The notes under the pieces are model-generated. The model ran no database searches. It saw only the letters and a list, made by a program, of their open reading frames with translations, and was not told the origin of the DNA. A program made the translations under genes and the position numbers. From contig MKSR01000012.1 of the NCBI GenBank assembly GCA_001898145.1, positions 310,001 through 374,000 of the forward strand: 64,000 nucleotides of DNA. The letters run 5' to 3'. How positions within the stretch are numbered: position 1 is the first letter of the stretch; every line of letters starts with the position of its first letter. This document shows positions 1 through 64,000 of the stretch, piece after piece. This DNA is from Dyadobacter sp. 50-39 (GTDB lineage Bacteria > Bacteroidota > Bacteroidia > Cytophagales > Spirosomataceae).

Positions 1-201
1 TCCAACCTTGGCGACACCCGCACGATCGTTACAAACCCAAACACGACGACCCACGCCAAATTGAAGCCGGAAGAAAAAGCCGCATTGGGCATTACCGAGG
101 GTTTGATCCGCGTTTCTGTCGGTTTGGAAGACATTGAAGATCTCATTGAGGATTTCACCCACGCGGTGGAGGTGTCGGTGAAAAGTGATATATTGGAGTA
201 G
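1..201 (+). CDS. Transsulfuration PLP enzyme (O-acetylhomoserine sulfhydrylase/cystathionine lyase type), 3' end only
   Basis: Only the last 66 codons are present; the gene starts before the window. The tail contains TTTHAKL followed by GLIRVSVGLEDIEDLIED, the conserved C-terminal signature of the Cys/Met-metabolism PLP family (MetB, MetC, MetY, MetZ). In this family a PLP enzyme exchanges the gamma or beta substituent of homoserine or cysteine derivatives. Its position just before a sulfate-assimilation operon, and metX elsewhere in the window, suggest it uses sulfide or cysteine with O-acetylhomoserine, but the diagnostic N-terminal part is missing, so the exact activity cannot be assigned. 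Confidence 0.85.
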   Translation, partial: SNLGDTRTIVTNPNTTTHAKLKPEEKAALGITEGLIRVSVGLEDIEDLIEDFTHAVEVSVKSDILE

Positions 202-228
202 GATTTTTTCACTTAAACCCAATTATAT

Positions 229-561
229 ATGCACACTGTAACGATCGAAATACCGGATGAACTGAGCAAAGAGGAAGTATTGCTTCCGATTGTGAAAGAA
301 CTGTTCGATAAGGGTCTTTTGTCTGCCAAGCAGGCAGCGAAGATGGCCGGTGTTAATGAAAAGGAATTTATTACGAGTGAATTGCCAAAAGACCAGTCGT
401 CGAGAACTGAAAAGCGATATGAAACGATGGAGGAAGTCCTGCAAGAGCAAATAAAGAGACAGGGCTATACCGGTTTGAACAAGGAGAAAATGGATGCCAT
501 AAGAGATAGACTGGACATTCAGGAGCCTTTTGAACTGTTGCTTTCACAGTTGACTAAATGA
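229..561 (+). CDS. Putative antitoxin of a PIN-domain toxin-antitoxin pair
   Basis: A 110-residue protein beginning with a short beta-strand stretch (HTVTIEIPDEL), followed by a helical segment containing LLSAKQAAKMAGVNEKEF, which resembles the DNA-binding N-terminal region of UPF0175/VapB-like antitoxins. The charged C-terminal half would wrap the toxin. The stop codon overlaps the start of the next gene as ATGA (558-561), the usual coupling of antitoxin and toxin. In type II systems the antitoxin neutralises the toxin and represses the pair's own promoter. The family call rests on context and the short N-terminal motif only. Confidence 0.7.
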   Translation: MHTVTIEIPDELSKEEVLLPIVKELFDKGLLSAKQAAKMAGVNEKEFITSELPKDQSSRTEKRYETMEEVLQEQIKRQGYTGLNKEKMDAIRDRLDIQEPFELLLSQLTK

Positions 562-1004
562 GATATGTACTCGATACAAACATCATAATCGCCTATTTGA
601 GAAAGCAACCTTTCTGGTATAGAATACAAGAAACTTTTGGTCTTTTTGAAACCGGAAATGAGGTAATGCTTCCGGCAGTTATTATAGGTGAATTGCGTTC
701 GCTGAGTATTCAGAATAATTGGGGAGAACGCAGAAAAGCTGAGATGGAGGAATTGATTAATGAATTTGTTCCTCTTTTTCAACTGGCTGAGGACGCAATC
801 AATCGCTACGCCGAGATTGACGCATTCAGTCAGGGAAGATTACCGGGGCTCAGGCTGGAATGTTCAGCAAGGAATATGGGGAAGAATGATTTGTGGATTG
901 CGGCGGTGGCGAGCGCGTTGAATGCTACACTGGTTACGACCGACGGCGATTTTGATCATTTGAATAACCGGTTCCTGAATGTCGCCCGATTTGAATTGAA
1001 ATAA
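558..1004 (+). CDS. PIN-domain ribonuclease toxin (VapC-like)
   Basis: A 148-residue PIN-domain protein. The acidic metal ligands are visible: D6 in LDTNI, E45 in IIGEL, D111 in NDLWIAA, and D129/D131 in VTTDGDF near the C-terminus. PIN toxins cleave RNA with Mg2+ when free of their antitoxin. The gene is translationally coupled to the preceding antitoxin and ends 8 nt before cysH, so the pair is probably co-transcribed with sulfate assimilation. Length and motifs are complete, so the toxin looks intact. Confidence 0.87.
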   Translation: MRYVLDTNIIIAYLRKQPFWYRIQETFGLFETGNEVMLPAVIIGELRSLSIQNNWGERRKAEMEELINEFVPLFQLAEDAINRYAEIDAFSQGRLPGLRLECSARNMGKNDLWIAAVASALNATLVTTDGDFDHLNNRFLNVARFELK

Positions 1005-1012
1005 TTTACACC

Positions 1013-1714
1013 ATGAACGAAACATTAGCATCTTTAAACGCTGCCATCGAGGGCAAAAGTGAAACAGAGTCGCTTGCGATACTGGCGGAGCTTTTTCCCG
1101 GTGAAGTCGTTTTTTCAACCAGCCTGGGGTATGAAGATCAGGTGATCAGCGACCTCATTTTAAAGAACGGCATCAATATCGGGATCTTCACGCTCGATAC
1201 CGGAAGGCTTTTTGCTGAGACTTACATGACTTTGCAAAAGACCAACAACCGCTACGACACTAAAATAAAAGTGTACTACCCGCAAACCGACGCGGTAGAG
1301 AACCTGGTGAGCACGAAAGGACCGCTTAGCTTCTACGAATCCATTGAAAACCGTAAGGAGTGCTGCTTTATCCGCAAGGTGGAGCCGCTGAATCGTGCAT
1401 TGGCAGGTGCGAAAATCTGGGTGACGGGTATCCGGGCAGAACAGTCGGGAAACCGTCATGATATGCCGAGGCTCGAATGGGACGAGGCACACCAGCTCTT
1501 CAAGTTCCACCCGATTTTGCATTGGTCGTTCGAAGAGGTAAAACAATACGTGAAATCAAACGGCATACCTTATAACCCGCTGCATGACAAAGGCTTCGTG
1601 AGCATTGGCTGCGCACCATGTACCCGCGCGATCCAGGAAGGCGAAGATTTCCGCGCCGGAAGATGGTGGTGGGAGGACGAATCGAAGAAAGAATGCGGGT
1701 TGCATGCGAAATAG
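1013..1714 (+). CDS. cysH: Assimilatory adenylyl-sulfate (APS) reductase, 4Fe-4S type
   Basis: This enzyme reduces activated sulfate to sulfite with electrons from thioredoxin. The 233-residue protein has a PP-loop N-terminal half (FSTSLGYEDQV) and the C-terminal catalytic motif KKECGLH with nucleophile C228. It carries the paired cysteines C117-C118 (ECCFIRK) and C200/C203 (GCAPCTRA), which bind a 4Fe-4S cluster in APS-using enzymes and are absent from PAPS-only reductases. That fits the absence of an APS kinase here: CysD and CysN make APS, which this enzyme can use directly. It starts 8 nt after the PIN toxin; the stop is followed at once by an inverted heptamer array. Confidence 0.93.
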   Translation: MNETLASLNAAIEGKSETESLAILAELFPGEVVFSTSLGYEDQVISDLILKNGINIGIFTLDTGRLFAETYMTLQKTNNRYDTKIKVYYPQTDAVENLVSTKGPLSFYESIENRKECCFIRKVEPLNRALAGAKIWVTGIRAEQSGNRHDMPRLEWDEAHQLFKFHPILHWSFEEVKQYVKSNGIPYNPLHDKGFVSIGCAPCTRAIQEGEDFRAGRWWWEDESKKECGLHAK

Positions 1715-1715
1715 C

Positions 1716-1791
1716 CGTAGGCTATAAGCATTAGGCTTTAAGCTTAGAGAATATTTGGCTTACAGCTTATAGCCTAAAGCTTACAGCTATT
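1716..1791 (+). repeat. Inverted array of a 7-nt word, cysH-cysD junction
   Basis: The left arm is four 7-mers (CGTAGGC, TATAAGC, ATTAGGC, TTTAAGC; 1716-1743). The right arm is four 7-mers of the complementary word (GCTTACA, GCTTATA, GCCTAAA, GCTTACA; 1758-1785) plus a partial unit. The arms can pair into a long imperfect stem with a 14-nt loop. It begins 2 nt after the cysH stop. No coding potential is seen. It may act as an mRNA 3'-end stabiliser or processing signal between cysH and cysD. Confidence 0.8.
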
Positions 1792-1815
1792 AACAAAAAA
1801 TCAATAACCAAAAAT

Positions 1816-2769
1816 ATGTCAATTTCAGTGAACGAGGCCTCCGACATCCAACGGGAGATTAGTGAACGCAGCGCTCCGGATTACCTGGATCAGCTGGAAG
1901 CAGAGGCCATTTACATTATGCGTGAAGTAGCCGGCCAGTTTGAGCGCCCTGCCCTGTTGTTTTCAGGAGGTAAGGATTCGATCACATTGGTTCATTTGGC
2001 GAAAAAAGCATTCGCACCCGGCAAAATCCCCTTCCCGCTGGTGCATGTCGATACCGGTCATAACTTCATCGAAGCGATCGAGTACCGCGACGAGCTGGCC
2101 GAGGCCATCAATGCGAAACTGATCGTTCGCTACGTGGAAGATACCATCAAGGCGAAAGGATTAAAGGAGCAAACCGGCAAGAATGCAAGCCGCAACTGGC
2201 TGCAAACCTTCACGTTGCTGGATACCATCGAAGAATTTGAATTTGACGCATGTATAGGAGGCGCTCGTCGAGACGAAGAGAAAGCACGCGCGAAAGAGCG
2301 TATCTTCTCGTTCCGAGACGAGTTCGGTCAATGGGACCCGAAACGCCAGCGACCCGAGCTTTGGAATTTGTTTAACGGCCGCATTCAGAAAGGTGAAAAC
2401 GTACGCGTATTCCCGATCTCGAACTGGACCGAGCTGGATGTGTGGGCATACCTGAAAAGGGAAGGTATCGCATTGCCTTCGATCTACTTCGCACACGAAC
2501 GCGAGCTGATCCTCCGCGACGGCAAATTGCTGAATAACACGCCGGTAATCGAACCCGATCCGGAAGACCAGATCGTAACCCGCCAGGTACGTTTCCGTAC
2601 CGTGGGCGATATGACCTGTACCGCAGCAGTGGAATCCGCAGCAGCAACCCTGGACGAAGTAATCGCTGAAATCACCATTTCAAGAATCAGCGAACGCGGC
2701 GAAACCCGCATCGACGACCAGCAGACAGAAGCCGCGATGGAGGATAGAAAGAAGGGCGGTTATTTTTAA
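1816..2769 (+). CDS. cysD: Sulfate adenylyltransferase, small subunit
   Basis: The 317-residue ATP-sulfurylase subunit, which with CysN forms APS from ATP and sulfate. The PP-loop ATP-binding motif LFSGGKDSITLVHLAKK lies near residue 50, followed by VDTGHNFIEAIEYRDE and the conserved IGGARRDEEKARAKERIFS, all typical of CysD. The ATG at 1816 gives the standard family length. It sits between cysH and cysN; the downstream gap is only about 50 nt and is filled by an 8-nt repeat that begins at the stop codon. Confidence 0.97.
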   Translation: MSISVNEASDIQREISERSAPDYLDQLEAEAIYIMREVAGQFERPALLFSGGKDSITLVHLAKKAFAPGKIPFPLVHVDTGHNFIEAIEYRDELAEAINAKLIVRYVEDTIKAKGLKEQTGKNASRNWLQTFTLLDTIEEFEFDACIGGARRDEEKARAKERIFSFRDEFGQWDPKRQRPELWNLFNGRIQKGENVRVFPISNWTELDVWAYLKREGIALPSIYFAHERELILRDGKLLNNTPVIEPDPEDQIVTRQVRFRTVGDMTCTAAVESAAATLDEVIAEITISRISERGETRIDDQQTEAAMEDRKKGGYF

Positions 2770-2808
2770 TGAATGATTATTCACTCATTCAATCATTCAG
2801 TCATTCAA
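2769..2808 (+). repeat. Tandem 8-nt word with one inverted unit, cysD-cysN junction
   Basis: Four consecutive octamers (TTATTCAC, TCATTCAA, TCATTCAG, TCATTCAA; 2777-2808) are preceded by about one inverted unit (AATGAATGA), so a short hairpin can form. The array starts on the last base of the cysD stop codon and ends 10 nt before the GTG start of cysN. Confidence 0.75.
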
Positions 2809-2818
2809 AATTACACCA

Positions 2819-4063
2819 GTGGATTTACTAAGATTTATAACAGCAGGCTCCGTTGACGACGGCAAAAGCACATTGATCGGTCGCTTGCTTTACGATACCA
2901 AAAATATTCTGGCCGATCAGATGGAAGCCATCGAGCGCGCCAGCAAAACCCGTAATGCGGGTGAAATCGACCTTGCATTGCTGACGGACGGTCTTCGTTC
3001 GGAACGCGAGCAGGGCATTACCATCGATGTAGCTTACAAATATTTCCAGACGCCGAACCGAAAGTTCATCAGCATCGATGCGCCGGGGCACATTCAGTAC
3101 ACCCGTAACATGGTGACCGGTGCTTCCAATGCCGATCTGGCCATTATCCTGGTTGATGCACGCCATGGTGTGGTGGAACAAACCCGTCGTCACTCGCTGA
3201 TCGCATCCATGCTGGGTATCCCGCACGTGATCGTGGCGGTGAACAAAATGGATTTGGTAGGAAACTCGGAAGATGCTTTTCTTGAAATAGCCAAATCCTA
3301 CACAGAACTCGCTGAGAAGCTGTCTATCAAAGACTTGACGATCATCCCGGTAAGCGCATTGAATGGCGATAACATCGTAGAGCGCTCGGAGGCCATGAGT
3401 TGGTACACCGGCGAAACATTGCTGTCGGTGCTCGAAAACGTGAATGTGCTGAAAGACCAGAACCAGGAAGACGGCCGTTTCGCGGTACAATATGTGATCC
3501 GTCCTCAGACTGACGAGCTGCACGACTACCGTGGCTACGCGGGTCGCGTCCAAAGCGGTACTTTCAAAAAAGGTGACGCGATCAAGGTTTTGCCCTCTGA
3601 AAGAGAGTCCAAAATCGCTAAAATCGAATTTGGCGGAAACGAAATACCGCAAGCCTCTGTTTTGGAATCTGTAACGATATTATTGGAAGACGATATCGAT
3701 ATCAGCCGCGGTGATATGATCGTGACCGTGGACAACTCACCGATCGTGAGCCAGGATATCGAAGCGCTGGTGTGCTGGATGGACGACAAGAAGACGCTGA
3801 AACCAGGTAACAAATACGTTTTGCAACACGGTACGGCACGTTCGCGCTGCTCGATCCGTGGCATCGAATACCAGATCGACATCAACTCTTATGAAAAACT
3901 GGATGAGGTGGAAGCCCTGAAACTGAACGACGTAGCAAGAATCGTCCTCAGAACGGCTCAGCCCATCGCATACGACCCTTATCAGAAGAACCGCGCAAAC
4001 GGCGCAGCGATCCTGATCGACGAAACGTCCAATGTGACGGTTGGTGCTTGTATGATCGAGTAA
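2819..4063 (+). CDS. cysN: Sulfate adenylyltransferase, large GTPase subunit
   Basis: The 414-residue GTPase subunit that drives APS formation by CysD. The G-motifs are present: GSVDDGKST (residues 10-18), DAPGHIQYTRNM and NKMDL, followed by EF-Tu-like beta-barrel domains. The start is GTG at 2819: the reading frame has a stop at 2774-2776 and no ATG between, and the G1 loop sits where the family expects it. There is no fused CysC (APS kinase) domain after the barrels, consistent with direct APS reduction. A REP-like palindrome begins directly after the stop. Confidence 0.96.
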   Translation: MDLLRFITAGSVDDGKSTLIGRLLYDTKNILADQMEAIERASKTRNAGEIDLALLTDGLRSEREQGITIDVAYKYFQTPNRKFISIDAPGHIQYTRNMVTGASNADLAIILVDARHGVVEQTRRHSLIASMLGIPHVIVAVNKMDLVGNSEDAFLEIAKSYTELAEKLSIKDLTIIPVSALNGDNIVERSEAMSWYTGETLLSVLENVNVLKDQNQEDGRFAVQYVIRPQTDELHDYRGYAGRVQSGTFKKGDAIKVLPSERESKIAKIEFGGNEIPQASVLESVTILLEDDIDISRGDMIVTVDNSPIVSQDIEALVCWMDDKKTLKPGNKYVLQHGTARSRCSIRGIEYQIDINSYEKLDEVEALKLNDVARIVLRTAQPIAYDPYQKNRANGAAILIDETSNVTVGACMIE

Positions 4064-4147
4064 TGTCAGGCTGAGCGGAGTCGAAGCCAGGTGCGCTATC
4101 GCAAAACCCTTCGACCGCACCGGCGGCCCGGTCCGCTCAGGGTGACA
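4064..4147 (+). repeat. REP-like palindrome, copy A (cysN-sulfite reductase junction)
   Basis: The outer left arm TGTCAGGCTGAGCGGA plus GTCGAAG (4064-4086) pairs with the right half (4109-4147), whose reverse complement begins TGTCACCCTGAGCGGA and ends GGTCGAAG. The right half carries a GC-rich insert (CCGGGCCGCCGG) lacking on the left. The same building blocks occur at 58241-58333 and, in reduced form, at 17901-17932. It starts immediately after the cysN stop codon. Confidence 0.85.
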
Positions 4148-4203
4148 ATCACCGCACTATTGAATAAAAATATACTATCCCGATAGACGATTAGAATATC
4201 ATC

Positions 4204-6432
4204 ATGAGCGAATTAATCATTTCTGACAAAGTATCCGCCGTTGCGAAGCGCGATATCATTGACCTGCAACATAAAATCGGTGCGTTCAACTCCGGTGAAA
4301 CGCCGGAAGAGGCGTTCCGTAAGTTCCGCCTTACACGCGGTGTGTATGGTCAGCGTCAGCCCGGCGTGCAGATGATTCGTATCAAATTGCCTTACGGACG
4401 CATTACAGCCGATCAGCTGGTCCGCATTGCTGATACTTCCGACAAATACGCAACCGGCAACCTGCACGCAACTACGCGCCAGGACATCCAGCTGCACTTT
4501 GTAAAACTTTCGGACTCGCCGCAATTGTGGGCGGACCTGGAAGATGCGGGCATCACACTGAAAGAAGCTTGTGGTAATACGATTCGCAATGTTACGGCAT
4601 CTTCTGTCGCGGGTATCGATCCGGATGAGCCGTTCGACGTAACGCCGATCACCCATTCGATCTTCTCTTATTTCCTCCGCAACCCGATTAACCAGGATAT
4701 GGGCCGGAAGTTTAAGATCGCCGTTTCTTCTTCTGAAAAAGACAGCGCCTTGGCGTTCATCCACGACGTAGGCCTGATCGCGAAGATGGGCCAAAACGAG
4801 GCGGGCGAAACCGTTCGCGGTTTCAAAGTGCTGATCGGCGGCGGCCTCGGCGCGCAGCCTTTCTCGGCACAAACTGCATTCGAATTCCTCGAAGAAGATA
4901 AAGTAATTCCTTTCATCGAAGCATTGCTCCGCGTGTTCGACCGCTACGGCGAGCGCGTACGTCGCCACAAGGCGCGTATGAAGTTCCTTTTGAACGACCT
5001 CGGCCTTGAAGGTATGATGGCAAAAGTGGAGGAAGAGCGCAAAGCGGTTAAAAACAAGATATTTCAGATTCCGGAAGACCTTTTCGGCACCAACGAATAC
5101 GAGGCGATCAACCATGCGCCGCGTCCTGCATTGTCCGAAGCGGAAATCCTGAAAATCGCTGCGGAAAGCATTGAAGCGGACAAGCTCGATATTTTCACCA
5201 AATGGCTGCGTACCAACACATTTGAGCAAAAACAAAAAGGCTGGTATGCCGTGCAGTTGCGCGTGTTGCTGGGCGATATGAACTCCGACACTGCACGCAG
5301 CCTGGCTGATGTAGTGCGCCAATATGCTGCCGACGACATCCGCGTGACAGTGAACCAGGGCTATATTCTCCGTTTTGTAAAAGGCGAAGACCTCGTAGCA
5401 TTGTACCACGAACTCGCGAAACTCGGCCTCGCAGCGCCAGGCTTCGACAGCACAATGGACATCACGACCTGCCCTGGAACGGATACCTGTAACCTCGCGA
5501 TTTCCAGCAGCTACGGAATTACCCGCGTGCTGGAAGATGTGATGCGCGAAGAGTTCCCGGAAATGATTTATAATCAGGATATTAAAATCAAGATCAGCGG
5601 CTGTATGAACGGTTGCGGCCAGCACAATGCAGCCAACATCGGCTTCCACGGCAGCTCGATCAAGAATGGCAAGCTGGTACTGCCCGCATTGCAGGTACTG
5701 CTCGGCGGCGGATTCTCCGGCGACGGCATTGGTCTGATCGGCGATAAGGTGATCAAAGTTCCTACCAAACGCGGACCGGAAGTTTTGCGCCTGCTTTTCA
5801 ATGATTACGAAGCAAATGCCATGGATGGAGAGTATTTCAACCAGTATTACCTCCGTCAGACGAAAAACTATTTCTTCCAGTTGCTCAAACCGCTCGCGGA
5901 CCTCACTACCGTAAAAGACGATGATTACCGCGACTGGGATCACGATGAATTGTTCAAAACTGAAATCGGGGTTGGTGAATGTGCTTCTGTGCTGGTTGAC
6001 CTCGTGGCTACAACCATCGTTGAAGGTCAGGAGAAGTTGAACCTGGCGAAAGACTCTTTCCAATCAGGTGTTTGGGCGGACTCGATTTACCATGCATACA
6101 ATGTGTTTATCACAGGTGCAAAAGGCTTACTGATGTCGAAAGACGTGACTACCAATACGCAATACGGCATTATCAACGATTTCGAAACGCATTTCGGCCA
6201 GGATTTCAAATACAATGTCCCTGCTGAATTTGCAGTAGAAAATCAAGCGGAAACGCCATTCAAAGCATTGGTTTTCAGCATTAATAAATTCGAACCAAGC
6301 GAAGCATTCGCAACGTATTTTATCAATACCGCCGAAAACTTCCTGAACTTCGTCCGTGACACCCGCGAGGCGCAATTGGTCGAAACCGGGGAGCCTGCGT
6401 TGCAGGAGCTTTCATTTGGAAAGGATAGTTAA
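4204..6432 (+). CDS. Siroheme 4Fe-4S sulfite reductase with C-terminal helical extension
   Basis: A 742-residue nitrite/sulfite reductase-fold enzyme. Siroheme/4Fe-4S ligands are C423 and C429 (TTCPGTDTCNLAIS) and C467 and C471 (ISGCMNGCGQHN). Two ferredoxin-like half-repeats precede them (GVYGQRQPGVQMIRIKLPYG and TTRQDIQLHF). Operon context, after cysHDN and before the siroheme gene cobA, indicates assimilatory reduction of sulfite to sulfide; no NADPH flavoprotein subunit is seen. About 170 residues after the catalytic core (from roughly 570) are extra; the stretch WADSIYHAYNVFITGAKGLL looks like a HEPN-type helical bundle. Nitrite as substrate cannot be ruled out from sequence. Confidence 0.9.
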   Translation: MSELIISDKVSAVAKRDIIDLQHKIGAFNSGETPEEAFRKFRLTRGVYGQRQPGVQMIRIKLPYGRITADQLVRIADTSDKYATGNLHATTRQDIQLHFVKLSDSPQLWADLEDAGITLKEACGNTIRNVTASSVAGIDPDEPFDVTPITHSIFSYFLRNPINQDMGRKFKIAVSSSEKDSALAFIHDVGLIAKMGQNEAGETVRGFKVLIGGGLGAQPFSAQTAFEFLEEDKVIPFIEALLRVFDRYGERVRRHKARMKFLLNDLGLEGMMAKVEEERKAVKNKIFQIPEDLFGTNEYEAINHAPRPALSEAEILKIAAESIEADKLDIFTKWLRTNTFEQKQKGWYAVQLRVLLGDMNSDTARSLADVVRQYAADDIRVTVNQGYILRFVKGEDLVALYHELAKLGLAAPGFDSTMDITTCPGTDTCNLAISSSYGITRVLEDVMREEFPEMIYNQDIKIKISGCMNGCGQHNAANIGFHGSSIKNGKLVLPALQVLLGGGFSGDGIGLIGDKVIKVPTKRGPEVLRLLFNDYEANAMDGEYFNQYYLRQTKNYFFQLLKPLADLTTVKDDDYRDWDHDELFKTEIGVGECASVLVDLVATTIVEGQEKLNLAKDSFQSGVWADSIYHAYNVFITGAKGLLMSKDVTTNTQYGIINDFETHFGQDFKYNVPAEFAVENQAETPFKALVFSINKFEPSEAFATYFINTAENFLNFVRDTREAQLVETGEPALQELSFGKDS

Positions 6433-6435
6433 AAT

Positions 6436-6524
6436 GGCTGTCGGCAAGCGGCTGTCGGCTTTCGGCTTTTTCTTGTGATGATATTTGCAAAAAAAGGCCG
6501 ATAGCCGATAGCCGACTGCCGAAG
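6436..6524 (+). repeat. Inverted array of a 7-nt word, sulfite reductase-cobA junction
   Basis: The left arm is five heptamers (GGCTGTC, GGCAAGC, GGCTGTC, GGCTTTC, GGCTTTT; 6436-6470). The right arm is four heptamers of the complementary word (GCCGATA, GCCGATA, GCCGACT, GCCGAAG; 6497-6524). They are separated by a 26-nt AT-rich loop. It begins 3 nt after the stop codon and ends 11 nt before the cobA start. The word is related to the array inside the desaturase-family gene at 29562-29589. Confidence 0.85.
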
Positions 6525-6535
6525 TCCCACTCACC

Positions 6536-7309
6536 ATGAAACTGACACTGATCGGTGCAGGTCCGGGCGATCCCGACCTGATCACCCTCAAAGGAATCAA
6601 GGCCCTGCAAAAAGCACGGGTTGTATTATACGATTCCCTTGCCCACCCCGCTTTACTGGATTATTGTCCCGAGGATTGTGTGAAGATCCTCGTCGGCAAG
6701 CGCTTTGGCAAAACGAGCTGCGGCCAGGACGAAATCAACGACCTGATCGTCGAAAAAGCGCGCCAATATGGCGACGTGGTGCGGCTGAAAGGCGGCGACT
6801 CGTTCATATTCGGTCGTGGCTATGAAGAAATCCTTTTCGCGGCGGAACACGGCATTGAATCGGAAGTCATTCCGGGCATTTCCAGCAGCTACGCGGCACC
6901 GGCATTGGCGGGCATTCCTTTAACATCGCGGGGAATGAGTGAGAGTTTCTGGGTGATTACCGGTACCACCAAACAACACGCGCTTTCCAACGACGTCCGT
7001 TTGGCCGCCCAGTCGACGGCAACCGTGGTCATTCTCATGGGTTTGCACAAATTGCAGGAAATCGTCAACATTTACTCAGAACTCGGGAAATTCGACGAAT
7101 CCATTTCCATTATACAGAACGGCACGCTGGAAAACCAGAAAGTAGTTACCGGCAAAATCGGCAACATCGTTCCGCTTTCACAGGTGGCTGAAATGGCTTC
7201 GCCAGCGATCATCGTGATCGGGAAAGTAGCGGCATTACCGGATCTGTCATACGATAAAGTGCGGGAAATAATGCAAAATTCGCAGTCCGTCAGTGGATTA
7301 GCGGAATGA
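6536..7309 (+). CDS. cobA: Uroporphyrinogen-III C-methyltransferase
   Basis: A 257-residue SAM-dependent methyltransferase that dimethylates uroporphyrinogen III to precorrin-2, the first step of siroheme synthesis. Motifs: GAGPGDPDLITLKG at the N-terminus, YDSLAHP, and VRLKGGDSFIFGRGYEE near residue 85, all diagnostic of SUMT/CobA. It lies last in the sulfate operon and supplies the siroheme for the preceding reductase. It lacks the CysG dehydrogenase/ferrochelatase domain, so that step must be encoded outside the window. Confidence 0.95.
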   Translation: MKLTLIGAGPGDPDLITLKGIKALQKARVVLYDSLAHPALLDYCPEDCVKILVGKRFGKTSCGQDEINDLIVEKARQYGDVVRLKGGDSFIFGRGYEEILFAAEHGIESEVIPGISSSYAAPALAGIPLTSRGMSESFWVITGTTKQHALSNDVRLAAQSTATVVILMGLHKLQEIVNIYSELGKFDESISIIQNGTLENQKVVTGKIGNIVPLSQVAEMASPAIIVIGKVAALPDLSYDKVREIMQNSQSVSGLAE

Positions 7310-7344
7310 AAATCGCCGAAATCTGAAAGGAAATTTGCAGTTAA

Positions 7345-7686
7345 TCAGAGCAGCCCCAGCAGCCAGTCGATATTAATGCTGTTTTCGTGGCCGCGGAATT
7401 CGAGGAAATAAATCAATCCTGCTAAAATTACATAGCTGATAAACAGCCACTTCTTTTTCACTTCGTACTGGTCGCGGTGGTGAAAATAGTCGTATACCAT
7501 CGATGCCGAGAAGGCGGAGACCATCAGTACCAGACAAAGTATTCCGCAATCCTGCCGGTAATGCTTGTAAAAATGCAATGCCGGCGCACCCAGCGCAATG
7601 TACATCAGCCAGAAACCGAAACCGGTTCGGTACAGGTAGACGCTTAGTCTGCGATCGTTCCTAATATCAAATAACCCTTCCAGCAT
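7345..7686 (-). CDS. Small membrane protein of unknown function
   Basis: About 113 residues from an ATG at 7686; an upstream in-frame TTG at 7737 would add 17 residues. Three or four hydrophobic segments are visible (GFWLMYIALGAPALHFY, CGILCLVLMVSAFSASMVY, WLFISYVILAGLIYFL), with charged loops between them (YFHHRDQYEVKKK). It has no motif I recognise. It is convergent with cobA and divergent from the acyltransferase gene, so it stands alone. Confidence 0.6.
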   Translation of the reverse strand: MLEGLFDIRNDRRLSVYLYRTGFGFWLMYIALGAPALHFYKHYRQDCGILCLVLMVSAFSASMVYDYFHHRDQYEVKKKWLFISYVILAGLIYFLEFRGHENSINIDWLLGLL

Positions 7687-7746
7687 AGCATTGATCCAAC
7701 TGTTGAACCAGTGAATATAAACAAAACGAAAATACAATCAAAGTGT

Positions 7747-7754
7747 TAACTTTG
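7747..7754 (+). promoter_or_regulatory. Bacteroidota -7 element TAACTTTG ahead of the acyltransferase
   Basis: TAACTTTG matches the Bacteroidota -7 consensus TAnnTTTG and lies 37 nt before the ATG at 7792, leaving room for a short leader. No clear -33 TTG is seen at the right distance. Confidence 0.5.
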
Positions 7755-7791
7755 CGGCTCCATTGCCGTTTTAGTACAAGATGTTCCTCAC

Positions 7792-8706
7792 ATGAAAGCG
7801 TTCTCCACCCATTTGTTTCTGATGCTGCTCAATGCGGTTTCAAAGCTGTCCTGGGGAGCCCTCTACAAGCTTTCCGACATCTTTCGTTTCCTCATTTTCG
7901 ACATCGGCCAATACAGAAAAAAGGTCGTGCTGAACAATCTCCGAAACAGTTTTCCTGCCTCCGACGAGCAGACAATCCATGCGATTGCGGCAAAATTCTA
8001 CCGCAATTTCACCGATATCATGTTCGAAACGATCAAACTCAAATCGATAACCAGGGAGGATTTGCTTGCACGGATCGATCTGGATGTTTCTATTCTGGAC
8101 CGCTACTACGAGAAAAATCAGAACCTGGTCGTTGTAGCAGGACATCTCGGAAACTGGGAAATGATGAACCTCTTCGGTTCCGCGCGACTCAGGCACCAGA
8201 TGGTTGTCGTTTATCACGAGCTTCAAAACGATGCATTCGAAAATTGGTTCAAGGACGTGAGGACCCGCTTCGGCACCGAAATGGTTACCATGAAAGAAGC
8301 CATTTCCAAAGCCATGCAACCGCGCGAACGGCCATTCATATTCATACTTATTAATGACCAGTCGCCAGTACCGGAAAAGGCTTTCTGGACGAGGTTCCTT
8401 CATCAGGACACCGGCGTGTTTCGGGGTGTGGAAACGATTGCACGACGGCTCAATTCACCCGTACTGTATATGGCTGTATTAAAAAACGAGCTGAAACGCG
8501 GTTTTTATCGGGGCTACTTCAAACTGATCACGGAAACGCCGAAACAAGAACCGAACAACAGCATTTTACAGGCTCAGATCGGTTTTATGGAAAAAGACAT
8601 CATCCAGCAGCCCGATAACTGGCTATGGTCGCATAAGCGTTGGAAACACAAAAAGCCGGGAAATCTTCCGCAATCACAGCTATTACAGGAAATCCAAAGT
8701 GAATAA
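7792..8706 (+). CDS. Lipid A acyltransferase (LpxL/HtrB family)
   Basis: A 304-residue inner-membrane acyltransferase that adds a secondary acyl chain to lipid A on the cytoplasmic face. It has an N-terminal hydrophobic anchor (LFLMLLNAVSKLSWGALY) and the catalytic H-x4-E motif in VAGHLGNWEMMN (H118, E123), then NDQSPVPEKAFWTRFLHQDTG, typical of the LpxL/LpxM group. The Bacteroidota -7 element at 7747 supports the ATG at 7792. Its end overlaps the next gene by 8 nt (8699-8706), giving a two-gene lipopolysaccharide unit. Confidence 0.93.
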   Translation: MKAFSTHLFLMLLNAVSKLSWGALYKLSDIFRFLIFDIGQYRKKVVLNNLRNSFPASDEQTIHAIAAKFYRNFTDIMFETIKLKSITREDLLARIDLDVSILDRYYEKNQNLVVVAGHLGNWEMMNLFGSARLRHQMVVVYHELQNDAFENWFKDVRTRFGTEMVTMKEAISKAMQPRERPFIFILINDQSPVPEKAFWTRFLHQDTGVFRGVETIARRLNSPVLYMAVLKNELKRGFYRGYFKLITETPKQEPNNSILQAQIGFMEKDIIQQPDNWLWSHKRWKHKKPGNLPQSQLLQEIQSE

Positions 8707-9688
8707 ACCGGTCAAATTCCTCGTCCTGCGCTTTTCCTCCATCGGCGACATCGTACTCACGACGCCAGTGGTGCGCTGCCTGAAAAAACAGATGCCGGAG
8801 GCCGAAATCCACTATTTTACCAAAAGCAAATTCGAATTCCTGCTGCGGGACAATCCTTATATCGATAAGGTATGGCTCCTGGAAAAAAACAATGCGAAAG
8901 AATTGCTGGCACTTCTGAAAGCGGAAAAATTCGACTATGTGATCGATCTCCACCGCAACATCCGGACGCTCCGCATTAAATGGACACTCGGCGTGCCCGC
9001 ATTGAGCTTCGAAAAACTCAACGTGCAAAAGTGGCTGATGACGCAATTCAAAGTTAACTACCTGCCGCCTGTGCATATCGTAGACCGCTGCCTGGACACT
9101 TTGAAATTATTCGATATCCAAAACGATGGCGAGGGGCTCGACTACTTCATCCCCTACAAAGACGAGGTGGAACTCGAATGGCTGCCAGAAACGCACCGAA
9201 AAAGCTATGTGGCCTATGCCATCGGCGGGCAGCATTTCACGAAGAAAATGCCCGTACCACGCATGATCGAGCTCTGCCGGAAGATCAACCATCCGGTCAT
9301 CTTGCTGGGTGGTCCGGAAGATGCGGAAGCCGGGGAAGCGATCCGGAATGCATTGGGCAATACGCAGATTTTCAATGCATGCGGAAAGTACAACTTCAAC
9401 CAGTCGGCTTCCCTGATCCGGAAGTCACTGATCGTGTTCTCGCACGACACGGGACTCATGCACGTCGCGGCCGCCTTCCGCAAGAAAGTGTATTCGATAT
9501 GGGGTAATACAATCCCCGAATTCGGGATGTACCCCTACCGCACCGTATTTGAAAAACTGGAAGTGAAGAACCTCGATTGCCGGCCTTGCTCGAAGATCGG
9601 TCATAGCAAATGTCCGAAAGGCCATTTTAAATGCATGAACGATATTTCATTCGATTTCCCGATCCCAGAACTCCCGCAGCCAAAATAG
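8699..9688 (+). CDS. Heptosyltransferase-family glycosyltransferase (GT9)
   Basis: A 329-residue GT-B glycosyltransferase of family 9, probably acting on the lipopolysaccharide core. The N-terminus LVLRFSSIGDIVLTTPVVR and the C-terminal domain motif FSHDTGLMHVAAAF (acceptor and nucleotide-sugar binding) are typical of ADP-heptose:LPS transferases. The C-terminal end carries a cysteine cluster (CRPCSKIGHSKCPKGHFKC). The start is a GTG overlapping the acyltransferase stop, so translation is likely coupled. The sugar donor cannot be told from sequence. Confidence 0.9.
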   Translation: MNKPVKFLVLRFSSIGDIVLTTPVVRCLKKQMPEAEIHYFTKSKFEFLLRDNPYIDKVWLLEKNNAKELLALLKAEKFDYVIDLHRNIRTLRIKWTLGVPALSFEKLNVQKWLMTQFKVNYLPPVHIVDRCLDTLKLFDIQNDGEGLDYFIPYKDEVELEWLPETHRKSYVAYAIGGQHFTKKMPVPRMIELCRKINHPVILLGGPEDAEAGEAIRNALGNTQIFNACGKYNFNQSASLIRKSLIVFSHDTGLMHVAAAFRKKVYSIWGNTIPEFGMYPYRTVFEKLEVKNLDCRPCSKIGHSKCPKGHFKCMNDISFDFPIPELPQPK

Positions 9689-9730
9689 TGTTGCATTTCA
9701 GTCTGATATTCATCCACACAAAAATCCAAA

Positions 9731-10630
9731 ATGGCAAAAAAAGTAAACATTGGTCTGGTGCAAATGAGCTGCACTTCGGACGTTGATGCTAACTTTCAGA
9801 AGGCTACCGAAAAAATCCGCGAAGCCGCGCAAAAAGGCGCGAATATTATCTGTCTGCAAGAGCTGTTCAAATCCCTCTATTTCTGCGACGTCGAAGACCA
9901 TGGCAATTTCAGCCTGGCAGAAGCTATTCCCGGCCCCTCGACGGAATCCCTTGGCGCAGTGGCGAAGGAACTGGGTGTCGTGATCATCGCCTCGTTGTTC
10001 GAAAAACGGGCGCACGGATTGTACCATAATACCACTGCCGTACTCGATGCCGACGGTGCCTACCTGGGCAAATACCGCAAAATGCACATTCCCGATGATC
10101 CGGGTTATTACGAGAAGTTTTACTTCACGCCGGGAGATGCCCCGGTAACGGAGCAGGACACCGACGGTTACCGGATCTTTAATACCAAATTTGCCAAAAT
10201 CGGCGTGCTCATCTGCTGGGACCAGTGGTATCCCGAAGCGGCCCGCATTACCAGCCTCATGGGCGCGGAGATTCTCTTTTACCCTACCGCCATCGGCTGG
10301 GATGTGAATGAGAAGGATCCTATTATCAGTGAAGAGCAATATGGCGCCTGGCAAACCGTGCAGCGCGGGCATGCCGTGGCCAACGGTGTGTACGTGGTGT
10401 CTGTGAACCGGGTCGGCCGCGAAGCCGATCAGCAGTTCTGGGGGGGATCGTTCATTGCCAATCCGCAGGGAAGGCTGCTTTACCTGGCACCCCATGAAGG
10501 GGAAGTCACGCATGTGGAAGAGCTGGATCTGGAAAAACTGGACTTTTACCGCACCACCTGGCCATTCCTCCGCGATCGCCGTGTGGATTCCTACCGACCC
10601 ATTTTAAAGCGGTTTATCGACCAACACTAA
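9731..10630 (+). CDS. aguB: N-carbamoylputrescine amidase
   Basis: A 299-residue nitrilase-superfamily enzyme that hydrolyses N-carbamoylputrescine to putrescine, CO2 and ammonia. The Glu-Lys-Cys triad is visible: E in LQELFKSLYFC, K in YRKMHIPDDPGYYEKFYF, and C in IGVLICWDQWYPEAAR. The motif YEKFYFTPGD and the C-terminal DRRVDSY are characteristic of AguB. Its usual partner aguA lies about 9 kb away at 19.8 kb, behind a SusCD-type block. A strong hairpin terminator follows 30 nt after the stop. Confidence 0.94.
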   Translation: MAKKVNIGLVQMSCTSDVDANFQKATEKIREAAQKGANIICLQELFKSLYFCDVEDHGNFSLAEAIPGPSTESLGAVAKELGVVIIASLFEKRAHGLYHNTTAVLDADGAYLGKYRKMHIPDDPGYYEKFYFTPGDAPVTEQDTDGYRIFNTKFAKIGVLICWDQWYPEAARITSLMGAEILFYPTAIGWDVNEKDPIISEEQYGAWQTVQRGHAVANGVYVVSVNRVGREADQQFWGGSFIANPQGRLLYLAPHEGEVTHVEELDLEKLDFYRTTWPFLRDRRVDSYRPILKRFIDQH

Positions 10631-10660
10631 GTTAGGAATATAACTATTTTAATATATACG

Positions 10661-10695
10661 AAAAGAGCGCCCTGCTGGCAGGGCGCTCTTTTTAT
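10661..10695 (+). terminator. Intrinsic terminator after aguB
   Basis: A perfect 14-bp stem, AAAAGAGCGCCCTG (10661-10674) with CAGGGCGCTCTTTT (10679-10692), has a 4-nt loop and is followed by further T residues. It separates aguB from the SusC block. Confidence 0.93.
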
Positions 10696-10959
10696 TTGTT
10701 TCACACGTTTGCATATCCTGGCTGGTCAAAATCAGCGGCGTAACTGAATGTTACAATTCTACAAGGCGCAACTTTCAGTAAATAGCTATATTTTAAGCAT
10801 TTACGGAGTAAAATCCGGGACATTAATCTACAAAACCGGTAGGAAGCGTTAAAAATCGGATTAGTAAAATTTATTATCAAATTATTCCAATAATAGTCTG
10901 TATTGATTTTAAATGACCAATTTTTATTGCAAAAAACTTCAATTTTTAAATTTAATCTC

Positions 10960-10989
10960 TTGCATTATTTCACATTGTCAGTATATTTG
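10960..10989 (+). promoter_or_regulatory. Promoter of the SusC operon
   Basis: TTG (10960-10962), 19 nt, then TATATTTG (10982-10989) is an exact match to the Bacteroidota TTG-N19-21-TAnnTTTG promoter. Transcription would start near 10996, leaving about 410 nt of leader before the SusC start. The AT-rich stretch between 10696 and 10959 holds nothing else I can name. Confidence 0.7.
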
Positions 10990-11045
10990 AAATGTCATTA
11001 AACGAATGACAGAACTTCTAAACCTAGGATATATTCCAGCCGCAC

Positions 11046-11117
11046 ATGAATATATCTGACCGTGTTGAGAGAGGGCTTACTGAATTCCGGCCGAGCCGCA
11101 ACATCGTTGCCGGGTAA
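11046..11117 (+). CDS. Possible 23-residue leader peptide (uORF)
   Basis: An ATG-initiated ORF of 23 codons plus TAA, about 50 nt after the predicted transcription start of the SusC operon. The peptide starts MNISDRVERGL and is arginine-rich (four of 23), with no obvious run of one amino acid. There is no Shine-Dalgarno sequence, as is normal here. It may be chance; the reason to list it is its place upstream of a terminator-like hairpin. Confidence 0.25.
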   Translation: MNISDRVERGLTEFRPSRNIVAG

Positions 11118-11280
11118 GTTACGCTCCAATACAATATAATTTTTTTAATACAGGTTTCTCAACGTCGTGGACAAGCACAATTGTCGACGTAAGGCTTTTC
11201 ACTGGCCTCACTGAAACTGATCGCTCTGTTTGTCCTCGATTAAAGAGGGTATTGCTTTCCGGAAAAGCAGTGTTGCAAGC

Positions 11281-11360
11281 TTATGGCTGTGTTGTTCTGT
11301 CCACGCGAAAGTGTGTGCGGCGCACGGAAGTGTGGACGCCTCACAGCCATAACTTTTTTT
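11281..11360 (+). terminator. Terminator-like hairpin 47 nt before SusC
   Basis: TTATGGCTGTG (11281-11291) pairs perfectly with CACAGCCATAA (11342-11352). Inside this GTCCACGC (11299-11306) pairs with GTGTGGAC (11330-11337), and a small GTGC/GCAC hairpin caps the structure. CTTTTTTT follows directly (11353-11360). The form is that of an intrinsic terminator, yet it sits between the promoter and the SusC gene. Confidence 0.75.
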
Positions 11361-11407
11361 CTCCTCCTACTACTACCGACAACCTAACTATTTAACTCTG
11401 AACACCC

Positions 11408-14400
11408 ATGCGTAAAGTTCTACTCTTATTTATATGGGCTTGCCTGTGTTCCACGGTTGCTTTCGCGCAAGTGCGCCAACTGACCGGCAAGGTAACGGCA
11501 GCCGAAGATGGTCTCGGACTTGCAGGCGCGTCAATTATTTACAAAGGCACCAATGTGGGTACAAATGCCGATGCTGAAGGTAATTTCAGCTTTTCGGTTC
11601 CGGGTGATGGCGTACTCGTCGTTTCATACGTGGGTTTCCTGATCAAAGAAATGCCGATCGGCAACCAAACCAAATTTGACATCAAGCTGGACGCCGACAC
11701 GCGACAGCTGGCCGAGGTGGTCGTGACCGCATTCGGTATCGAGCGTGAGAAAAAGGCGTTGGGATATACAGTGCAGGAAGTAAAGGGAAGCGCATTGACC
11801 GAGTCCCGCTCGACGAACGTAGCGAATGCACTTTCGGGAAAAATCGCCGGTGTGCGCGTACAATCGAACGGCGGCCCGGGCAGCGGCTCCACCATCCAGA
11901 TCCGCGGATCTTCGTCCGTTTCGGGCAATAACCAGCCATTGATCGTCATCGACGGCGTGCCGATGGAACAAACCGCGAACAAAACCTGGGGCGGAGGCAT
12001 CTCGGAAATCAACCCCGACAACATCAAGGAAATGTCGGTACTGAAAGGGCCTAATGCGGCCGCATTGTACGGCTCGCGCGCTGCCAACGGCGTTATTTTG
12101 ATTACTACCAAAAACGGCCAGGGCACCAAAGGGCTCGGGGTTGACATTAACTCCAACATCAGCTTCGAACGCCCGTGGATCAAACCGAATTTCCAGAATA
12201 CTTACGGGGGTGGTAATGGCTACCGCACCTGGTATACCGACGGATGGAGCGGCAATATCACCGATCCGGCGGAAATTGCGCAATACCGCGCTGTATACGA
12301 TGCAAGATACCCTCTCGTGGGATCGGAAGGGACCGACGAAAGCTGGGGAGCTCCGATGGACGGGCGCCTGGTGAGACAGTGGTGGACGGGTGACGATGTT
12401 GCACCACTGACTCCTCAGCCCAACAACTGGGACGAATACTGGAATACCGGTCGTACGATCACCAACAGTGTAGCTTTGAACGGGGGTAACGACAAAGGCT
12501 ATTTCCGCCTGGGCCTGAGCCGCGTGGATCAAACGGGTATCATGTATTACAATGACTTTCACCGCAACAACTTCCGCATCAACTCGGGCTACAACCTGAC
12601 CAAAAACCTGAATATTACGCTTTCGGGTGAATACATCAAATCCGGTTCCGACAACAAGAGCTACGGCAGCGGACAGGAGTTTATCTGGTCGCACCGCCAC
12701 GTGTCGTGGGCGCAGCTGCGGGATTATGAAAGTTATATCGATGTGCACAACCAGCGCGGCAACGACACCGACCCGCCTAACTGGCAGCATACCTTCTTCA
12801 CCAACCCGTATTTCTCTCAGAAGAGACTTCCGCAGAGCAATGAAAAGGACCGTTTGCTGGGTAACATCGCATTGAGCTACAAAATTTTGCCTTCACTGAG
12901 CATTATGCTCCGCAGCGGTACCGATTACTGGTCCGACACGCGCATTAACGTTTCCAACTTCCTCCGCGTCCGCAATGGGGTACGCACGCCGGGCCGCTTC
13001 TCGGAAGAAGTGCTGCGCAGCCAGGAAACCAACTCGGATTTCATGGTGACTTACAACAAGAATATCAATGCGGATTTCGGATTGAATGTGCAGGTAGGCG
13101 GCATTAAACGGACCAATTATTACAAAAGAAACTATTTCTATGTAGGCGAAATGGTGGTGGATGGCCTCTACAATGCCGGAAACTCCGTACCGAGCCAGAA
13201 CACGATCGAATCGGAAATCCGCAAATCGGAAACGCAGAGCTTGTTCGGAACAGCTAACTTCTCATGGAGAGATGCATTGTTCCTGGATCTGACAGCCCGT
13301 AACGACTGGTCGAGCACACTGCCGGCGAATGCACGCTCCTACTTCTACCCTTCCGCTTCATTGAGCGCGGTATTGACGGAGCTGTTTGATGTGAAAAGCA
13401 ATGTTTTCACATTCGGGAAGGTTCGCGCCAGCTATGCACAGGTGGGTAATGACGCTACACCTTACCAACTGGCCCAGACATTCCTCGCCAAAGGTTCTTG
13501 GAATGGCTCAGTGCCTAAATTCTCAGAAAACATCGAAATCGCAAACAGCGGCCTGAAACCGGAGATCACCACCGGCCTTGAACTCGGGGCGGATCTGCGC
13601 TTCCTCAAAGGCAAAATCGGGTTGGACGTAACTTACTACAAGCAGACCACGAAAGACCAGATCCTCGGCGTGGAAATCTCCAAAGCGAGCGGTTATAACA
13701 CCCGCATCCTGAACGCCGGTAAGATCACCAACCAAGGTGTTGAAATTGCGATCTCGGGAACGCCGGTCAAACTGCCGGGTGGTTTCAGCTGGGATGTTTC
13801 ACTGAACTGGGCACGCAACCGCAACAAAGTGGTGGAACTCGCAGAAGGCTTAACTACCTACACGCTCGCCACACAGCGCGGCATGTCGTCCGAAGCACGC
13901 GTAGGGCAGCCTTATGGTACATTCTATGGCGTTGGTTTCCAGAAATACAACGGACAGGTTGTTTACGGGGCAAATGGACTGCCACTGACAGCAGCCGGCC
14001 AAAAACTCGGCAACATTCAGCCCGACTGGATCGGTGGTATGCTGAATACATTCAACTACAAAGGCTGGTCGCTGAGCGCATTGGTGGACGTTCGCATGGG
14101 CGGCGATATCTATGACGAAGGCACCGGAACTGCGCGGTGGACAGGCCAGTACGCCGAAACGGCCCTCGGCCGCGAGGAAGGTGTGATCGGCAAGGGGGTA
14201 CGGGAAGTGACGGCAGCGGATGGCTCGAAATCTTATGTACCCAACGACATTATCGTGACAGCCAATCAGCTGTACGGTTATTCCAACCCGCGTAACTATC
14301 ACGAATCGGCGATTTTCGATGCGAGTTATGTCAAACTCAGAGAAGTGTCGCTTGGCTACTCGTTCAGCCCGTCGCTTTTGAAAAAGGTAAAAATCCAGTC

Positions 14401-14563
14401 GGCGAAGATCTCGCTTGTGGGACGGAACGTCTGGATGATCTTCAAAAACACCCCGCATATCGATCCGGAGATCGACGCGAAAGGTGGCAACCAGCAAGGA
14501 TTTGGTTATGGCGAGCTGCCCAGCTCCCGCAGCATCGGTGCAAACCTCTCGCTGTCGTTCTGA
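11408..14563 (+). CDS. SusC/RagA-family TonB-dependent outer-membrane transporter
   Basis: A 1051-residue outer-membrane transporter. Domains in order: signal peptide (MRKVLLLFIWACLCSTVAFA), a CarboxypepD_reg-like beta-sandwich (about residues 25-100; LTGKVTAAEDGLGLAGASI), a TonB-dependent plug (about 115-230; IQIRGSSSV, PLIVIDGVPM, AAALYGSRAANGVILITTK), and a 22-strand-type barrel ending in a phenylalanine (SLSF). With the SusD-like lipoprotein downstream it would import an unknown ligand using TonB energy. No sigma/anti-sigma pair adjoins it; control probably lies in its long leader. The substrate is not evident: there are no glycoside hydrolases nearby, but a Tat-exported aminotransferase lies downstream. 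Confidence 0.95.
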   Translation: MRKVLLLFIWACLCSTVAFAQVRQLTGKVTAAEDGLGLAGASIIYKGTNVGTNADAEGNFSFSVPGDGVLVVSYVGFLIKEMPIGNQTKFDIKLDADTRQLAEVVVTAFGIEREKKALGYTVQEVKGSALTESRSTNVANALSGKIAGVRVQSNGGPGSGSTIQIRGSSSVSGNNQPLIVIDGVPMEQTANKTWGGGISEINPDNIKEMSVLKGPNAAALYGSRAANGVILITTKNGQGTKGLGVDINSNISFERPWIKPNFQNTYGGGNGYRTWYTDGWSGNITDPAEIAQYRAVYDARYPLVGSEGTDESWGAPMDGRLVRQWWTGDDVAPLTPQPNNWDEYWNTGRTITNSVALNGGNDKGYFRLGLSRVDQTGIMYYNDFHRNNFRINSGYNLTKNLNITLSGEYIKSGSDNKSYGSGQEFIWSHRHVSWAQLRDYESYIDVHNQRGNDTDPPNWQHTFFTNPYFSQKRLPQSNEKDRLLGNIALSYKILPSLSIMLRSGTDYWSDTRINVSNFLRVRNGVRTPGRFSEEVLRSQETNSDFMVTYNKNINADFGLNVQVGGIKRTNYYKRNYFYVGEMVVDGLYNAGNSVPSQNTIESEIRKSETQSLFGTANFSWRDALFLDLTARNDWSSTLPANARSYFYPSASLSAVLTELFDVKSNVFTFGKVRASYAQVGNDATPYQLAQTFLAKGSWNGSVPKFSENIEIANSGLKPEITTGLELGADLRFLKGKIGLDVTYYKQTTKDQILGVEISKASGYNTRILNAGKITNQGVEIAISGTPVKLPGGFSWDVSLNWARNRNKVVELAEGLTTYTLATQRGMSSEARVGQPYGTFYGVGFQKYNGQVVYGANGLPLTAAGQKLGNIQPDWIGGMLNTFNYKGWSLSALVDVRMGGDIYDEGTGTARWTGQYAETALGREEGVIGKGVREVTAADGSKSYVPNDIIVTANQLYGYSNPRNYHESAIFDASYVKLREVSLGYSFSPSLLKKVKIQSAKISLVGRNVWMIFKNTPHIDPEIDAKGGNQQGFGYGELPSSRSIGANLSLSF

Positions 14564-14603
14564 TCCCTTCCCAAATTATTTGAAGACCTAAAAGCATTAC
14601 GAG

Positions 14604-16082
14604 ATGAAAAGCATTTTGACCCATAAGAACATCTGGATGACCGCCCTCGCCGGCGCATTGAGCATCACCAGCTGTACCAAGGATTTCGATAGCATGAATG
14701 TGAGCCCGAACAGCCCTACGGCCATCGGCCCGCAATACCTGCTCCCTACCGGTATCGAAACGTCGATAGACCGCTACTGGGGCCACCGCGACCGCTTCGA
14801 GCGCATCAATATCGACGCCGCCGAATTGTACGTACAGCATCTGACCCGCAACATTTACAGCAACGAGGGCGACGATTACACCGTTTCACCCGCATTGCTG
14901 TCCAATAACTGGAAAGGCTTTTTCAATGACGGTTTGCTGAATTTCCAGCGGATCATCAACCAGACAAATGCCGAATCGGCTTCACCTAACGCTAATTATG
15001 AGGGAGTGGCACTGGTAATGCGCACCTGGGTTTTCTCCCTCCTTACTGACATGTACGGCTCGATACCGTACACCGACGCCATCAAAGGCACCGCCGGCGA
15101 ACCGATTTACACGCCGAAGTACGATTCGATGGAAACCATTTACGCGGGCCTGCTGAGCGACCTGAAAACGGCTAACGAAAAGCTGTCGGTGACCGGACCA
15201 GCCGTTGCGGGGGACATTTTGTACGGGGGTGATATTCTCAAATGGAAAAAGTTCGCCAACTCGCTCCGTCTCCGCCTCGCTAACCGCCAGGCCGCGAAAA
15301 AACCGGCCGAGTCGAAAGCGATTTTTGCAGAAATCCTGGGTGACGCTACGAAGTTCCCTATTTTCACCAGCAATGCCGACAATGCTTCATTGAAATGCAC
15401 CACCGTACTCCCCAGCAACAACGAGTGGAACCAGATCCTGATCCAGGGCGGGCGTACCGACTGGAACATCAGTAAAACGCTGGCCGACAAGATGAATGCT
15501 TTGGGCGATACCCGCATTACCGTATATGCCAACCCCAACAAGGATGGCTTGTACCAGGGCCACGCCAATGGCTTGCCCGACGCTATCGCAACCGGCTACC
15601 TGGCTACCAGCTCTACGATCGGGAAAGCATTTACCGACGCAGCGGCACCTGAAGTGATCATGACCTACGCGGACCTGAACTTCATCCTCGCGGAAGCAGC
15701 CCTGGATGGCGAGATTACCGGCGATGCGAAGAAGTACTTCGAAACGGGCATTACCGCCTCTTTCGCACAATATGGCCTCACGCCACCTGCCGACTACATG
15801 ACCAAAGCTGGTCCGGTAAGCAAGGAAAAGGTGCTCGAACAGAAATGGATATCACTTTTCGGGCAAGGCGTGGAAGCCTGGATCGAGTGGCGCAGGACCG
15901 GCTATCCGGTGTTTCCCGCGGCAGACCCGCGTGCGGTGCTGAACAACGGCGGCATTCTTCCTACCCGCTTCAATTACCCGGCCTCGGAATATTCGCTGAA
16001 TGCGACGGCAGTGGGCGACGGTGTGAAGCTGAACGGCGGTGCCGACGACATGAAAACCAAACTGTGGTGGGCTGAGAAATAA
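14604..16082 (+). CDS. SusD/RagB-like surface lipoprotein (SusD_2 type)
   Basis: A 492-residue lipoprotein with a signal peptide and lipobox ending SITSC, followed by the SusD_2-type start TKDFDSMNVSPNSPT and the TPR-like helical core (ALVMRTWVFSLLTDMYGSIPY, KWKKFANSLRLRLANR). The C-terminal EKWISLFGQGVEAWIEWRRTG is typical of the family. It forms the lid of the SusC transporter and captures ligand at the cell surface. It starts 40 nt after SusC and is clearly in the same operon. Confidence 0.94.
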   Translation: MKSILTHKNIWMTALAGALSITSCTKDFDSMNVSPNSPTAIGPQYLLPTGIETSIDRYWGHRDRFERINIDAAELYVQHLTRNIYSNEGDDYTVSPALLSNNWKGFFNDGLLNFQRIINQTNAESASPNANYEGVALVMRTWVFSLLTDMYGSIPYTDAIKGTAGEPIYTPKYDSMETIYAGLLSDLKTANEKLSVTGPAVAGDILYGGDILKWKKFANSLRLRLANRQAAKKPAESKAIFAEILGDATKFPIFTSNADNASLKCTTVLPSNNEWNQILIQGGRTDWNISKTLADKMNALGDTRITVYANPNKDGLYQGHANGLPDAIATGYLATSSTIGKAFTDAAAPEVIMTYADLNFILAEAALDGEITGDAKKYFETGITASFAQYGLTPPADYMTKAGPVSKEKVLEQKWISLFGQGVEAWIEWRRTGYPVFPAADPRAVLNNGGILPTRFNYPASEYSLNATAVGDGVKLNGGADDMKTKLWWAEK

Positions 16083-16114
16083 CGGTTTATTCCCAATTCA
16101 AGACTTTGAAGATT

Positions 16115-16591
16115 ATGAAAAATAGCAAATCGCTTTTCGCCTGCCTGTTACTCGGATTATCGCTCGGCTTTGCTTCCTGCAAAGAAGAAGATCCGTTCCT
16201 CGACCGCGACGTCGCGCCCGTTCTCGTCGACATTGTCGGCGCGCCTTTCGGAGCGCCTATTGCCAGCGAACCGACTGTAACTTACGCTGCCACCGCCGAA
16301 AAACTGACACTTTCGGCCCGGTTGCTGGAACTGGACAAGACCAATATTCTGGACCATACCAAAGGCATTGACTCGATCCCCGTACCGAACATCGCCATCA
16401 AAATAACGCTTCGCACAGGTGCCGTCCTCGGCGAGGTCACTTCCGATGCGCAGGGTCTGGTGAAACTCGAAAAGACCTGGGCCGATCTGGGCATTGCCGC
16501 TCCGAAAGCCGGCAGTATCACCAAGATCTCCTGGTCGGGCAGCCATAAGGGAATCGCATTTACGCGCTTCTCGCAAGTACAGGCTAACTAA
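16115..16591 (+). CDS. Small lipoprotein of the SusCD operon, function unknown
   Basis: About 158 residues from the ATG at 16115 (an in-frame TTG at 16106 is less likely). Signal peptide with lipobox GFASC, then an acidic linker (KEEDPFLDRD) and a beta-rich region (VPNIAIKITLRTGAVLGEVTSDAQGL) that resembles an Ig-like or transthyretin-like fold. It lies 32 nt after susD. Such third-gene lipoproteins often help bind ligand at the surface, but no family signature is visible here. Confidence 0.75.
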   Translation: MKNSKSLFACLLLGLSLGFASCKEEDPFLDRDVAPVLVDIVGAPFGAPIASEPTVTYAATAEKLTLSARLLELDKTNILDHTKGIDSIPVPNIAIKITLRTGAVLGEVTSDAQGLVKLEKTWADLGIAAPKAGSITKISWSGSHKGIAFTRFSQVQAN

Positions 16592-16697
16592 CTGAAAAAC
16601 AAACTATATACGCACCGAAACCGGCTCGTTTATTTGTAAATTGAATAAAGATTTTTACTCCTTAACATTAATCGTCACGTACTTAAACAATTGAACA

Positions 16698-17885
16698 ATG
16701 AATCACAACATCGACCGTCGGAACCTGTTAAAATCCGGTTTAATGGCATTGGGCGGAATGGCCATCGCACCGCACCTGACTGCCGGCGCATTTGAAAGTA
16801 CCCCGCTGTCGCTCGACCCGGAGAACCGCATTTACCGCAGCCCTATGGTGAGGGAACATTTCTTGCCGGCTGACTACAAAGCCCCCAAGATCATTGCCAA
16901 ATTAAGTTCGAACGAAAACCCTTACGGCCCGCCGATGTCGGCCCAGAAAGCCGTGGCCGACTCCGTGAAAAACGGTAACCGCTACGCCTGGAAGGAAATG
17001 TACGACCTGGTTGATAAAATCGCGAAAAAGGAAGGCGTTACTTCGGAATATATCATGATGGGCCCCGGCTCTTCCGATCTGCTGGAAAAAGTGGCATTGG
17101 TAACATTCATGAAAGGCGGCAACATCGTGTCGGCCGACCCTTGCTACATGTCGCTGGTAAGCGTAGCTAAATCCGTGGGTGCTACCTGGAAACCCGTTCC
17201 GTGTACGGCAGACTGGTCGCACGACCTGAAAGCGATGGAAGCGGCGATCGACAAGGATACCAAGCTCGTGTATGTTTGTAATCCAAACAACCCGACCGGT
17301 GCCATCACCAAGGGCCAGGACCTGCTCGACTTCTGCTCCCGCGTTTCCGAAAAAGTACCGGTGTTCGTGGACGAAGCTTACATTGAGCTCGCGGTAGGTG
17401 CCGATACGCAAAGCATGGTGTCGCTTCTGGCCCAAAAGAAAAACGTCATCATCGCCCGTACCTTCTCGAAAATCATGGGTATGGCGGGTATCCGCGTGGG
17501 CTACATTGCCGCCCAGCCTGAATTCCTCGCCGGTATCAACAAAATCACCCGCGGCGGAATGGGCATTTCCTACACGTCGATCTTCGCGGCATCCGCCAGC
17601 CTCGACGACAAGGATTTCCAGGGTAACACCCGCAAGCTGAACCACGAGGCCAAAACATACCTCTACGAAAACCTGGATAAGATGGGCTACAAATACATCC
17701 CGTCGTATACCAACTTCGTCCTGTTCCCGATCTCCATCCCCGGCAAGGAACTGCTCAGCAAAATGACCGCCAAAGGCATCGCCGTCCGCTCGTTCGACGT
17801 CCAGAACAAACCTTGGTGCCGCGTGAGTATCGGTACGATGGATGAGATGAAGGCGTTTGTCGGCGCGCTTGGAGCGTTGAGCTGA
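16698..17885 (+). CDS. Tat-exported HisC-like PLP aminotransferase
   Basis: A 395-residue fold-type I aminotransferase resembling histidinol-phosphate transaminase: SSNENPYGPP (substrate loop), NPNNPTGAIT, VDEAYIEL, and the PLP lysine in RTFSKIMGMAGIRVGY. Unlike cytosolic HisC, it begins with a twin-arginine signal, DRRNLLKSGLMALGGMAIAP, so it is predicted to be exported folded with PLP to the periplasm. It follows the SusCD-lipoprotein genes by 106 nt, suggesting it acts on an amino compound they import; that is inference. Histidine biosynthesis is unlikely given the location. Confidence 0.88.
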   Translation: MNHNIDRRNLLKSGLMALGGMAIAPHLTAGAFESTPLSLDPENRIYRSPMVREHFLPADYKAPKIIAKLSSNENPYGPPMSAQKAVADSVKNGNRYAWKEMYDLVDKIAKKEGVTSEYIMMGPGSSDLLEKVALVTFMKGGNIVSADPCYMSLVSVAKSVGATWKPVPCTADWSHDLKAMEAAIDKDTKLVYVCNPNNPTGAITKGQDLLDFCSRVSEKVPVFVDEAYIELAVGADTQSMVSLLAQKKNVIIARTFSKIMGMAGIRVGYIAAQPEFLAGINKITRGGMGISYTSIFAASASLDDKDFQGNTRKLNHEAKTYLYENLDKMGYKYIPSYTNFVLFPISIPGKELLSKMTAKGIAVRSFDVQNKPWCRVSIGTMDEMKAFVGALGALS

Positions 17886-17900
17886 CATCGTGCAATTATC

Positions 17901-17932
17901 CTTCGACCGCCCGGCGGACCGGGCGGTCGAAG
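17901..17932 (+). repeat. REP-like palindrome, copy B (core only)
   Basis: A perfect hairpin with 14-nt arms, CTTCGACCGCCCGG and CCGGGCGGTCGAAG, around a CGGA loop. It is the inner core of the larger copies at 4064-4147 and 58241-58333, without the outer TGTCAGCCTGAGC arms. It lies 15 nt after the aminotransferase stop, where it could also slow or end transcription, though no T-run follows. Confidence 0.85.
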
Positions 17933-18041
17933 TGCATGCGATAACAAGACCATATTTTCACTCCTATTAAAATACCCCACGAAAGCAACACTCCTCTTTA
18001 ATCTTCGATACGCTCCTGTTACTATTTAAATATGCCTGACT

Positions 18042-19142
18042 ATGAGTGACGCACTGCAAAAAACCATTACGCTATTACTATTAATTGCTTTGGGGCTGTT
18101 ACTCAAAAGCAAGTTCAAGAACAAAGACCAAACCAACGGCATCAAGGAGATTATCCTCTCCGTGGCGCTGCCCTCAACGATATTTATTTCATTGATGAAA
18201 ATCGACATCGATTCGTCGATGTTCATAATCCCGCTAGTCACGCTGATTTTCAACTTCCTCATGTTCTTTTCCGCGCCGCTTGCCTTTGCATTGTTCGGCA
18301 TTGAAAAGAACAGCCCTACCGGCCGCACGCTGATGATGCTCATTCCTTCCCTGGCACCAGGGTTGTCCTGCTTCCCGTTCATTGCCGAGTTTCTGGGTGA
18401 GAAAAGTCTCGCGATCGCCGCACTGGCCGATGTGGGCAACAAGTTCTTCGTGCTCATTTCGCTGTACATTCTCGCAATGAATATGTTTTTGAAAAACAGC
18501 GACGACAAGGAGACCAAAATGGGCGGAAAGCTAAAAAGCCTCTTCGCCAGCATGTTCCAGGAGCCGATCAACCTACTCATTTTCATCGCGATCATTCTCC
18601 TGAGCCTGGGTATCAATTATAACTCCCTTCCACCGTTGGTAGTGGACATTTTTGATAAAACCAGCGCCATGATGACGCCGCTTGTACTGCTGTTCATCGG
18701 ACTGGCCGTACAACTTAAAGAAGGGAAGAAGCGTATCGTGGCAAGTATACTATTCTTCCGCGCGGGCATTACGATGCTCATCAGCGCGGGGATGATCTAC
18801 GTGCTGAATATCACCGACCAGAACATGGTACTGCTTTCGATCGTGATCCCGCTGAGTGCCGCCAGTTTCTGGCCGCTCGCCCACATTTCGGCATTCAACC
18901 TCCGGGAAGATGCGAAAGGCATGGCGAAGGAAAAGCGGACATTTGATCTCGAACTGGCTGTGTTGTTACTTGCATTCTCATTACCATTCTCAACGATATT
19001 AATTTTGGCCATTTTGTCTTCGGGTTCATTTTTCGCACATACTTCCACGCTCATTACCGCGGGGCTCGTGCTGATTTGCCTCGGTGCAATTCCCAATGCA
19101 CTCAGCAAGGTTTTTGTAAAAATGTCGAAGGCTTCTTCCTAA
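18042..19142 (+). CDS. AEC-family membrane permease
   Basis: A 366-residue integral membrane protein with about ten hydrophobic segments, beginning ITLLLLIALGLLLKSKFKNKDQTNGIKEIILSVALPSTIF. This layout, with a conserved proline in the third segment region and a central hydrophilic loop (KNSDDKETKMGGKLKS), resembles auxin-efflux-carrier-type permeases that move organic acids or amino-acid derivatives across the inner membrane. It lies between the periplasmic aminotransferase and the Hint protein, 10 nt before the latter. The substrate is unknown. Confidence 0.7.
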   Translation: MSDALQKTITLLLLIALGLLLKSKFKNKDQTNGIKEIILSVALPSTIFISLMKIDIDSSMFIIPLVTLIFNFLMFFSAPLAFALFGIEKNSPTGRTLMMLIPSLAPGLSCFPFIAEFLGEKSLAIAALADVGNKFFVLISLYILAMNMFLKNSDDKETKMGGKLKSLFASMFQEPINLLIFIAIILLSLGINYNSLPPLVVDIFDKTSAMMTPLVLLFIGLAVQLKEGKKRIVASILFFRAGITMLISAGMIYVLNITDQNMVLLSIVIPLSAASFWPLAHISAFNLREDAKGMAKEKRTFDLELAVLLLAFSLPFSTILILAILSSGSFFAHTSTLITAGLVLICLGAIPNALSKVFVKMSKASS

Positions 19143-19152
19143 TTAACACTGC

Positions 19153-19740
19153 ATGAAATTTCTGACCACCAGTATCTTTTCGCTCCTGTCTCTCACCATT
19201 TTTGCACAAACCGAAGTAACGGCCGTGAGCAGCATTCAGTCGCAGGCGACGATCCGGATTTCGAAAAGTACCAAACGGTGCAAGTATTTCCCTGCCAGCG
19301 CGCCGGTGACAATGGCCGACGGCAGTGTCAAATCGATCGCGGACGTACGCGTGGGCGAGCATGTAACGACGTGCAAGGACGGTAAGACGGCCATTACCCA
19401 GGTGAGGCAGATCGACGTTTTCAACCAGCCCACTTCCCCGCTGACGGCAGTGTACCTGAGGCCTGTTGAAGACCAGTCAACACCCGAATCGCCGATCGTA
19501 CCCGCATTGCTGCTTGAAGCGACGCCTCATCACTACGTGCAGACCAACCATGGTAAAAAGCGGATGAAGAAACTTTCAAAAAAGGATATTCTTTACCATT
19601 ATGAACCTTCCACGGGCATTGTGTCTACCTGGAAAGTGGGGGCTGTGCAGGAAAATGTGCGGCGTGTGAGCAAGGCCTACAACCTCGAAACGGTGGACGG
19701 CACTTACCTTGTCGACAATGTGATGGTCGCCAACAACTGA
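19153..19740 (+). CDS. Secreted stand-alone Hint-fold protein
   Basis: A 195-residue protein with a signal peptide (cleavage probably after A18, IFA/QT), a short mature N-terminus (Q19-R42) and a Hedgehog/intein (Hint)-like domain to the very end. Hint block A is FPASAPVTMADGSVKSIADV; block B keeps T-x-x-H (T124, H127 in EATPHHYVQT); the C-terminal block is AYNLETVDGTYLVDNVMVAN, ending N194-N195. The usual nucleophile position before FPA is Y45; the only near cysteine is C43. The penultimate His is Asn. Self-cleavage is therefore doubtful. It lies 10 nt after the AEC permease and is followed by a terminator. Its function is unknown. Confidence 0.75.
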   Translation: MKFLTTSIFSLLSLTIFAQTEVTAVSSIQSQATIRISKSTKRCKYFPASAPVTMADGSVKSIADVRVGEHVTTCKDGKTAITQVRQIDVFNQPTSPLTAVYLRPVEDQSTPESPIVPALLLEATPHHYVQTNHGKKRMKKLSKKDILYHYEPSTGIVSTWKVGAVQENVRRVSKAYNLETVDGTYLVDNVMVANN

Positions 19741-19765
19741 CGCTGATTTTACTCAACAATCCGGT

Positions 19766-19794
19766 AAGGCCCCGTTAAGGGGCTTTATTTTTTT
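19766..19794 (+). terminator. Intrinsic terminator after the Hint gene
   Basis: AAGGCCCC (19766-19773) and GGGGCTTT (19779-19786) form an 8-bp stem with one G-T pair, followed by ATTTTTTT. It ends the transcript of the permease-Hint unit. Confidence 0.85.
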
Positions 19795-19824
19795 GGTCTG
19801 CTTCAAAACGTTTTACGAACTTTG
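19792..19824 (+). promoter_or_regulatory. Promoter of aguA
   Basis: TTTG (19792-19795), 21 nt, then GAACTTTG (19817-19824) differs by one base from the Bacteroidota consensus. The -33 box overlaps the T-run of the preceding terminator. Because the -7 box covers 19822-19824, translation cannot begin at the TTG there; a later start is needed. Confidence 0.6.
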
Positions 19825-19863
19825 CACTTCATTTTTGAGCAGAACAAACACCGTAAATACATC

Positions 19864-20922
19864 TTGGCAGCTATTACCGCTTCATCTACGCCCCGCGAAC
19901 TGGGTTTCACTTTCCCGGCCGAATGGGCACCGCACCGCGCCACCTGGCTTACCTTTCCCCATAATGACGCTTCCTGGCAGGGAGATAAACTTGCCAAAAT
20001 GCGGCCGCAATACCTGGCTTTCATTAAGGCGATCAGCACAGGAGAAAATGTGGGGATCATTGCCAACGATGAGGCTTTGAAACAGTATATCATCACAGAG
20101 CTTGACAGAACAGGCGTCGACCTCGCGAAAATTGAATTTATCGTCAAGCCTACCAACGACGCCTGGTGCCGCGACCATGGCCCATCCTTCGTAGTAAATC
20201 CTGAAACCGGCGAGAAAATGATCGTAGACTGGGGCCATAATGCATGGGGAGGTAAATATCCGCCTTATGACGACGATAACCGGACTCCGCGGGCCGTTGC
20301 CGAATACCTGAACCTGCCGGTAGTAAACCCGGGCATTATCATGGAAGGCGGTTCGGTGGAATTCAATGGTACGGGCAGTCTGCTGACCAGCAAATCATGC
20401 CTGCTGAACCCGAACCGCAACCCGCATTTGAACCAGGGGCAGATCGAGCAGAAATTATACGATTACTATGGCGTAGAGCAGGTTTTGTGGGTGGAAGACG
20501 GCATTGTCGGCGATGATACCGACGGCCATATCGACGATACCACGCGTTTTGTGAATGAAAATACCATCGTCGCCTGCGTGGAAACCGACCGCAGCGACGC
20601 AAATTTCGAGGTGTTGAATACCAACCTGCAAATGCTGAAACAAATGCGGCTGCTGAATGGTAAGCAACCCGATATTATCGAACTACCGATGCCGAAAGCG
20701 GTGATCATCGACGGTTTCCGCACGCCGGGTTCCTACGCCAACTTTTTGATCTGCAATGCGGGCGTGATCGTGCCGGTATTCAATAACCCGCACGACCAGA
20801 TCGCCATCGATATTTTGGAAAAAGCATTTGGAGGAAGAAAGATCATTCCGCTTTTGGCTACGGAAATCATCTGGGGGCAGGGCAGCTTCCACTGTCTGAG
20901 CCAGCAGGAGCCGATCGGATAG
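19864..20922 (+). CDS. aguA: Agmatine deiminase
   Basis: This enzyme hydrolyses agmatine to N-carbamoylputrescine, the substrate of AguB at 9.7 kb. The frame is open from 19822, but a promoter -7 box lies on that TTG; the homologous region begins at TPRELGFTFPAEWAPH, so I set the start at TTG 19864 (an ATT at 19873 is possible; there is no nearby in-frame ATG). Motifs: NDAWCRDHGPSFV, EGGSVEFNGTGSLLTS, DDTDGHIDD, and the catalytic cysteine in GQGSFHCLSQQEP. About 352 residues, the normal length for the guanidino-modifying family member. Confidence 0.93.
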   Translation: MAAITASSTPRELGFTFPAEWAPHRATWLTFPHNDASWQGDKLAKMRPQYLAFIKAISTGENVGIIANDEALKQYIITELDRTGVDLAKIEFIVKPTNDAWCRDHGPSFVVNPETGEKMIVDWGHNAWGGKYPPYDDDNRTPRAVAEYLNLPVVNPGIIMEGGSVEFNGTGSLLTSKSCLLNPNRNPHLNQGQIEQKLYDYYGVEQVLWVEDGIVGDDTDGHIDDTTRFVNENTIVACVETDRSDANFEVLNTNLQMLKQMRLLNGKQPDIIELPMPKAVIIDGFRTPGSYANFLICNAGVIVPVFNNPHDQIAIDILEKAFGGRKIIPLLATEIIWGQGSFHCLSQQEPIG

Positions 20923-20928
20923 TTATTG

Positions 20929-21020
20929 GGTCAGGAGTGGTCAGGAATTGTCAAGGGGTAGTCAGGAATTTTTAAAACATTACCTGACAACACATGACTA
21001 CCCCTGACCATTCCTGACCA
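20929..21020 (+). repeat. Inverted array of a 10-nt word after aguA
   Basis: Left arm (20929-20969): GGTCAGGAGT, GGTCAGGAAT, TGTCAAGGGG and TAGTCAGGAA in tandem. Right arm (20981-21020): the complementary word repeated, including CCTGACAACA, CATGACTACC, CCTGACCATT and CCTGACC. An AT-rich spacer separates the arms. It fills the gap between convergent aguA and the lipoprotein gene, starting 7 nt after one stop and ending 3 nt before the other; it could serve both transcripts as a 3' stem-loop. Confidence 0.85.
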
Positions 21021-21022
21021 AA

Positions 21023-21745
21023 CTACATGGCAGGCTTTTTCCGGGTGATGAACACTTCTTCGATCACATATTTCCTGTCGGCCGAGGCACCGTCGCCCCA
21101 CCTGAAATAGATCGACGGGTTCGCCGGATTGGCATAAGCCAGGATATTGTCCACCAGTACGGGCCGGTCTGTCACGGTAATGTTCCCGCCGGACTTGAAG
21201 ACGGTGAGGTTAAATTTCTTGGTGCTCAGATTAAGGCTTACCATAATCGTATGCGAGACGCCGGGAGGAATGTTCCCGATCACTTCCTCCGTACCGGGGA
21301 ACGCCGTCACCAGGCTCAACTGCCCGCCCTGATCGAGATGCATTCTCGTAATGACCCCCGCCGAGCCATCGGCGATCTCGATCATGAGCCGCTCACCGCT
21401 TCCGGAATGCGTTGCATTGAAAAAGAACCACAGTGGCTGCGTAAAATCGGTGGAAATTCCTTTGAAACCCAGGAACTGGTTATGCGCCGTGAGTCCGGGT
21501 GTATTGATTTCCGAGAAAGTGACTGCCTTTTGTCCCGCATGCGCGGATGCCGTGACTTTGATCCGCGGTTGCAATTCGGTACTGTATGTGATTTCATCGC
21601 CCGAAGGATCGCCGGGGATGTTTTTGGCCGGCAGTGACCCTACCGTTTCGCTTTCAAATTTGGATGTAAGGATTGCCGTTGTTTTGCAGGAAGTGAATAA
21701 TAAAACCGACAATAGGGAATAAAGGATGAATTCAAAAGTTTTCAT
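21023..21745 (-). CDS. Lipoprotein of unknown function
   Basis: A 240-residue predicted lipoprotein with lipobox LFTSC after a hydrophobic signal (FILYSLLSVLLF). The mature part is beta-rich with few cysteines (TEVIGNIPPG-type strand-turn segments, YFRWGDGAS, YVIEEVFITRKK), suggesting a jelly-roll-like fold. No known family motif is visible. It is convergent with aguA and followed upstream by another small lipoprotein on the same strand. Confidence 0.7.
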   Translation of the reverse strand: MKTFEFILYSLLSVLLFTSCKTTAILTSKFESETVGSLPAKNIPGDPSGDEITYSTELQPRIKVTASAHAGQKAVTFSEINTPGLTAHNQFLGFKGISTDFTQPLWFFFNATHSGSGERLMIEIADGSAGVITRMHLDQGGQLSLVTAFPGTEEVIGNIPPGVSHTIMVSLNLSTKKFNLTVFKSGGNITVTDRPVLVDNILAYANPANPSIYFRWGDGASADRKYVIEEVFITRKKPAM

Positions 21746-21874
21746 AAGTGCATCGAGTTTGGTGTTTTACCAAAAGTAGCACCCTGGTTACCCTCGTTTC
21801 AGCGTAGATATACCTGCCTGATTATTCGGCTTCTGGTACGCATCGACACAGCGAATTCCCCTACCCTCGTTACA

Positions 21875-22294
21875 TTATTGCTTTTCAAACACATACCAGG
21901 GTACATTCGTAGCATCTTCGCCCTGTAATGCGTAGCTATTGACGCTAAGCTTCCTGGATCCCGCCAACATAGAAACCCCGATAACACGGCCGCTGGTAGT
22001 CGTATAGGAAAAGCGAAGCCGCTTTTCGTCGATCACCTCCACTTCCGCAGCGTTTTCGCGTGTGACGGTTCTGGCACCATTCCCCTGAACGACCTCCTTC
22101 GTCATATCGAAGTCCAGCACATTCACCGATCGCTGCGTTACCACCCAGGTATATTTGGATACAAAGCCCAGCGGCGAGGCGATGGCATATTTATATGTTC
22201 CAGTAAAATTTCCGGCAGCGTCTCCCCGGACGGGGTCGCTGTTTGAGCATCCGGCGGCAAACAACACAATCAGAATGAGGACAACGTTTTTCAT
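21875..22294 (-). CDS. Small lipoprotein, lipocalin-like in outline
   Basis: A 139-residue protein with signal MKNVVLILIVLFAAGC and lipobox FAAGC. The mature part (GNFTGTYKYAIASPLG, WVVTQRSVNVLDFDMTKEV, KRLRFSYTTTSGRVIGVSM) consists of alternating strands that could form a small barrel, as in many short Bacteroidota lipoproteins. I cannot assign a function. It lies between the larger lipoprotein and the GH25 gene, all on the minus strand, with gaps of 129 and 57 nt. Confidence 0.7.
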   Translation of the reverse strand: MKNVVLILIVLFAAGCSNSDPVRGDAAGNFTGTYKYAIASPLGFVSKYTWVVTQRSVNVLDFDMTKEVVQGNGARTVTRENAAEVEVIDEKRLRFSYTTTSGRVIGVSMLAGSRKLSVNSYALQGEDATNVPWYVFEKQ

Positions 22295-22351
22295 AGCAGC
22301 AGCTCTGTTAAGGATGTAACTGTTACTAATACGTAAGTAACTCTATTTAAA

Positions 22352-23158
22352 TTATTCGGCCTCCGCCAAATTTTCCCAATCCGTGCGTTCGTGCAGGAAC
22401 ACGTTGTAGTCGACGAACCCGCGAATGCCGTCAACCCAGCCTTTTTCGCTGTGCTGCCAGAAAAGTACGTGGGCATCCGACGCGAGATCGTTCAGGTGCG
22501 TGCGGGAGTAGCCCGCGAGCCAGAGCGGGTATTCGTCGAAGTTTCCGGCGATGTATTTCTTGTAATAATGCTCGTTGACGTAAATAATCGGCTTTACACC
22601 ATAGTGCGCCTCGACGAGCGTGAGCCAGTTCCGGACACCTTTGATAATGATGTCATCCGGCTTCCCACCATTCACTTCCAGGTCGAGGACGGGCGGCAGG
22701 TCTCCGGCTTCCATGCGCACCTGCCCGATGAAATTATCCACCTGGCGGTCGGACATGACCCGCGGGTTGTAGAAATGATAGGCGCCGCGTTTCATCCCCA
22801 CCCGACGGGCCTCCGCCCAGTTCCGTTTGAACTGCCTGTCGAGATGCGTGGCCCCTTCGGTGGCCTTGATGTAGACAAAATCGATGCTTACATTTTCGGA
22901 GCGGGCGCTTTTGAGCTTGTCCCAATTGATTTTCGCATTATGGTGCGATACGTCGATACCGTGCACCGCGTAGCGCAGCGGCAGCTTAATGCCGAATTTA
23001 CTGATGAATTCCCACTGATTCTCGTCCGTCCGGTCGTTCCACCAGATGAGCCCTCCGATCACCACCACAATGGCACCGATGATGGCCCAGCCCTTCGCGG
23101 GCAGTGGTTTCAGGTATTTTACTTTACTAATGGAGGTGCGTGCTTTCTTTTTTGCCAT
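22352..23158 (-). CDS. Membrane-anchored GH25 lysozyme
   Basis: A muramidase of glycoside hydrolase family 25, about 268 residues from the ATG at 23158 (an ATG at 23167 adds three). A basic N-terminus (AKKKARTS) and one membrane segment (WAIIGAIVVVIGGLIWW) anchor it, with the catalytic domain in the periplasm. GH25 motifs: GIDVSHHN, FVYIKATEG, RGAYHFYNP, PPVLDLEVNG (catalytic acids) and WQHSEKGWVDGIRGFVDYNVF. It cleaves the MurNAc-GlcNAc bond of peptidoglycan. The gene is divergent from the secreted protein at 23316. Confidence 0.93.
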   Translation of the reverse strand: MAKKKARTSISKVKYLKPLPAKGWAIIGAIVVVIGGLIWWNDRTDENQWEFISKFGIKLPLRYAVHGIDVSHHNAKINWDKLKSARSENVSIDFVYIKATEGATHLDRQFKRNWAEARRVGMKRGAYHFYNPRVMSDRQVDNFIGQVRMEAGDLPPVLDLEVNGGKPDDIIIKGVRNWLTLVEAHYGVKPIIYVNEHYYKKYIAGNFDEYPLWLAGYSRTHLNDLASDAHVLFWQHSEKGWVDGIRGFVDYNVFLHERTDWENLAEAE

Positions 23159-23227
23159 ACCATGCAAAATTAAGAAAGATCGCTATTCCCGGCATATTGC
23201 CATTCATTTTCCATAATTACCACTCAT

Positions 23228-23269
23228 GTACTATGCAATACATAGTACCTGATATAGCACATATATTTG
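23228..23269 (+). promoter_or_regulatory. Palindrome plus -7 box ahead of the small secreted protein
   Basis: A perfect palindrome GTACTATG-CAATA-CATAGTAC (23228-23248) is followed 13 nt later by TATATTTG (23262-23269), an exact Bacteroidota -7 box. The palindrome occupies the place of the missing -33 box and also faces the divergent GH25 gene, so it may be an operator or activator site. Confidence 0.55.
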
Positions 23270-23315
23270 AATCAACAAAACGGAATTATTAGCCATCACT
23301 TAAAAAAACATAGCC

Positions 23316-23696
23316 ATGAAACCTTCAATTAAATCCGTCGCAATGACAATGGTATTCGCTGCCACCTTCGCATTCAACAGCTTCGCGGAAGACAAAGAAA
23401 GCAAAAAAGCAGCAGCGTTCGGAACCGGTATTTTCGCCTCGAACAGCGGTAAGATCCACGTGAATGTCGACAAGTACACCGACAGCAGAGCGGTGGTATT
23501 GATCACCAACAAAAGCGGCGAGACTATCTATCGCGAAACCATCGACCGCGGCACAGGTAAGTTCAGAAAGGCTTTCAATGTGAGCGAGTTGCCCGCAGGA
23601 ACCTATACCATTGAAGTTGCGACAAACAGCCAAAAAACTGAAAAACAGTTTGAGGTATCGGAAATCCGCACCGAGCGTCAGATCTCCGTCAAGTAA
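23316..23696 (+). CDS. Small secreted protein of unknown function
   Basis: A 126-residue protein with signal peptide cleaved near FAFNSFA, then a lysine-rich stretch and a single beta-sandwich-like domain (KIHVNVDKYTDSRAVVLI, ELPAGTYTIEVATNSQKTEK). The spacing and the GTYTIEV motif resemble DUF3244 and type IX sorting-domain-like folds in Bacteroidota, but the C-terminal sorting motif is not clear. It has its own promoter with a palindromic site and ends at a strong bidirectional terminator. Confidence 0.75.
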   Translation: MKPSIKSVAMTMVFAATFAFNSFAEDKESKKAAAFGTGIFASNSGKIHVNVDKYTDSRAVVLITNKSGETIYRETIDRGTGKFRKAFNVSELPAGTYTIEVATNSQKTEKQFEVSEIRTERQISVK

Positions 23697-23714
23697 CCAG
23701 CCCTATCCGGAAAC

Positions 23715-23753
23715 AAAAAGGCCAGCTCCGTCCATGACGGGGCTGGCCTTTTT
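23715..23753. terminator. Bidirectional terminator between the secreted protein gene and leuS
   Basis: AAAAAGGCCAGCTCCGTC (23715-23732) pairs with GACGGGGCTGGCCTTTTT (23736-23753): 18 bp with one G-T pair and a 3-nt loop. The A-run and T-run on the two sides allow termination in both directions between convergent genes. Confidence 0.95.
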
Positions 23754-23777
23754 GCATTTCTTATTTCCGTTAACGGA

Positions 23778-26585
23778 TCAGATCACTACATTCACGATCC
23801 GCTTCGGTACTACAATCACCTTTTTGGCTGGCTTGCCTTCCATCCATTTCTGCACAGTGGCATCCGCCAAAACCTCCTTCTCGATATCCGCAGGCGCCGT
23901 ATCCAATGGGAATGTCAGCGAAGCCCGGACTTTTCCATTGATCTGTACCGGGTACTCGAATACCGAGTCCTGCACATATTTGGCTTCGAAAACGGGGAAT
24001 GCCGCCTTGGAAACACCGCCTGCTTCATTTCCCAATGCAGCCCAGAGTTCTTCCGAAATATGCGGTGCGTAAGGAGAAAGCAGGATCACCAGTTGTTCCA
24101 AAATTTCCTTGCTCTGGCATTTCTGGCTTCCCAGCTCATTGACACACACCATGAATGCACTCACAGCCGTGTTGAACGAGAAGTTTTCGATATCCTCCCC
24201 AATCTTCTTAATGGTTTTATGCAAAATCTTCAACTCCTCGGGCTTCGCCGGAACGTCTTTCACCTGCCACTGGCCGGTTTCGGTGTAAAACAGGCGCCAC
24301 AGCTTGCGGATGAACCGGTAGGTACCATCGATACCATTCGTGTTCCATGGCTTCGCCTGATCCAATGGTCCCAGGAACATTTCGTACAGGCGCAGGGTAT
24401 CAGCCCCGTAGCGCTCCACGATGTCATCCGGGTTCACAACATTGAATTTGGATTTCGACATTTTCTCCACTTCCACGCCGCAAATGTATTTGCCGTCTTC
24501 CAGGATGAATGTCGCCTGCCCGCCCGCGATATCTGGACGCGTAGCTTTAAATTTCTCCACATCCAGCACGTCGTTTTCAACGATATTCACATCCACATGC
24601 AATGCAGAAACCTCATATTGCGATTTCAGACCTGCGCTGACGAATACAGGCCTGCTGTAATCGTCTCCTTTCACGCGGTACACAAAGTTGCTGCGTCCCT
24701 GGATCATGCCTTGGTTGATCAGCTTTTTGAATGGCTCTTCTTCCTGCACAAAGCCGCGGTCCTTCATAAATTTGTTCCAGAAACGGCTGTATAGCAAGTG
24801 GCCTGTCGCGTGTTCGGTGCCGCCGATGTACAAATCCACGTCCTTCCAGTAGCTAATGGCCTCTTTCGACGCGAATTCGTTTTCATTTTTCGGGTCCATA
24901 TAGCGATACCAGTACCAGCTGCTGCCCGCCCAGCCCGGCATGGTGCTCAACTCATAGCCATTGCCCGAGCCATGCTCCCATCCCTGCGCGCGGCCCAATG
25001 GCGGCTCACCGTTTTCGGTCGGCAGGTATTTATCGACTTCCGGCAGGTTCAAAGGCAACTCGTTCAGGTCGAGCAAGTAAGGTACCGGCTGGCCTTCGCT
25101 GTCATTTTGGTAATAAACAGGCACCGGCTCACCCCAGTACCGCTGGCGGCTGAATACCGCGTCGCGGAGGCGGTAATTGATTTTGCCTTTACCTAATCCT
25201 TTTTCTTCCAGCACATTAATCAGCTTTTCCGTAGCTTCTTTGTAGCCCAGTCCGTCGATAATGCCCGAATTGATATATTTTCCTTCCTTCGTTGCGTCGG
25301 CTTGCGTTTCGACGTCCTTTTGCGCATCAAGAATCGGGATGATGGGCAGGTTGAAATGCCGGGCGAAATTCCAGTCGCGCTGATCGCCGGATGGAACGGC
25401 CATTACCGCACCGGTTCCATAGCCTGCCAACACATAATCCGCAATGTAAACCGGCACTTTCTCCCCGCTGAACGGATTGATCACGTACGCGCCCGTGAAC
25501 GCGCCCGAAACCGTTTTCACATCCGACATCCGGTCACGCTCCGATTTCTTCTGCGTCATGGCAATGTAAGCGTCGATTTCCGCACGCTGCCCGGGAGTCG
25601 TGATGACATCCACCAGCTCATGCTCCGGCGCGATCACCATGAACGTAACCCCGTAAATCGTGTCGACGCGGGTTGTAAATACCTCTATGTTAGCATCTTT
25701 ACCTTCGACTGCAAATTTCACCAGCGCTCCTACCGATCTCCCGATCCAATTCCGCTGCTGCTCTTTCAATGACTCTGTCCAATCCACGGTGTCCAACCCG
25801 TCGATCAGCCGTTGAGCGTATGCGGTAATGCGCATCATCCACTGGCGCATCAGCTTCTGGATTACGGGAAAGCCTCCGCGTTCGGAAACGCCGTCCTTCA
25901 CCTCGTCATTCGACAATACCGAGCCCAGGCCCGGGCACCAGTTTACGGTAGCGTCGGCCACGTAAGTCAGGCGGTATTTCAATGTCATCTTATATTGTGC
26001 CTCTGCCGACCAGGCATTCCACTGTTCTGCGGAGAACACGGGCGTATCTTCGTCGCAAGGCGCATTCACTTTGCCGTTGCCTTCCTGCGCGAATTTCGCG
26101 GTCAGCGTTTCGATCGGCTCTGCTTTGTCGGTATCGTTGTTGTACCAGCTGTTGAACAGCTCGGCGAAAATCCACTGCGTCCATTTGTAGTAGCCGGGAT
26201 CGGAAGTACGGACCTCACGGTTCCAGTCGTAGCTCAGCCCCAGGTTTTTCAACTGCTCGATATAGCGGGTGATATTCTGTTCCGTGGTGATGGCCGGGTG
26301 CTGGCCAGTCTGGATCGCATATTGCTCTGCCGGCAAACCGAAGCTGTCAAAACCCATCGGATGCAGCACATTAAACCCTTTCAGCCTTTTATAGCGGGAG
26401 TAGATGTCCGAGGCAATGTAGCCCAGCGGATGGCCGACATGCAAGCCCGCCCCCGAAGGATAAGGAAACATATCCAACACGTAATACTTAGGCAGTTCCG
26501 ACGCATTCGACACGCTGAAAGTGCCGTTTTGCTGCCAGTAATCCTGCCATTTTTTTTCTATTTCCCGATGACTGTACTCACTCAT
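23778..26585 (-). CDS. leuS: Leucyl-tRNA synthetase
   Basis: A 935-residue class I aminoacyl-tRNA synthetase that charges tRNA-Leu. The HIGH-type motif is in [16 protein letters not shown] and the KMSKS loop in [11 protein letters not shown], followed by [21 protein letters not shown]. The editing (CP1) domain lies between, with [15 protein letters not shown]. The C-terminal [12 protein letters not shown] is the tRNA-binding end. Length is normal for Bacteroidota. It stands alone on the minus strand between terminators and the regulator gene. Confidence 0.98.
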
Positions 26586-26923
26586 ATCCTGTTAGTTGTT
26601 ATGCTTTTCCTGGGGTATCGGTGTGTATATCCGCCCAAAATACTGATTATCAGAAGGTAAAGCTTTTGTTTAGTTTCTATTATCCAAATAAACCGCAAAA
26701 ATAGCGTTTTTTGGTCGGATTCGGGTTGTCCGTTTCATTATTACGCAGTTAGGATGCGATGTGCATTTATCCTGGCTCGGGAGGCATGACGAAATCTGTG
26801 CGAACGGCCCCGTTTTTTTGTTCTTCATGAATGCCGAATGCGGGGCTATTTCTACTTTTGTGTTTCATTCATTAAATTGCCTGTAAGCGAAATCGCACTA
26901 AATCAGGCCCATATATCAGCACT
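26586..26923. promoter_or_regulatory. Intergenic region between leuS and the XRE regulator
   Basis: 338 nt without a gene. For the rightward gene, TACTTTTG at 26853-26860 fits the -7 consensus. Between it and the GTG start lies GCGAAATCGC (26887-26896) inside an outer GCCTG...CAGGC inverted repeat, a possible operator for self-regulation by the HTH protein. The leftward leuS promoter is not clear. Confidence 0.45.
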
Positions 26924-28414
26924 GTGGCTATTAATCAAGATAATGTAAGACTGGTTTTCGGACTCAAACTGAAACAACTCCGGCTCGACAAGGGAATGTC
27001 GCTCAGCGAGCTTTCCCAGAAATCGGGGTTGTCGATTTCCTATATCAATGAAATTGAAAAAGGGAAAAAGTATCCGAAAGCCGATAAGATTCTTGCATTG
27101 GCAAGCGCCATGGAGGTTGACTATGACACGCTCGTCTCGCTAAAACTGAGCAAGCGGCTGGAACCGATTTCCGATCTGCTCAGCTCAAATATCCTGACGG
27201 AGCTTCCGCTCGAACTGTTCGGGATAGACCCTGCCAACCTGCTCGAAATCCTTTCCGATGCGCCTACCAAGATCAGCGCATTTGTGGGAACGCTTATCGA
27301 GATCGCCCGCAACTACAATATGTCTATCGAGAAGTTCTATTTCTCGGCACTGCGGACCTACCAGGAAATGCATGACAATTATTTCGAAGATATTGAACTC
27401 GAAGCGGAGCGTTTTCTCGCAGAACAAAATGTGGACCCTGCCCGGCTCCTCGATGAGCAACAGCTCGAAAGTATTTTAAAGGAACAGTACCAATACACGA
27501 TCGAGCCTATCAACGAGCGCAGCAACCCGGAATTTGCCACGGTGCGGTCGCTCACGATCCCCAATGCAGCCGGCACGCGCCTGCTGATCAATGCACATTT
27601 ATCCTCCGTGCAGCGGGCATTTATCTACGGGAGGGAAATCGGGTATTTGTATTTAAACCTGAAAAACCGCCTGCATACAACGGCACTGGTCGAGGCGGAG
27701 TCGTTTGAGCAGCTTTTGAACAATTTCAAGGCATCCTACTTCGGCAGCGCCATTATCATCAAGAGAAGCCTGCTGGTACCCGCCATCGCCGATTTTTTTG
27801 CGCAAAAAACCTGGCAGCCCGATCGGCTCATCCAGCTCATCTACGATTTCAATACCACGCCCGAGTCATTCTGTTACCGGCTCAGCAATATCCTGCCGCG
27901 CTATTTCGGGATCAACCAGATCTTCTTTTCGCGTTTCAACAACTTCGTAGGTCAGAACCTGTTCCATATGACGAAGGAAATGCACATTTCGAGGAAGCAT
28001 TATCCGCACACCGTCCGCGACGAGCATTACTGCCGCCGGTGGGTGGCCCTCACGATTCTCAACGACCTGGGAGATATTATTTTAGCCAAACAACCGCCCC
28101 GCATTCTGTGCAAAGCACAAAAATCAACTTATATCGATACGCAGGACCAGTACCTGGTGGTAAGCTTCGCACAACCGATGTCGCCCACACCCAACCTGAA
28201 CGTGAGCGTGTCGATGGGCATTTACCTGGACGAGCAGACGCGTGAAAAACTGGCATTCCTGGACGATCCTGCCCTTACTTCCAGGGAGGTGAACCAAACC
28301 TGCGAGCGCTGTTCGCTGTTCGATTGCCGGGAGCGCATCGCGGCGCCGGTAATCCTGCAAAAGCGGCATAAAAACGAAGAATTGCGCAAGGCTTTGAAGC
28401 GTATGATTAATTGA
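26924..28414 (+). CDS. XRE-type regulator with degenerate IrrE-like domain (ScfR/RamB type)
   Basis: A 496-residue regulator. Residues 10-70 form an XRE helix-turn-helix (LKQLRLDKGMSLSELSQKSG, SISYINEIEKGKKYPKAD). A long middle part aligns in outline with the IrrE/ImmA metallopeptidase domain, but the HExxH zinc motif is replaced by R237-E-I-G-Y241, so it should not cleave proteins. The C-terminus has a cysteine cluster (CERCSLFDCRERIAAP) like the short-chain fatty-acyl regulators of this family. The start is a GTG. Nearby glutaryl-CoA dehydrogenase and desaturase-family genes are possible targets, by inference only. Confidence 0.85.
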   Translation: MAINQDNVRLVFGLKLKQLRLDKGMSLSELSQKSGLSISYINEIEKGKKYPKADKILALASAMEVDYDTLVSLKLSKRLEPISDLLSSNILTELPLELFGIDPANLLEILSDAPTKISAFVGTLIEIARNYNMSIEKFYFSALRTYQEMHDNYFEDIELEAERFLAEQNVDPARLLDEQQLESILKEQYQYTIEPINERSNPEFATVRSLTIPNAAGTRLLINAHLSSVQRAFIYGREIGYLYLNLKNRLHTTALVEAESFEQLLNNFKASYFGSAIIIKRSLLVPAIADFFAQKTWQPDRLIQLIYDFNTTPESFCYRLSNILPRYFGINQIFFSRFNNFVGQNLFHMTKEMHISRKHYPHTVRDEHYCRRWVALTILNDLGDIILAKQPPRILCKAQKSTYIDTQDQYLVVSFAQPMSPTPNLNVSVSMGIYLDEQTREKLAFLDDPALTSREVNQTCERCSLFDCRERIAAPVILQKRHKNEELRKALKRMIN

Positions 28415-28573
28415 TCATGTGCGGTTACTTATTATATTTAAAGACGAAAAGCGGGAAATATTGAACCTTCCATGGGGGTTTCCCGTACAATGGCTGTCTG
28501 AGAAGTAGCCTACCGGTTCCATTAAAAAAATCTTAGAAATCGGCAGGCTAAAATTTACAGTTCCCTTCTCCAT

Positions 28574-28581
28574 TATCTTTG
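28574..28581 (+). promoter_or_regulatory. Bacteroidota -7 element TATCTTTG
   Basis: An exact TAnnTTTG box 22 nt before the ATG at 28604 of the desaturase-family gene. Upstream (28506-28555) TAGCCTACCG can pair with CGGCAGGCTA around a 25-nt loop, a possible weak hairpin after the regulator gene. Confidence 0.55.
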
Positions 28582-28603
28582 TTTACTATCTGAAGAAATT
28601 GCT

Positions 28604-29599
28604 ATGCCCGGCACTTATGATTTCGAGGATCTCATTCTGAAACTGTCGACACCGTTTTATATATGTCTGATCGGCCTTGAGATCTTTTTAACATACAAGA
28701 ATCCTCACACGGAACTGGCCAAACGTCCGGCCTATTCTTTCAAAGACACATTGATGAATGCGGTGCTGATGCTGCTCAACGGCGGTATCGATCTGCTTTT
28801 CAGGGCGGCTTACGTAAGCGTGCTCATCTGGTTTTACAATTTCTCTTTTGTAGAACCGATCGCCAATCCGTACCTGTACTGGCTGGCGCTGTTTCTCGCC
28901 GAGGACCTGGCGTTTTACACATTGCATTATGTCGATCACCATTGCAGGCTCTTCTGGGCGGTGCACGTAACGCACCATTCGTCGGAACATTTCAACCTCA
29001 CCACGGGCTTCCGGTCGTCGGTATTCCAGCCGCTCTACCGTTTCATTTACTTCATTCCGCTTACGCTGGTGGGTTTCAATCCGGCCGATATCATCGTCAT
29101 GTATTCGATTACGCAGATTTACGGTATCATCGTCCACACGGAATACGTGGGTAAGCTGGGCTGGCTGGAATACATTTTCGTGACGCCGTCGCACCACCGC
29201 GTGCATCATGCGAGCAACGTGCAGTACCTGGACAAGAACATGGGCATGTGCCTGATCATCTGGGACCGCATTTTCGGAACTTTTCAGGAAGAACTACCCG
29301 CCGAGCCCCCGCGTTACGGCCTCACAAAGTCCATGGAGCAGCAAGGCCTGGGCCAAACGGTATTCCATGAATGGAAAGCCATCAGCCAGGATTTCATGCA
29401 GCCGGTAGATTTCAAAACCAAGCTCAAATACCTGCTCAAAGCACCAGGATGGTCGCCCGACGGGTCACGGGAAACAAGTAAGGATTTGCAGCGAAAACTG
29501 GCGGATCTTACTTCGGCCGCCGGCTATCAGCCATCGGACGATTTAGAAAACAAATTTGGAAGCCGACTGCCGGAAGCCGAAAGCCAAAGTACTATTTAA
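28604..29599 (+). CDS. Sterol desaturase/fatty acid hydroxylase family membrane protein
   Basis: A 331-residue di-iron membrane oxygenase. The histidine boxes are present: HYVDHH, HVTHHSSEHFN and HRVHHASN, all near the cytoplasmic face, with four or more membrane segments (YICLIGLEIFLTY, AAYVSVLIWFYNF, FIYFIPLTLVGF). Such proteins hydroxylate or desaturate lipid chains; the substrate here is unknown. The last residues (SRLPEAESQST) are encoded by four tandem heptamers (29562-29589), so the tail seems to be a recent addition. The end overlaps the convergent gcdH gene by 8 nt. Confidence 0.88.
   Translation: MPGTYDFEDLILKLSTPFYICLIGLEIFLTYKNPHTELAKRPAYSFKDTLMNAVLMLLNGGIDLLFRAAYVSVLIWFYNFSFVEPIANPYLYWLALFLAEDLAFYTLHYVDHHCRLFWAVHVTHHSSEHFNLTTGFRSSVFQPLYRFIYFIPLTLVGFNPADIIVMYSITQIYGIIVHTEYVGKLGWLEYIFVTPSHHRVHHASNVQYLDKNMGMCLIIWDRIFGTFQEELPAEPPRYGLTKSMEQQGLGQTVFHEWKAISQDFMQPVDFKTKLKYLLKAPGWSPDGSRETSKDLQRKLADLTSAAGYQPSDDLENKFGSRLPEAESQSTI
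29562..29589 (+). repeat. Tandem heptamers inside the 3' end of a gene
   Basis: GCCGACT, GCCGGAA, GCCGAAA, GCCAAAG: four 7-mers of the same word as the right arm of the array at 6497-6524. They lie in the coding sequence, ending 7 nt before the stop codon, and encode most of the last ten residues. Only one orientation is present. Confidence 0.8.
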
Positions 29600-30755
29600 A
29601 CGCCTGCATTCCCGTAATTTCCGCCCCAAGAATCAGCAAATGGATATCGTGTGTCCCCTCGTAGGTGATCACCGATTCGAGGTTCATCATGTGGCGCATA
29701 ATGGGGTACTCGCCGGTTATGCCCATCGCGCCGAGGATCTGGCGGGCTTCGCGCGCGGTATTCAGCGCCATTTCCACATTGTTTCTTTTCGCCATGGAGA
29801 TCTGCACGGTTGTCGCTTTACCAGCGTCCATGAGCTGGCCTAACCGCCACGCAAGCAACTGCGCTTTGGTGATTTCCGTCAGCATTTCGGCCAGTTTCTT
29901 TTGCGTGATCTGAAATGCGCCGATCGGTTTATCGAACTGAATGCGCTCCGCGGAATACTTCACGGCCGTTTCATAACAATCTATCGCCGCGCCGATAGCA
30001 CCCCAGGCGATACCATAGCGCGCTTTATCGAGGCATTGCAATGCGGCTTTTAGTCCTAATGCACCAGGAAGAACATGCGTTTCGGGAATCAATACATGAT
30101 CAAAAACCAGCTCCCCCGTCGCACTCGCACGCAGCGACCATTTGTGATGGATTTCAGGTGTTGAAAGACCTTCCATACCGCGCTCGACGATCACGCCTTG
30201 CACCCTCCCCGCTTCATTTCGCGCCCATACTACGCCAATATGCGCAAAAGGCGCATTCGAAATCCACATTTTGGAACCATTGAGCAGGTAACCGGCGTCT
30301 GTTTTTGTCAAATGCGTTTTCATGCCGCCCGGATTGGAGCCGTGGCCAGGCTCTGTAAGCCCGAAACATCCCAACCATTCGCCGGTAGCCAGTTTGGGCA
30401 GATACTTGCGTTTCTGCTCCTCTGAGCCAAAGGCGTGGATCGGCCACATTACCAGCGAGCTTTGCACCGAAACTGTCGACCGCATGCCCGAATCGCCTCT
30501 TTCAATCTCCTGACACATCAGCCCGTAACTGGTATAATCGAGCCCGCCCCCGCCATATTCTACCGGGATAGTAGGTCCGAAAACGCCCAGTTCACCGAAT
30601 TTAGGAATTAAATGCAATGGAAATTCTGCTTTCTGCGCCAGGTCTTCGATAATGGGCTTGATTTCCCGGTCCGAAAAGTCTCGAACGGCCTGCTGAATGA
30701 GGCGCTGCTCTTCGGTCAGAAGTTCGGAAATGTTGAAGAAGTCGGTTTGGCTCAT
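29592..30755 (-). CDS. gcdH: Acyl-CoA dehydrogenase, glutaryl-CoA dehydrogenase type
   Basis: A 387-residue FAD enzyme. The glutaryl-CoA group is suggested by DSGMRSTVSVQSSLVMWPI, FGLTEPGHGSNPGGM and the catalytic base E366 in VITYEGTHDIH. It would oxidise and decarboxylate glutaryl-CoA to crotonyl-CoA in lysine and tryptophan breakdown, with electron-transfer flavoprotein as acceptor. The start codon overlaps the stop of a HicA-like gene as ATGA, so the two are translationally coupled. The 3' end overlaps the convergent desaturase-family gene. Confidence 0.9.
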   Translation of the reverse strand: MSQTDFFNISELLTEEQRLIQQAVRDFSDREIKPIIEDLAQKAEFPLHLIPKFGELGVFGPTIPVEYGGGGLDYTSYGLMCQEIERGDSGMRSTVSVQSSLVMWPIHAFGSEEQKRKYLPKLATGEWLGCFGLTEPGHGSNPGGMKTHLTKTDAGYLLNGSKMWISNAPFAHIGVVWARNEAGRVQGVIVERGMEGLSTPEIHHKWSLRASATGELVFDHVLIPETHVLPGALGLKAALQCLDKARYGIAWGAIGAAIDCYETAVKYSAERIQFDKPIGAFQITQKKLAEMLTEITKAQLLAWRLGQLMDAGKATTVQISMAKRNNVEMALNTAREARQILGAMGITGEYPIMRHMMNLESVITYEGTHDIHLLILGAEITGMQAFK

Positions 30756-30970
30756 TGCGGGGTCAGGTGTACGTCAGTTTGCCTTTTACCATGTGGCTGA
30801 ATATTTACAATTTCCAAAATATTCTCTTTATAAAAAATTCGATGGCTGCCTGCTCCCATTTTCTCTGTAAACCCCAGATTCAGCAGAATCAGCCTTAATT
30901 CTTCAAAACTAAATCTGTTGTCGGATGCTCCTGACAGCAATTTCATAACCAGCTTTTCAAATTTACCCAT
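30752..30970 (-). CDS. Orphan HicA-family toxin-like protein
   Basis: A 72-residue protein with the HicA/YcfA double-stranded-RNA-binding-like fold: SFEELRLILLNLGF, then GAGSHRIFYKEN with the catalytic-type histidine H43, then ILEIVNIQPHGKRQ. HicA toxins cleave mRNA. No HicB antitoxin gene is present on either side: upstream is a 38-nt gap and then an isomerase-like gene, downstream is gcdH, overlapping by ATGA. It may be a domesticated or solitary family member rather than an active toxin. Confidence 0.78.
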   Translation of the reverse strand: MGKFEKLVMKLLSGASDNRFSFEELRLILLNLGFTEKMGAGSHRIFYKENILEIVNIQPHGKRQTDVHLTPQ

Positions 30971-31008
30971 ACGATAGTGTGTTAATTTTCAGACCTGAGT
31001 AAAACGCG

Positions 31009-31932
31009 TCAAACCCCAAACACCTTCTTCACATAAACCAAATCCTCCCTGTGCGCCCGGACGCCGTCCATTGTTTTGGGAGAGGTTTTTTCAAGGCATT
31101 GTTCTAAAACCAAATGCGGCTTCACGCCCATGTTGTCAAGCATTTGCACCAGTTTTGGATAGTCAATATCTCCTTCTGTGAACGTTTCCTGCCAGATACC
31201 GCCTTTGGATTGCCGTAAATGCAGCTCGGCAATGCGTTTCCCGTACAGCTTCACGATGTCGAACAATGCCACCTGCGAATTGCCTGAGCCGCGGTACACC
31301 CAATGCACGTCGAGGCACAGCGATACATTTTTCGGGTCCGTGGCGAGGAGCATATGGTGAAATTCCCGCGCGGCGGCACGTAGCTCCACGTCGTGCGTAT
31401 GGTATGCGAGGATCATACCACGTTTTTTAAGTTCCGCACCCAGCTTGTCGAGGTTTTTGGCCTGCTCGGTAAGCTGTTCGTCGGATTTGTTTTTATCACT
31501 TCCCCACTGGATCGGATTAGGATTGGTGACAATGATTTTGGTGTTGGCCGGTTTCAGCGCGTCGGCGATCGAGAGTACGGATTCGATGGATTTGGCGCCT
31601 TCCACAGCTTCATGCAGTGAGGTATTGACGTAAACCGAAGGCATGGCCAGCCGGTATTTTTGAAGTACCGGAAGCAGTTTCGGTACCTCAGCGGCCGTGT
31701 TGAATGCCGGCTCGTAGGCTTTCAAACCGGTGGAAGCGAACTCGGCGAGCGAAGCATCCGGATCTTTGCCCCAATCCTTCCCATCGCGGGCGTAAAATGT
31801 AATCCACGAATACTGGTTGCAGGATAAGGGCAGCGGCGCGGCATTTTGTCCGGCGCGGGCGCCTTCCGAGAGAACGGCTGCCCCGGCTGAAATGGCGAGG
31901 GTATTCAGGAACTGGCGGCGATTTTGCGACAT
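31009..31932 (-). CDS. Tat-exported sugar isomerase/epimerase-like TIM-barrel protein
   Basis: A 307-residue protein with a twin-arginine signal (QNRRQFLNTLAISAGAAVLS) and an AP-endonuclease-2/xylose-isomerase-like barrel: GLKAYEPAFN, ILAYHTHDVEL, NVSLCLDVHWVYRGSG, HLVLEQCLE. These hold metal-binding His, Asp and Glu. In Cytophagales such exported proteins are common and mostly uncharacterised; a sugar substrate is inferred from the fold. It stands between the orphan HicA and the divergent FAD gene. Confidence 0.82.
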   Translation of the reverse strand: MSQNRRQFLNTLAISAGAAVLSEGARAGQNAAPLPLSCNQYSWITFYARDGKDWGKDPDASLAEFASTGLKAYEPAFNTAAEVPKLLPVLQKYRLAMPSVYVNTSLHEAVEGAKSIESVLSIADALKPANTKIIVTNPNPIQWGSDKNKSDEQLTEQAKNLDKLGAELKKRGMILAYHTHDVELRAAAREFHHMLLATDPKNVSLCLDVHWVYRGSGNSQVALFDIVKLYGKRIAELHLRQSKGGIWQETFTEGDIDYPKLVQMLDNMGVKPHLVLEQCLEKTSPKTMDGVRAHREDLVYVKKVFGV

Positions 31933-32093
31933 GGTACGACAGGTTTGTATGGGGATTGACAGTCACTATGCATGAAAGGAGCTCAGCGCGATTTGCTACC
32001 CGGGTGCGTCGGCAAGGGATTCAGGAGGCGGAAAGGCCAGAAATCGTTAAGTGTAGTCAGCTTTGGCCAGGTGTAGTTGAACATGGCAGGCGA

Positions 32094-32123
32094 TTGTTCA
32101 CTTTGAAAGTATGCGTACCTTTG
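32094..32123 (+). promoter_or_regulatory. Promoter of the FAD-dependent protein
   Basis: TTG (32094-32096), 19 nt, TACCTTTG (32116-32123): full match to the Bacteroidota consensus. It lies on the first codons of the longest frame (ATG at 32111), so the ATG at 32153 must be the true start. Confidence 0.75.
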
Positions 32124-32152
32124 CAGTATTGAAGGATAAATCCCTTTCTCCA

Positions 32153-33733
32153 ATGCAACATACGCTCCAACTTACCCTAGCGCCGGAAATCGCGCTGGAT
32201 GATGACAATTTTCGTCGTTTTATAATCCAAAAACTCCGCCTCCGCGAAAGCGACAATCCGTTCATCCGCAAAACCCGCCAGTCGATAGATGCCCGAAGCA
32301 GGCAGGTAAAAATCAATGTACAAGCCGAAGTCTACGTAGGAGAAGCGCCACCCGCATTGGCAGGCACGCGCATCGTATACCAGGATGTGAGCAAGCGCCC
32401 GCAGGCGCTTATCGTGGGCTGCGGGCCGGCAGGCATGTTTGCCGCATTGCGGCTGATCGAGCTGGGTATCAAGCCTGTGTTGTTTGAAAGAGGAAAGGAT
32501 GTGCGTACCAGGCGGCGCGACCTCGCGGCTATCAACAAAGAGCACCTTGTCAACCCCGAATCCAACTACTGCTTCGGGGAAGGCGGCGCCGGGACTTACT
32601 CGGACGGCAAGCTTTACACCCGGTCCAACAAGCGCGGGGACATCCGCCGTGTACTGGAAATATTCGTCGCGCACAGCGCCAGCGAGCAAATCCTGATCGA
32701 CACCCACCCGCACATCGGCACCAACAAACTGCCGGTGGTTGTGTCTGAAATGCGCGAAAGTATCCTGAAAGCGGGGGGCGAAATTCATTTTGATACCAAA
32801 GTTACCGATCTCGTGGTCCGCGACAACCGCATTACCGGCGTCGTCACCAACGACCAGGACGAGCATACGGGAATCGGCGTCATTTTGGCCACAGGCCATT
32901 CAGCAAGAGATATTTACGAGTTATTGCATGCAAAAAACATCCTTATCGAGAGCAAGTCGTTCGCGATGGGCGTGCGGATCGAGCATCCTCAGAATACGAT
33001 CGACAAAATACAATATCACTGCGAGGTTGACCGCGGCCCCTATCTGCCGGCCGCGTCTTACAGCCTCGTAACTCAAACCCGCTACAAGGGCGTGCAGCGC
33101 GGCGTATTTTCGTTCTGTATGTGCCCTGGTGGCTTCATTGTCCCGGCGGCCACCGCTTCCGGCGAGGTGGTCGTCAATGGGATGTCGCCTTCCCGGCGGG
33201 ATTCGCCCTATGCCAATTCGGGCATGGTGGTGACGATTGAAGAAGCGGACCTAGCCCCTTACAAAGATTTCGGCCCGATGGCAGGGCTCCAACTCCAGCG
33301 CGAGCTCGAACAAGCCGCCTGTAAACTCGCAGGCGCCACACAAACAGCACCGGCGCAGCTGGCCACGGATTTTGTAAAAGGCCGTACCTCGGCCCATTTG
33401 CGCGATACCTCCTACCAGCCGGGCCTGCAATCCGTCGATTTGTACGATGTACTCCCGGGCCACATTGCATTCCCATTACGCGATGCATTGTCGGATTTCG
33501 GCCGGAAAATGCGCGGTTACCTGTCCGGCGACGCCCAGCTCATCGGCGTCGAAAGCCGTACGTCGTCGCCCGTACGCATCCCGCGCGAACGCGACACTTG
33601 CGAACATCCGGAGATCAAAGGGTTATTCCCGTGCGGCGAAGGTGCAGGGTACGCCGGAGGCATTATGTCCGCCGCATTGGATGGGGAAAGGTGCGCCGAG
33701 CAACTGGCGAAGCTGTATGCAACCGCGTTTTGA
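32153..33733 (+). CDS. FAD-dependent dehydrogenase of the COG2509 type
   Basis: About 526 residues from the ATG at 32153; the frame opens earlier (ATG at 32111), but a complete promoter overlaps those codons. An N-terminal region of about 80 residues precedes the Rossmann FAD motif IVGCGPAGMFAALRLIELG. Further motifs are GEGGAGTYSDGKLYTR and a C-terminal FPCGEGAGYAGGIMSAALDG that closes the FAD site. These proteins are widespread and annotated as NAD(FAD)-utilising dehydrogenases, but the substrate is not known. The Nudix gene follows 79 nt later on the same strand. Confidence 0.88.
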   Translation: MQHTLQLTLAPEIALDDDNFRRFIIQKLRLRESDNPFIRKTRQSIDARSRQVKINVQAEVYVGEAPPALAGTRIVYQDVSKRPQALIVGCGPAGMFAALRLIELGIKPVLFERGKDVRTRRRDLAAINKEHLVNPESNYCFGEGGAGTYSDGKLYTRSNKRGDIRRVLEIFVAHSASEQILIDTHPHIGTNKLPVVVSEMRESILKAGGEIHFDTKVTDLVVRDNRITGVVTNDQDEHTGIGVILATGHSARDIYELLHAKNILIESKSFAMGVRIEHPQNTIDKIQYHCEVDRGPYLPAASYSLVTQTRYKGVQRGVFSFCMCPGGFIVPAATASGEVVVNGMSPSRRDSPYANSGMVVTIEEADLAPYKDFGPMAGLQLQRELEQAACKLAGATQTAPAQLATDFVKGRTSAHLRDTSYQPGLQSVDLYDVLPGHIAFPLRDALSDFGRKMRGYLSGDAQLIGVESRTSSPVRIPRERDTCEHPEIKGLFPCGEGAGYAGGIMSAALDGERCAEQLAKLYATAF

Positions 33734-33812
33734 TACAAACACAAAATGTGTTAAAATTGGATATCTCGAACACTGATTATTCGCACCGCCGCGATAAACA
33801 TAACTGCCTGAC

Positions 33813-34454
33813 ATGGCCCCATTGGAATCATTTTCCGCATTTACTCAACAGCTAACCCAGAAACTAACATTCCCGCTGCCTGGTGAAACCGCACACCAGG
33901 TAATGCAGGCTTCTTCCCGGCTCCGCCTGACTTTCAAGCCCAATGCCCGCACGCGAAAAAGTGCGGTACTGATCCTCTTTTATCCGTATCAAAACGAAAT
34001 CTACTTCCCGCTCATCCTGCGCCCGGCGTACGATGGTGTCCATAGCGGGCAGGTCGCGTTCCCCGGCGGGCGTTATGAGCTGAGCGATGAAAACCTGATC
34101 CGCACTGCATTGCGTGAAGCCCAGGAGGAGATCGGCTTACGGCTGACGGATGTAAAAATACTGGGTGCGCTGACCGAACTTTTCATTCCCGCAAGCAACT
34201 TTCAGGTCCTGCCGGTAGTGGCCGCAATGCCCTACCGCCCCGACTTCTACCCCGACCCAAGAGAGGTGGAAGATATTTTCGAGATCAAACTGGAAGAGAT
34301 TTCTGATATTAATATTATCGGATCCGGCGATATCCAAGTACGTGGGGAACAGGTACATGCGCCGCATTATATGGTGCAGGGCTATAAAATATGGGGCGCT
34401 ACGGCGATGATGATCAGTGAGCTGCTGGCGGTGCTGAATGCGCCGGTCGACTGA
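33813..34454 (+). CDS. Nudix hydrolase, probable coenzyme A pyrophosphatase
   Basis: A 213-residue Nudix protein. The Nudix box GGRYELSDENLIRTALREAQ continues as EEIGL, preceded by GVHSGQVAFPGG. The combination HSGQVAFPGG just ahead of the Nudix box is the UPF0035 signature of CoA pyrophosphatases (NudL type), which split CoA or its derivatives into phosphopantetheine and 3',5'-ADP. The start ATG at 33813 gives normal length. No partner gene is evident. Confidence 0.85.
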   Translation: MAPLESFSAFTQQLTQKLTFPLPGETAHQVMQASSRLRLTFKPNARTRKSAVLILFYPYQNEIYFPLILRPAYDGVHSGQVAFPGGRYELSDENLIRTALREAQEEIGLRLTDVKILGALTELFIPASNFQVLPVVAAMPYRPDFYPDPREVEDIFEIKLEEISDINIIGSGDIQVRGEQVHAPHYMVQGYKIWGATAMMISELLAVLNAPVD

Positions 34455-34618
34455 GTTTTATCGCTTATTTTGCTATATTAGCAGTTAATTCAACCTGATC
34501 TTCCGGTAAACTTCGCCCTGTTTCTTTCTTTTGAATGAGCCAGTCCCCCATGAAGACCGGGAAGCGAATGGCTGATCGACTTTTTCTGAGTACTTAAAAC
34601 CTGGTTCCTCCTGCATTT

Positions 34619-37426
34619 ATGGACGAAAACGGAGCTGCGCCCGACGTAGAAGATAGCGGATTGCATGATAAACTGCCCATTTCGGGCTTATACGAAAACT
34701 GGTTTCTTGATTATGCCTCTTATGTAATTCTGGAACGTGCCGTTCCGGCGGTCGAAGACGGCCTGAAACCCGTTCAGCGGCGTATTCTGCACGCGCTCAA
34801 CGAAATGGACGACGGCCGTTTCAACAAGGTGGCCAACGTGGTCGGTTCTTCGATGCAGTATCACCCGCACGGCGATGCGTCCATTTACGACGCCATCGTC
34901 AATATCGGGCAAAAGGAGCTGCTTTTCGATACGCAGGGCAACTGGGGCGATATCCGCACGGGCGACGGCGCGGCGGCGGCGCGTTACATCGAGGTACGTC
35001 TTTCGCGGTTCGGCAAAGACGTCGTTTTCAATGACGACACCACCGAATGGCAGCTTTCCTACGACGGCCGCAAACGCGAACCGATCACATTACCCGTCAA
35101 ATTCCCGCTCCTGCTCACGTTGGGTGTGGAGGGTATTGCGGTAGGTTTGTCCACCAAAATACTTCCGCATAACTTTTGCGAGCTGATCGAAGCATCGATC
35201 GGGATTTTGCAAGGAAAGGACGTCACCATCTACCCCGACTTCCTCACCGGAGGACTTGTAGATGTTTCCAACTACAACGACGGCCAGCGTGGCGGAAAAG
35301 TCCGGGTACGTGCCAAAATCGAGGAAGAGGATAAAAAGATGCTTGTCATCCGCGACATTCCTTTTGGTACTACCACCACTTCCCTGATCGAATCGATCAT
35401 CAAAGCTAACGATGCGGGGAAGATCAAGATCAAGAAAGTGGTGGATAACACCGCGGCGGATGTGGAAATCCAGGTGCACCTGGCCCCCGGCGTTTCGCCC
35501 GACATTACGATGGACGCCTTGTACGCGTTTACCGAATGCGAGGTATCCATTTCGCCGAATGCCTGTATCATTATAGCGGACAAACCGCATTTCGTCGGCG
35601 TTACCGACATTTTGAAATACAACACCCAGCAAACCGTCCATCTCTTGCAGCGTGAGCTGGAAATCAAGCGGCTGGCATTGCTGGAAAAAATACTCTACGG
35701 GTCGCTCGAAAAGATATTTATTGAAAACCGCATTTACCGCGATATCGAGGAATGCGAAACTTTCGAGGCGGTGATCCGTACGATCGACAAAGGATTGGAG
35801 CCTTACAAACCGCAGTTCTACCGTGAAATCACCGACGATGACATTGTAGAACTGACTGAAATCCGCATTAAGCGTATCTCGAAATACGACAGCTTCAAGG
35901 CCGACGAGCTGATGCGCAAATGGGAACAGGATCTTGCCGAAACCGAAGATAATCTGGCGCATATTACCCGCTTCGCGATCGAATATTTCCGTGATTTGTT
36001 GAAAAAATATGGCAAGGGAAGAGGCAGACGGACCGAAATCCGTGCATTCAACCAGATCGCGGCCAATATCGTAGCGGCCAACAACCAGAAGCTGTATGTC
36101 AACCGGGCGGAAGGTTTCATCGGTTATGGCCTGAAAAAGGACGAATACGTGATGGATTGCTCGGATATCGACGACATTATCGTGTTCAGGGGCGATGGCC
36201 GCTGCATGGTGACCAAAGTGCAGGACAAGGTGTTTGTGGGTAAAGACATTATCTATTGCGCTGTTTTCGTCAAAAACGATGAGCGGAAAGTCTACAACGT
36301 GGTGTACGTGGATGGTAAAACCGGCGTTTCCTATGCGAAACGGTTCCAGGTAACCGCCGTCACGCGCGACCGTGAATACGATCTGACGCAGGGAACGCCG
36401 AAATCGAAGATCACCTATTTCACGGCGAACGACAACGGCGAGGCCGAAATCATTACGGTGAACCTTCAAGCGCAAAGCAAGGCCAAAGTCAAGCAGTTTG
36501 ACTACAATTTTGCCGACCTGCTGATCAAAAACCGGAGTGCCATGGGTAACATTCTCACGAAATACCCGGTCCGGAAAATCACATTGAAATCGGCCGGGCG
36601 TTCGACGCTGGGTGGCGTGGATATGTGGTTCGACCCGATTATCGGGCGCCTCAACCGCGACGAGCGTGGTGAATACCTTGGCAATTTCGGTCCTACCGAT
36701 AATATCGTCGTCATTTACAAGGATGGCAGCTACGAGCTCACCAATTTCGACCTGACCAACCACTACGAGCCGCATGAGGTTTTGCTCGTCAAGAAATTCG
36801 ATCCCAAACTGCCCATTACGGCCATCTATTTTGATGCCGGGCAAAAGCAGCATTTTATCAAAAGGTTCAATATAGAGACCTCTTCTCTCGACAAGAAATT
36901 CCTTTTCATCAGCGACGCCAAAAACAGCAAGCTGATCCTCGCGAGCACGGATACCCGCCCGCGGCTGGAAATCGTTTATCCCAAAACGGCCCAGAAAGAG
37001 CAGACCACGGAAGAATACCTGGTGGAAGAAATGGTGGACATCCGGGGCTGGCGTGCACAGGGTAATCGCATCCCGAACGACAAGTTCAAGGATATCCGCT
37101 GGCTGGAACCGCTCGCTGTTCCCGTGGAAGAGGCACCCGCCGAACCTGCGGCGGAGGACCTGCCCGACGAGGACAGCGACGAAACTCCCGATGAAGAGGC
37201 CGGCGCCCCGGAGACCGGCGAGCCGACGGCCAGCGACCCGGCTACCGGCGAGCCCGCGAATGCTTTGGCGGAAAATACTGTTAATCCGGAGGGGGACGAC
37301 AGCGGAGAGCCCACCGGCATCGCCGAAGAAGAGGACAGCAGCCAAGAACCGAAAAGCGAATCAAAACCTAAAAAAGAAGGCAAGAAAGGTTCCGACCCGA
37401 AAAGCCAGCTCGGCCTGTTCGAATAG
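34619..37426 (+). CDS. parC: DNA topoisomerase IV subunit A
   Basis: A 935-residue type IIA topoisomerase A subunit that relaxes and decatenates DNA with ParE (not in the window). The breakage-reunion domain carries AVPAVEDGLKPVQRRILHAL, HPHGDASIYDAI and the active tyrosine Y123 in AAARYIEVRLSR. The C-terminal pinwheel domain spans about residues 500-820. After it comes an acidic, probably disordered tail of about 100 residues, then a lysine-rich patch (KPKKEGKKG) and the final QLGLFE, which resembles a sliding-clamp-binding motif. Assignment as ParC rather than GyrA rests on length, lack of the GyrA box, and Bacteroidota-type sequence. Confidence 0.92.
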   Translation: MDENGAAPDVEDSGLHDKLPISGLYENWFLDYASYVILERAVPAVEDGLKPVQRRILHALNEMDDGRFNKVANVVGSSMQYHPHGDASIYDAIVNIGQKELLFDTQGNWGDIRTGDGAAAARYIEVRLSRFGKDVVFNDDTTEWQLSYDGRKREPITLPVKFPLLLTLGVEGIAVGLSTKILPHNFCELIEASIGILQGKDVTIYPDFLTGGLVDVSNYNDGQRGGKVRVRAKIEEEDKKMLVIRDIPFGTTTTSLIESIIKANDAGKIKIKKVVDNTAADVEIQVHLAPGVSPDITMDALYAFTECEVSISPNACIIIADKPHFVGVTDILKYNTQQTVHLLQRELEIKRLALLEKILYGSLEKIFIENRIYRDIEECETFEAVIRTIDKGLEPYKPQFYREITDDDIVELTEIRIKRISKYDSFKADELMRKWEQDLAETEDNLAHITRFAIEYFRDLLKKYGKGRGRRTEIRAFNQIAANIVAANNQKLYVNRAEGFIGYGLKKDEYVMDCSDIDDIIVFRGDGRCMVTKVQDKVFVGKDIIYCAVFVKNDERKVYNVVYVDGKTGVSYAKRFQVTAVTRDREYDLTQGTPKSKITYFTANDNGEAEIITVNLQAQSKAKVKQFDYNFADLLIKNRSAMGNILTKYPVRKITLKSAGRSTLGGVDMWFDPIIGRLNRDERGEYLGNFGPTDNIVVIYKDGSYELTNFDLTNHYEPHEVLLVKKFDPKLPITAIYFDAGQKQHFIKRFNIETSSLDKKFLFISDAKNSKLILASTDTRPRLEIVYPKTAQKEQTTEEYLVEEMVDIRGWRAQGNRIPNDKFKDIRWLEPLAVPVEEAPAEPAAEDLPDEDSDETPDEEAGAPETGEPTASDPATGEPANALAENTVNPEGDDSGEPTGIAEEEDSSQEPKSESKPKKEGKKGSDPKSQLGLFE

Positions 37427-37552
37427 GCATCAGCGACAGCATTTTCGACGGCCTGCAACCAAAATACCCACCGGTTGCGTACATCAGATCCGAATGACGA
37501 TGTGCGCAACCGGGCAGAATTTCCAGGAATTCAAAAGGCAACGCGTGCACAG

Positions 37553-38203
37553 GTGAAAAAATTGATCAAAATCATATTAGCCTTATTATTTGCCTGCATG
37601 GTTTTCATCTTGCTCTGTAATTTCTGGGTGGTGTATTGTACGCGGCAATACTCGTTTTTCTCGATCGAAAGCCTGCCTCCGAACGACGTCGCGCTGGTGC
37701 TGGGCACGAGTAAAAAGTCTGAAAAAGGCGGTGAAAACCTCTTTTTCAAATACCGGATGGAGGCTACCGCCCGGCTTTTCAAAGAGGGGAAGATCAAATA
37801 CATTATCCTCAGCGGCAATAACGATTCGCGGTATTATAATGAACCGCTGGATATGCAGCGTGCGCTACTGAACCTGGGCATTCCTGAAAACGTGATGACG
37901 CTCGACTATGCCGGCTTCCGGACATTCGACTCGATCGTACGCTGCAAAAAGGTTTTCAACCAGGATAACTTTACCATCATTTCCCAAAATTTCCACAACG
38001 CGAGAGCATTATACATAGCTCACAATGAAGGCATCAATGCCATTTCCTTCGCTGCGCAGGATGTTCCCGATGGCTATTCTTTCCGTACGCTCGTGCGCGA
38101 GTACCTCGCGCGCCCGAAAGCCGTGCTCGACGTGCATATCCTGCGGCCGGCCGCGGACGTGACTTCCAATATTCAAATCGGTAAAAATGAGCATGAGGAA
38201 TGA
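37553..38203 (+). CDS. SanA-like DUF218 membrane protein
   Basis: About 216 residues from GTG 37553 (the frame is open from 37475, but this start places a basic N-terminus directly before the membrane segment). One transmembrane helix (IILALLFACMVFILLCNFWVV) is followed by a DUF218 domain: ALVLGTSKK, KYRMEATARLFKEGKIKYII, LSGNNDS, VMTLDYAGFRTFDSIVRCK. SanA-type proteins affect envelope permeability to vancomycin in enteric bacteria; the biochemical role is unknown. It overlaps the DUF5686 gene by ATGA. Confidence 0.87.
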   Translation: MKKLIKIILALLFACMVFILLCNFWVVYCTRQYSFFSIESLPPNDVALVLGTSKKSEKGGENLFFKYRMEATARLFKEGKIKYIILSGNNDSRYYNEPLDMQRALLNLGIPENVMTLDYAGFRTFDSIVRCKKVFNQDNFTIISQNFHNARALYIAHNEGINAISFAAQDVPDGYSFRTLVREYLARPKAVLDVHILRPAADVTSNIQIGKNEHEE

Positions 38204-40719
38204 GGCCGAGCCGGAACATAGCCGTCCTGATCCTCTTCCTTGGCCTCTTGTGCACAAAAGGCTTCTCTCAAACTACATACAGCATTAAGGGACGCATTAC
38301 CGATGCTTCCACGGGCGATCCCATTCCATTTGCCAACATAGGCATCCGCGGGCAGCCCGGCGGTACTACTACCAATTTCGACGGCATTTACGAGCTTAAA
38401 TTCAATCCGCCCGCCGATTCGATTACCGTGACGAATGTCGGCTATACCAGCCGCAGCAAAGCCATTGTGCCGGGCCTGACCGACCAGGTCCTGGACGTTC
38501 AGCTTACTCCGGGTGCGACGCAGCTGCGCGAGGTGAGGATCTTGGCGGGCGAGAACCCGGCTTATGCCGTGATGCGGAAAATTGTAGCCCGCAAAAAAAA
38601 CAACAATGCCGACGAACTGGCGGCCTACGAATACGAAGCCTATAACCGGATACAGATCGACATCGATAACCTTTCAAAAGGATTCCGGAACCGCAAACCG
38701 GTCAGAAAAATGAGCCATGTGCTCGAAAAGTTCGATGAGGTGAAGGGCGAAAACGGCGAAACGATCATCCCGATCTTTATTTCGGAATCGGTTTCCGGTG
38801 TTTTTTACCGCCGCAATCCGCAGAAGAAGAAGGAGGTGATCAACAAAACCAAAGTCTCGGGCGTAGGGTTGACCGACGGCAGTGTGGTTTCCCAGCTTAT
38901 AGGCTCCACATTCCAGCAGTATAATTTTTATAATAACTGGCTGAATATCCTGCAAAAGGACTTCGTTTCGCCGATTTCGGATAGCTGGAAGCTCTACTAC
39001 GAATATTACCTGGCGGATAGCGTGTTCAATGGCACCAACTATGATTACCACATCGATTTCGAGCCGCGGCAGAAACAGGACCTGGCATTTACCGGCTCGC
39101 TGTGGGTCGACGGGCAAACGTTCGCATTGACGCAAATCGATGTGGCGGTGGATAAACAGGCCAACCTCAACTACATCGACCGTATTAATATACAACAATC
39201 CTACGAGCTGTCCGACGATGAGAAAAGCTGGCTGCCGCACAAAACGCGAGTGCTCATCGATGTCGACGAACCAACGCCCCAGGCTGCCGGAATGCTCCTG
39301 AAATTCTATTCCACTCAATCCAAATACAAACTGAATGCGCCGCGTGATGGCCGTTTTTACGATACTGCGATTGAACTGGCAGAAAACTACCAGCAATACG
39401 ACTCCACTTTCTGGCTCAAAAACCGTCCCGAAGGCCTCAGCCCGAAGGAAAAACTGACTTTCGAGCTCATCGACTCCCTGAAAGCCCTGCCGGTAGTCAA
39501 AACCTACACCGAACTCCTCAACATTTTCGTCAACGGCTACAAAAGGATAGACAAATGGAATATCGACTTAGGGCCTTACCTGTTTTTGTATGCCTACAAC
39601 AAAGTAGAGGGGAACCGCTTCCGGCTCGGCTTCCGCACCGATCCGGGATTCAGTAAAAAGTGGATTTTCAGCGGTTACGGCGCCTATGGTACGCGCGACC
39701 GCGATTTCAAATACGGCGGCGGGCTCGATTACATTATCAGCCGCAAACCCTGGACGATGGCCGGCATTTCCTATTCCAAAGATCTGGAACGGCTGGGCCT
39801 GTCGCCCGAAGCGATTGGCCCGAGTACGATTTTCGGGGCGTTATCCCGGTTCGGCGCATTCCGACGGCCTTACTGGCAGCAGGATATTTCGGCTTATTTC
39901 AAACGAGAAGTCGTGAAAGGCCTCACGGGTAGCGTCCAGCTCCGCCACCGCACCTTCGATCCCCTGTTTGCATTTACCTACCGAACCGATCCCGCCGCCG
40001 GCGACCGCTCACCCGTAAAGAGCGCATTCGATATTACGGAGGTCAATTTCGAGGCGAGACTCGCTCAAAGGGAAACCTTTCTGCTGAATGATAATGAGCG
40101 CATCAGCATGGGAAATGGCAATTCTCCGGCATTTACACTGCGGTACACTCACGGTTTCAAGCATTTGCTGGGCGGGGATTTCAATTACAACAAATTCTCG
40201 TTCAATATCCGGCAAAGCTTTCGCGCCGGAGTGATCGGGCGTACCTATTACAATGTTACGCTGGGCTATATTCCTTCCACCCTACCCTACCCGTTGCTAT
40301 ACACGCCGTTGGGTAACGAGTCGTTCTTTTATGTAGAGAATGCCTATAACCTCATGCGCTATTTCGAGTTTATCAGCGACCGTTATTTCGCATTGCGTAT
40401 GGAGCATAATTTTGAGGGATTCCTCCTGAACCGCATCCCGGCGATCAAAAAACTGAAACTCAGAATGCTGGCAACCGGCAGAATTTTCTACGGAAGCATC
40501 AGTCAGGCCAACGAAACACTCACCACCACGACCGACGAATCGGGCAAGCCGGTGCTGGCGTTCAGCCGCTTGAATGCGAAACCTTACATTGAACTTGGCT
40601 ACGGGATCGACAATATCTTTCGCACCGGCCGCGTCGATTTCATCCACCGGCTTACCTACCTGAATAACCCGAATGTGACGCCGTTTGCGGTGAAGATTTC
40701 CTTCTGGTTTAAATTATGA
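38200..40719 (+). CDS. DUF5686 outer-membrane protein with carboxypeptidase-like regulatory domain
   Basis: An 839-residue predicted outer-membrane protein. Signal peptide (IAVLILFLGLLCTKGFS), a CarboxypepD_reg-like domain (about residues 28-110; IKGRITDASTGDPIPFANIG), a middle DUF5686 region (ENPAYAVMRKIVARKKNNN), and a C-terminal beta-barrel ending in an aromatic-rich strand (KISFWFKL). Family members are common in Bacteroidota and their role is unproven. Translation is coupled to the SanA-like gene by a 4-nt overlap; both may serve the envelope. Confidence 0.88.
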   Translation: MRPSRNIAVLILFLGLLCTKGFSQTTYSIKGRITDASTGDPIPFANIGIRGQPGGTTTNFDGIYELKFNPPADSITVTNVGYTSRSKAIVPGLTDQVLDVQLTPGATQLREVRILAGENPAYAVMRKIVARKKNNNADELAAYEYEAYNRIQIDIDNLSKGFRNRKPVRKMSHVLEKFDEVKGENGETIIPIFISESVSGVFYRRNPQKKKEVINKTKVSGVGLTDGSVVSQLIGSTFQQYNFYNNWLNILQKDFVSPISDSWKLYYEYYLADSVFNGTNYDYHIDFEPRQKQDLAFTGSLWVDGQTFALTQIDVAVDKQANLNYIDRINIQQSYELSDDEKSWLPHKTRVLIDVDEPTPQAAGMLLKFYSTQSKYKLNAPRDGRFYDTAIELAENYQQYDSTFWLKNRPEGLSPKEKLTFELIDSLKALPVVKTYTELLNIFVNGYKRIDKWNIDLGPYLFLYAYNKVEGNRFRLGFRTDPGFSKKWIFSGYGAYGTRDRDFKYGGGLDYIISRKPWTMAGISYSKDLERLGLSPEAIGPSTIFGALSRFGAFRRPYWQQDISAYFKREVVKGLTGSVQLRHRTFDPLFAFTYRTDPAAGDRSPVKSAFDITEVNFEARLAQRETFLLNDNERISMGNGNSPAFTLRYTHGFKHLLGGDFNYNKFSFNIRQSFRAGVIGRTYYNVTLGYIPSTLPYPLLYTPLGNESFFYVENAYNLMRYFEFISDRYFALRMEHNFEGFLLNRIPAIKKLKLRMLATGRIFYGSISQANETLTTTTDESGKPVLAFSRLNAKPYIELGYGIDNIFRTGRVDFIHRLTYLNNPNVTPFAVKISFWFKL

Positions 40720-40725
40720 TGGGGA

Positions 40726-41703
40726 TCAAATGCTTTTGAGGTCTTTCGAAGCATAGGTCAGATGCACTTCCTGCCCGATTTCGAGATCGGGCTTGTTGCG
40801 GTAAAAAGATAGCTGCTCCCTACCTTTCACACAACGCATTTCCCAATGATTGCCATGAAAGCGCATAGCCTCCACCTTGCCTGCCCAACGGCTTTTTTCC
40901 GGATTACGCGTCGGTTTGATCTTTTCGGGGCGAATGTAAAACTGCTTCTGGGCCTTATCGCCTGCTAACCAGTTGATATCGCCGGTCAGTTCGGCCACGT
41001 AGCTGCTGATGGGATTGTTGTATACTTCCTGCGGTGTTCCGATCTGGATAATCCGCCCGTCGCGCAGTACCGCAATCCTGTCCGACCACGCTAATGCGTC
41101 GGCGGCCTCGTGCGTGACAAATATGCAGCTCATTTTCTGTTGCCTGCGCAGGCGCTCGATCGCATCTGCGAGCACGCGGCGGTTATGGTTGTCCAAATGC
41201 GCAAACGGCTCGTCGAGCAGTAGCACATCGGGCATTTCGGCGATGGCTTTTGCAATGGCCGTACGCTGCTTTTCACCTCCGGAGAGCAATTTCGCTTTGC
41301 GGTCCTTCACGTTTTTCAACGCAGTCGTTTCCAAAAGCTCCGCTACTTTTTCAACGCGGTAGGACGGCTCGTAGAAGCGCAGCGAGTAGGCAATGTTCTC
41401 TTCCACCGTTTGGTTAGGAAACAATTCAAATTCCTGGTGGATGAGCCGGATCGCCTCGTGGCCCGGCATGAGCTCGCTCGCTACCGACTTTAAAACCTGC
41501 CCTTTGAAAAAAACATCACCCTGCTCCGCATCCAGGAAACGTCCCAGAATGCGTAGCAAGGTGCTTTTTCCCGACCCGCTTTCGCCCAGAATGCCCAGCC
41601 ACTCGCCCGGTGCCAGTTCGAGGTCGATGCCGGCAAGGACGGTGTCATTACCAAATGTTTTGGTGATCTGCTGTGCGCGCAGGGTCGGACGGGGCTGTTT
41701 CAT
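40726..41703 (-). CDS. Orphan ABC transporter ATP-binding protein
   Basis: A 325-residue ATPase: Walker A LGESGSGKSTLL, Q-loop LIHQEFELFP, signature LLSGGEKQRTAIAKAI, Walker B VLLLDEPFAHLD and the switch histidine in IFVTHEAADAL. The C-terminal part (about 240-325; IRPEKIKPTRNPEKS) looks like a TOBE-type domain, as in importer ATPases of the PotA/FbpC/CysA group. No permease or binding protein is encoded nearby. It lies 2 nt after the nitroreductase gene on the same strand, so the two form an operon. Confidence 0.85.
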   Translation of the reverse strand: MKQPRPTLRAQQITKTFGNDTVLAGIDLELAPGEWLGILGESGSGKSTLLRILGRFLDAEQGDVFFKGQVLKSVASELMPGHEAIRLIHQEFELFPNQTVEENIAYSLRFYEPSYRVEKVAELLETTALKNVKDRKAKLLSGGEKQRTAIAKAIAEMPDVLLLDEPFAHLDNHNRRVLADAIERLRRQQKMSCIFVTHEAADALAWSDRIAVLRDGRIIQIGTPQEVYNNPISSYVAELTGDINWLAGDKAQKQFYIRPEKIKPTRNPEKSRWAGKVEAMRFHGNHWEMRCVKGREQLSFYRNKPDLEIGQEVHLTYASKDLKSI

Positions 41704-41705
41704 GC

Positions 41706-42284
41706 TCAGGCCCAGGTGATTTTTGAATCAATGGTGCTATTGCGGCGTGCAGGCACCTCAGGCGCGTTGTGGTAGCCGAGATAATAAAGGCCGAGGCATT
41801 TCTGTCCCTCTGGCAGTTCCAGATACTCGCCGAGCTCTTTCAATACAGCGGGGCTGCTCCAATAGGAACCGATTCCATAGGCCGTTGCTGTCAGCCACAT
41901 ATTTTGTACTGCACAAGCTACTGCCGCGGTTTCTTCCCACTCAGGCAGGTCGTTCGGATGGAGTTCCGCATTGATCGCGATCACGCAGGCCGATTTCAGA
42001 ATTTTTTCGCCTGCCGCCTCGTAGCGTGCCTGCGAGAAAGATTCTGCCGGCGTGTTGTTGCGGTAACGCTCCATGAAAAAACTTGCGAGATGTTGTAATT
42101 TCTCCTGGCCTCTGAACACGATGAAACGCCACGGCTCCGTGCGCTTGTGGGTAGGCGCATAGTTGGCGTTTTCCAGGATATTTTCAAGGACTTCCTGCGG
42201 GATCTCCTTCTCAATATAGTTCGGTGGGAAAATGGCCCGGCGTGTGCGGATGATATGGTTAATGGTTTCTACTGTCTGTTCCAT
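41706..42284 (-). CDS. Nitroreductase-family flavoprotein
   Basis: A 192-residue FMN-dependent oxidoreductase: RTRRAIFPPNYIEKEIPQEV, NYAPTHKRTEPWRFIVFRG (FMN phosphate binding), AVACAVQNMWLTATAYGIGSYW and YYLGYHNAPEVPARR. This matches the nitroreductase fold (YdjA/TM1586-like, homodimer). Physiological substrate unknown. It is the first gene of a two-gene unit with the ABC ATPase. Confidence 0.9.
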   Translation of the reverse strand: MEQTVETINHIIRTRRAIFPPNYIEKEIPQEVLENILENANYAPTHKRTEPWRFIVFRGQEKLQHLASFFMERYRNNTPAESFSQARYEAAGEKILKSACVIAINAELHPNDLPEWEETAAVACAVQNMWLTATAYGIGSYWSSPAVLKELGEYLELPEGQKCLGLYYLGYHNAPEVPARRNSTIDSKITWA

Positions 42285-42457
42285 TATAAATTGTTTTACT
42301 ACTCAAAATTTGGTCAAAGGGCAAAACTAACGATTATACCCAAAATTTACCCCGAACTCGTGCTACTTTGCCGCTAAACCATTATTTTCAGCCTCCTCTT
42401 TCGCAAAACCCGTAATTTGGCGCGTCAAAACTCAACACCAATCAAACCTGAAATCGC

Positions 42458-42778
42458 ATGCTTGTTACTACTACCCCGAATATCGAAGGTAAAAGAATCG
42501 TGAAGTATATCGGACTGGTGAATGGAGAAGCCATTATCGGGGCCAACTTCGTCAAAGACTTCCTCGCGGGCATACGTGACGTGGTGGGCGGGCGCTCGGG
42601 CTCGTACGAGCAGGGACTACGGGAAGCCAAAAGCATTGCCATCCGCGAAATGATGGAACAGGCCCAGCGCCTGGGTGCCAATGCGGTGATCGGCGTAGAT
42701 ATAGATCTCGAAACGATCGGCAACGGCAGCTCCATGCTCATGGTGAGTGCCAACGGCACCGCGGTGTGCTATGAATGA
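42458..42778 (+). CDS. YbjQ/UPF0145-family protein
   Basis: A 106-residue protein of the YbjQ (DUF74) family: [73 protein letters not shown]. Members form pentameric rings and are sometimes called heavy-metal-binding, but their function is not settled. The gene ends one base before the stop codon of convergent metF. The box CTACTTTG near 42362-42369 may be part of its promoter. Confidence 0.88.
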
Positions 42779-43735
42779 TCAAAAGACGCCGCGGGCTATC
42801 TGTGCTACATTATCGGATTTACCCATGGTGTAAAAATGCAGGACGGGCACACCGTACGCCATCAGCTCTTTGCACTGCCGGATACCCCATTCGATGCCTA
42901 CCTGCCGCACCTCCTTATCAGTCGCGCATTGCGCTACTTCGTTCACGAGTTCCTGCGGGAATTCCAGGTGGAATATGTCGGCGAGGACCGTTAGCTGCTT
43001 TTTGGTAGACAATGGTTTTAAACCGGGAATAATCGGCACGGTGATGCCCTCGGCGCGGCAGCGTTCCACAAAGGTGAAATACTTCCTGTTATCGAAAAAC
43101 ATCTGGGTCACAATATAGTTGCCCCCGAGCTCTATCTTCTTTTTCAATGCCGCATAATCCGTGTCGAACGACTCGGCATCGAAATGCTTTTCAGGATACC
43201 CGGCAACGCCAATGCAGAAGTCGGTCGGCGCACTTTCGGTTTCCGCATTAAGCAGGATTCCCTTATTCATATTATCCACCTGCGTCACCAGCTCCGATGC
43301 GTACGAATGCCCGCCCGGCTTGGGCCTGAAAACACCGGCAGACCGTTCGGCATCCCCTCGCAGCACCAGTACATTATCGATTCCCAGGTAGTGCAAATCG
43401 ATGAGCACGTCTTCGGTTTCGTCTTTGGTAAAGCCGCCGCAAATCACATGCGGTACGGCATCCACTTTAAAACGTTCCATGAGGCGGGCGCAAATACCCA
43501 CGGTACCAGGCCGCTTACGGATGGGAATACGCTCTATGGTGCCGTCGGGCCCTACCCGGTCGATCAGTTCTTCGCGGTGATAGGTGACATCTACAAACGG
43601 AGGATTGAACTCCATTAAAGATTCGATGGAATTGAGCAGTTCATTGATATTCTGCCCTTTCAGCGGGGGGATGATCTCGATCGAGAACAGGGGCTTACCT
43701 TCGGCGCGGCGAATGTACTCGGTTACTTTCGTCAT
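42779..43735 (-). CDS. metF: Methylenetetrahydrofolate reductase
   Basis: A 318-residue FAD TIM-barrel enzyme that reduces 5,10-methylene-THF to 5-methyl-THF for methionine synthesis. Motifs: FSIEIIPPLKGQNINELL, FVDVTYHREELIDR, GIDNVLVLRGDAER, and YIVTQMFFDNRKYF. The frame opens at 43780, but the ATG at 43735 (MTKVTEYIRR) matches the family start. A strong terminator-like hairpin lies 43-78 nt upstream, inside what should be its leader, pointing to transcriptional attenuation. Confidence 0.96.
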   Translation of the reverse strand: MTKVTEYIRRAEGKPLFSIEIIPPLKGQNINELLNSIESLMEFNPPFVDVTYHREELIDRVGPDGTIERIPIRKRPGTVGICARLMERFKVDAVPHVICGGFTKDETEDVLIDLHYLGIDNVLVLRGDAERSAGVFRPKPGGHSYASELVTQVDNMNKGILLNAETESAPTDFCIGVAGYPEKHFDAESFDTDYAALKKKIELGGNYIVTQMFFDNRKYFTFVERCRAEGITVPIIPGLKPLSTKKQLTVLADIFHLEFPQELVNEVAQCATDKEVRQVGIEWGIRQCKELMAYGVPVLHFYTMGKSDNVAQIARGVF

Positions 43736-43777
43736 GATGAATGCGTGGTGTGTTGTAAAACGAGTACAAAGAAAGCA

Positions 43778-43813
43778 CAAAAAAAATGGCCTACCGCATT
43801 ACAGTAGGCCATT
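43778..43813 (-). terminator. Intrinsic terminator in front of metF
   Basis: Read on the minus strand, AATGGCCTAC (43813-43804) and GTAGGCCATT (43794-43785) form a perfect 10-bp stem with a 9-nt loop, followed by a run of eight T. It lies about 45 nt upstream of the metF ATG, so it either attenuates metF or ends a small RNA. Confidence 0.88.
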
Positions 43814-43897
43814 CCACGTAAACCCTCCTCTATCAGTGTTCGTCAAAAATGTTAATTGGGTTGCTGACAGGGCGTCAGTCCCAAAGCAACAATTTGC
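43814..43897 (-). ncRNA. Candidate structured RNA element upstream of metF
   Basis: Between a possible promoter (TTTG at 43933-43930, 18 nt, TAGTATTC at 43911-43904; two mismatches) and the terminator at 43778-43813 lies about 85 nt with a compound hairpin: TTGGG-A-CTGAC-GCCCT-GTCAG-CAA-CCCAA (43884-43856), and an alternative GTTGC/GCAAC pairing. It contains GGGACTGAC and CAGCAACCC, faintly like parts of the SAM-I core, but the rest of that core is absent. It could be a leader sensor for metF or a small RNA. The remaining 43940-44119 stretch shows only a TTTTGGG/CCCAAAA hairpin (44080-44102) past the ElaA gene. Confidence 0.4.
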
Positions 43898-44119
43898 TTG
43901 ACTGAATACTAATAACTAAAATTCTGTGCCAAATTAGGAAAGAAAGCGTTTATGAGCAATTTATATCAAACTTTTTTTAACGAAATGTAGATAAGTTACT
44001 ACAATTTTCAGCCAGGATCCTGTTTCTGCTTCGTTTTAACACATTTCACGGTTACATGCTGTGTTTACTAATTCAACACTTTTGGGAAACGATTCCCCAA
44101 AACGTCGCATTTTTTGTAA

Positions 44120-44581
44120 TTACGCTGAATTTGGCCTTGTCATTTCGATATGTTCGATGTCGTCTTCGAGGTAAACTTCGCCTGACTGCCTGAATCCGAA
44201 CGACTCATAGAACTTTTTCAGGTACAGTTGTGCGCCTATCCGGATCGGCACCGGGCCATACAATGATTCCAGTTTTTCGATCGAAACGCGGAGCAGTTCT
44301 ATGCCATACCCCTCGCCGCGGCCCCGCGGCGAAACGACGATCCGGCCGATTGCCGGGTACTCATACGACAAGCCGGGCGGAACAATGCGCGCAAATGCCA
44401 TAAGTTCGTCATCGCGATACCCGGAAAGGTGGTAGCTGAGCTGGTCTTTGTTGTCCATATCCAGAAAACAGCACCGCTGTTCAAGTACGAAAACCTCACT
44501 GCGCAGGCGTAGTATCCCGTAGAGTTCCTTTGTAGTGAGTTCGTCGAATGTTTGAAAGCGCCAGTCGAGTAGATAATCCAT
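44120..44581 (-). CDS. elaA: ElaA-family GNAT N-acetyltransferase
   Basis: A 153-residue acetyltransferase of the GCN5 superfamily. The ElaA type is indicated by the N-terminus ELYGILRLRSEVFVLEQRC, YRDDELMAFARIVPPG and the acetyl-CoA motif IGRIVVSPRGRGEGYGIELL, with a C-terminal FYESFGFRQSGEVYLEDD. The acceptor is unknown. It faces away from yebC; the intergenic region also holds the yebC promoter. Confidence 0.9.
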   Translation of the reverse strand: MDYLLDWRFQTFDELTTKELYGILRLRSEVFVLEQRCCFLDMDNKDQLSYHLSGYRDDELMAFARIVPPGLSYEYPAIGRIVVSPRGRGEGYGIELLRVSIEKLESLYGPVPIRIGAQLYLKKFYESFGFRQSGEVYLEDDIEHIEMTRPNSA

Positions 44582-44628
44582 GAAAATTGGGGCAAAGAAT
44601 TTATTTTATCTGATATTGACCGTTTTTA

Positions 44629-44636
44629 TAAATTTG
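44629..44636 (+). promoter_or_regulatory. Bacteroidota -7 element TAAATTTG ahead of yebC
   Basis: An exact TAnnTTTG box 59 nt before the yebC ATG. No well-placed -33 TTG. Confidence 0.5.
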
Positions 44637-44695
44637 CGGCACAATTGACAATACCAAGGTACCAACATTAAAATAACTAATAATACATTATAAGT

Positions 44696-45409
44696 ATGGG
44701 AAGGGCTTTTGAATACAGAAAGGCACGGATGTTCAAACGGTGGGACAAGATGGCCAAAACTTTCACCAGGATTGGCAAGGAGATCGTTCTTGCGGTAAAA
44801 AACGGGACGGCGGACCCCGCCACCAACTCCAAACTCCGTGTACTGCTGCAAAATGCCAAGGCAGTGAACATGCCGAAGGAGACCGTAGAAAGAGCTATCA
44901 AGCGGGCCACGTCCAAGGACCAGGAGGATTACAAGGAAATGGTGTACGAAGGCTACGGCCCGCACGGCATCGCTATCCTCGTCGAAAGTACGACAGACAA
45001 CCCTACCCGCACGGTGGCCAACGTTCGGAGCTATTTCAACAAGCTCGGCGGCAGCCTCGGCACAATGGGTATGTTGGACTTCATCTTCGACCGCAAATGT
45101 ATCTTCAAGCTCAAAAACACAGGTAAGGATATCGAAGAGCTGGAATTCGAATTGATCGACGTGGGCGGAGAAGAAGTCTTCCTCGACGATGAAACCGGAC
45201 TGATCAACGTTTACGGCGAATTCCCTGCTTTCGGCGCATTACAGCACTATTTCGAAGAGAATGGGTACGAGATCGTCGAAGCGGATTTCGAGCGCATTCC
45301 GAACGATACCAAGACATTGAGCGACGAACAGGTTGCGGAAGTCGAAAAACTGATCGAGAGAATCGAGGAAGACGACGACGTGGTACGCGTGTTCCACAAT
45401 ATGGCTTAA
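44696..45409 (+). CDS. yebC: YebC/PmpR-family protein
   Basis: A 237-residue protein of the YebC/TACO1 family, regarded as a DNA-binding regulator and, in recent work on the family, as a factor easing ribosome stalling at proline stretches. Hallmarks: FTRIGKEIVLAVKNG, NSKLRVLLQNAKAVNMPKET, YEGYGPHGIAILVES, ALQHYFEENGYEIVEADFER. Length is normal. Its end overlaps the convergent GreA-like gene by 4 nt. Confidence 0.95.
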   Translation: MGRAFEYRKARMFKRWDKMAKTFTRIGKEIVLAVKNGTADPATNSKLRVLLQNAKAVNMPKETVERAIKRATSKDQEDYKEMVYEGYGPHGIAILVESTTDNPTRTVANVRSYFNKLGGSLGTMGMLDFIFDRKCIFKLKNTGKDIEELEFELIDVGGEEVFLDDETGLINVYGEFPAFGALQHYFEENGYEIVEADFERIPNDTKTLSDEQVAEVEKLIERIEEDDDVVRVFHNMA

Positions 45410-45867
45410 TGCAGCGCCACGATCCGGTGTTGTTTTTTCATAAACTCAAAAAAAGTCCCGGGCTCCTTTCCTAACAACGAGGCTCCCACGGGCGAAGAAG
45501 ATGAGACTGCTATGACGGTCTCATTTTCTATTTTAACGGCACCCAGGCTTACGGCAATAAAGAACCATCCCGCCGTAGTTTCGAGCAGCGAACCTATTGC
45601 ACTGCGGCCAGCCGCACTGCGCGTGGGCGTGTCGCTTTCTCCGATTTTTTCGAGGATCAGCCGCTCTTGTCGCGCCTGCTCGTACTGGCGCGCGTGCATA
45701 TTGCGGTCGAGCTGGCCCATCGAGCGCGATGTTTCATATTTATCGCCCATCGAACTTTTGCCTTGATCGTTTGCCGATTCCTGCGCTGCTTCCATAGCGG
45801 CCCATGCCACCTGCATGCGCTCGTCGAGTACCGCCTTTACGTGCGCGATCACCGTTGCTTTATCCAT
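45406..45867 (-). CDS. GreA C-terminal-like protein
   Basis: A 153-residue protein. N-terminal half helical (VIAHVKAVLDERMQVAWAAM, with QYEQARQERLILEKI likely coiled coil); C-terminal half FFIAVSLGAVKIENETVIAV, SSSSPVGASLLGKEPGTFFE resembles the FKBP-like domain of GreA/GreB, including the SPVGxALLGK signature. It lacks the acidic coiled-coil tip of GreA I would expect for transcript cleavage, so it may bind RNA polymerase in another way. It stands alone between yebC and pyrB. Confidence 0.75.
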   Translation of the reverse strand: MDKATVIAHVKAVLDERMQVAWAAMEAAQESANDQGKSSMGDKYETSRSMGQLDRNMHARQYEQARQERLILEKIGESDTPTRSAAGRSAIGSLLETTAGWFFIAVSLGAVKIENETVIAVSSSSPVGASLLGKEPGTFFEFMKKQHRIVALH

Positions 45868-45973
45868 TATCCAAAAGTATTTTCAGCCAGTCTGCCGTTT
45901 TCCCAAAGTCTGCAAATTAACACTGATTTATCCGAAAATTCCCTTCGGATTTTCTCATTGACCGCTTCCTTAT

Positions 45974-45981
45974 TATCTTTG
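45974..45981 (+). promoter_or_regulatory. Bacteroidota -7 element TATCTTTG ahead of pyrB
   Basis: An exact TAnnTTTG box 23 nt before the pyrB ATG at 46005, implying a very short leader without room for an attenuator. Confidence 0.6.
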
Positions 45982-46004
45982 CCAAACTTTCTTGAATACA
46001 AACA

Positions 46005-46925
46005 ATGACACAACTTTCGGTCCGGCACTTACTTGGAATCAAAAACCTGAACGAGAACGACATTCAAACTATCTTAGATACAGCGACTCAGTTCAAAGAA
46101 GTCATTAACCGGCCCATCAAGAAAGTCCCTTCCCTTCGCGACATTACCATTGCCAACGTATTTTTCGAGAACTCCACACGTACCCGGCTTTCTTTTGAGC
46201 TCGCGGAGAAGCGGCTTTCTGCCGATGTGGTAAATTTTTCGGCTTCCGGAAGCTCGGTCAAAAAAGGCGAAACATTACTGGACACGGTCAACAACATCCT
46301 TGCGATGAAAGTGGATATGATTGTGATGCGCCACAGCAGTCCGGGCGCCCCGCATTACCTGTCCACCCGCATCCCCGCGAACGTCGTGAATGCAGGCGAC
46401 GGTACGCACGAGCACCCGACCCAGGCATTGCTCGATGCGTTTTCTATGCGGGAAAAACTGGGTGACCTGGCCGGCAAGAAAATAGCGATCATCGGCGACA
46501 TCACGCACTCCCGCGTGGCACTATCGAATATATTTTGTCTGCAAAAACTGGGAGCCGAAGTGATGGTATGCGGCCCATCCACGCTAATCCCGAAACATTT
46601 GGGTGAGCTTGGCGTTAAAATCGGGCACAACGTAAAAGAAGCGTTGCAGTGGTGCGATGTGGCAAACGTGCTGCGTATACAGCTGGAACGGCAGCAGATC
46701 AAATACTTCCCGTCGCTTCGTGAGTACTCCCTCTATTATGGCATCAACAAGGCCATGCTCGACGAGCTGGACAAGGAAATCGTGCTCATGCACCCGGGGC
46801 CGATCAATCGCGGGGTGGAGCTTTCATCCGATGCCGCAGATTCGCAGCATTCGATCATTTTGAACCAGGTAGAAAACGGAGTTGCCGTGAGAATGGCAGT
46901 GCTTTATTTGCTGGCCCAGCAATAA
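46005..46925 (+). CDS. pyrB: Aspartate carbamoyltransferase, catalytic chain
   Basis: A 306-residue enzyme that joins carbamoyl phosphate and aspartate in the second step of pyrimidine synthesis. Motifs: FFENSTRTRLSFELAEKRL (carbamoyl-phosphate loop), GSSVKKGETLLDT, HEHPTQALLDAFSM, IIGDITHSRVALSN, VLMHPGPINRGVEL. Normal length for the catalytic chain; no PyrI regulatory subunit gene adjoins it. The gene is convergent with the AlkD-like gene, 8 nt apart. Confidence 0.97.
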   Translation: MTQLSVRHLLGIKNLNENDIQTILDTATQFKEVINRPIKKVPSLRDITIANVFFENSTRTRLSFELAEKRLSADVVNFSASGSSVKKGETLLDTVNNILAMKVDMIVMRHSSPGAPHYLSTRIPANVVNAGDGTHEHPTQALLDAFSMREKLGDLAGKKIAIIGDITHSRVALSNIFCLQKLGAEVMVCGPSTLIPKHLGELGVKIGHNVKEALQWCDVANVLRIQLERQQIKYFPSLREYSLYYGINKAMLDELDKEIVLMHPGPINRGVELSSDAADSQHSIILNQVENGVAVRMAVLYLLAQQ

Positions 46926-46933
46926 GCTAGTAA

Positions 46934-47644
46934 TCAACACCTTACTTCTTTTCGTTTTCTTCCAAGGAGGCCTTTGTCCCACACTTTTTGAATGTAGTCG
47001 GGCGCGAAAGGCACTTTGCATTCGGTATTGCCCATATTGACTTTCACTTTCCCGATCCGCTTTCCGACTTCCATCGCCTTTTCCGCAAGCGGAGGATAAT
47101 AAGCACCCACCGCGATCACAAAGCCGTTCATCACGTAACGTACCTGATTTGGTGCCGAATGCACTTCACGTTCCACGCGATCGAGCAACTGATCTATTTC
47201 CTGCTTGTCGATCTGGTCGTCCGGCGTCAATGCCATAATGCAACCCCAGGTCGCCCAGCCCGCATCGGCTGTCAGCTCATCTTCCGACTCGATCCATTTC
47301 CGGGCCATTTCAAATTTGTAGGGACTTTCGGCGGCATTCCAGGCCACCGTATACTCGCTGATCATGTACCAGGAAGCGCCCCTAATCCACTCGTCGAGCA
47401 CCTCCGGCGTCATCAACGCGGGTTTGGCCATGAGCCCGGCAAGGTACATCGCATCCGAATTCCCGGTTTTGAACAATTCAAGCGCCAGTTTGTGGTCGTT
47501 TTTATGTCTTTTCAGGATCGGCTTCATATCCCCGATCCGCACGCCGTAAATGGGTTCTACGGCGCCGTGGTTCTTCATCGTTTTGAGCGTTTGCTCCGTG
47601 CCAAGCATAGCCAGCTCGTTCATGATTTCCTTTACCTGCTCCAT
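46934..47644 (-). CDS. AlkD-like DNA alkylation repair protein
   Basis: A 236-residue HEAT-like-repeat protein: GAVEPIYGVRIGDMKPILKR, LALELFKTGNSDAMYLAGLM, EWIRGASWYMISEYTVAW, GWATWGCIMALTPDD, VRYVMNGFVIAVGAYYPPL. This pattern fits the AlkC/AlkD glycosylase-type family in Bacteroidota that may excise or bind alkylated bases. The exact catalytic residues cannot be confirmed by eye, so the activity is a family-level inference. Confidence 0.8.
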   Translation of the reverse strand: MEQVKEIMNELAMLGTEQTLKTMKNHGAVEPIYGVRIGDMKPILKRHKNDHKLALELFKTGNSDAMYLAGLMAKPALMTPEVLDEWIRGASWYMISEYTVAWNAAESPYKFEMARKWIESEDELTADAGWATWGCIMALTPDDQIDKQEIDQLLDRVEREVHSAPNQVRYVMNGFVIAVGAYYPPLAEKAMEVGKRIGKVKVNMGNTECKVPFAPDYIQKVWDKGLLGRKRKEVRC

Positions 47645-47728
47645 TTCCGGACGATTTGTTTTTCATGGAAAATATAATGTTTTTAAAGAAAAATTTACTT
47701 TTCATCCCAATCTAAAAATACATCCATC

Positions 47729-48619
47729 ATGAGCTATAACGAAGGCATGCTCCGCGATGGCGCGCTCGAAAACAGGACGATCATCGTCACGGGAGGCGGT
47801 ACCGGGCTTGGTAAATCAATGGCCTCCTATTTCCTGCGCCTAGGCGCCAATGTGGTCATTTGCAGCAGGAAAGCGGACATTCTGAAAAAAACAGCCGCCG
47901 AACTGGCCCAGTCCACAGGAGGGAAGATCCTGTTTGTGGCATGCGATGTGCGAAATACCGACCAGATTGAAAACGTGATCGCGAAGGCCATTGAAGCCTT
48001 CGGACGCGTGGATGGCCTGGTCAACAACTCCGCGGGCAACTTCATCAGCCCTACCGAGCGGCTTTCGTATAAAGCCGTCGATACGGTCGTCGACATTGTG
48101 CTGCGCGGCACCTATTATTTTACGCTCGCATTGGGCAAATACTGGATTGAAAACCATATCAAAGGCTCGATACTCAACATCGTGACTACCTACGCCACTA
48201 CCGGCTCGGGCTGGGTTGTACCTTCTGCCATGGCAAAGTCAGGCGTGCTCACAATGACAAAGTCGCTTGCATTCGAGTGGGCGCGGCATGGTATCCGCCT
48301 GAATGCGATCGCACCCGGCCCGTTTCCGACGAAAGGCGCGTGGGACCGCCTGTTTCCCGAAGAGCTTGCCGCCAAATTTGCATTCGAAAATCGCATTCCG
48401 CTCGGGCGCACGGGCGAGCACCAGGAACTGGCCAACCTTGCCGCCTACCTCATCTCCGATTTTTCGGCTTACATGACCGGCGAGGTGATCACCCTCGACG
48501 GAGGCGAAGTACTGGGTGGCGGGCAATTCAATTTCCTGAAAGAAATCACTGACAATCAATGGAATGCCATCGAAGACCAGATCAAATCAGCGACCCGCGG
48601 CGGCAAGAGTCCGGAATAA
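47729..48619 (+). CDS. SDR-family oxidoreductase, dienoyl-CoA reductase-like
   Basis: A 296-residue short-chain dehydrogenase: NADP-binding TGGGTGLGKSMASYF, VNNSAGNF, and YMTGEVITLDGGE at the C-terminus. The tyrosine of the usual Y-x3-K is missing: the corresponding segment is SAMAKSGVLTMTKSLAFEW, as in peroxisomal-type 2,4-dienoyl-CoA reductases and related enzymes. That, with LGKYWIENHIKGSILNIV, makes a fatty-acyl substrate likely. The ATG at 47729 is preceded by a short AT-rich leader. Confidence 0.87.
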   Translation: MSYNEGMLRDGALENRTIIVTGGGTGLGKSMASYFLRLGANVVICSRKADILKKTAAELAQSTGGKILFVACDVRNTDQIENVIAKAIEAFGRVDGLVNNSAGNFISPTERLSYKAVDTVVDIVLRGTYYFTLALGKYWIENHIKGSILNIVTTYATTGSGWVVPSAMAKSGVLTMTKSLAFEWARHGIRLNAIAPGPFPTKGAWDRLFPEELAAKFAFENRIPLGRTGEHQELANLAAYLISDFSAYMTGEVITLDGGEVLGGGQFNFLKEITDNQWNAIEDQIKSATRGGKSPE

Positions 48620-48643
48620 AAATTTTATTACCGTTTTATTGGG

Positions 48644-48651
48644 TAATTTTG
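48644..48651 (+). promoter_or_regulatory. Bacteroidota -7 element TAATTTTG
   Basis: An exact TAnnTTTG box. With transcription starting near 48658, the ATG at 48692 is a better start than the in-frame TTG at 48668. Confidence 0.5.
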
Positions 48652-48691
48652 CCCGTTCATTCGTTATTTGACAAACGAAGAATACACGTAC

Positions 48692-49987
48692 ATGAGAACA
48701 AATTTTTGCTTTTGTATCTACATAATGTCTGTTTTGGTGATGGCCGGTTGTGCATCATCCAATAAGCCTATGAAGCAAATTCCGGAAGCCCAGGTGCGGT
48801 CAATGGAGCAACAACAGCAGGCATCGGCGCCGGTGAACGAAGAGCTGTCATTGGTAGCTATCCAAAGCAAATATTTGTTGAAAGACACGACACAAACATC
48901 GGTCTTCCTGTATGTGGATGCCTTCAAAGGCAAAAATCCGATCAGCGCGGCCGATTTCGTGAGGTTATATAACCTTAACTACGTGATCTACTCCGACTAC
49001 GGCACGCGCGAACGTCTGGGCTACGGCAATGTAAAGCTCGACTCGACGAATGTAACGCGCATGGGCGATAAAATCGTGATTTCTTACGAACTGAAAAGTC
49101 CTAACCGCGACTACGGCGTGCTGCTCAGCGAAATCAGCCAGACCGGCACCCTGAAAAAGGTCCTGAATGACCTCACCATCCGCTTCAAAAAGCTGGCCGT
49201 CAACCAGATGTACGGCGTCTACACCGGCAATTCCACCCAGCCATTGCAGCGGCATTATATCAGTTCAACAGAGCAGTTCACGATCAAAAAAGCAGGCGAT
49301 AACGCAGACCAGCTGCATGTTTATTACTACAACCACGATTTCGAGCCGGCCGGGTCTCCGATGAACATCGCACCGAAGGGCGGCAGCAAATCACTCGAAG
49401 TGGACAGTACGTTTATGATCAGCGCCAATCAGCCGCTGCAATTTGCAAAGGAAGGCCTTTACAACATTTTCGCTGATACGACGCAATCAGAAGGACTTGG
49501 TATCCTCGTTGTCAATGAGCGCTTTCCGAAGGTAACCCGCCCGCAGTTGCTGCTTGGGCCATTGCTTTACATGAGCACCAACAACGAAATCAACGAGATC
49601 AAGAAAGCGGAAGATTATAAAAAGGCGCTGGATAAATACTGGCTCACGCTCATGAACGGCAACGCGCCGCTTGCCCAGCAATCGATCCGGTCGTTCTACG
49701 GAAGAGTGGAGGAAGCCAACCAGCTTTTCACCACCTACAAGGAAGGCTGGAAAACCGACAAAGGAATGATTTACATCATATTGGGCCCGCCGGACAAAGT
49801 ACAGCGCAGCAAAGACCGCGAAGTATGGAGCTACGATCATAAAGGCAATGCTCAAAACGTCAATTTTACATTTAACAGAAGAAACAATCAATTTGTGGAT
49901 GATCATTATGAACTGGTTCGCTATGCCGAATACCAGCCGATTTGGTATCCAGTAGTAGAAGCATGGAGAAACGGAAGTATACGGTAA
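48692..49987 (+). CDS. GWxTD-domain lipoprotein
   Basis: A 431-residue lipoprotein from ATG 48692: signal MRTNFCFCIYIMSVLVMAGC with lipobox VMAGC, a long beta-rich middle part, and near residue 350 the GWxTD motif (KEGWKTDKGMIYIILGPPD) followed by EVWSYDHKGNAQNVNFTF. GWxTD proteins occur in Bacteroidota and Acidobacteria, probably at the envelope; function unknown. Its last 25 nt overlap rlmB, which suggests coupled expression of unrelated functions. Confidence 0.88.
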   Translation: MRTNFCFCIYIMSVLVMAGCASSNKPMKQIPEAQVRSMEQQQQASAPVNEELSLVAIQSKYLLKDTTQTSVFLYVDAFKGKNPISAADFVRLYNLNYVIYSDYGTRERLGYGNVKLDSTNVTRMGDKIVISYELKSPNRDYGVLLSEISQTGTLKKVLNDLTIRFKKLAVNQMYGVYTGNSTQPLQRHYISSTEQFTIKKAGDNADQLHVYYYNHDFEPAGSPMNIAPKGGSKSLEVDSTFMISANQPLQFAKEGLYNIFADTTQSEGLGILVVNERFPKVTRPQLLLGPLLYMSTNNEINEIKKAEDYKKALDKYWLTLMNGNAPLAQQSIRSFYGRVEEANQLFTTYKEGWKTDKGMIYIILGPPDKVQRSKDREVWSYDHKGNAQNVNFTFNRRNNQFVDDHYELVRYAEYQPIWYPVVEAWRNGSIR

Positions 49988-50733
49988 GAAAACCAGCCCC
50001 CAGACAGTCCCAGGCCGACATGGTTTTTGGTACGCAGTCGGTACTTGAAACCCTTCGTTCGGGGAAAGAAATCGAACGGTTGTTCATTCAGCGCGAGTTT
50101 GGCCTCGCCGAAATTGAAAAGCTCGCCAAGGAATTGGGCGTTCCCTACCAGCGCGTACCGGTTGAAAAACTGAACCGGGTAACCCGCAAAAACCATCAGG
50201 GCGTCATCGCATTTGTATCGCCGATCCAATACATGCCGTTGCACAATGTGCTTACGCAGGTGTACGAGGACGGCAAAACCCCGCTCTTGCTCTTGCTCGA
50301 CCGTGTTACCGATGTCCGCAATTTCGGGGCCATCGCACGTACCGCTGAATGTGCAGGCGTACAAGCGATTATCGTCCCTACGAAAGGCGGCGCCCAGATT
50401 AATGCGGATGCGATGAAAACATCATCCGGCGCATTGAACTTCCTGCCAATATGCCGCGAACCGAATCTTTGGGAAACACTTACTTACCTAAGAAACAGCG
50501 GATTGCAGATTATCGCATGTACTGAAAAAACAGACAAATCGCTTTACGACATCGACTTCACCGTCCCAACTGTAATCATAATGGGTTCGGAAGAAGACGG
50601 TATTTCCAAAGAATTCATCGACCTCGCCGACAGCGGTGCCCGCATCCCGCTCGCCGGGCAAGTGGAATCCCTGAATGTGTCAGTAGCAAGCTCGATTGTA
50701 TTGTATGAGGCTGTGCGGCAGCGGATAAAATAG
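49963..50733 (+). CDS. rlmB: 23S rRNA (guanosine-2'-O-)-methyltransferase, SpoU family
   Basis: A 256-residue SPOUT methyltransferase from ATG 49963. An N-terminal substrate-binding domain (VFGTQSVLETLRSGKEIERL) is followed by the knotted SAM domain: LLLLDRVTDVRNFGAIARTA (motif 1), IIMGSEEDGISKEFID (motif 2) and IPLAGQVESLNVSVASSIVL (motif 3). It methylates the 2'-oxygen of a guanosine in 23S rRNA, by family assignment G2251. It overlaps the GWxTD gene by 25 nt and ends at a long-loop terminator. Confidence 0.93.
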   Translation: MEKRKYTVRKPAPRQSQADMVFGTQSVLETLRSGKEIERLFIQREFGLAEIEKLAKELGVPYQRVPVEKLNRVTRKNHQGVIAFVSPIQYMPLHNVLTQVYEDGKTPLLLLLDRVTDVRNFGAIARTAECAGVQAIIVPTKGGAQINADAMKTSSGALNFLPICREPNLWETLTYLRNSGLQIIACTEKTDKSLYDIDFTVPTVIIMGSEEDGISKEFIDLADSGARIPLAGQVESLNVSVASSIVLYEAVRQRIK

Positions 50734-50760
50734 AATAACAGAAAGACTGTTATATAAAGA

Positions 50761-50815
50761 AACACCTGAACCGGCATTGGATTGCATCTCCTCTAAGCAC
50801 GTCAGGTGTTTTTTC
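50761..50815 (+). terminator. Terminator after rlmB
   Basis: AACACCTGA (50761-50769) pairs with TCAGGTGTT (50802-50810) around a 32-nt loop, followed by a T-run. A smaller hairpin ATAACAG-AAAGA-CTGTTAT (50735-50753) precedes it. Confidence 0.7.
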
Positions 50816-50827
50816 TTTTGCTTTCTG

Positions 50828-51937
50828 TCAGTCTTCCTGCCGGAAACTCTTCATAATCCAGCCACCGCCGATCACATCATCACCTTCGTAGAATACTGCG
50901 GCCTGGCCGGGCGCTATGCCATTTACGCCGTCGTGGAAGCGGGCTACGATCTGATCCGGCCCGGTTTGTTCGATAACCGCCGGGGTACCATCGTGCTTGT
51001 AGCGTACTTTGGTGACGGTTTCAAGCGGTTGCCCGATCGATGCGTATTTTTGAAGATTCAGCTTACTCACATTCATACCGTCACGGAACAGGTCGGGCAT
51101 GTCGCCGAGGACTACTTCATTGGTATCTTTCCGGATCTCGGTAACGAAAACAGGGCGCCCCAATGCAATGCCAAGGCCTTTCCGCTGGCCCACGGTGTAG
51201 AACGGGTAACCTTCATGTTTCCCCACAACGGTACCATCGGCATAAATGAAGTTGCCGCCTGCCACTTCCGCTTCCAGACCTGGAATGCGCCGTTTCAGGA
51301 AGCCACGATAGTCGTTATCAGGCACGAAACAGATTTCGTAGCTCTCTGATTTATTCACCAGATCGATGAAACCTCTCTCGCGGGCCATTTCCCGGATTTC
51401 GGATTTATGCAAATAGCCTAACGGCAGCTTGGTACGGGCCAGGCTTTCCTGCGATACGCCCCAGAGCACATAACTTTGATCCTTCCAGGCATCAATGCCT
51501 TTGGATACATAGTGACGGCCATTGTTGAACTGCATATTGGCATAGTGCCCGGTGGCGATGAACTCGCAATCGAGCCGATCCGCACGGCGAAGCAAAGCGT
51601 CCCATTTGATATGGGTGTTACAAAGCACGCATGGATTAGGTGTACGGCCTTCGAGGTATTCTCCTGTGAAATGGTCGATCACATAGTCGCCGAACTCTGC
51701 GCGGATGTCGAGAATGTAATGCGGGAAACCTAGTTCTACCGCTATGTTTCGTGCGTCGTTGATCGAATCCAGCGAACAACAACCGGTTTCTTTCTTCGTA
51801 CCGCCGCTGCTGGCGTAATCCCAGGTTTTCATCGTCATACCGATGACTTCATAACCTTGTTCGTGGAGAAGAACAGCTGCAAGCGAGCTGTCGATGCCGC
51901 CGCTCATGGCGACCAGAATGCGTCCGTGTTTACTCAT
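50828..51937 (-). CDS. mnmA: tRNA-specific 2-thiouridylase
   Basis: A 369-residue enzyme that thiolates U34 of tRNAs for Lys, Glu and Gln. The PP-loop AMSGGIDSSLAAVLLHEQGY binds ATP; the catalytic cysteines are in NPCVLCNTHIKW and YEICFVPDND. GCCSLDSINDARNIA and QRKGLGIALGRP are also diagnostic. It starts at ATG 51937. A -7-like box (TAATTTTG, minus strand) lies at 52042-52035. A GGAACC/GGTTCC hairpin sits between that box and the start. Confidence 0.97.
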   Translation of the reverse strand: MSKHGRILVAMSGGIDSSLAAVLLHEQGYEVIGMTMKTWDYASSGGTKKETGCCSLDSINDARNIAVELGFPHYILDIRAEFGDYVIDHFTGEYLEGRTPNPCVLCNTHIKWDALLRRADRLDCEFIATGHYANMQFNNGRHYVSKGIDAWKDQSYVLWGVSQESLARTKLPLGYLHKSEIREMARERGFIDLVNKSESYEICFVPDNDYRGFLKRRIPGLEAEVAGGNFIYADGTVVGKHEGYPFYTVGQRKGLGIALGRPVFVTEIRKDTNEVVLGDMPDLFRDGMNVSKLNLQKYASIGQPLETVTKVRYKHDGTPAVIEQTGPDQIVARFHDGVNGIAPGQAAVFYEGDDVIGGGWIMKSFRQED

Positions 51938-52034
51938 TGTAGTAATCTGGCGAAGGTTGAATGCCTTCCGATTTTTGGTTAGAATTGAATGGAACCAACG
52001 TCGCTCAACGGGAGTCGGTTCCTTAATGCGGCCA

Positions 52035-52042
52035 CAAAATTA
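52035..52042 (-). promoter_or_regulatory. Bacteroidota -7 element for mnmA
   Basis: TAATTTTG on the minus strand matches TAnnTTTG. It leaves a leader of about 90 nt that contains the inverted repeat GGAACCGAC/GTTGGTTCC (about 51992-52023). Confidence 0.45.
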
Positions 52043-52129
52043 CGATTAATATCCGGGAATGCCGTATCGTCAATCCTTATTAACCACAACTTTAATCACC
52101 CCGGGCCATTGCTTCGAGAAGTACAGGTC

Positions 52130-53173
52130 CTACGCGATCACCATCCGTATCACATTTTTGATATTCAATTCGATGATCTCGGTCATCGATTCGCATTTGT
52201 AGTAGTGGTCGTCTGAATAATGCATGGCAAGGCTTTCGCGCAGTTGATGGATATTCTCGGCGGTCGATATTTTGTCTTTGATACACACATCCCGCAGGTC
52301 GCGAAGGCGGTAGCGTTCGGCTTTGGCCTGGTACATGATCGACGATTGTTCCTCCTGCTGGTATTGTACCACGGTTTTGTCGGTGAGGTGCTCCATAGCC
52401 AGCTGCACATAAGGCAGGTTTTCTTTGAAAAACTGGGGCATGTAAACTTTGAGATTACCCTCGTAAAACTGCTGGTCGAAGTCGATGGCGCGGAGACGGA
52501 ACTGGAAGTCGTCGAAATCCGGGGTAATCTGCATGACAAAGTTGTAGGAACGCATATCGCCGAGCAGCGTGATCTTGCAGCGCTCATTGAACTTGACAAA
52601 TTCCTTGGCGATCCTGATCGGGTTGTAGTCGGGATCGCTCATGCGGGTACGCGCAAACTCGTCGCCCGGGATGCCCGCGATATGCTCCTCGATCAGCGTC
52701 TCGCCGTCGACAAGGTAGTTTACCTGGTTGGGTGAAAATATCTCTTCGAGTTCCAGTCCGTAAATGCGGGAAGAATCGGCCTTTTTGACATAGAAATAGT
52801 CGTAAATATCGTTCAGCCGGTTCACGATTTTAATGCGGAACGGATTGGAGTTGCCGAATTTGCAGTAGTCGATCCGGTCGATATACTTGTGCTCGACAAT
52901 GCGCAGGTTACCATTGGCTTTCAGCATGGCGTACACCTTTTTTAAGCCGGAATGCAGCCGTTCCAGCTCATGCGCCGGGTACAGCGGGCTTTCCCAAAGC
53001 GTGTCCTTGCCGTTTTTATCGGACACCGGAAACGATTCGTAGAAATTCAGCAAATCGTGGTAAGCAACCGGCAGCCTGGCATCGCGCTGGTAAAAACGCA
53101 GGTATTTGCGCAATTCGGGGCTGACCGGATAAATCGGTTTTTTCCTTAATATTTTAACATCACCCATTTCCAT
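52130..53173 (-). CDS. Unknown protein with protein-kinase-like motifs
   Basis: A 347-residue cytoplasmic protein (ATG 53173, or 53167 two codons later) without a recognised family. Three stretches recall the kinase fold: TLIEEHIAGIPGDEF (hinge-like, residues 159-173), LLGDMRSYNFVM with D206 and N211 spaced like the catalytic loop D-x4-N, and RAIDFDQQF with D231 at the DFG position. The N-terminal 100 residues are helical and basic (LRKYLRFYQRDARLPVAYHD). An atypical small-molecule or protein kinase is possible; I cannot name a substrate. It is divergent from mobA. Confidence 0.7.
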   Translation of the reverse strand: MEMGDVKILRKKPIYPVSPELRKYLRFYQRDARLPVAYHDLLNFYESFPVSDKNGKDTLWESPLYPAHELERLHSGLKKVYAMLKANGNLRIVEHKYIDRIDYCKFGNSNPFRIKIVNRLNDIYDYFYVKKADSSRIYGLELEEIFSPNQVNYLVDGETLIEEHIAGIPGDEFARTRMSDPDYNPIRIAKEFVKFNERCKITLLGDMRSYNFVMQITPDFDDFQFRLRAIDFDQQFYEGNLKVYMPQFFKENLPYVQLAMEHLTDKTVVQYQQEEQSSIMYQAKAERYRLRDLRDVCIKDKISTAENIHQLRESLAMHYSDDHYYKCESMTEIIELNIKNVIRMVIA

Positions 53174-53222
53174 AAAAGGAAGTTACGCATATTTGACCGA
53201 TTAAAACCATTGACCTGCCATT

Positions 53223-53846
53223 ATGAGCTTATACGGACTGGTGATTTGCGGGGGTGAAAGCACGAGAATGGGGACCGACAAAAGCTTGCTGGTGTATTAC
53301 CAAAAACCGCAATACGAACACGTTGCCGACCTGCTTGCGCCCCTTTGCGAGCACGTGGTCGTTTGCTGTAATGCGGAGCAACACCGAACTTTCCGCACGA
53401 GTTACCCGAAACTGGCCGACCTGCCCCGATTCGCCGGTGCCGGCCCCATGACCGCCTTATTGACCGCATTCGCCGCCTTTCCGGGAAACGACTTCCTGGT
53501 GGCCGGCTGCGATTATCCGTACCTGACAACCGACGAACTGGCCAATTTTCTGCATTATACTAATAAGGATTTGCCGGCTTCGGCCTTTTATAACCAAAAT
53601 GCATTCTACGAGCCGCTGCTCGGGTGGTATTCGCGATCGGCGGGTGACGCATTATTGAACGCTTTTGAAAATGGCTCGCACTCGCTGCAGCGTTTTCTTC
53701 AAGGGAATAGTGCCGGAAAATACCAGCCCGTTTCGGCACAAACAATGCAAAGTGTGGACACCATCGACGACTACCGCGCTGTGAAGCATGCGCTTGAAGT
53801 AAACAAAGATTTTGAAAATGGAAACCAGCCCGATAACCAGTCATAA
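53223..53846 (+). CDS. mobA: Molybdenum cofactor guanylyltransferase-like protein
   Basis: A 207-residue nucleotidyltransferase: LVICGGESTRMGTDKSLL (GTP-binding), PRFAGAGPMTALLTAF, VAGCDYPYLTTDELANF. It would attach GMP to molybdopterin to form the dinucleotide cofactor needed by the FdhF-type enzyme two genes on. The C-terminal 30 residues overlap fdhD (ATG at 53818), giving tight coupling. The first residues SLYGLVICGG support the ATG at 53223. Confidence 0.92.
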   Translation: MSLYGLVICGGESTRMGTDKSLLVYYQKPQYEHVADLLAPLCEHVVVCCNAEQHRTFRTSYPKLADLPRFAGAGPMTALLTAFAAFPGNDFLVAGCDYPYLTTDELANFLHYTNKDLPASAFYNQNAFYEPLLGWYSRSAGDALLNAFENGSHSLQRFLQGNSAGKYQPVSAQTMQSVDTIDDYRAVKHALEVNKDFENGNQPDNQS

Positions 53847-54651
53847 AATCACGCGCATCGGCGATCAGGGAACGGAGGAGCTGGACGATCAGCTGGCCGT
53901 GGAAGAGCCGCTCGAAATACAAATTGCATTTCAGTCGGCAGGTCAGCAGCAGCGCAGAAGCATTTCGGTAACGATGCGTACCCCCGGCCATGATGAGGAA
54001 CTCGCCGCCGGGTTTCTCTTTACGGAGGGCATTATTCATTCTAAATCCCAGATTGAAAGTATCTCGCATTCGCCATTGGATGAAAACCGCGTGGTCGTAA
54101 CCTGCTCCGCCGGTTTCGAACCGCAACTGGGCTCCCTGGAACGCAACTTCTACACCACGTCGAGCTGCGGAGTTTGCGGCAAAGCAAGTATTGATGCAAT
54201 CAGGACAAGGTCCGTGTACACCGATCCACAGGAAGGCCTTGTTTTGAACAAAGATCTGTTGTACCGCCTCGTAGAGCAGATTGTCCGGCACCAGAATACT
54301 TTCGAAGTTACCGGAGGGCTGCATGCCTCGGCCCTTTTCGACGTTTCAGGGCAATTTCTGATGTTACGTGAGGACGTAGGAAGGCATAATGCATTAGACA
54401 AACTTATCGGGGCTTCACTGCTGGCAGACCAACTGCCCCTCGCCCATCGTATTCTCCTGCTCAGCGGCAGGGCAAGTTTCGAACTCATTCAAAAAGCCGC
54501 CATGGCCGGATTGGCCGTGGTAGCAGCCATAGGGGCGCCTTCAAGCCTGGCGGTGCAGCTGGCGGAAGAGAGCGGCATTACGCTCATAGGGTTTCTTAAG
54601 AAAGATAAATTCAACATTTACACCGGCCATCGCCGAATTATTTCACTATGA
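53818..54651 (+). CDS. fdhD: Formate dehydrogenase accessory sulfurtransferase
   Basis: About 277 residues from ATG 53818. FdhD passes sulfur from a cysteine desulfurase to the molybdenum cofactor of formate dehydrogenases. Motifs: DEELAAGFLFTEGII, the catalytic cysteine pair in TSSCGVCGKASID, LREDVGRHNALDKLIG, and LLSGRASFELIQKAAMAG. It overlaps mobA upstream and a small unknown gene downstream (ATGA), making a compact molybdoenzyme operon. Confidence 0.95.
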   Translation: METSPITSHKITRIGDQGTEELDDQLAVEEPLEIQIAFQSAGQQQRRSISVTMRTPGHDEELAAGFLFTEGIIHSKSQIESISHSPLDENRVVVTCSAGFEPQLGSLERNFYTTSSCGVCGKASIDAIRTRSVYTDPQEGLVLNKDLLYRLVEQIVRHQNTFEVTGGLHASALFDVSGQFLMLREDVGRHNALDKLIGASLLADQLPLAHRILLLSGRASFELIQKAAMAGLAVVAAIGAPSSLAVQLAEESGITLIGFLKKDKFNIYTGHRRIISL

Positions 54652-55010
54652 AAATCCGCATTTACGGAAATTCCGTACGTTTCAGGCTATCCAAATCGGA
54701 AGTGGGCAAGCTGGAAGAAGAAGGTTACCTCGAAGAAACGACCGATTTTGGAACTGCACAATTAAGCTATGCCTTGCAAAAATCGGGTGGTGATGAACTG
54801 AAAGCCCGGTTTGAGGATAACAAAATCACGCTGGATATTCCGGTGAAGCTCCTGACGGGCTGGGCCGCGAACAATACCGTCGGTTTTGAAGGAAATATGC
54901 CGCTCGGCAACGGCGGTTCGTTGTATATGTTGATTGAAAAAGATTTTAAATGCCTGGACAACGTCGCCGAAGACCAGTCCGACAATTACGATAATCCCAA
55001 AACCTGCTGA
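54648..55010 (+). CDS. Small conserved unknown between fdhD and the FdhF-like gene
   Basis: A 120-residue protein: IRIYGNSVRFRLSKSEVGKL, TAQLSYALQKSGGDELKARF, ITLDIPVKLLTGWAAN, LYMLIEKDFKCLDN. The alternating beta-strand pattern suggests a small barrel, and the end is Asp/Asn-rich with a final Cys. I recall similar small genes beside fdhD and YdeP-type genes in Bacteroidota but cannot assign a function. It overlaps fdhD by ATGA and precedes the oxidoreductase by 3 nt, so a role in that enzyme's maturation is a fair guess. Confidence 0.72.
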   Translation: MKIRIYGNSVRFRLSKSEVGKLEEEGYLEETTDFGTAQLSYALQKSGGDELKARFEDNKITLDIPVKLLTGWAANNTVGFEGNMPLGNGGSLYMLIEKDFKCLDNVAEDQSDNYDNPKTC

Positions 55011-55013
55011 GCC

Positions 55014-57329
55014 ATGGCCGAAAACCCGCTTCCCGTACCCGGCGCTGAAAACCCGGAAAAACTAACCGGTTTGAAACAAGGCCCTGTCCAGAAAGTGGCC
55101 GCGGGCATTCCAGCCGTCATGTCGGCATTGGAAAAGACCGTCAGCGAGGCAGGTTTGCAGCGCGGGATGAAGGCATTGTTCAACCTCAACCAGAAAGGCG
55201 GCTTCGACTGCCCCAGCTGTGCCTGGCCAGACCCGGACGACGAGCGGTCGGGGATCGCCGAATACTGCGAGAATGGGGCCCGCGCAGTAGCCGAGGAAGC
55301 CACCGCCAAAAAACTCACCGCCGAATTCTTTTCGCAGCATTCCGTACAGGAATTGGGCCAACTTTCCGACTACGAGATCGGCGGCAAGGGGCGCATTGCA
55401 GAACCGATGTTCCTGCCCGCAGGCGGCACGCATTACCAGCCCGTTACCTGGGAAGCCGCATTTGATAAAATAGGTAATGAGCTCAACCAGCTCGCGTCGC
55501 CCGACGAGGCCGTATTTTACACTTCCGGCCGCACGAGCAACGAAGCAGCATTCCTTTACCAGCTTTTTGTGCGGGAATTCGGCACGAATAATCTGCCCGA
55601 TTGCAGCAACATGTGCCATGAAAGCAGCGGCACGGCATTGGGCGAATCTCTCGGCATCGGCAAAGGTTCGGTTACATTGAATGACTTTTACCAGGCCGAA
55701 GTGATCATGATCCTCGGCCAGAACCCGGGTACCAACCACCCTCGCATGCTCACGGCATTACGGAAGGCAAAGGCCAACGGTGCTACCATTATTTCTATCA
55801 ATCCACTACCGGAAACCGGTCTGATGGGCTTCAATAACCCGCAAACCGTTGCGGGCGTGCTCGGCATTAACCCTGGGCTGACCGATATTTTCCTGCAAGT
55901 GAAGATCAACGGCGACATGGCATTGCTTAAAGCCATCGAGCTCCTTCTGCTGGAAGAAGAACAGAAGCGCCCAGGCAGCGTTTTTGACCAACACTTTATC
56001 AGCCAGAACACGCAAGGCTACACCGATTTCATTCAGGATCTGAAACAATTCGACCCCGCGCAACTCGCCGCTCAGGCAGGCGTACCTTTCGCGCAGGTGA
56101 AGGACGTGGCGCGCGTGCTTGCGGGCAAAAACAAGATCATTGCCTGCTGGGCTATGGGGCTTACCCAGCATAAAAATGCCGTCGATACGATCAAGGAAAT
56201 CGTGAATTTGCTTCTGCTCAAAGGCAGTATCGGCAAACCCGGCGCAGGAACTTGTCCGGTACGCGGGCATAGCAACGTGCAGGGCGACCGTACCGTGGGT
56301 ATTTTCGAACGGCCCACGGCCAAACTCCTGGACTCCATCGAAAAAAATTTCCATTTCGCGCCCCCGCGGGAACACGGGTATGATGTAGTCGAATGCATTA
56401 AAGCAATGCATGCCGGCAAAGCGAAGGTATTTTTTGCCATGGGCGGCAATTTCCTTTCCGCCACGCCGGATACGCGTTTCACGGCCGGGGCATTGCAGAA
56501 GTGCCGGCTCACCGTCCATGTCTCTACCAAGCTGAACCGCAGCCACCTCGTGCACGGCCAGGAAGCATTGATATTGCCCTGCCTCGGCCGGAGCGACAAG
56601 GACATGCGGAACGGAGAAAACCGCTTTGTGTCCTGCGAAAACTCCATGAGTGTGGTACAACTATCCCGCGGGGTGCTGGAACCTGTTTCAAGTCACCTGC
56701 TGAGCGAGCCGGAAATCGTGTGCCGGCTAGCCAAGGCCACATTGGGCACGCGAAGCAAAGTAAGCTGGGACAAATACATAGAGGATTACGACCTGATCCG
56801 CACCGATATCGAGCGTACAATCCCCGGTTTTGCAGATTATAACGAGCGGGTGCGACAACCCGGAGGTTTCTATTTACCAAACTGTAACCGGGCAGGGACA
56901 TTCGACACGCCGAGCCAGAAAGCACATTTCCACATCGCAGCGCCTCAAATGCAGCATTTGAACGAAGGCGAGCTGATGATGATGACTATTCGCAGCCACG
57001 ACCAGTTCAATACCACCGTGTATGGCCTCAACGACCGCTACCGGGGCATTCACAACGAGCGGCGCGTGATCCTGATGAATGCGAAGGACATGCAGGAGAG
57101 AAACTTAAAAAACGGCGACCTCGTCGATTTACACAACCGATATGACGGCGTGGAGCGGGTGGCGCACAAGTTTGTAGTCGTCGAATATCCTATTCCCGAG
57201 CAATGTACCGCGACCTATTTCCCTGAAACCAATGTGCTGGTTCCCATTACGAGCGTAGCGGAGAAGAGCAACACGCCTACCTCCAAAATGGTGATCCTTA
57301 CGCTGACTCCGCACCAGGGTTTGGAATAA
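55014..57329 (+). CDS. FdhF/YdeP-family molybdopterin oxidoreductase
   Basis: A 771-residue molybdopterin enzyme. The YdeP branch is marked by GGFDCPSCAWPDPDDERSG near residue 65, in place of the four-cysteine iron-sulfur motif of true FdhF. Molybdopterin-binding segments include MCHESSGTALGESLG, MILGQNPGTNHPRM, PGAGTCPVRGHSNVQGDRTV and the C-terminal IRSHDQFNTTVYGLNDRYRG. YdeP is tied to acid resistance in E. coli; the substrate is not known and formate is only assumed. It ends a mobA-fdhD-small gene operon. Confidence 0.92.
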   Translation: MAENPLPVPGAENPEKLTGLKQGPVQKVAAGIPAVMSALEKTVSEAGLQRGMKALFNLNQKGGFDCPSCAWPDPDDERSGIAEYCENGARAVAEEATAKKLTAEFFSQHSVQELGQLSDYEIGGKGRIAEPMFLPAGGTHYQPVTWEAAFDKIGNELNQLASPDEAVFYTSGRTSNEAAFLYQLFVREFGTNNLPDCSNMCHESSGTALGESLGIGKGSVTLNDFYQAEVIMILGQNPGTNHPRMLTALRKAKANGATIISINPLPETGLMGFNNPQTVAGVLGINPGLTDIFLQVKINGDMALLKAIELLLLEEEQKRPGSVFDQHFISQNTQGYTDFIQDLKQFDPAQLAAQAGVPFAQVKDVARVLAGKNKIIACWAMGLTQHKNAVDTIKEIVNLLLLKGSIGKPGAGTCPVRGHSNVQGDRTVGIFERPTAKLLDSIEKNFHFAPPREHGYDVVECIKAMHAGKAKVFFAMGGNFLSATPDTRFTAGALQKCRLTVHVSTKLNRSHLVHGQEALILPCLGRSDKDMRNGENRFVSCENSMSVVQLSRGVLEPVSSHLLSEPEIVCRLAKATLGTRSKVSWDKYIEDYDLIRTDIERTIPGFADYNERVRQPGGFYLPNCNRAGTFDTPSQKAHFHIAAPQMQHLNEGELMMMTIRSHDQFNTTVYGLNDRYRGIHNERRVILMNAKDMQERNLKNGDLVDLHNRYDGVERVAHKFVVVEYPIPEQCTATYFPETNVLVPITSVAEKSNTPTSKMVILTLTPHQGLE

Positions 57330-57445
57330 CTTAATATTGTGCTAACAATCACCGGCCGGACTTGCTGTAATTTCGCCGCTGTTTTGCCCGATGGGGGTAA
57401 GACAAGCCGAAAAATGTCTTTTAAATGAAGTTTAATTTGAATACA

Positions 57446-58216
57446 ATGAAAAAAGGATTTTTAATGCTTGCTATCGGGCTGATGAGCCTGGTGTCGATGG
57501 ATGGTATGTCTCAAAAGAAAAACAAAGTGATCGCGCACCGTGGTGCCTGGAAAAACACAGGTGCCACCGAAAACTCGATCGGTGCGCTGGAACACGCGAT
57601 CAAGCTCGGGTGCTACGGCAGCGAATTCGATGTGCATATGTCTGCGGATTCCGTTTTGTACGTACTGCACGACCATTCCATCCAGGGTACGAATATCGAA
57701 ACGACTAATTCGGCTGAACTTTCGAAGATTAAACTGGCCAACGGCGAATCGCTGCCTACTTTGGAAGCTTACCTGAAGGCTGGTTCGAAACAAAAGAAAA
57801 CCCGTTTGATCCTGGAAATCAAAACCTCAAAGATCAGCAAGGAGCGCTCGCTCGCACTGGCAACCAAATGCGTGGAATTGGTGAAGAAAATGAAGGTGGA
57901 AAAAATCACCGACTACATTGCATTCAGCTGGGATGTTTGCTTGAAAGTGAAAGAGCTCGCGCCGAAGGCGCACGTCGAATACCTGAACGGCGACAAAACG
58001 CCTGACGAAATCCAGGCCGCAGGCCTCGACGGTATCGACTACCATCTTAGCGTTTTGAAGAGAAAAGAGGATTACATTCCGGCCATGCGCCAGAAAAAAC
58101 TGACTACCAACGTGTGGACAGTGAATGATGAAGCGGATTTGAAATACTTCCTGGAAAAAGACGTGGATTACATTACTACCAACGAGCCCGAGCTGCTGCT
58201 AAGCCTTTCGAAGTAA
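57446..58216 (+). CDS. Secreted glycerophosphodiester phosphodiesterase
   Basis: About 256 residues from ATG 57446 (a second ATG at 57425 adds seven); this start gives a cleaner signal peptide, KKGFLMLAIGLMSLVSM. The GDPD core is present: VIAHRGAWKNTGATENSIGA (catalytic His and Glu), EFDVHMSADSVLYVLHDHSI (metal ligands and second His), LILEIKTSK, and VWTVNDEADLKYFLEKDVDY at the C-terminus. It would release glycerol-3-phosphate from phospholipid head groups in the periplasm. A very long palindrome follows. Confidence 0.92.
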   Translation: MKKGFLMLAIGLMSLVSMDGMSQKKNKVIAHRGAWKNTGATENSIGALEHAIKLGCYGSEFDVHMSADSVLYVLHDHSIQGTNIETTNSAELSKIKLANGESLPTLEAYLKAGSKQKKTRLILEIKTSKISKERSLALATKCVELVKKMKVEKITDYIAFSWDVCLKVKELAPKAHVEYLNGDKTPDEIQAAGLDGIDYHLSVLKRKEDYIPAMRQKKLTTNVWTVNDEADLKYFLEKDVDYITTNEPELLLSLSK

Positions 58217-58240
58217 ACAAAGAGAGTTACACTTTTTCGT

Positions 58241-58333
58241 TGTCAGCCTGAGCGAACCGGGCCGCCGGGCGGTCGAAGGCCGTTACAGTAACGGCCTTCG
58301 ACCGCCCGGCGGCCCGGTTTGCTCAGGCTGACA
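58241..58333. repeat. REP-like palindrome, copy C (45-nt arms)
   Basis: The left arm 58241-58285 and right arm 58289-58333 are complementary over 45 nt with a single mismatch and a 3-nt loop (CAG). From outside in: TGTCAGCCTGAGC, then AACCGGGCCGCC, GGGCGGTCGAAG and GCCGTTA. It lies between convergent GDPD and metX and may stop transcription both ways. It shares its blocks with copies at 4064 and 17901. Confidence 0.95.
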
Positions 58334-58364
58334 GTTTAGTATCAATTCATATTACCTGAATGCA

Positions 58365-59417
58365 TCAGCGAATGCGCGCCATCTGTAACTGGCCGTTCGT
58401 TTCCTGCCACGCGCGGATCACCTGCGAAAGTTGCTTGTATTCAATCAAAAATCCGTCGTGACCGTACAAGGAATCGATCTCCTGGAATGCTGCATCCGGA
58501 ATGTGGCGAGCCAGAAACTGCTGCTCCGAAAGAGGGAAAAGCAGGTCGGACTTAATCCCAAGCACCAGCGTTTTCGCCTTCACGAGCCCGAGCGCATGTA
58601 CGATACCCCCGCGGTTGCGGCCCACATTGTGCGAGTCCATGATCTTCGACAGCGCCCAGTAGGAGAATGCATTGAAACGCTTCACAAACTTGTCGCCCTG
58701 GTATTGCTGGTACGACGATGCACGAAAATCGTCGATCTGGTCGGGATTGTCGCGCGCCTGGGTAAAGTTGTATGTATCGTAATTCCGGTAAGAGAGCAAT
58801 GCGATCGACCGCGCGGCGCGCATGCCCATGGCTCCGGCTTCGTCGGTTTCTTCCTTGTAAGTAGGGTCCGCCTCGATCGCCATCCGCTGCGATTCATTGA
58901 ATGCGATGCCCCAGGGCGAATGCAATGCATTGGAAGCGATGAGAATCAGCTCTTCAAACAAGTCGGGCTTTTCCACGGCCCATTCGAGCGCCTGCTGGCC
59001 GCCGAGTGATCCGCCAATGCAGATCTTGATTTTACTGATCGCCAGCTCCTGCCGCAAGAGGTCCAGCGTACCCACCACATCACGTACAGTCAGCGTTGGA
59101 AAGGTATGGTAGTAGGGCTTATTGGTACGCGGGTTCACGGAAAGCGGCCCGGTAGACCCATAGGCCGAGCCCAGCACATTGACGCAAATAATAAAATGCT
59201 GCGAAGGGTTGAAATATTTGTCATCGCCTACCAGGCCATCCCACCACTCATGGGCGCTGGAGCTGCCCGTAAGCGCGTGACAAATCCATACAATATTGGT
59301 GTCATGGGCATTCCTTTCTCCGTAGGTAGTGTATGCGAGTTCAAATCCTGGCAATTCGCCACCCATTTCGAGCGCGTAAGGATAGGGGTATTTAAATGTC
59401 TTCTGTTCCGCTTGCAT
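58365..59417 (-). CDS. metX: Homoserine O-acetyltransferase
   Basis: About 350 residues from ATG 59417 (an in-frame GTG at 59426 adds three). An alpha/beta-hydrolase that acetylates homoserine, first step of methionine synthesis. Motifs: FINVLGSAYGSTGP-type segment (CVNVLGSAYGSTGPLSVN), nucleophile in CIGGSLGGQQALEWA, acid in KSDLLFPLSEQ and histidine in YGHDGFLIE. Expression is governed by the SAM-I riboswitch upstream. The product feeds the transsulfuration enzyme at the start of the window. Confidence 0.95.
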   Translation of the reverse strand: MQAEQKTFKYPYPYALEMGGELPGFELAYTTYGERNAHDTNIVWICHALTGSSSAHEWWDGLVGDDKYFNPSQHFIICVNVLGSAYGSTGPLSVNPRTNKPYYHTFPTLTVRDVVGTLDLLRQELAISKIKICIGGSLGGQQALEWAVEKPDLFEELILIASNALHSPWGIAFNESQRMAIEADPTYKEETDEAGAMGMRAARSIALLSYRNYDTYNFTQARDNPDQIDDFRASSYQQYQGDKFVKRFNAFSYWALSKIMDSHNVGRNRGGIVHALGLVKAKTLVLGIKSDLLFPLSEQQFLARHIPDAAFQEIDSLYGHDGFLIEYKQLSQVIRAWQETNGQLQMARIR

Positions 59418-59460
59418 AAGAGCCACAGCACGTGGTTAAATTCAACACATGTTAAAATGG

Positions 59461-59487
59461 ACAGCCGAAATACAAACTTTCGGTTGT
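59461..59487 (-). promoter_or_regulatory. Expression-platform hairpin of the metX riboswitch
   Basis: On the minus strand ACAACCGAAA pairs with TTTCGGCTGT around GTTTGTA, one G-T pair, 44 nt before the metX ATG. The T-rich stretch that follows is short (ATTTTAA), so it may act as a weak terminator or a translation switch. An AGCC/GGCT hairpin lies between it and the aptamer. Confidence 0.5.
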
Positions 59488-59571
59488 AGCTGCGAGACTA
59501 AAGCCAATCGGCTTACGGAAATTTCTAACTGTAAGAGCACACGAATTGATTTTATATCTCCTAATAAACTT

Positions 59572-59656
59572 AGGTGGGAATTAGCACCTTTCTCCGTCGC
59601 GGTAGCAGGTTGCCAGAGGTTCATAGAGCCCATTCTCTCGCCTCTTCTTTATAAAT
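59572..59656 (-). ncRNA. SAM-I riboswitch upstream of metX
   Basis: On the minus strand: AAAGAAGAGGCGAGAGAATG, GGGCTCTATGAACCTC, TGGCAACCTGC, then AAGGTGCTAATTCCCACC. These are the conserved SAM-I (S-box) blocks, including the GAACC/GGCAACC core and the GGTGCTAAxTCC closing block, in the right order and spacing. SAM binding is expected to lower metX expression. It lies 155-240 nt before the start codon, right behind its promoter. Confidence 0.92.
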
Positions 59657-59692
59657 CAACCGCCGTTCAAGGGAAGCAATTGATTGATGGTG

Positions 59693-59724
59693 CAATATTA
59701 AGCCCGGATGCCTGAAAATACAAA
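59693..59724 (-). promoter_or_regulatory. Promoter of the metX riboswitch transcript
   Basis: On the minus strand TTTG (59724-59721), 20 nt, TAATATTG (59700-59693), one mismatch to the Bacteroidota consensus. Transcription would start near 59686, 30 nt ahead of the aptamer. Confidence 0.65.
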
Positions 59725-59774
59725 CAAATGCAAAAATTCTGTGGCTCCAACCGTCCTCTCGCAGCGCCGCGGCG

Positions 59775-59782
59775 TATCTTTG
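59775..59782 (+). promoter_or_regulatory. Bacteroidota -7 element TATCTTTG ahead of the M28 peptidase
   Basis: An exact TAnnTTTG box 23 nt before the ATG at 59805; no good -33 TTG. Confidence 0.55.
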
Positions 59783-59804
59783 CCTCTTAACTATTTTTAA
59801 TGTA

Positions 59805-60746
59805 ATGAGAATCTTTTTTCACAGTCTGCTGCTCGTTTTGGGCGCTGTGCAGTCATTTGGACAGTCTGTAACCCCCTCGCCGGAAAACATCCGCAAACAC
59901 ATTTCCTTCCTCGCTTCCGACAAAATGAAAGGCCGCGGCACAGGTAGCAAAGAGAATGAGAAAGCGGCGAAGTATGTGGCGAAACAATTCAAAAAGTACC
60001 ATCTTTTACCCAAAGGAACCCAGGGATATTACCAGCCTTTCACGGCAAAGATCCGGCGCATAGTGGTCCCCGATAGTGTTCGGCAGGCGCGGAATGTAAT
60101 AGGTTTCCTCGACAACGGAGCGCTATATACCATCGTCATAGGCGCTCATTTTGACCATCTTGGACTGGGCCGCCAGGGAAGTTCCAAAGCCGAAAAGCCC
60201 GAGGGACAGATCCACAATGGCGCCGATGACAACGCATCCGGCGTGGCCGGGTTGCTCGAACTGGCGCGGTATTTTTCGCAAAATGACCAAAAGGAGCCTT
60301 ACAACTTCCTTTTTATCGCATTCGGAGCGGAAGAACTGGGGCTGGTCGGTTCTCGTTATTTTGTTAACAACCCGACTTTGCCTCTGGCCGATATCAATTT
60401 TATGTCGAACATGGACATGATCGGCCGCTACGATCCCAGCCGCGGCGTAGGCATCGGCGGGTATGGTACCAGTGCCGAGTGGCCGGCGATTTTTAAGGAT
60501 GTGAAAAGCGATACGAAGTTCTTTACCGATAACGCGGGAAGTGGCGGCTCGGACCATGGCTCGTTTTATGCCAAACAAATACCCGTGCTGTTTTTCCATA
60601 CCGGCGGCCATGACGATTACCATAAGCCGACCGACGATGCGGAGAAGATCAATGCCTACGCGGAAGCAGGTATCCTGAACATTCAGATCAGGCTCATCGA
60701 AAATGCAATGCTATTACCAAAACTTAAATTTACAGAGGTCAAATAA
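59805..60746 (+). CDS. Secreted M28-family aminopeptidase
   Basis: A 313-residue zinc peptidase with signal peptide (FFHSLLLVLGAVQSFG). Two-zinc site: first histidine in VIGAHFDHLGLG, bridging Asp in GADDNASGVAGLLELARYF, catalytic Glu in IAFGAEELGLVGSRYF, Asp in MSNMDMIGRYD and last His in HTGGHDDYHKPTDDAEKI. It likely trims peptides at their N-terminus in the periplasm or outside. The trehalase gene follows 38 nt later on the same strand. Confidence 0.93.
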   Translation: MRIFFHSLLLVLGAVQSFGQSVTPSPENIRKHISFLASDKMKGRGTGSKENEKAAKYVAKQFKKYHLLPKGTQGYYQPFTAKIRRIVVPDSVRQARNVIGFLDNGALYTIVIGAHFDHLGLGRQGSSKAEKPEGQIHNGADDNASGVAGLLELARYFSQNDQKEPYNFLFIAFGAEELGLVGSRYFVNNPTLPLADINFMSNMDMIGRYDPSRGVGIGGYGTSAEWPAIFKDVKSDTKFFTDNAGSGGSDHGSFYAKQIPVLFFHTGGHDDYHKPTDDAEKINAYAEAGILNIQIRLIENAMLLPKLKFTEVK

Positions 60747-60784
60747 GTTTTAATTTAGTGGAAACCCTTTAAAATCAGTTTGTT

Positions 60785-62335
60785 TTGTACGGTTTTGTTG
60801 CTCCTTCATTCACTTATGGCCAGGCTCACATCTCCCCTGAGGAGCTGTACGGAACGCTATTCCGTGACGTGCAGTGCAGCCACATTTTTTCGGATTCCAA
60901 AACATTCGCCGACGCCATTCCGCTGGAAGACCCGGTGCTGATCATCGAGCGGTACCACAGGGAAAAAGACGAGCCCGGCTTCGATATGGAAGCATTCATA
61001 CGCGGGTATTTCAGAATGCCAGCGCATATTGCGTCGGAATTCATTTCGGATAAAACCGAACCGGTTTCCGACCATGTCGGCAAGCTGTGGTCCGTGCTTA
61101 CCCGCCAGCCCGAAAACCAGGAACGGGGCGGCTCGCTCATTCCGCTGCCGCACCCCTATGTGGTGCCCGGCGGGCGTTTCCGCGAAATCTACTACTGGGA
61201 CAGCTATTTCACGATGCTGGGGCTCAAAGAATCCGGGCGTGCGGAGTTGATCGAAAACATGCTCAACAACTTCGCCTACCTGGTGGATACATTGGGTTTC
61301 ATACCCACCGCCAACCGGACCTATTACCTCAGCCGCTCGCAGCCTCCATTCTTTTCGTTGATGGTGAGGCTGTTCAGTGAAATGGAGGGTAAAAAGGTTT
61401 TGAAAAAATACCTGCCCCAAATGCAGAAGGAGTACAACTACTGGATGGACGGCTGTGAGGAACCTTGCGCGCCTTTTACGGCCCACCGCCGCCTGGTGTA
61501 CCTGCCCGACGGCGTGCTGCTGAATCGCTACTGGGACGACAAGGCTACGCCGCGTCCCGAATCATACAGCGAGGACACGGATCTCGCACAGGAAGTTTCG
61601 GAGAAATATGATACCCCTCCCGACGAACTCTACCGCCATATCCGGGCGGCGGCGGAGTCGGGCTGGGATTTCAGCAGCCGGTGGTTCGCCGACGAGAGCG
61701 ACTTTGCGTCCATCCACACTACCGATATTCTGCCGATCGACCTCAATTGCCTGCTCTACCACCTTGAAAAGACCATTGCGGAAGCTTATCTGCTATCGGA
61801 TAACCGGCGGATGCATTTGCTTTATGAAGAAAAAGCGCGGCAACGGAACATCGCCATTCAGACCTATTTTTGGGACGAATCGAGGCATTATTACATGGAT
61901 TATGATTTCCGCAAAAGGGATTTCACCAAATCGATCACCATTGCGGGAGCCTTTCCGTTGTTTTTCAAACTAGCGCCCAAACCGCATTCGCATTACCTCC
62001 GTGCCTATATCAGGCTCAACTTTTTGAAATCCGGCGGGTTACTCACGACCATGGTTCGTACCGGCCAGCAATGGGACGCGCCCAATGGCTGGGCACCGCT
62101 GCAATGGATCGTTTACAAGGGATTGAGAAATTACAATTTCCACCGAACCGCCAATGAGCTCAGCGACGAATGGCTGGGGCTGATCGAAAAGGAGTTCAGG
62201 CATTCGGGAAAAATGCTTGAAAAATACAATGTATCGGACACCAACCTGATTGCCGGAGGAGGTGAATATGAAATTCAGGAGGGATTCGGCTGGACCAATG
62301 GCGTGTACCTTCGGATGAAAAACAGAAAGCGGTAA
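60785..62335 (+). CDS. Trehalase, GH37
   Basis: A family GH37 enzyme (about 516 residues) that hydrolyses trehalose to two glucoses. Both signature motifs are present: PGGRFREIYYWDSYF and QWDAPNGWAPLQ, with IPTANRTYYLSRSQPPFF and the ending GGGEYEIQEGFGWTNGV. The start is uncertain: the frame begins with TTG 60785 and has no near ATG; homology starts around HISPEELYGTLFRDVQ. I see no convincing signal peptide, so it is probably cytoplasmic. Confidence 0.93.
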   Translation: MYGFVAPSFTYGQAHISPEELYGTLFRDVQCSHIFSDSKTFADAIPLEDPVLIIERYHREKDEPGFDMEAFIRGYFRMPAHIASEFISDKTEPVSDHVGKLWSVLTRQPENQERGGSLIPLPHPYVVPGGRFREIYYWDSYFTMLGLKESGRAELIENMLNNFAYLVDTLGFIPTANRTYYLSRSQPPFFSLMVRLFSEMEGKKVLKKYLPQMQKEYNYWMDGCEEPCAPFTAHRRLVYLPDGVLLNRYWDDKATPRPESYSEDTDLAQEVSEKYDTPPDELYRHIRAAAESGWDFSSRWFADESDFASIHTTDILPIDLNCLLYHLEKTIAEAYLLSDNRRMHLLYEEKARQRNIAIQTYFWDESRHYYMDYDFRKRDFTKSITIAGAFPLFFKLAPKPHSHYLRAYIRLNFLKSGGLLTTMVRTGQQWDAPNGWAPLQWIVYKGLRNYNFHRTANELSDEWLGLIEKEFRHSGKMLEKYNVSDTNLIAGGGEYEIQEGFGWTNGVYLRMKNRKR

Positions 62336-62459
62336 CGCCCCGTTTTCCGGCTATATGGTTTTTTATCTATTTCTAATAAATTATATTAAAAATTGGTAAG
62401 AAAATCTTCCCTAAGCGGATATTTTTAATACCTTGCCGATATCAAGCCCATTTGACTTC

Positions 62460-63248
62460 ATGAAACTCCCCATATACCAAATCGATGCTTTTACTGACAA
62501 GTTGTTTGGCGGAAACCCTGCTGCGGTAGTTCCTTTGGAGCAATGGCTGCCGGAGGAAACGATGCTCGCCATCGCTGCTGAAAACAACCTCGCCGAAACT
62601 GCATTTTACGTACCGACCGAAAATGGTTTTCACATCCGGTGGTTTACGCCGATGGTGGAAGTGGATCTTTGCGGCCATGCCACCCTCGCTGCCGCATACG
62701 TGATTTTCAATATCCAGAATTATGAAGGACAGTCGATCAGCTTCGAGTCGAGAAGCGGCGTACTCACTGTGGATTGCAAGGAAGATTGGCTTACGCTGAA
62801 TTTCCCCGTGGATCAATACCACATTGCCGTTCCGCCTCCGGGCCTCGTGGAAAGTTTGAAAAACACAACGCTCCTGGAAGTTTACAAAGGCAAAACGGAT
62901 TACCTGGTGGTGCTCGAATCGGAAGAAGTGGTCCAAAACCTGGATTTCGACATTATTATTCTTTCCACGATCCCTGCACGGGGTGTGATCGTTACAGCAG
63001 CAGGCAATGAAGTGGATTTCGTTTCCCGCTTCTTTGCGCCGCAATCCGGCATCGACGAAGACCCGGTAACCGGCTCCGCGCATACGACCTTAATCCCCTA
63101 CTGGGCCGAGAAACTTTCCAAAAATCAGCTGAATGCACGCCAGCTCTCACGCCGGGGCGGCTTTCTGAAATGCGAGCTGGACGGCGACCGCGTTTTCATC
63201 GGCGGTCAGGCTAAGTTGTATCTTAAAGGCGAAATACTGGTTGACTAG
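62460..63248 (+). CDS. PhzF-family isomerase
   Basis: About 262 residues from ATG 62460 (the frame opens at 62433, but a -7-like box TACCTTG lies there and the family starts at KLPIYQIDAFTDKLFGGNPA). PhzF/DapF-fold motifs: catalytic Glu in ENNLAETAFYV, LCGHATLAAAYVIFN, and DEDPVTGSAHTTLIPYWAEK. Members catalyse isomerisation of small metabolites; the substrate is unknown. It has no phenazine genes around it. Confidence 0.9.
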   Translation: MKLPIYQIDAFTDKLFGGNPAAVVPLEQWLPEETMLAIAAENNLAETAFYVPTENGFHIRWFTPMVEVDLCGHATLAAAYVIFNIQNYEGQSISFESRSGVLTVDCKEDWLTLNFPVDQYHIAVPPPGLVESLKNTTLLEVYKGKTDYLVVLESEEVVQNLDFDIIILSTIPARGVIVTAAGNEVDFVSRFFAPQSGIDEDPVTGSAHTTLIPYWAEKLSKNQLNARQLSRRGGFLKCELDGDRVFIGGQAKLYLKGEILVD

Positions 63249-63284
63249 GCGCTAACGCCGGGGAAAATTACTAATTTCAGCCTG

Positions 63285-64000
63285 CTAAGAGCGGGCGGCG
63301 AATTTGGTGCGCTGCCCGGCGTACAATCCGGCCACCACCAGTACCGTCCCCATCACCGTGTAGATCGTTACGGGCTCGCCCATCAGCCACCACGCGAAGA
63401 AAAACCCGAAAAGCGGGCAGAGGAACAGCCACATGGATGCTTTGACCGTATCGATCCGCAGCAGATAAAACCAGCATATCAATCCCACTATTGAAACGGC
63501 AAGACTGAGCCATAACACGGAACCCCAGAAAACGGAATCCAGCTTGGTCGTCCCAAAATCCGCCATGAACAGCGTAAGCGGGAGCAAGAAAACGCCGCCC
63601 AGAAAAACCTGCCAGCCATTGATCAGCAAATTGGGCAACTCCCATTTTACAGTTGCATAGTAAACACTGGCGGCGGAAACAGTCACCATACTAATGAGTA
63701 ACAAGGTAATGCCGCCGACCGTCGTGTAACTGTCTGCAAGCAGCGGGTAAGTGGCCACTGCTACGCCGCCCATTCCCAACACTATTCCTGCCCATTCCTC
63801 CGCTTTGGGCTTTCTGCTGAGCCACCACGACGATAGCAGCACGATAATGAGCGGATTTGTAGACACCGCCAGGCTGCCGATGCCTGCCGCGGTATACTTC
63901 ATCGCGTACACGTACAGGCCCAGGTAGAGCGTTGTATTCAGAAAACCGAACAGCGCAAGCTGCTGCCATTCCTTTTTGGTCGGCATGCGATAGCTCTGAT
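63285..64000 (-). CDS. EamA/DMT-family transporter, N-terminus beyond the window
   Basis: An inner-membrane drug/metabolite transporter with about eight membrane segments visible and two EamA repeats. An ATG at 63986 exists, but the frame stays open to the window edge and the first pair of membrane helices expected of the family is missing, so the gene very probably continues past 64000. Typical segments: SLAVSTNPLIIVLLSSWWLS (end of repeat 1), ASMWLFLCPLFGFFFAWWLM and EPVTIYTVMGTVLVVAGLYA (repeat 2). Substrate unknown. Confidence 0.85.
   Translation of the reverse strand, partial: QSYRMPTKKEWQQLALFGFLNTTLYLGLYVYAMKYTAAGIGSLAVSTNPLIIVLLSSWWLSRKPKAEEWAGIVLGMGGVAVATYPLLADSYTTVGGITLLLISMVTVSAASVYYATVKWELPNLLINGWQVFLGGVFLLPLTLFMADFGTTKLDSVFWGSVLWLSLAVSIVGLICWFYLLRIDTVKASMWLFLCPLFGFFFAWWLMGEPVTIYTVMGTVLVVAGLYAGQRTKFAARS

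Follow-up and report, generated by a model that had tools for sequence, protein, structure and literature searches.

Repeat elements behind the stop codons of a Dyadobacter sulfur operon: dispersed families possibly of the REP/BIME kind

The four gene junctions of a sulfate operon of Dyadobacter sp. 50-39 each hold a repeat element that starts at the upstream stop codon or within 3 nt of it, as read directly from the sequence. The operon lies in a window of 64 000 nucleotides (the whole stretch of DNA analysed), and the genome containing it is designated G000. We propose, with a probability of about 0.5, that these elements are members of several families of the REP/BIME kind, dispersed in high copy number and located at gene 3' ends, and that they act like the stop-proximal REPs of E. 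coli. The families have many dispersed copies, are spelled in dialects, keep one polarity, are anchored to stop codons and have predicted stem-loops. Words grown on the spot are probably not the origin of the junction elements.

The operon genes, all on the forward strand, are cysH for phosphoadenylyl-sulfate reductase (1013..1714, TAG stop at 1712-1714), cysD (1816..2769), cysN (2819..4063, GTG start), sir for a nitrite/sulfite reductase hemoprotein-like protein (4204..6432, reaching no NCBIfam cut-off) and cobA for uroporphyrinogen-III C-methyltransferase (6536..7309). The junctions are named J1 (cysH-cysD), J2 (cysD-cysN), J3 (cysN-sir) and J4 (sir-cobA). Their elements, also on the forward strand, were examined by sequence reading, TRF, de novo repeat scans and folding; Rfam gave zero matches at the gathering threshold in positions 1-8000 of the window.

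The J1 element (1713..1790; fold z -5.6, TRF period 7) is an inverted heptamer array of the RGCTNTA dialect, with a 5' arm at about 1713-1744 and a 3' arm at about 1758-1790; its first unit, AGCCGTA, starts inside the cysH stop codon. J2 (2770..2808; fold z -2.7) directly follows a TAA and carries an array of the octamer GAATGANT (TRF unit ATTCAATC, period 8), mostly in one arm (TCATTC). It is mainly a one-arm array because only one 9-nt stretch pairs back, TGAATGATT/AATCATTCA, with the inverted partner at 2770-2778. J3 (4064..4147; fold z -3.6), also directly after a TAA, is a palindrome without a tandem word, TGTCA..CTGAGCGgaGTCGAAG, of the CTTCGACNNCGCTCAG family. J4 (6436..6524; fold z -10.7, -60 kcal/mol, TRF period 7) starts 3 nt past a TAA and is an inverted heptamer array of the GGCTNTC dialect, with arms at about 6436-6470 and 6493-6524. 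The original prediction of three tandem words, two of them inverted, at four stop-linked elements thus describes the operon well. Its statement that the words differ is only partly correct: GCTTAYA (J1) and GGCTNTC (J4) both spell one heptamer, RGCTNTN. Elsewhere in the window, TRF and the de novo scans detected an inverted array of the 10-nt word GGTCAGGARt (20929..21020, no strand assigned); it lies where two called genes converge, at distances of 6 and 2 nt from the respective stop codons.

The families recur throughout the genome. There are 63 triple-unit matches to RGCTNTN in G000 and six to the reversed pattern (these and the other pattern counts are overlapping matches, not elements), and the J3 palindrome family has 92 exact pattern sites, with none in the reversed control. 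In a mismatch-tolerant array scan, real and reversed-control hits number 54 and 23 for RGCTNTN, 19 and 4 for RGCNGTC, and 22 and 0 for GAATGANT; for C-type words this control cannot be relied on, as C-type arrays also match the word when it is reversed. Windows with at least four direct and at least four inverted 6-mer pairs are about twice as frequent in 1.26 Mb as in first-order Markov-shuffled sequence (649 versus 323), and the junction-element families stand out among the strongest non-coding families. In a survey of 2.06 Mb of G000, in which the typing of elements was done in part by eye, 45 of the 50 word-array elements are non-coding. The heptamer core RGCTNTN recurs across Bacteroidota; in one relative outside the genus (G038), control matches outnumber the real ones.

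The position of the arrays is strongly biased. In the 2.06 Mb surveyed, 18 of 19 two-arm arrays are no more than 15 nt away from a stop codon (median 5 nt), as are 8 of 22 one-arm elements. Genes in G000 come from our own caller, with exact stops for the chosen frames, less exact starts and some genes missed. Where a gap is bounded by a stop and a start, the element is closer to the stop in 14 of 15 cases; in the three roomiest gaps, of 172, 344 and 491 nt, the distance to the stop is 8, 5 and 6 nt and that to the start 77, 146 and 409 nt. Only one of 41 elements lies between two starts, where 218 of all 927 gaps are of this type (P about 3e-4). In seven other genomes of the class, where genes are simply the longest open frames, none of 28 placed elements lies between starts and 11 of 13 two-arm elements are within 15 nt of a stop. 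The J3 family avoids start/start gaps as well (0/21 placed), though overlap with called genes is seen for 13 of its 36 elements. Array polarity is uniform (->...<- in 21/21). The predicted link to stop codons is therefore borne out, most clearly for two-arm arrays, and the adverse outcome named beforehand, arrays being no commoner after stops than elsewhere, was not seen.

The spelling of the arrays is a property of the genome. Among 41 genomes, seven have at least 10 A-type matches and 18 have at least 10 T-type matches, with no genome having both; the genomes are related, and counts across them are not independent. The J1 and J4 spellings agree in 11 of the 15 genomes typed at both (4.6 expected, kinship ignored), G000 being one of the four discordant genomes. 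Arrays are sparse in some Dyadobacter genomes (for example G008, G009 and G015) and plentiful in others (G012 and G014). The arms also have the order of their units in common, and in many cases an outer flank as well: the index of a unit predicts its variable base (mutual information 0.19 and 0.24 versus 0.06 and 0.05, P 0.0005 each), and TACTTC or GACTTC stands just before 13 of 55 arms. Dialects, ordered units and the agreement of J1 and J4 point to dispersed, homogenized REP/BIME-like repeats rather than to locally grown arrays.

On this proposal, each arm of the main family would be a degenerate copy of a sequence of about 30 nt, itself of 7-nt period (RGCTNTN), with the two arms facing each other. 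Copying or conversion within the genome, the presumed cause of the dialects, would keep the spelling uniform over unlinked sites, and differing alleles may replace one another at one junction in sister species. Homologous replacement carrying the flanking genes was rejected as a route: 300-nt flank distances show no correspondence with allele type (labelled by eye) at J1, J2 and J4 in ten genomes. Once transcribed, the element would fold into a stem-loop beginning at the stop codon or within about 10 nt of it, which may abut the terminating ribosome and lower the output, or set the 3' stability, of the upstream gene. An effect on translation or decay is suggested by the stem-loop lying near the stop codon, by analogy with the stop-proximal REPs of E. 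coli. Weighing against the proposal are the missing correlation with counts of candidate copying enzymes (given below), the looser stop linkage of one-arm elements, the discordant J1 and J4 spellings of G000, the optional presence of elements at J1-J3, the wobble counts and the reversed-control hits of the array scan.

The presence of the elements in other genomes bears on a possible though less probable explanation: that selection keeps an RNA stem-loop after the stop whatever its sequence, in mRNA 3' protection or segmental stability, the repeats being handy material. The elements at J1-J3 are optional and the sir-cobA stem-loop is near-universal. It has a fold z below -2 in 36 of 37 genomes and its stem lies 0-7 nt from the stop, with differing words, so the expectation that architecture is kept and sequence is not holds most strongly there. 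At J3, unrelated hairpins occupy the same spot in several genomes that lack the palindrome (z below -2 in 8 of 18 testable). By eye, an apparently older hairpin holds a palindrome pair in its loop in D. jiangsuensis (L032) and D. beijingensis (L034) and is bare in D. fermentans (L031) and D. soli (L033). Against selection on structure, by the rule of the fold survey J1 has no heptamer array in 18 of 37 genomes (L059, L061 and L065 have weaker arrays), and of the 17 testable genomes without an array only one has z below -2 (L065, with its weaker array); the J3 gap of seven of 37 genomes, just 13-15 nt, leaves no room for a hairpin. Moreover, G-U mismatches are not commoner than A-C mismatches, either at J1-J4 (91 versus 105) or in the stop/start gaps of G000 (30 versus 38). 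The suggested selection for a 3' stem-loop is supported by sir-cobA, and the wobble test shows no sign of RNA-pairing selection.

Mirroring between arms also favours selection on pairing to some extent. Unit permutation finds mirrored unit order in 32 of 48 elements, somewhat above chance (J1 of the window is an exception), and folding pairs 70 of 112 variable bases; a crude register test shows no mirroring of the variable base. Together these results indicate that copying between arms is weak at most, and hairpin template-switching by itself was rejected as the origin of the second arm. Extension of 3' ends at breaks is an idea that would explain the polarity; native sequence in the loop of some elements speaks against it.

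A proposal about as probable as selection for a stem-loop is that the stop-anchored inverted word arrays of Bacteroidota form an undescribed class serviced by a trans-acting reader/writer. The framework RGC plus T at position 6 might then be phylum-wide, with position 7 a dialect letter that switches in concert and position 5 free; a putative binding protein or copying enzyme of evolving specificity might install and homogenize arrays behind stops. Among the literature matches listed, to which subscription papers contributed little, we recognized no prior description of such a class. If this proposal is true, the reader/writer would be the bacterial counterpart of a rapidly evolving factor that reads DNA. 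A two-arm class that is nearly all stop-proximal and written in dialects makes concerted respelling at dozens to hundreds of sites testable, as well as the question of whether the expression of operon genes is determined by 3' structures that touch the stop codon. Neighbouring species, with arrays present, absent or respelled at the same junctions, offer natural experiments.

It is rather unlikely that the elements are strict REPs, mobilized by RAYT (Y1) transposases. GTAG REPs, as described in the excerpted text of PMC3733652, lie downstream of genes as facing dimers and supply a TAG to the open reading frame, and the Dyadobacter arrays resemble them in position and in facing arrangement. A TAG stop is found at 16 of 19 array-bearing J1 sites and in 8 of 20 stops before arms in G000 (23% for all its genes), and 40 of 41 genomes have Y1_Tnp genes. 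Against such mobilization, GTAG/CTAC stands beside none of 55 arms in G000 and CGTC/GACG beside two; both G000 Y1_Tnp genes are surrounded by other repeats, with no clear copies of array words within about 0.5 kb on each side. Over the 41 genomes, array matches correlate neither with Y1_Tnp counts (rho 0.07) nor with RVT_1 counts (rho -0.06), and by this measure Y1 transposase and reverse transcriptase were rejected as mobilizers.

Growth by slippage at the site itself, starting from any short word that follows the stop, is improbable. The arms are short and tandem, and a few long perfect arrays exist (e.g. G257:C12:25657-25729). However, adjacent units have the same variable base in 108 of 416 cases compared with 130.1 +- 6.7 after shuffling, and identity of whole units occurs in just 29 of the 416. 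Fresh slippage would make neighbours more alike at the variable base than shuffled units, and they are less so. This dissimilarity, the dialects common to unlinked sites, the ordered units and the RGCTNTN core across Bacteroidota led us to reject local slippage and, with it, the original prediction of arrays grown from local words.

Slightly less probable still are gated Rho sites: Rho would load on the 3' arm, which is the richer in C and has a pyrimidine-C step every 7-10 nt, the G-richer 5' arm would hide this site, and the terminating ribosome would expose it. The fixed polarity fits, and G exceeds C in the 5' arm of 12/14 heptamer and 8/8 octamer elements of G000, and of 16/17, 14/14 and 30/37 elements at J1, J2 and J4; the same holds for only 7/16 at J3 and 4/9 other de novo arrays, and the heptamer signal is weak because plain hairpins are similarly skewed in their summed counts (387:283 and 657:532). 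Ordinary intrinsic terminators are the least probable: hairpins do occur at gene ends and the 5' arm of J4 finishes in a T-run, but this inner end was the only match of the T-run scan, on direct reading the 3' arm is not followed by a T-run at any of J1-J4, all four lie between co-directional operon genes, and T-tract hairpins at other gene ends start a median of 23 nt past the stop (85 ends), compared with 5 nt for array units. These are different measures: the hairpin finder, restricted to loops of 3-10 nt, places a stem at just 14 of the 35 gene ends with arrays, at a median of 18.5 nt.

Several known repeats can be compared with the Dyadobacter elements. Cyanobacterial STRR are intergenic tandem heptamer repeats with near-identical units. 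TRF finds the 7-nt period at J1 and J4, and the adjacent units are rarely identical, as counted above. The TAACTGA repeats of Beggiatoaceae consist of identical direct units, in the main genome mostly just upstream of starts; they also occur in five Bacteroidetes, one set right after a stop codon (excerpted text of PMC4679880). Like STRR and TAACTGA, the Dyadobacter arrays are intergenic tandem heptamers distributed unevenly between relatives; unlike TAACTGA, they are built of degenerate units, frequently form two inverted arms and stand behind stop codons. The CTTCGAC..GCTCAG palindromes (J3 family) differ from the arrays in having no word array, the same palindrome being found throughout G000 and at J3 of several Dyadobacter genomes.

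With GTAG/CGTC REPs, as far as the excerpt of PMC3733652 describes them, the elements share a location mostly downstream of coding regions, facing dimers and termini that supply TAG stops; they differ in the tags, found beside only 2 of 55 arms, and in transposase genes not flanked by array words. REPs of E. coli that lie 15 nt or less from a stop codon reportedly stall ribosomes, and stop-proximal counts of 446 of 4,072 or 260 of 496 are quoted (excerpted text of PMC12306157, citing Liang, Rudd and Deutscher 2015 for REP/BIME at this distance). Unlike these, the Dyadobacter arms are arrays of 7-, 8- or 10-nt words, spelled in a genome dialect without a GTAG tag, and the two-arm elements are stop-proximal in nearly all cases (18/19). 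Like the E. coli REP/BIME, they are dispersed extragenic palindromes downstream of genes, with a stem adjoining the stop codon, within 15 nt of it for the two-arm elements.

The operon lies in a genome of 7.72 Mb, and its relatives are operons of Dyadobacter. Its genes follow in the order cysH, cysD, cysN, a nitrite/sulfite-reductase-like hemoprotein gene (sir) and cobA, and in each of the four gaps an element starts at the stop codon or at most 3 nt from it. Facing heptamer arrays occupy J1 (cysH–cysD, 1713–1790), where the first unit overlaps the TAG stop, and J4 (sir–cobA, 6436–6524); J2 (cysD–cysN, 2770–2808) consists of octamers in an array that has a short partner, and J3 (cysN–sir, 4064–4147) is a palindrome from a different family. 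Upstream of cysH are two small overlapping genes (229–1004), the second like VapC PIN-domain toxins with a score under the family cut-off; the two are thus perhaps a toxin–antitoxin pair.

Strict unit patterns were scanned in 101 stretches of the window's own genome, G000 (2.06 Mb including the window). They identify 50 elements, 45 of them non-coding, and the two-arm elements, in which a word array faces its inverted copy, have the polarity ->...<- in 21 of 21 cases and <-...-> in none. Arrays in real versus reversed sequence number 22 versus 0 for GAATGANT, 19 versus 4 for RGCNGTC and 54 versus 23 for RGCTNTN, the core of the main family; the last reversed figure overstates chance, because C-type arrays (C at position 7) partly match when reversed. 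The 41 placeable elements (four more are at stretch edges) lie in 17 stop|start, 15 start|stop, eight stop|stop and one start|start gaps, the available gaps of at least 60 nt being 283, 300, 126 and 218, respectively. Two-arm elements lie within 15 nt of a stop in 18 of 19 cases (median 5), one-arm elements in eight of 22. A de novo repeat scan of the first 1.26 Mb, made without word assumptions, gave 649 windows, of which 33 passed filters for score, coding and GC; among the 30 that could be placed, 28 adjoin a stop and two lie between starts. The J3 family has no member between starts among 21 placed elements, its distances are looser, and 13 of 36 elements overlap called genes.

Within the window, an inverted array of the 10-nt word GGTCAGGARt (20929–21020) takes up the space between two called genes that converge on it, with 6 nt left to one stop and 2 nt to the other. 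Near its end, the open frame 28604–29599 contains a heptamer element of the C dialect (TACTTCGGCCGCCGGCTATCAGCC ... AAGCCGACTGCCGGAAGCCGAAAGCC, 29509–29590), as if the array had overrun the stop codon and lengthened the protein. Palindromes resembling J3 follow two open frames, at 58241–58333 (frame end 58216) and 17901–17932 (frame end 17885), and tandem J3 palindromes occur at G000:C40:538425–539685 (about eight copies, period near 178 nt) and G000:C12:471394–471572 (seven sites, six at 25-nt spacing).

The arrays are unlike ordinary terminators in appearance, since plain T-tract hairpins at gene ends have their median start 23 nt after the stop, although array and hairpin distances are not strictly alike as measures; the finder used for the T-tract set, which needs short loops, detects a stem in 14 of the 35 array ends (median 18.5 nt).

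J1–J4 were excised from 36 Dyadobacter loci and the window, leaving out four rows from other genera (L066, L067, L069 and L070). D. fermentans and D. jiangsuensis are sisters on the tree and have all four junctions unlike: RGCTNTA against RGCGGTC at J1, GAGTTYA against GAATGANT at J2, a bare hairpin against a palindrome pair at J3, and RGCTNTC against RGCGGTC at J4. Junction alleles are not tracked by flanking coding distances. In D. endophyticus (L035), J1 and J2 are empty sites of 31 and 19 nt. The J1 stop is TAG in 16 of 19 cases with a heptamer array and mostly TAA (14 of 18) without; G000 at large has a small TAG excess before arms (8/20 versus 23%). At J4 the fold z is below −2 in 36 of 37 sequences, with the stem starting 0–7 nt past the stop. 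The same holds at J1 for 14 of 19 sequences with arrays and one of 17 testable without (L065, which has a weaker array), at J2 for 21 of 36 testable and at J3 for 16 of 30 testable. As J4 is kept while J1–J3 come and go, a useful role at sir–cobA and tolerance elsewhere are suggested. In the D. koreensis group (L038, L040, L041, L044, L047, L050 and L060), inspection by eye finds another hairpin between the J4 arms, mostly of the AAGTCA...TGACTT type; the arms can thus be about 130 nt apart.

Pairing kept as RNA should make G–U mismatches outnumber A–C. The ratios are 13:19, 11:26, 15:14 and 52:46 at J1–J4, and in G000 30:38 in stop/start and 10:7 in convergent gaps; there is no overall G–U excess at J1–J4 or the G000 stop/start gaps, and the mismatches do not speak for maintenance as RNA. 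Cis arms pair slightly better than trans arms (67% of 51), and 32 of 48 elements have a mirrored order of units, so the stems form mainly since both arms carry the same word.

Dispersal and homogenisation within genomes would, on the sequence patterns, best account for dialects, unit order and distribution. Among 524 units, position 7 agrees in 79 per cent of neighbours within an arm and 35 per cent between elements. Neighbouring units agree at position 5 in 108 of 416 cases, below the shuffled 130.1 ± 6.7. In G000, position 5 depends on the unit index counted from the outer end (p = 0.0005, both dialects); a like dependence at position 4 holds for the C dialect (p = 0.0065) but not for the A dialect (p = 0.22). 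A flank TACTTC or GACTTC is common to 13 of 55 arms. Given this flank and the position-5 dependence, the arms resemble degraded copies of an ancestral sequence that was ordered and had a period of 7 nt. The spelling of the word is a dialect of each genome: at least 10 A-type matches occur in seven of 41 Dyadobacter genomes, at least 10 T-type in 18, and both in none (Fisher p = 0.012); 22 have at least 10 C-type. Of the 15 genomes in which both J1 and J4 were typed, 11 spell the two alike, against 4.6 expected uncorrected for kinship; the four with differing spellings (L031, L033, L063 and the window's own genome) all fall in a single group.

The triple-unit pattern, whose controls are mostly near zero with some exceptions, is present in 33 of 37 Dyadobacter genomes, in five of the 22 genomes from elsewhere in the order and in 55 of the 198 genomes that sample the phylum. 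Twenty stretches from seven genomes of the same class but outside Dyadobacter, chosen among the matches listed with context unseen, hold 29 elements. The 28 placeable ones comprise 12 '><', one '><><>' and 15 one-arm elements, none between starts. Eleven of the 13 two-arm elements lie within 15 nt of a stop, one of them sharing 16 nt with the end of the frame; the 11 come from four genomes (G226, G230, G210 and G091), and none was seen in the stretches of G178, G182 and G214.

Two candidate copying agents failed a count test against array matches. The two Y1_Tnp genes of G000 each have their own nearby repeat (GGTGCAGAGCACCGCAAGATTTGTAGAA at L132:1280–1470 and CCGTCGACTTAAGTCGACGG at L131:1160–1300), candidate RAYT-type targets unlike the J1–J4 words.

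Among the papers listed by the literature search, none was recognised as describing stop-codon arrays of inverted degenerate words from Bacteroidota, and we rate the arrays as a variant of REP-like elements, new to the literature searched. The nearest systems among those listed are TAACTGA heptamers (PMC4679880) and tagged REPs (PMC3733652). For a possible effect, the nearest tested precedent is the stop-proximal REPs of Escherichia coli, which are reported to stall ribosomes when at most 15 nt from the stop (PMC12306157); by analogy, the Dyadobacter arrays may act on ribosomes in the same way.
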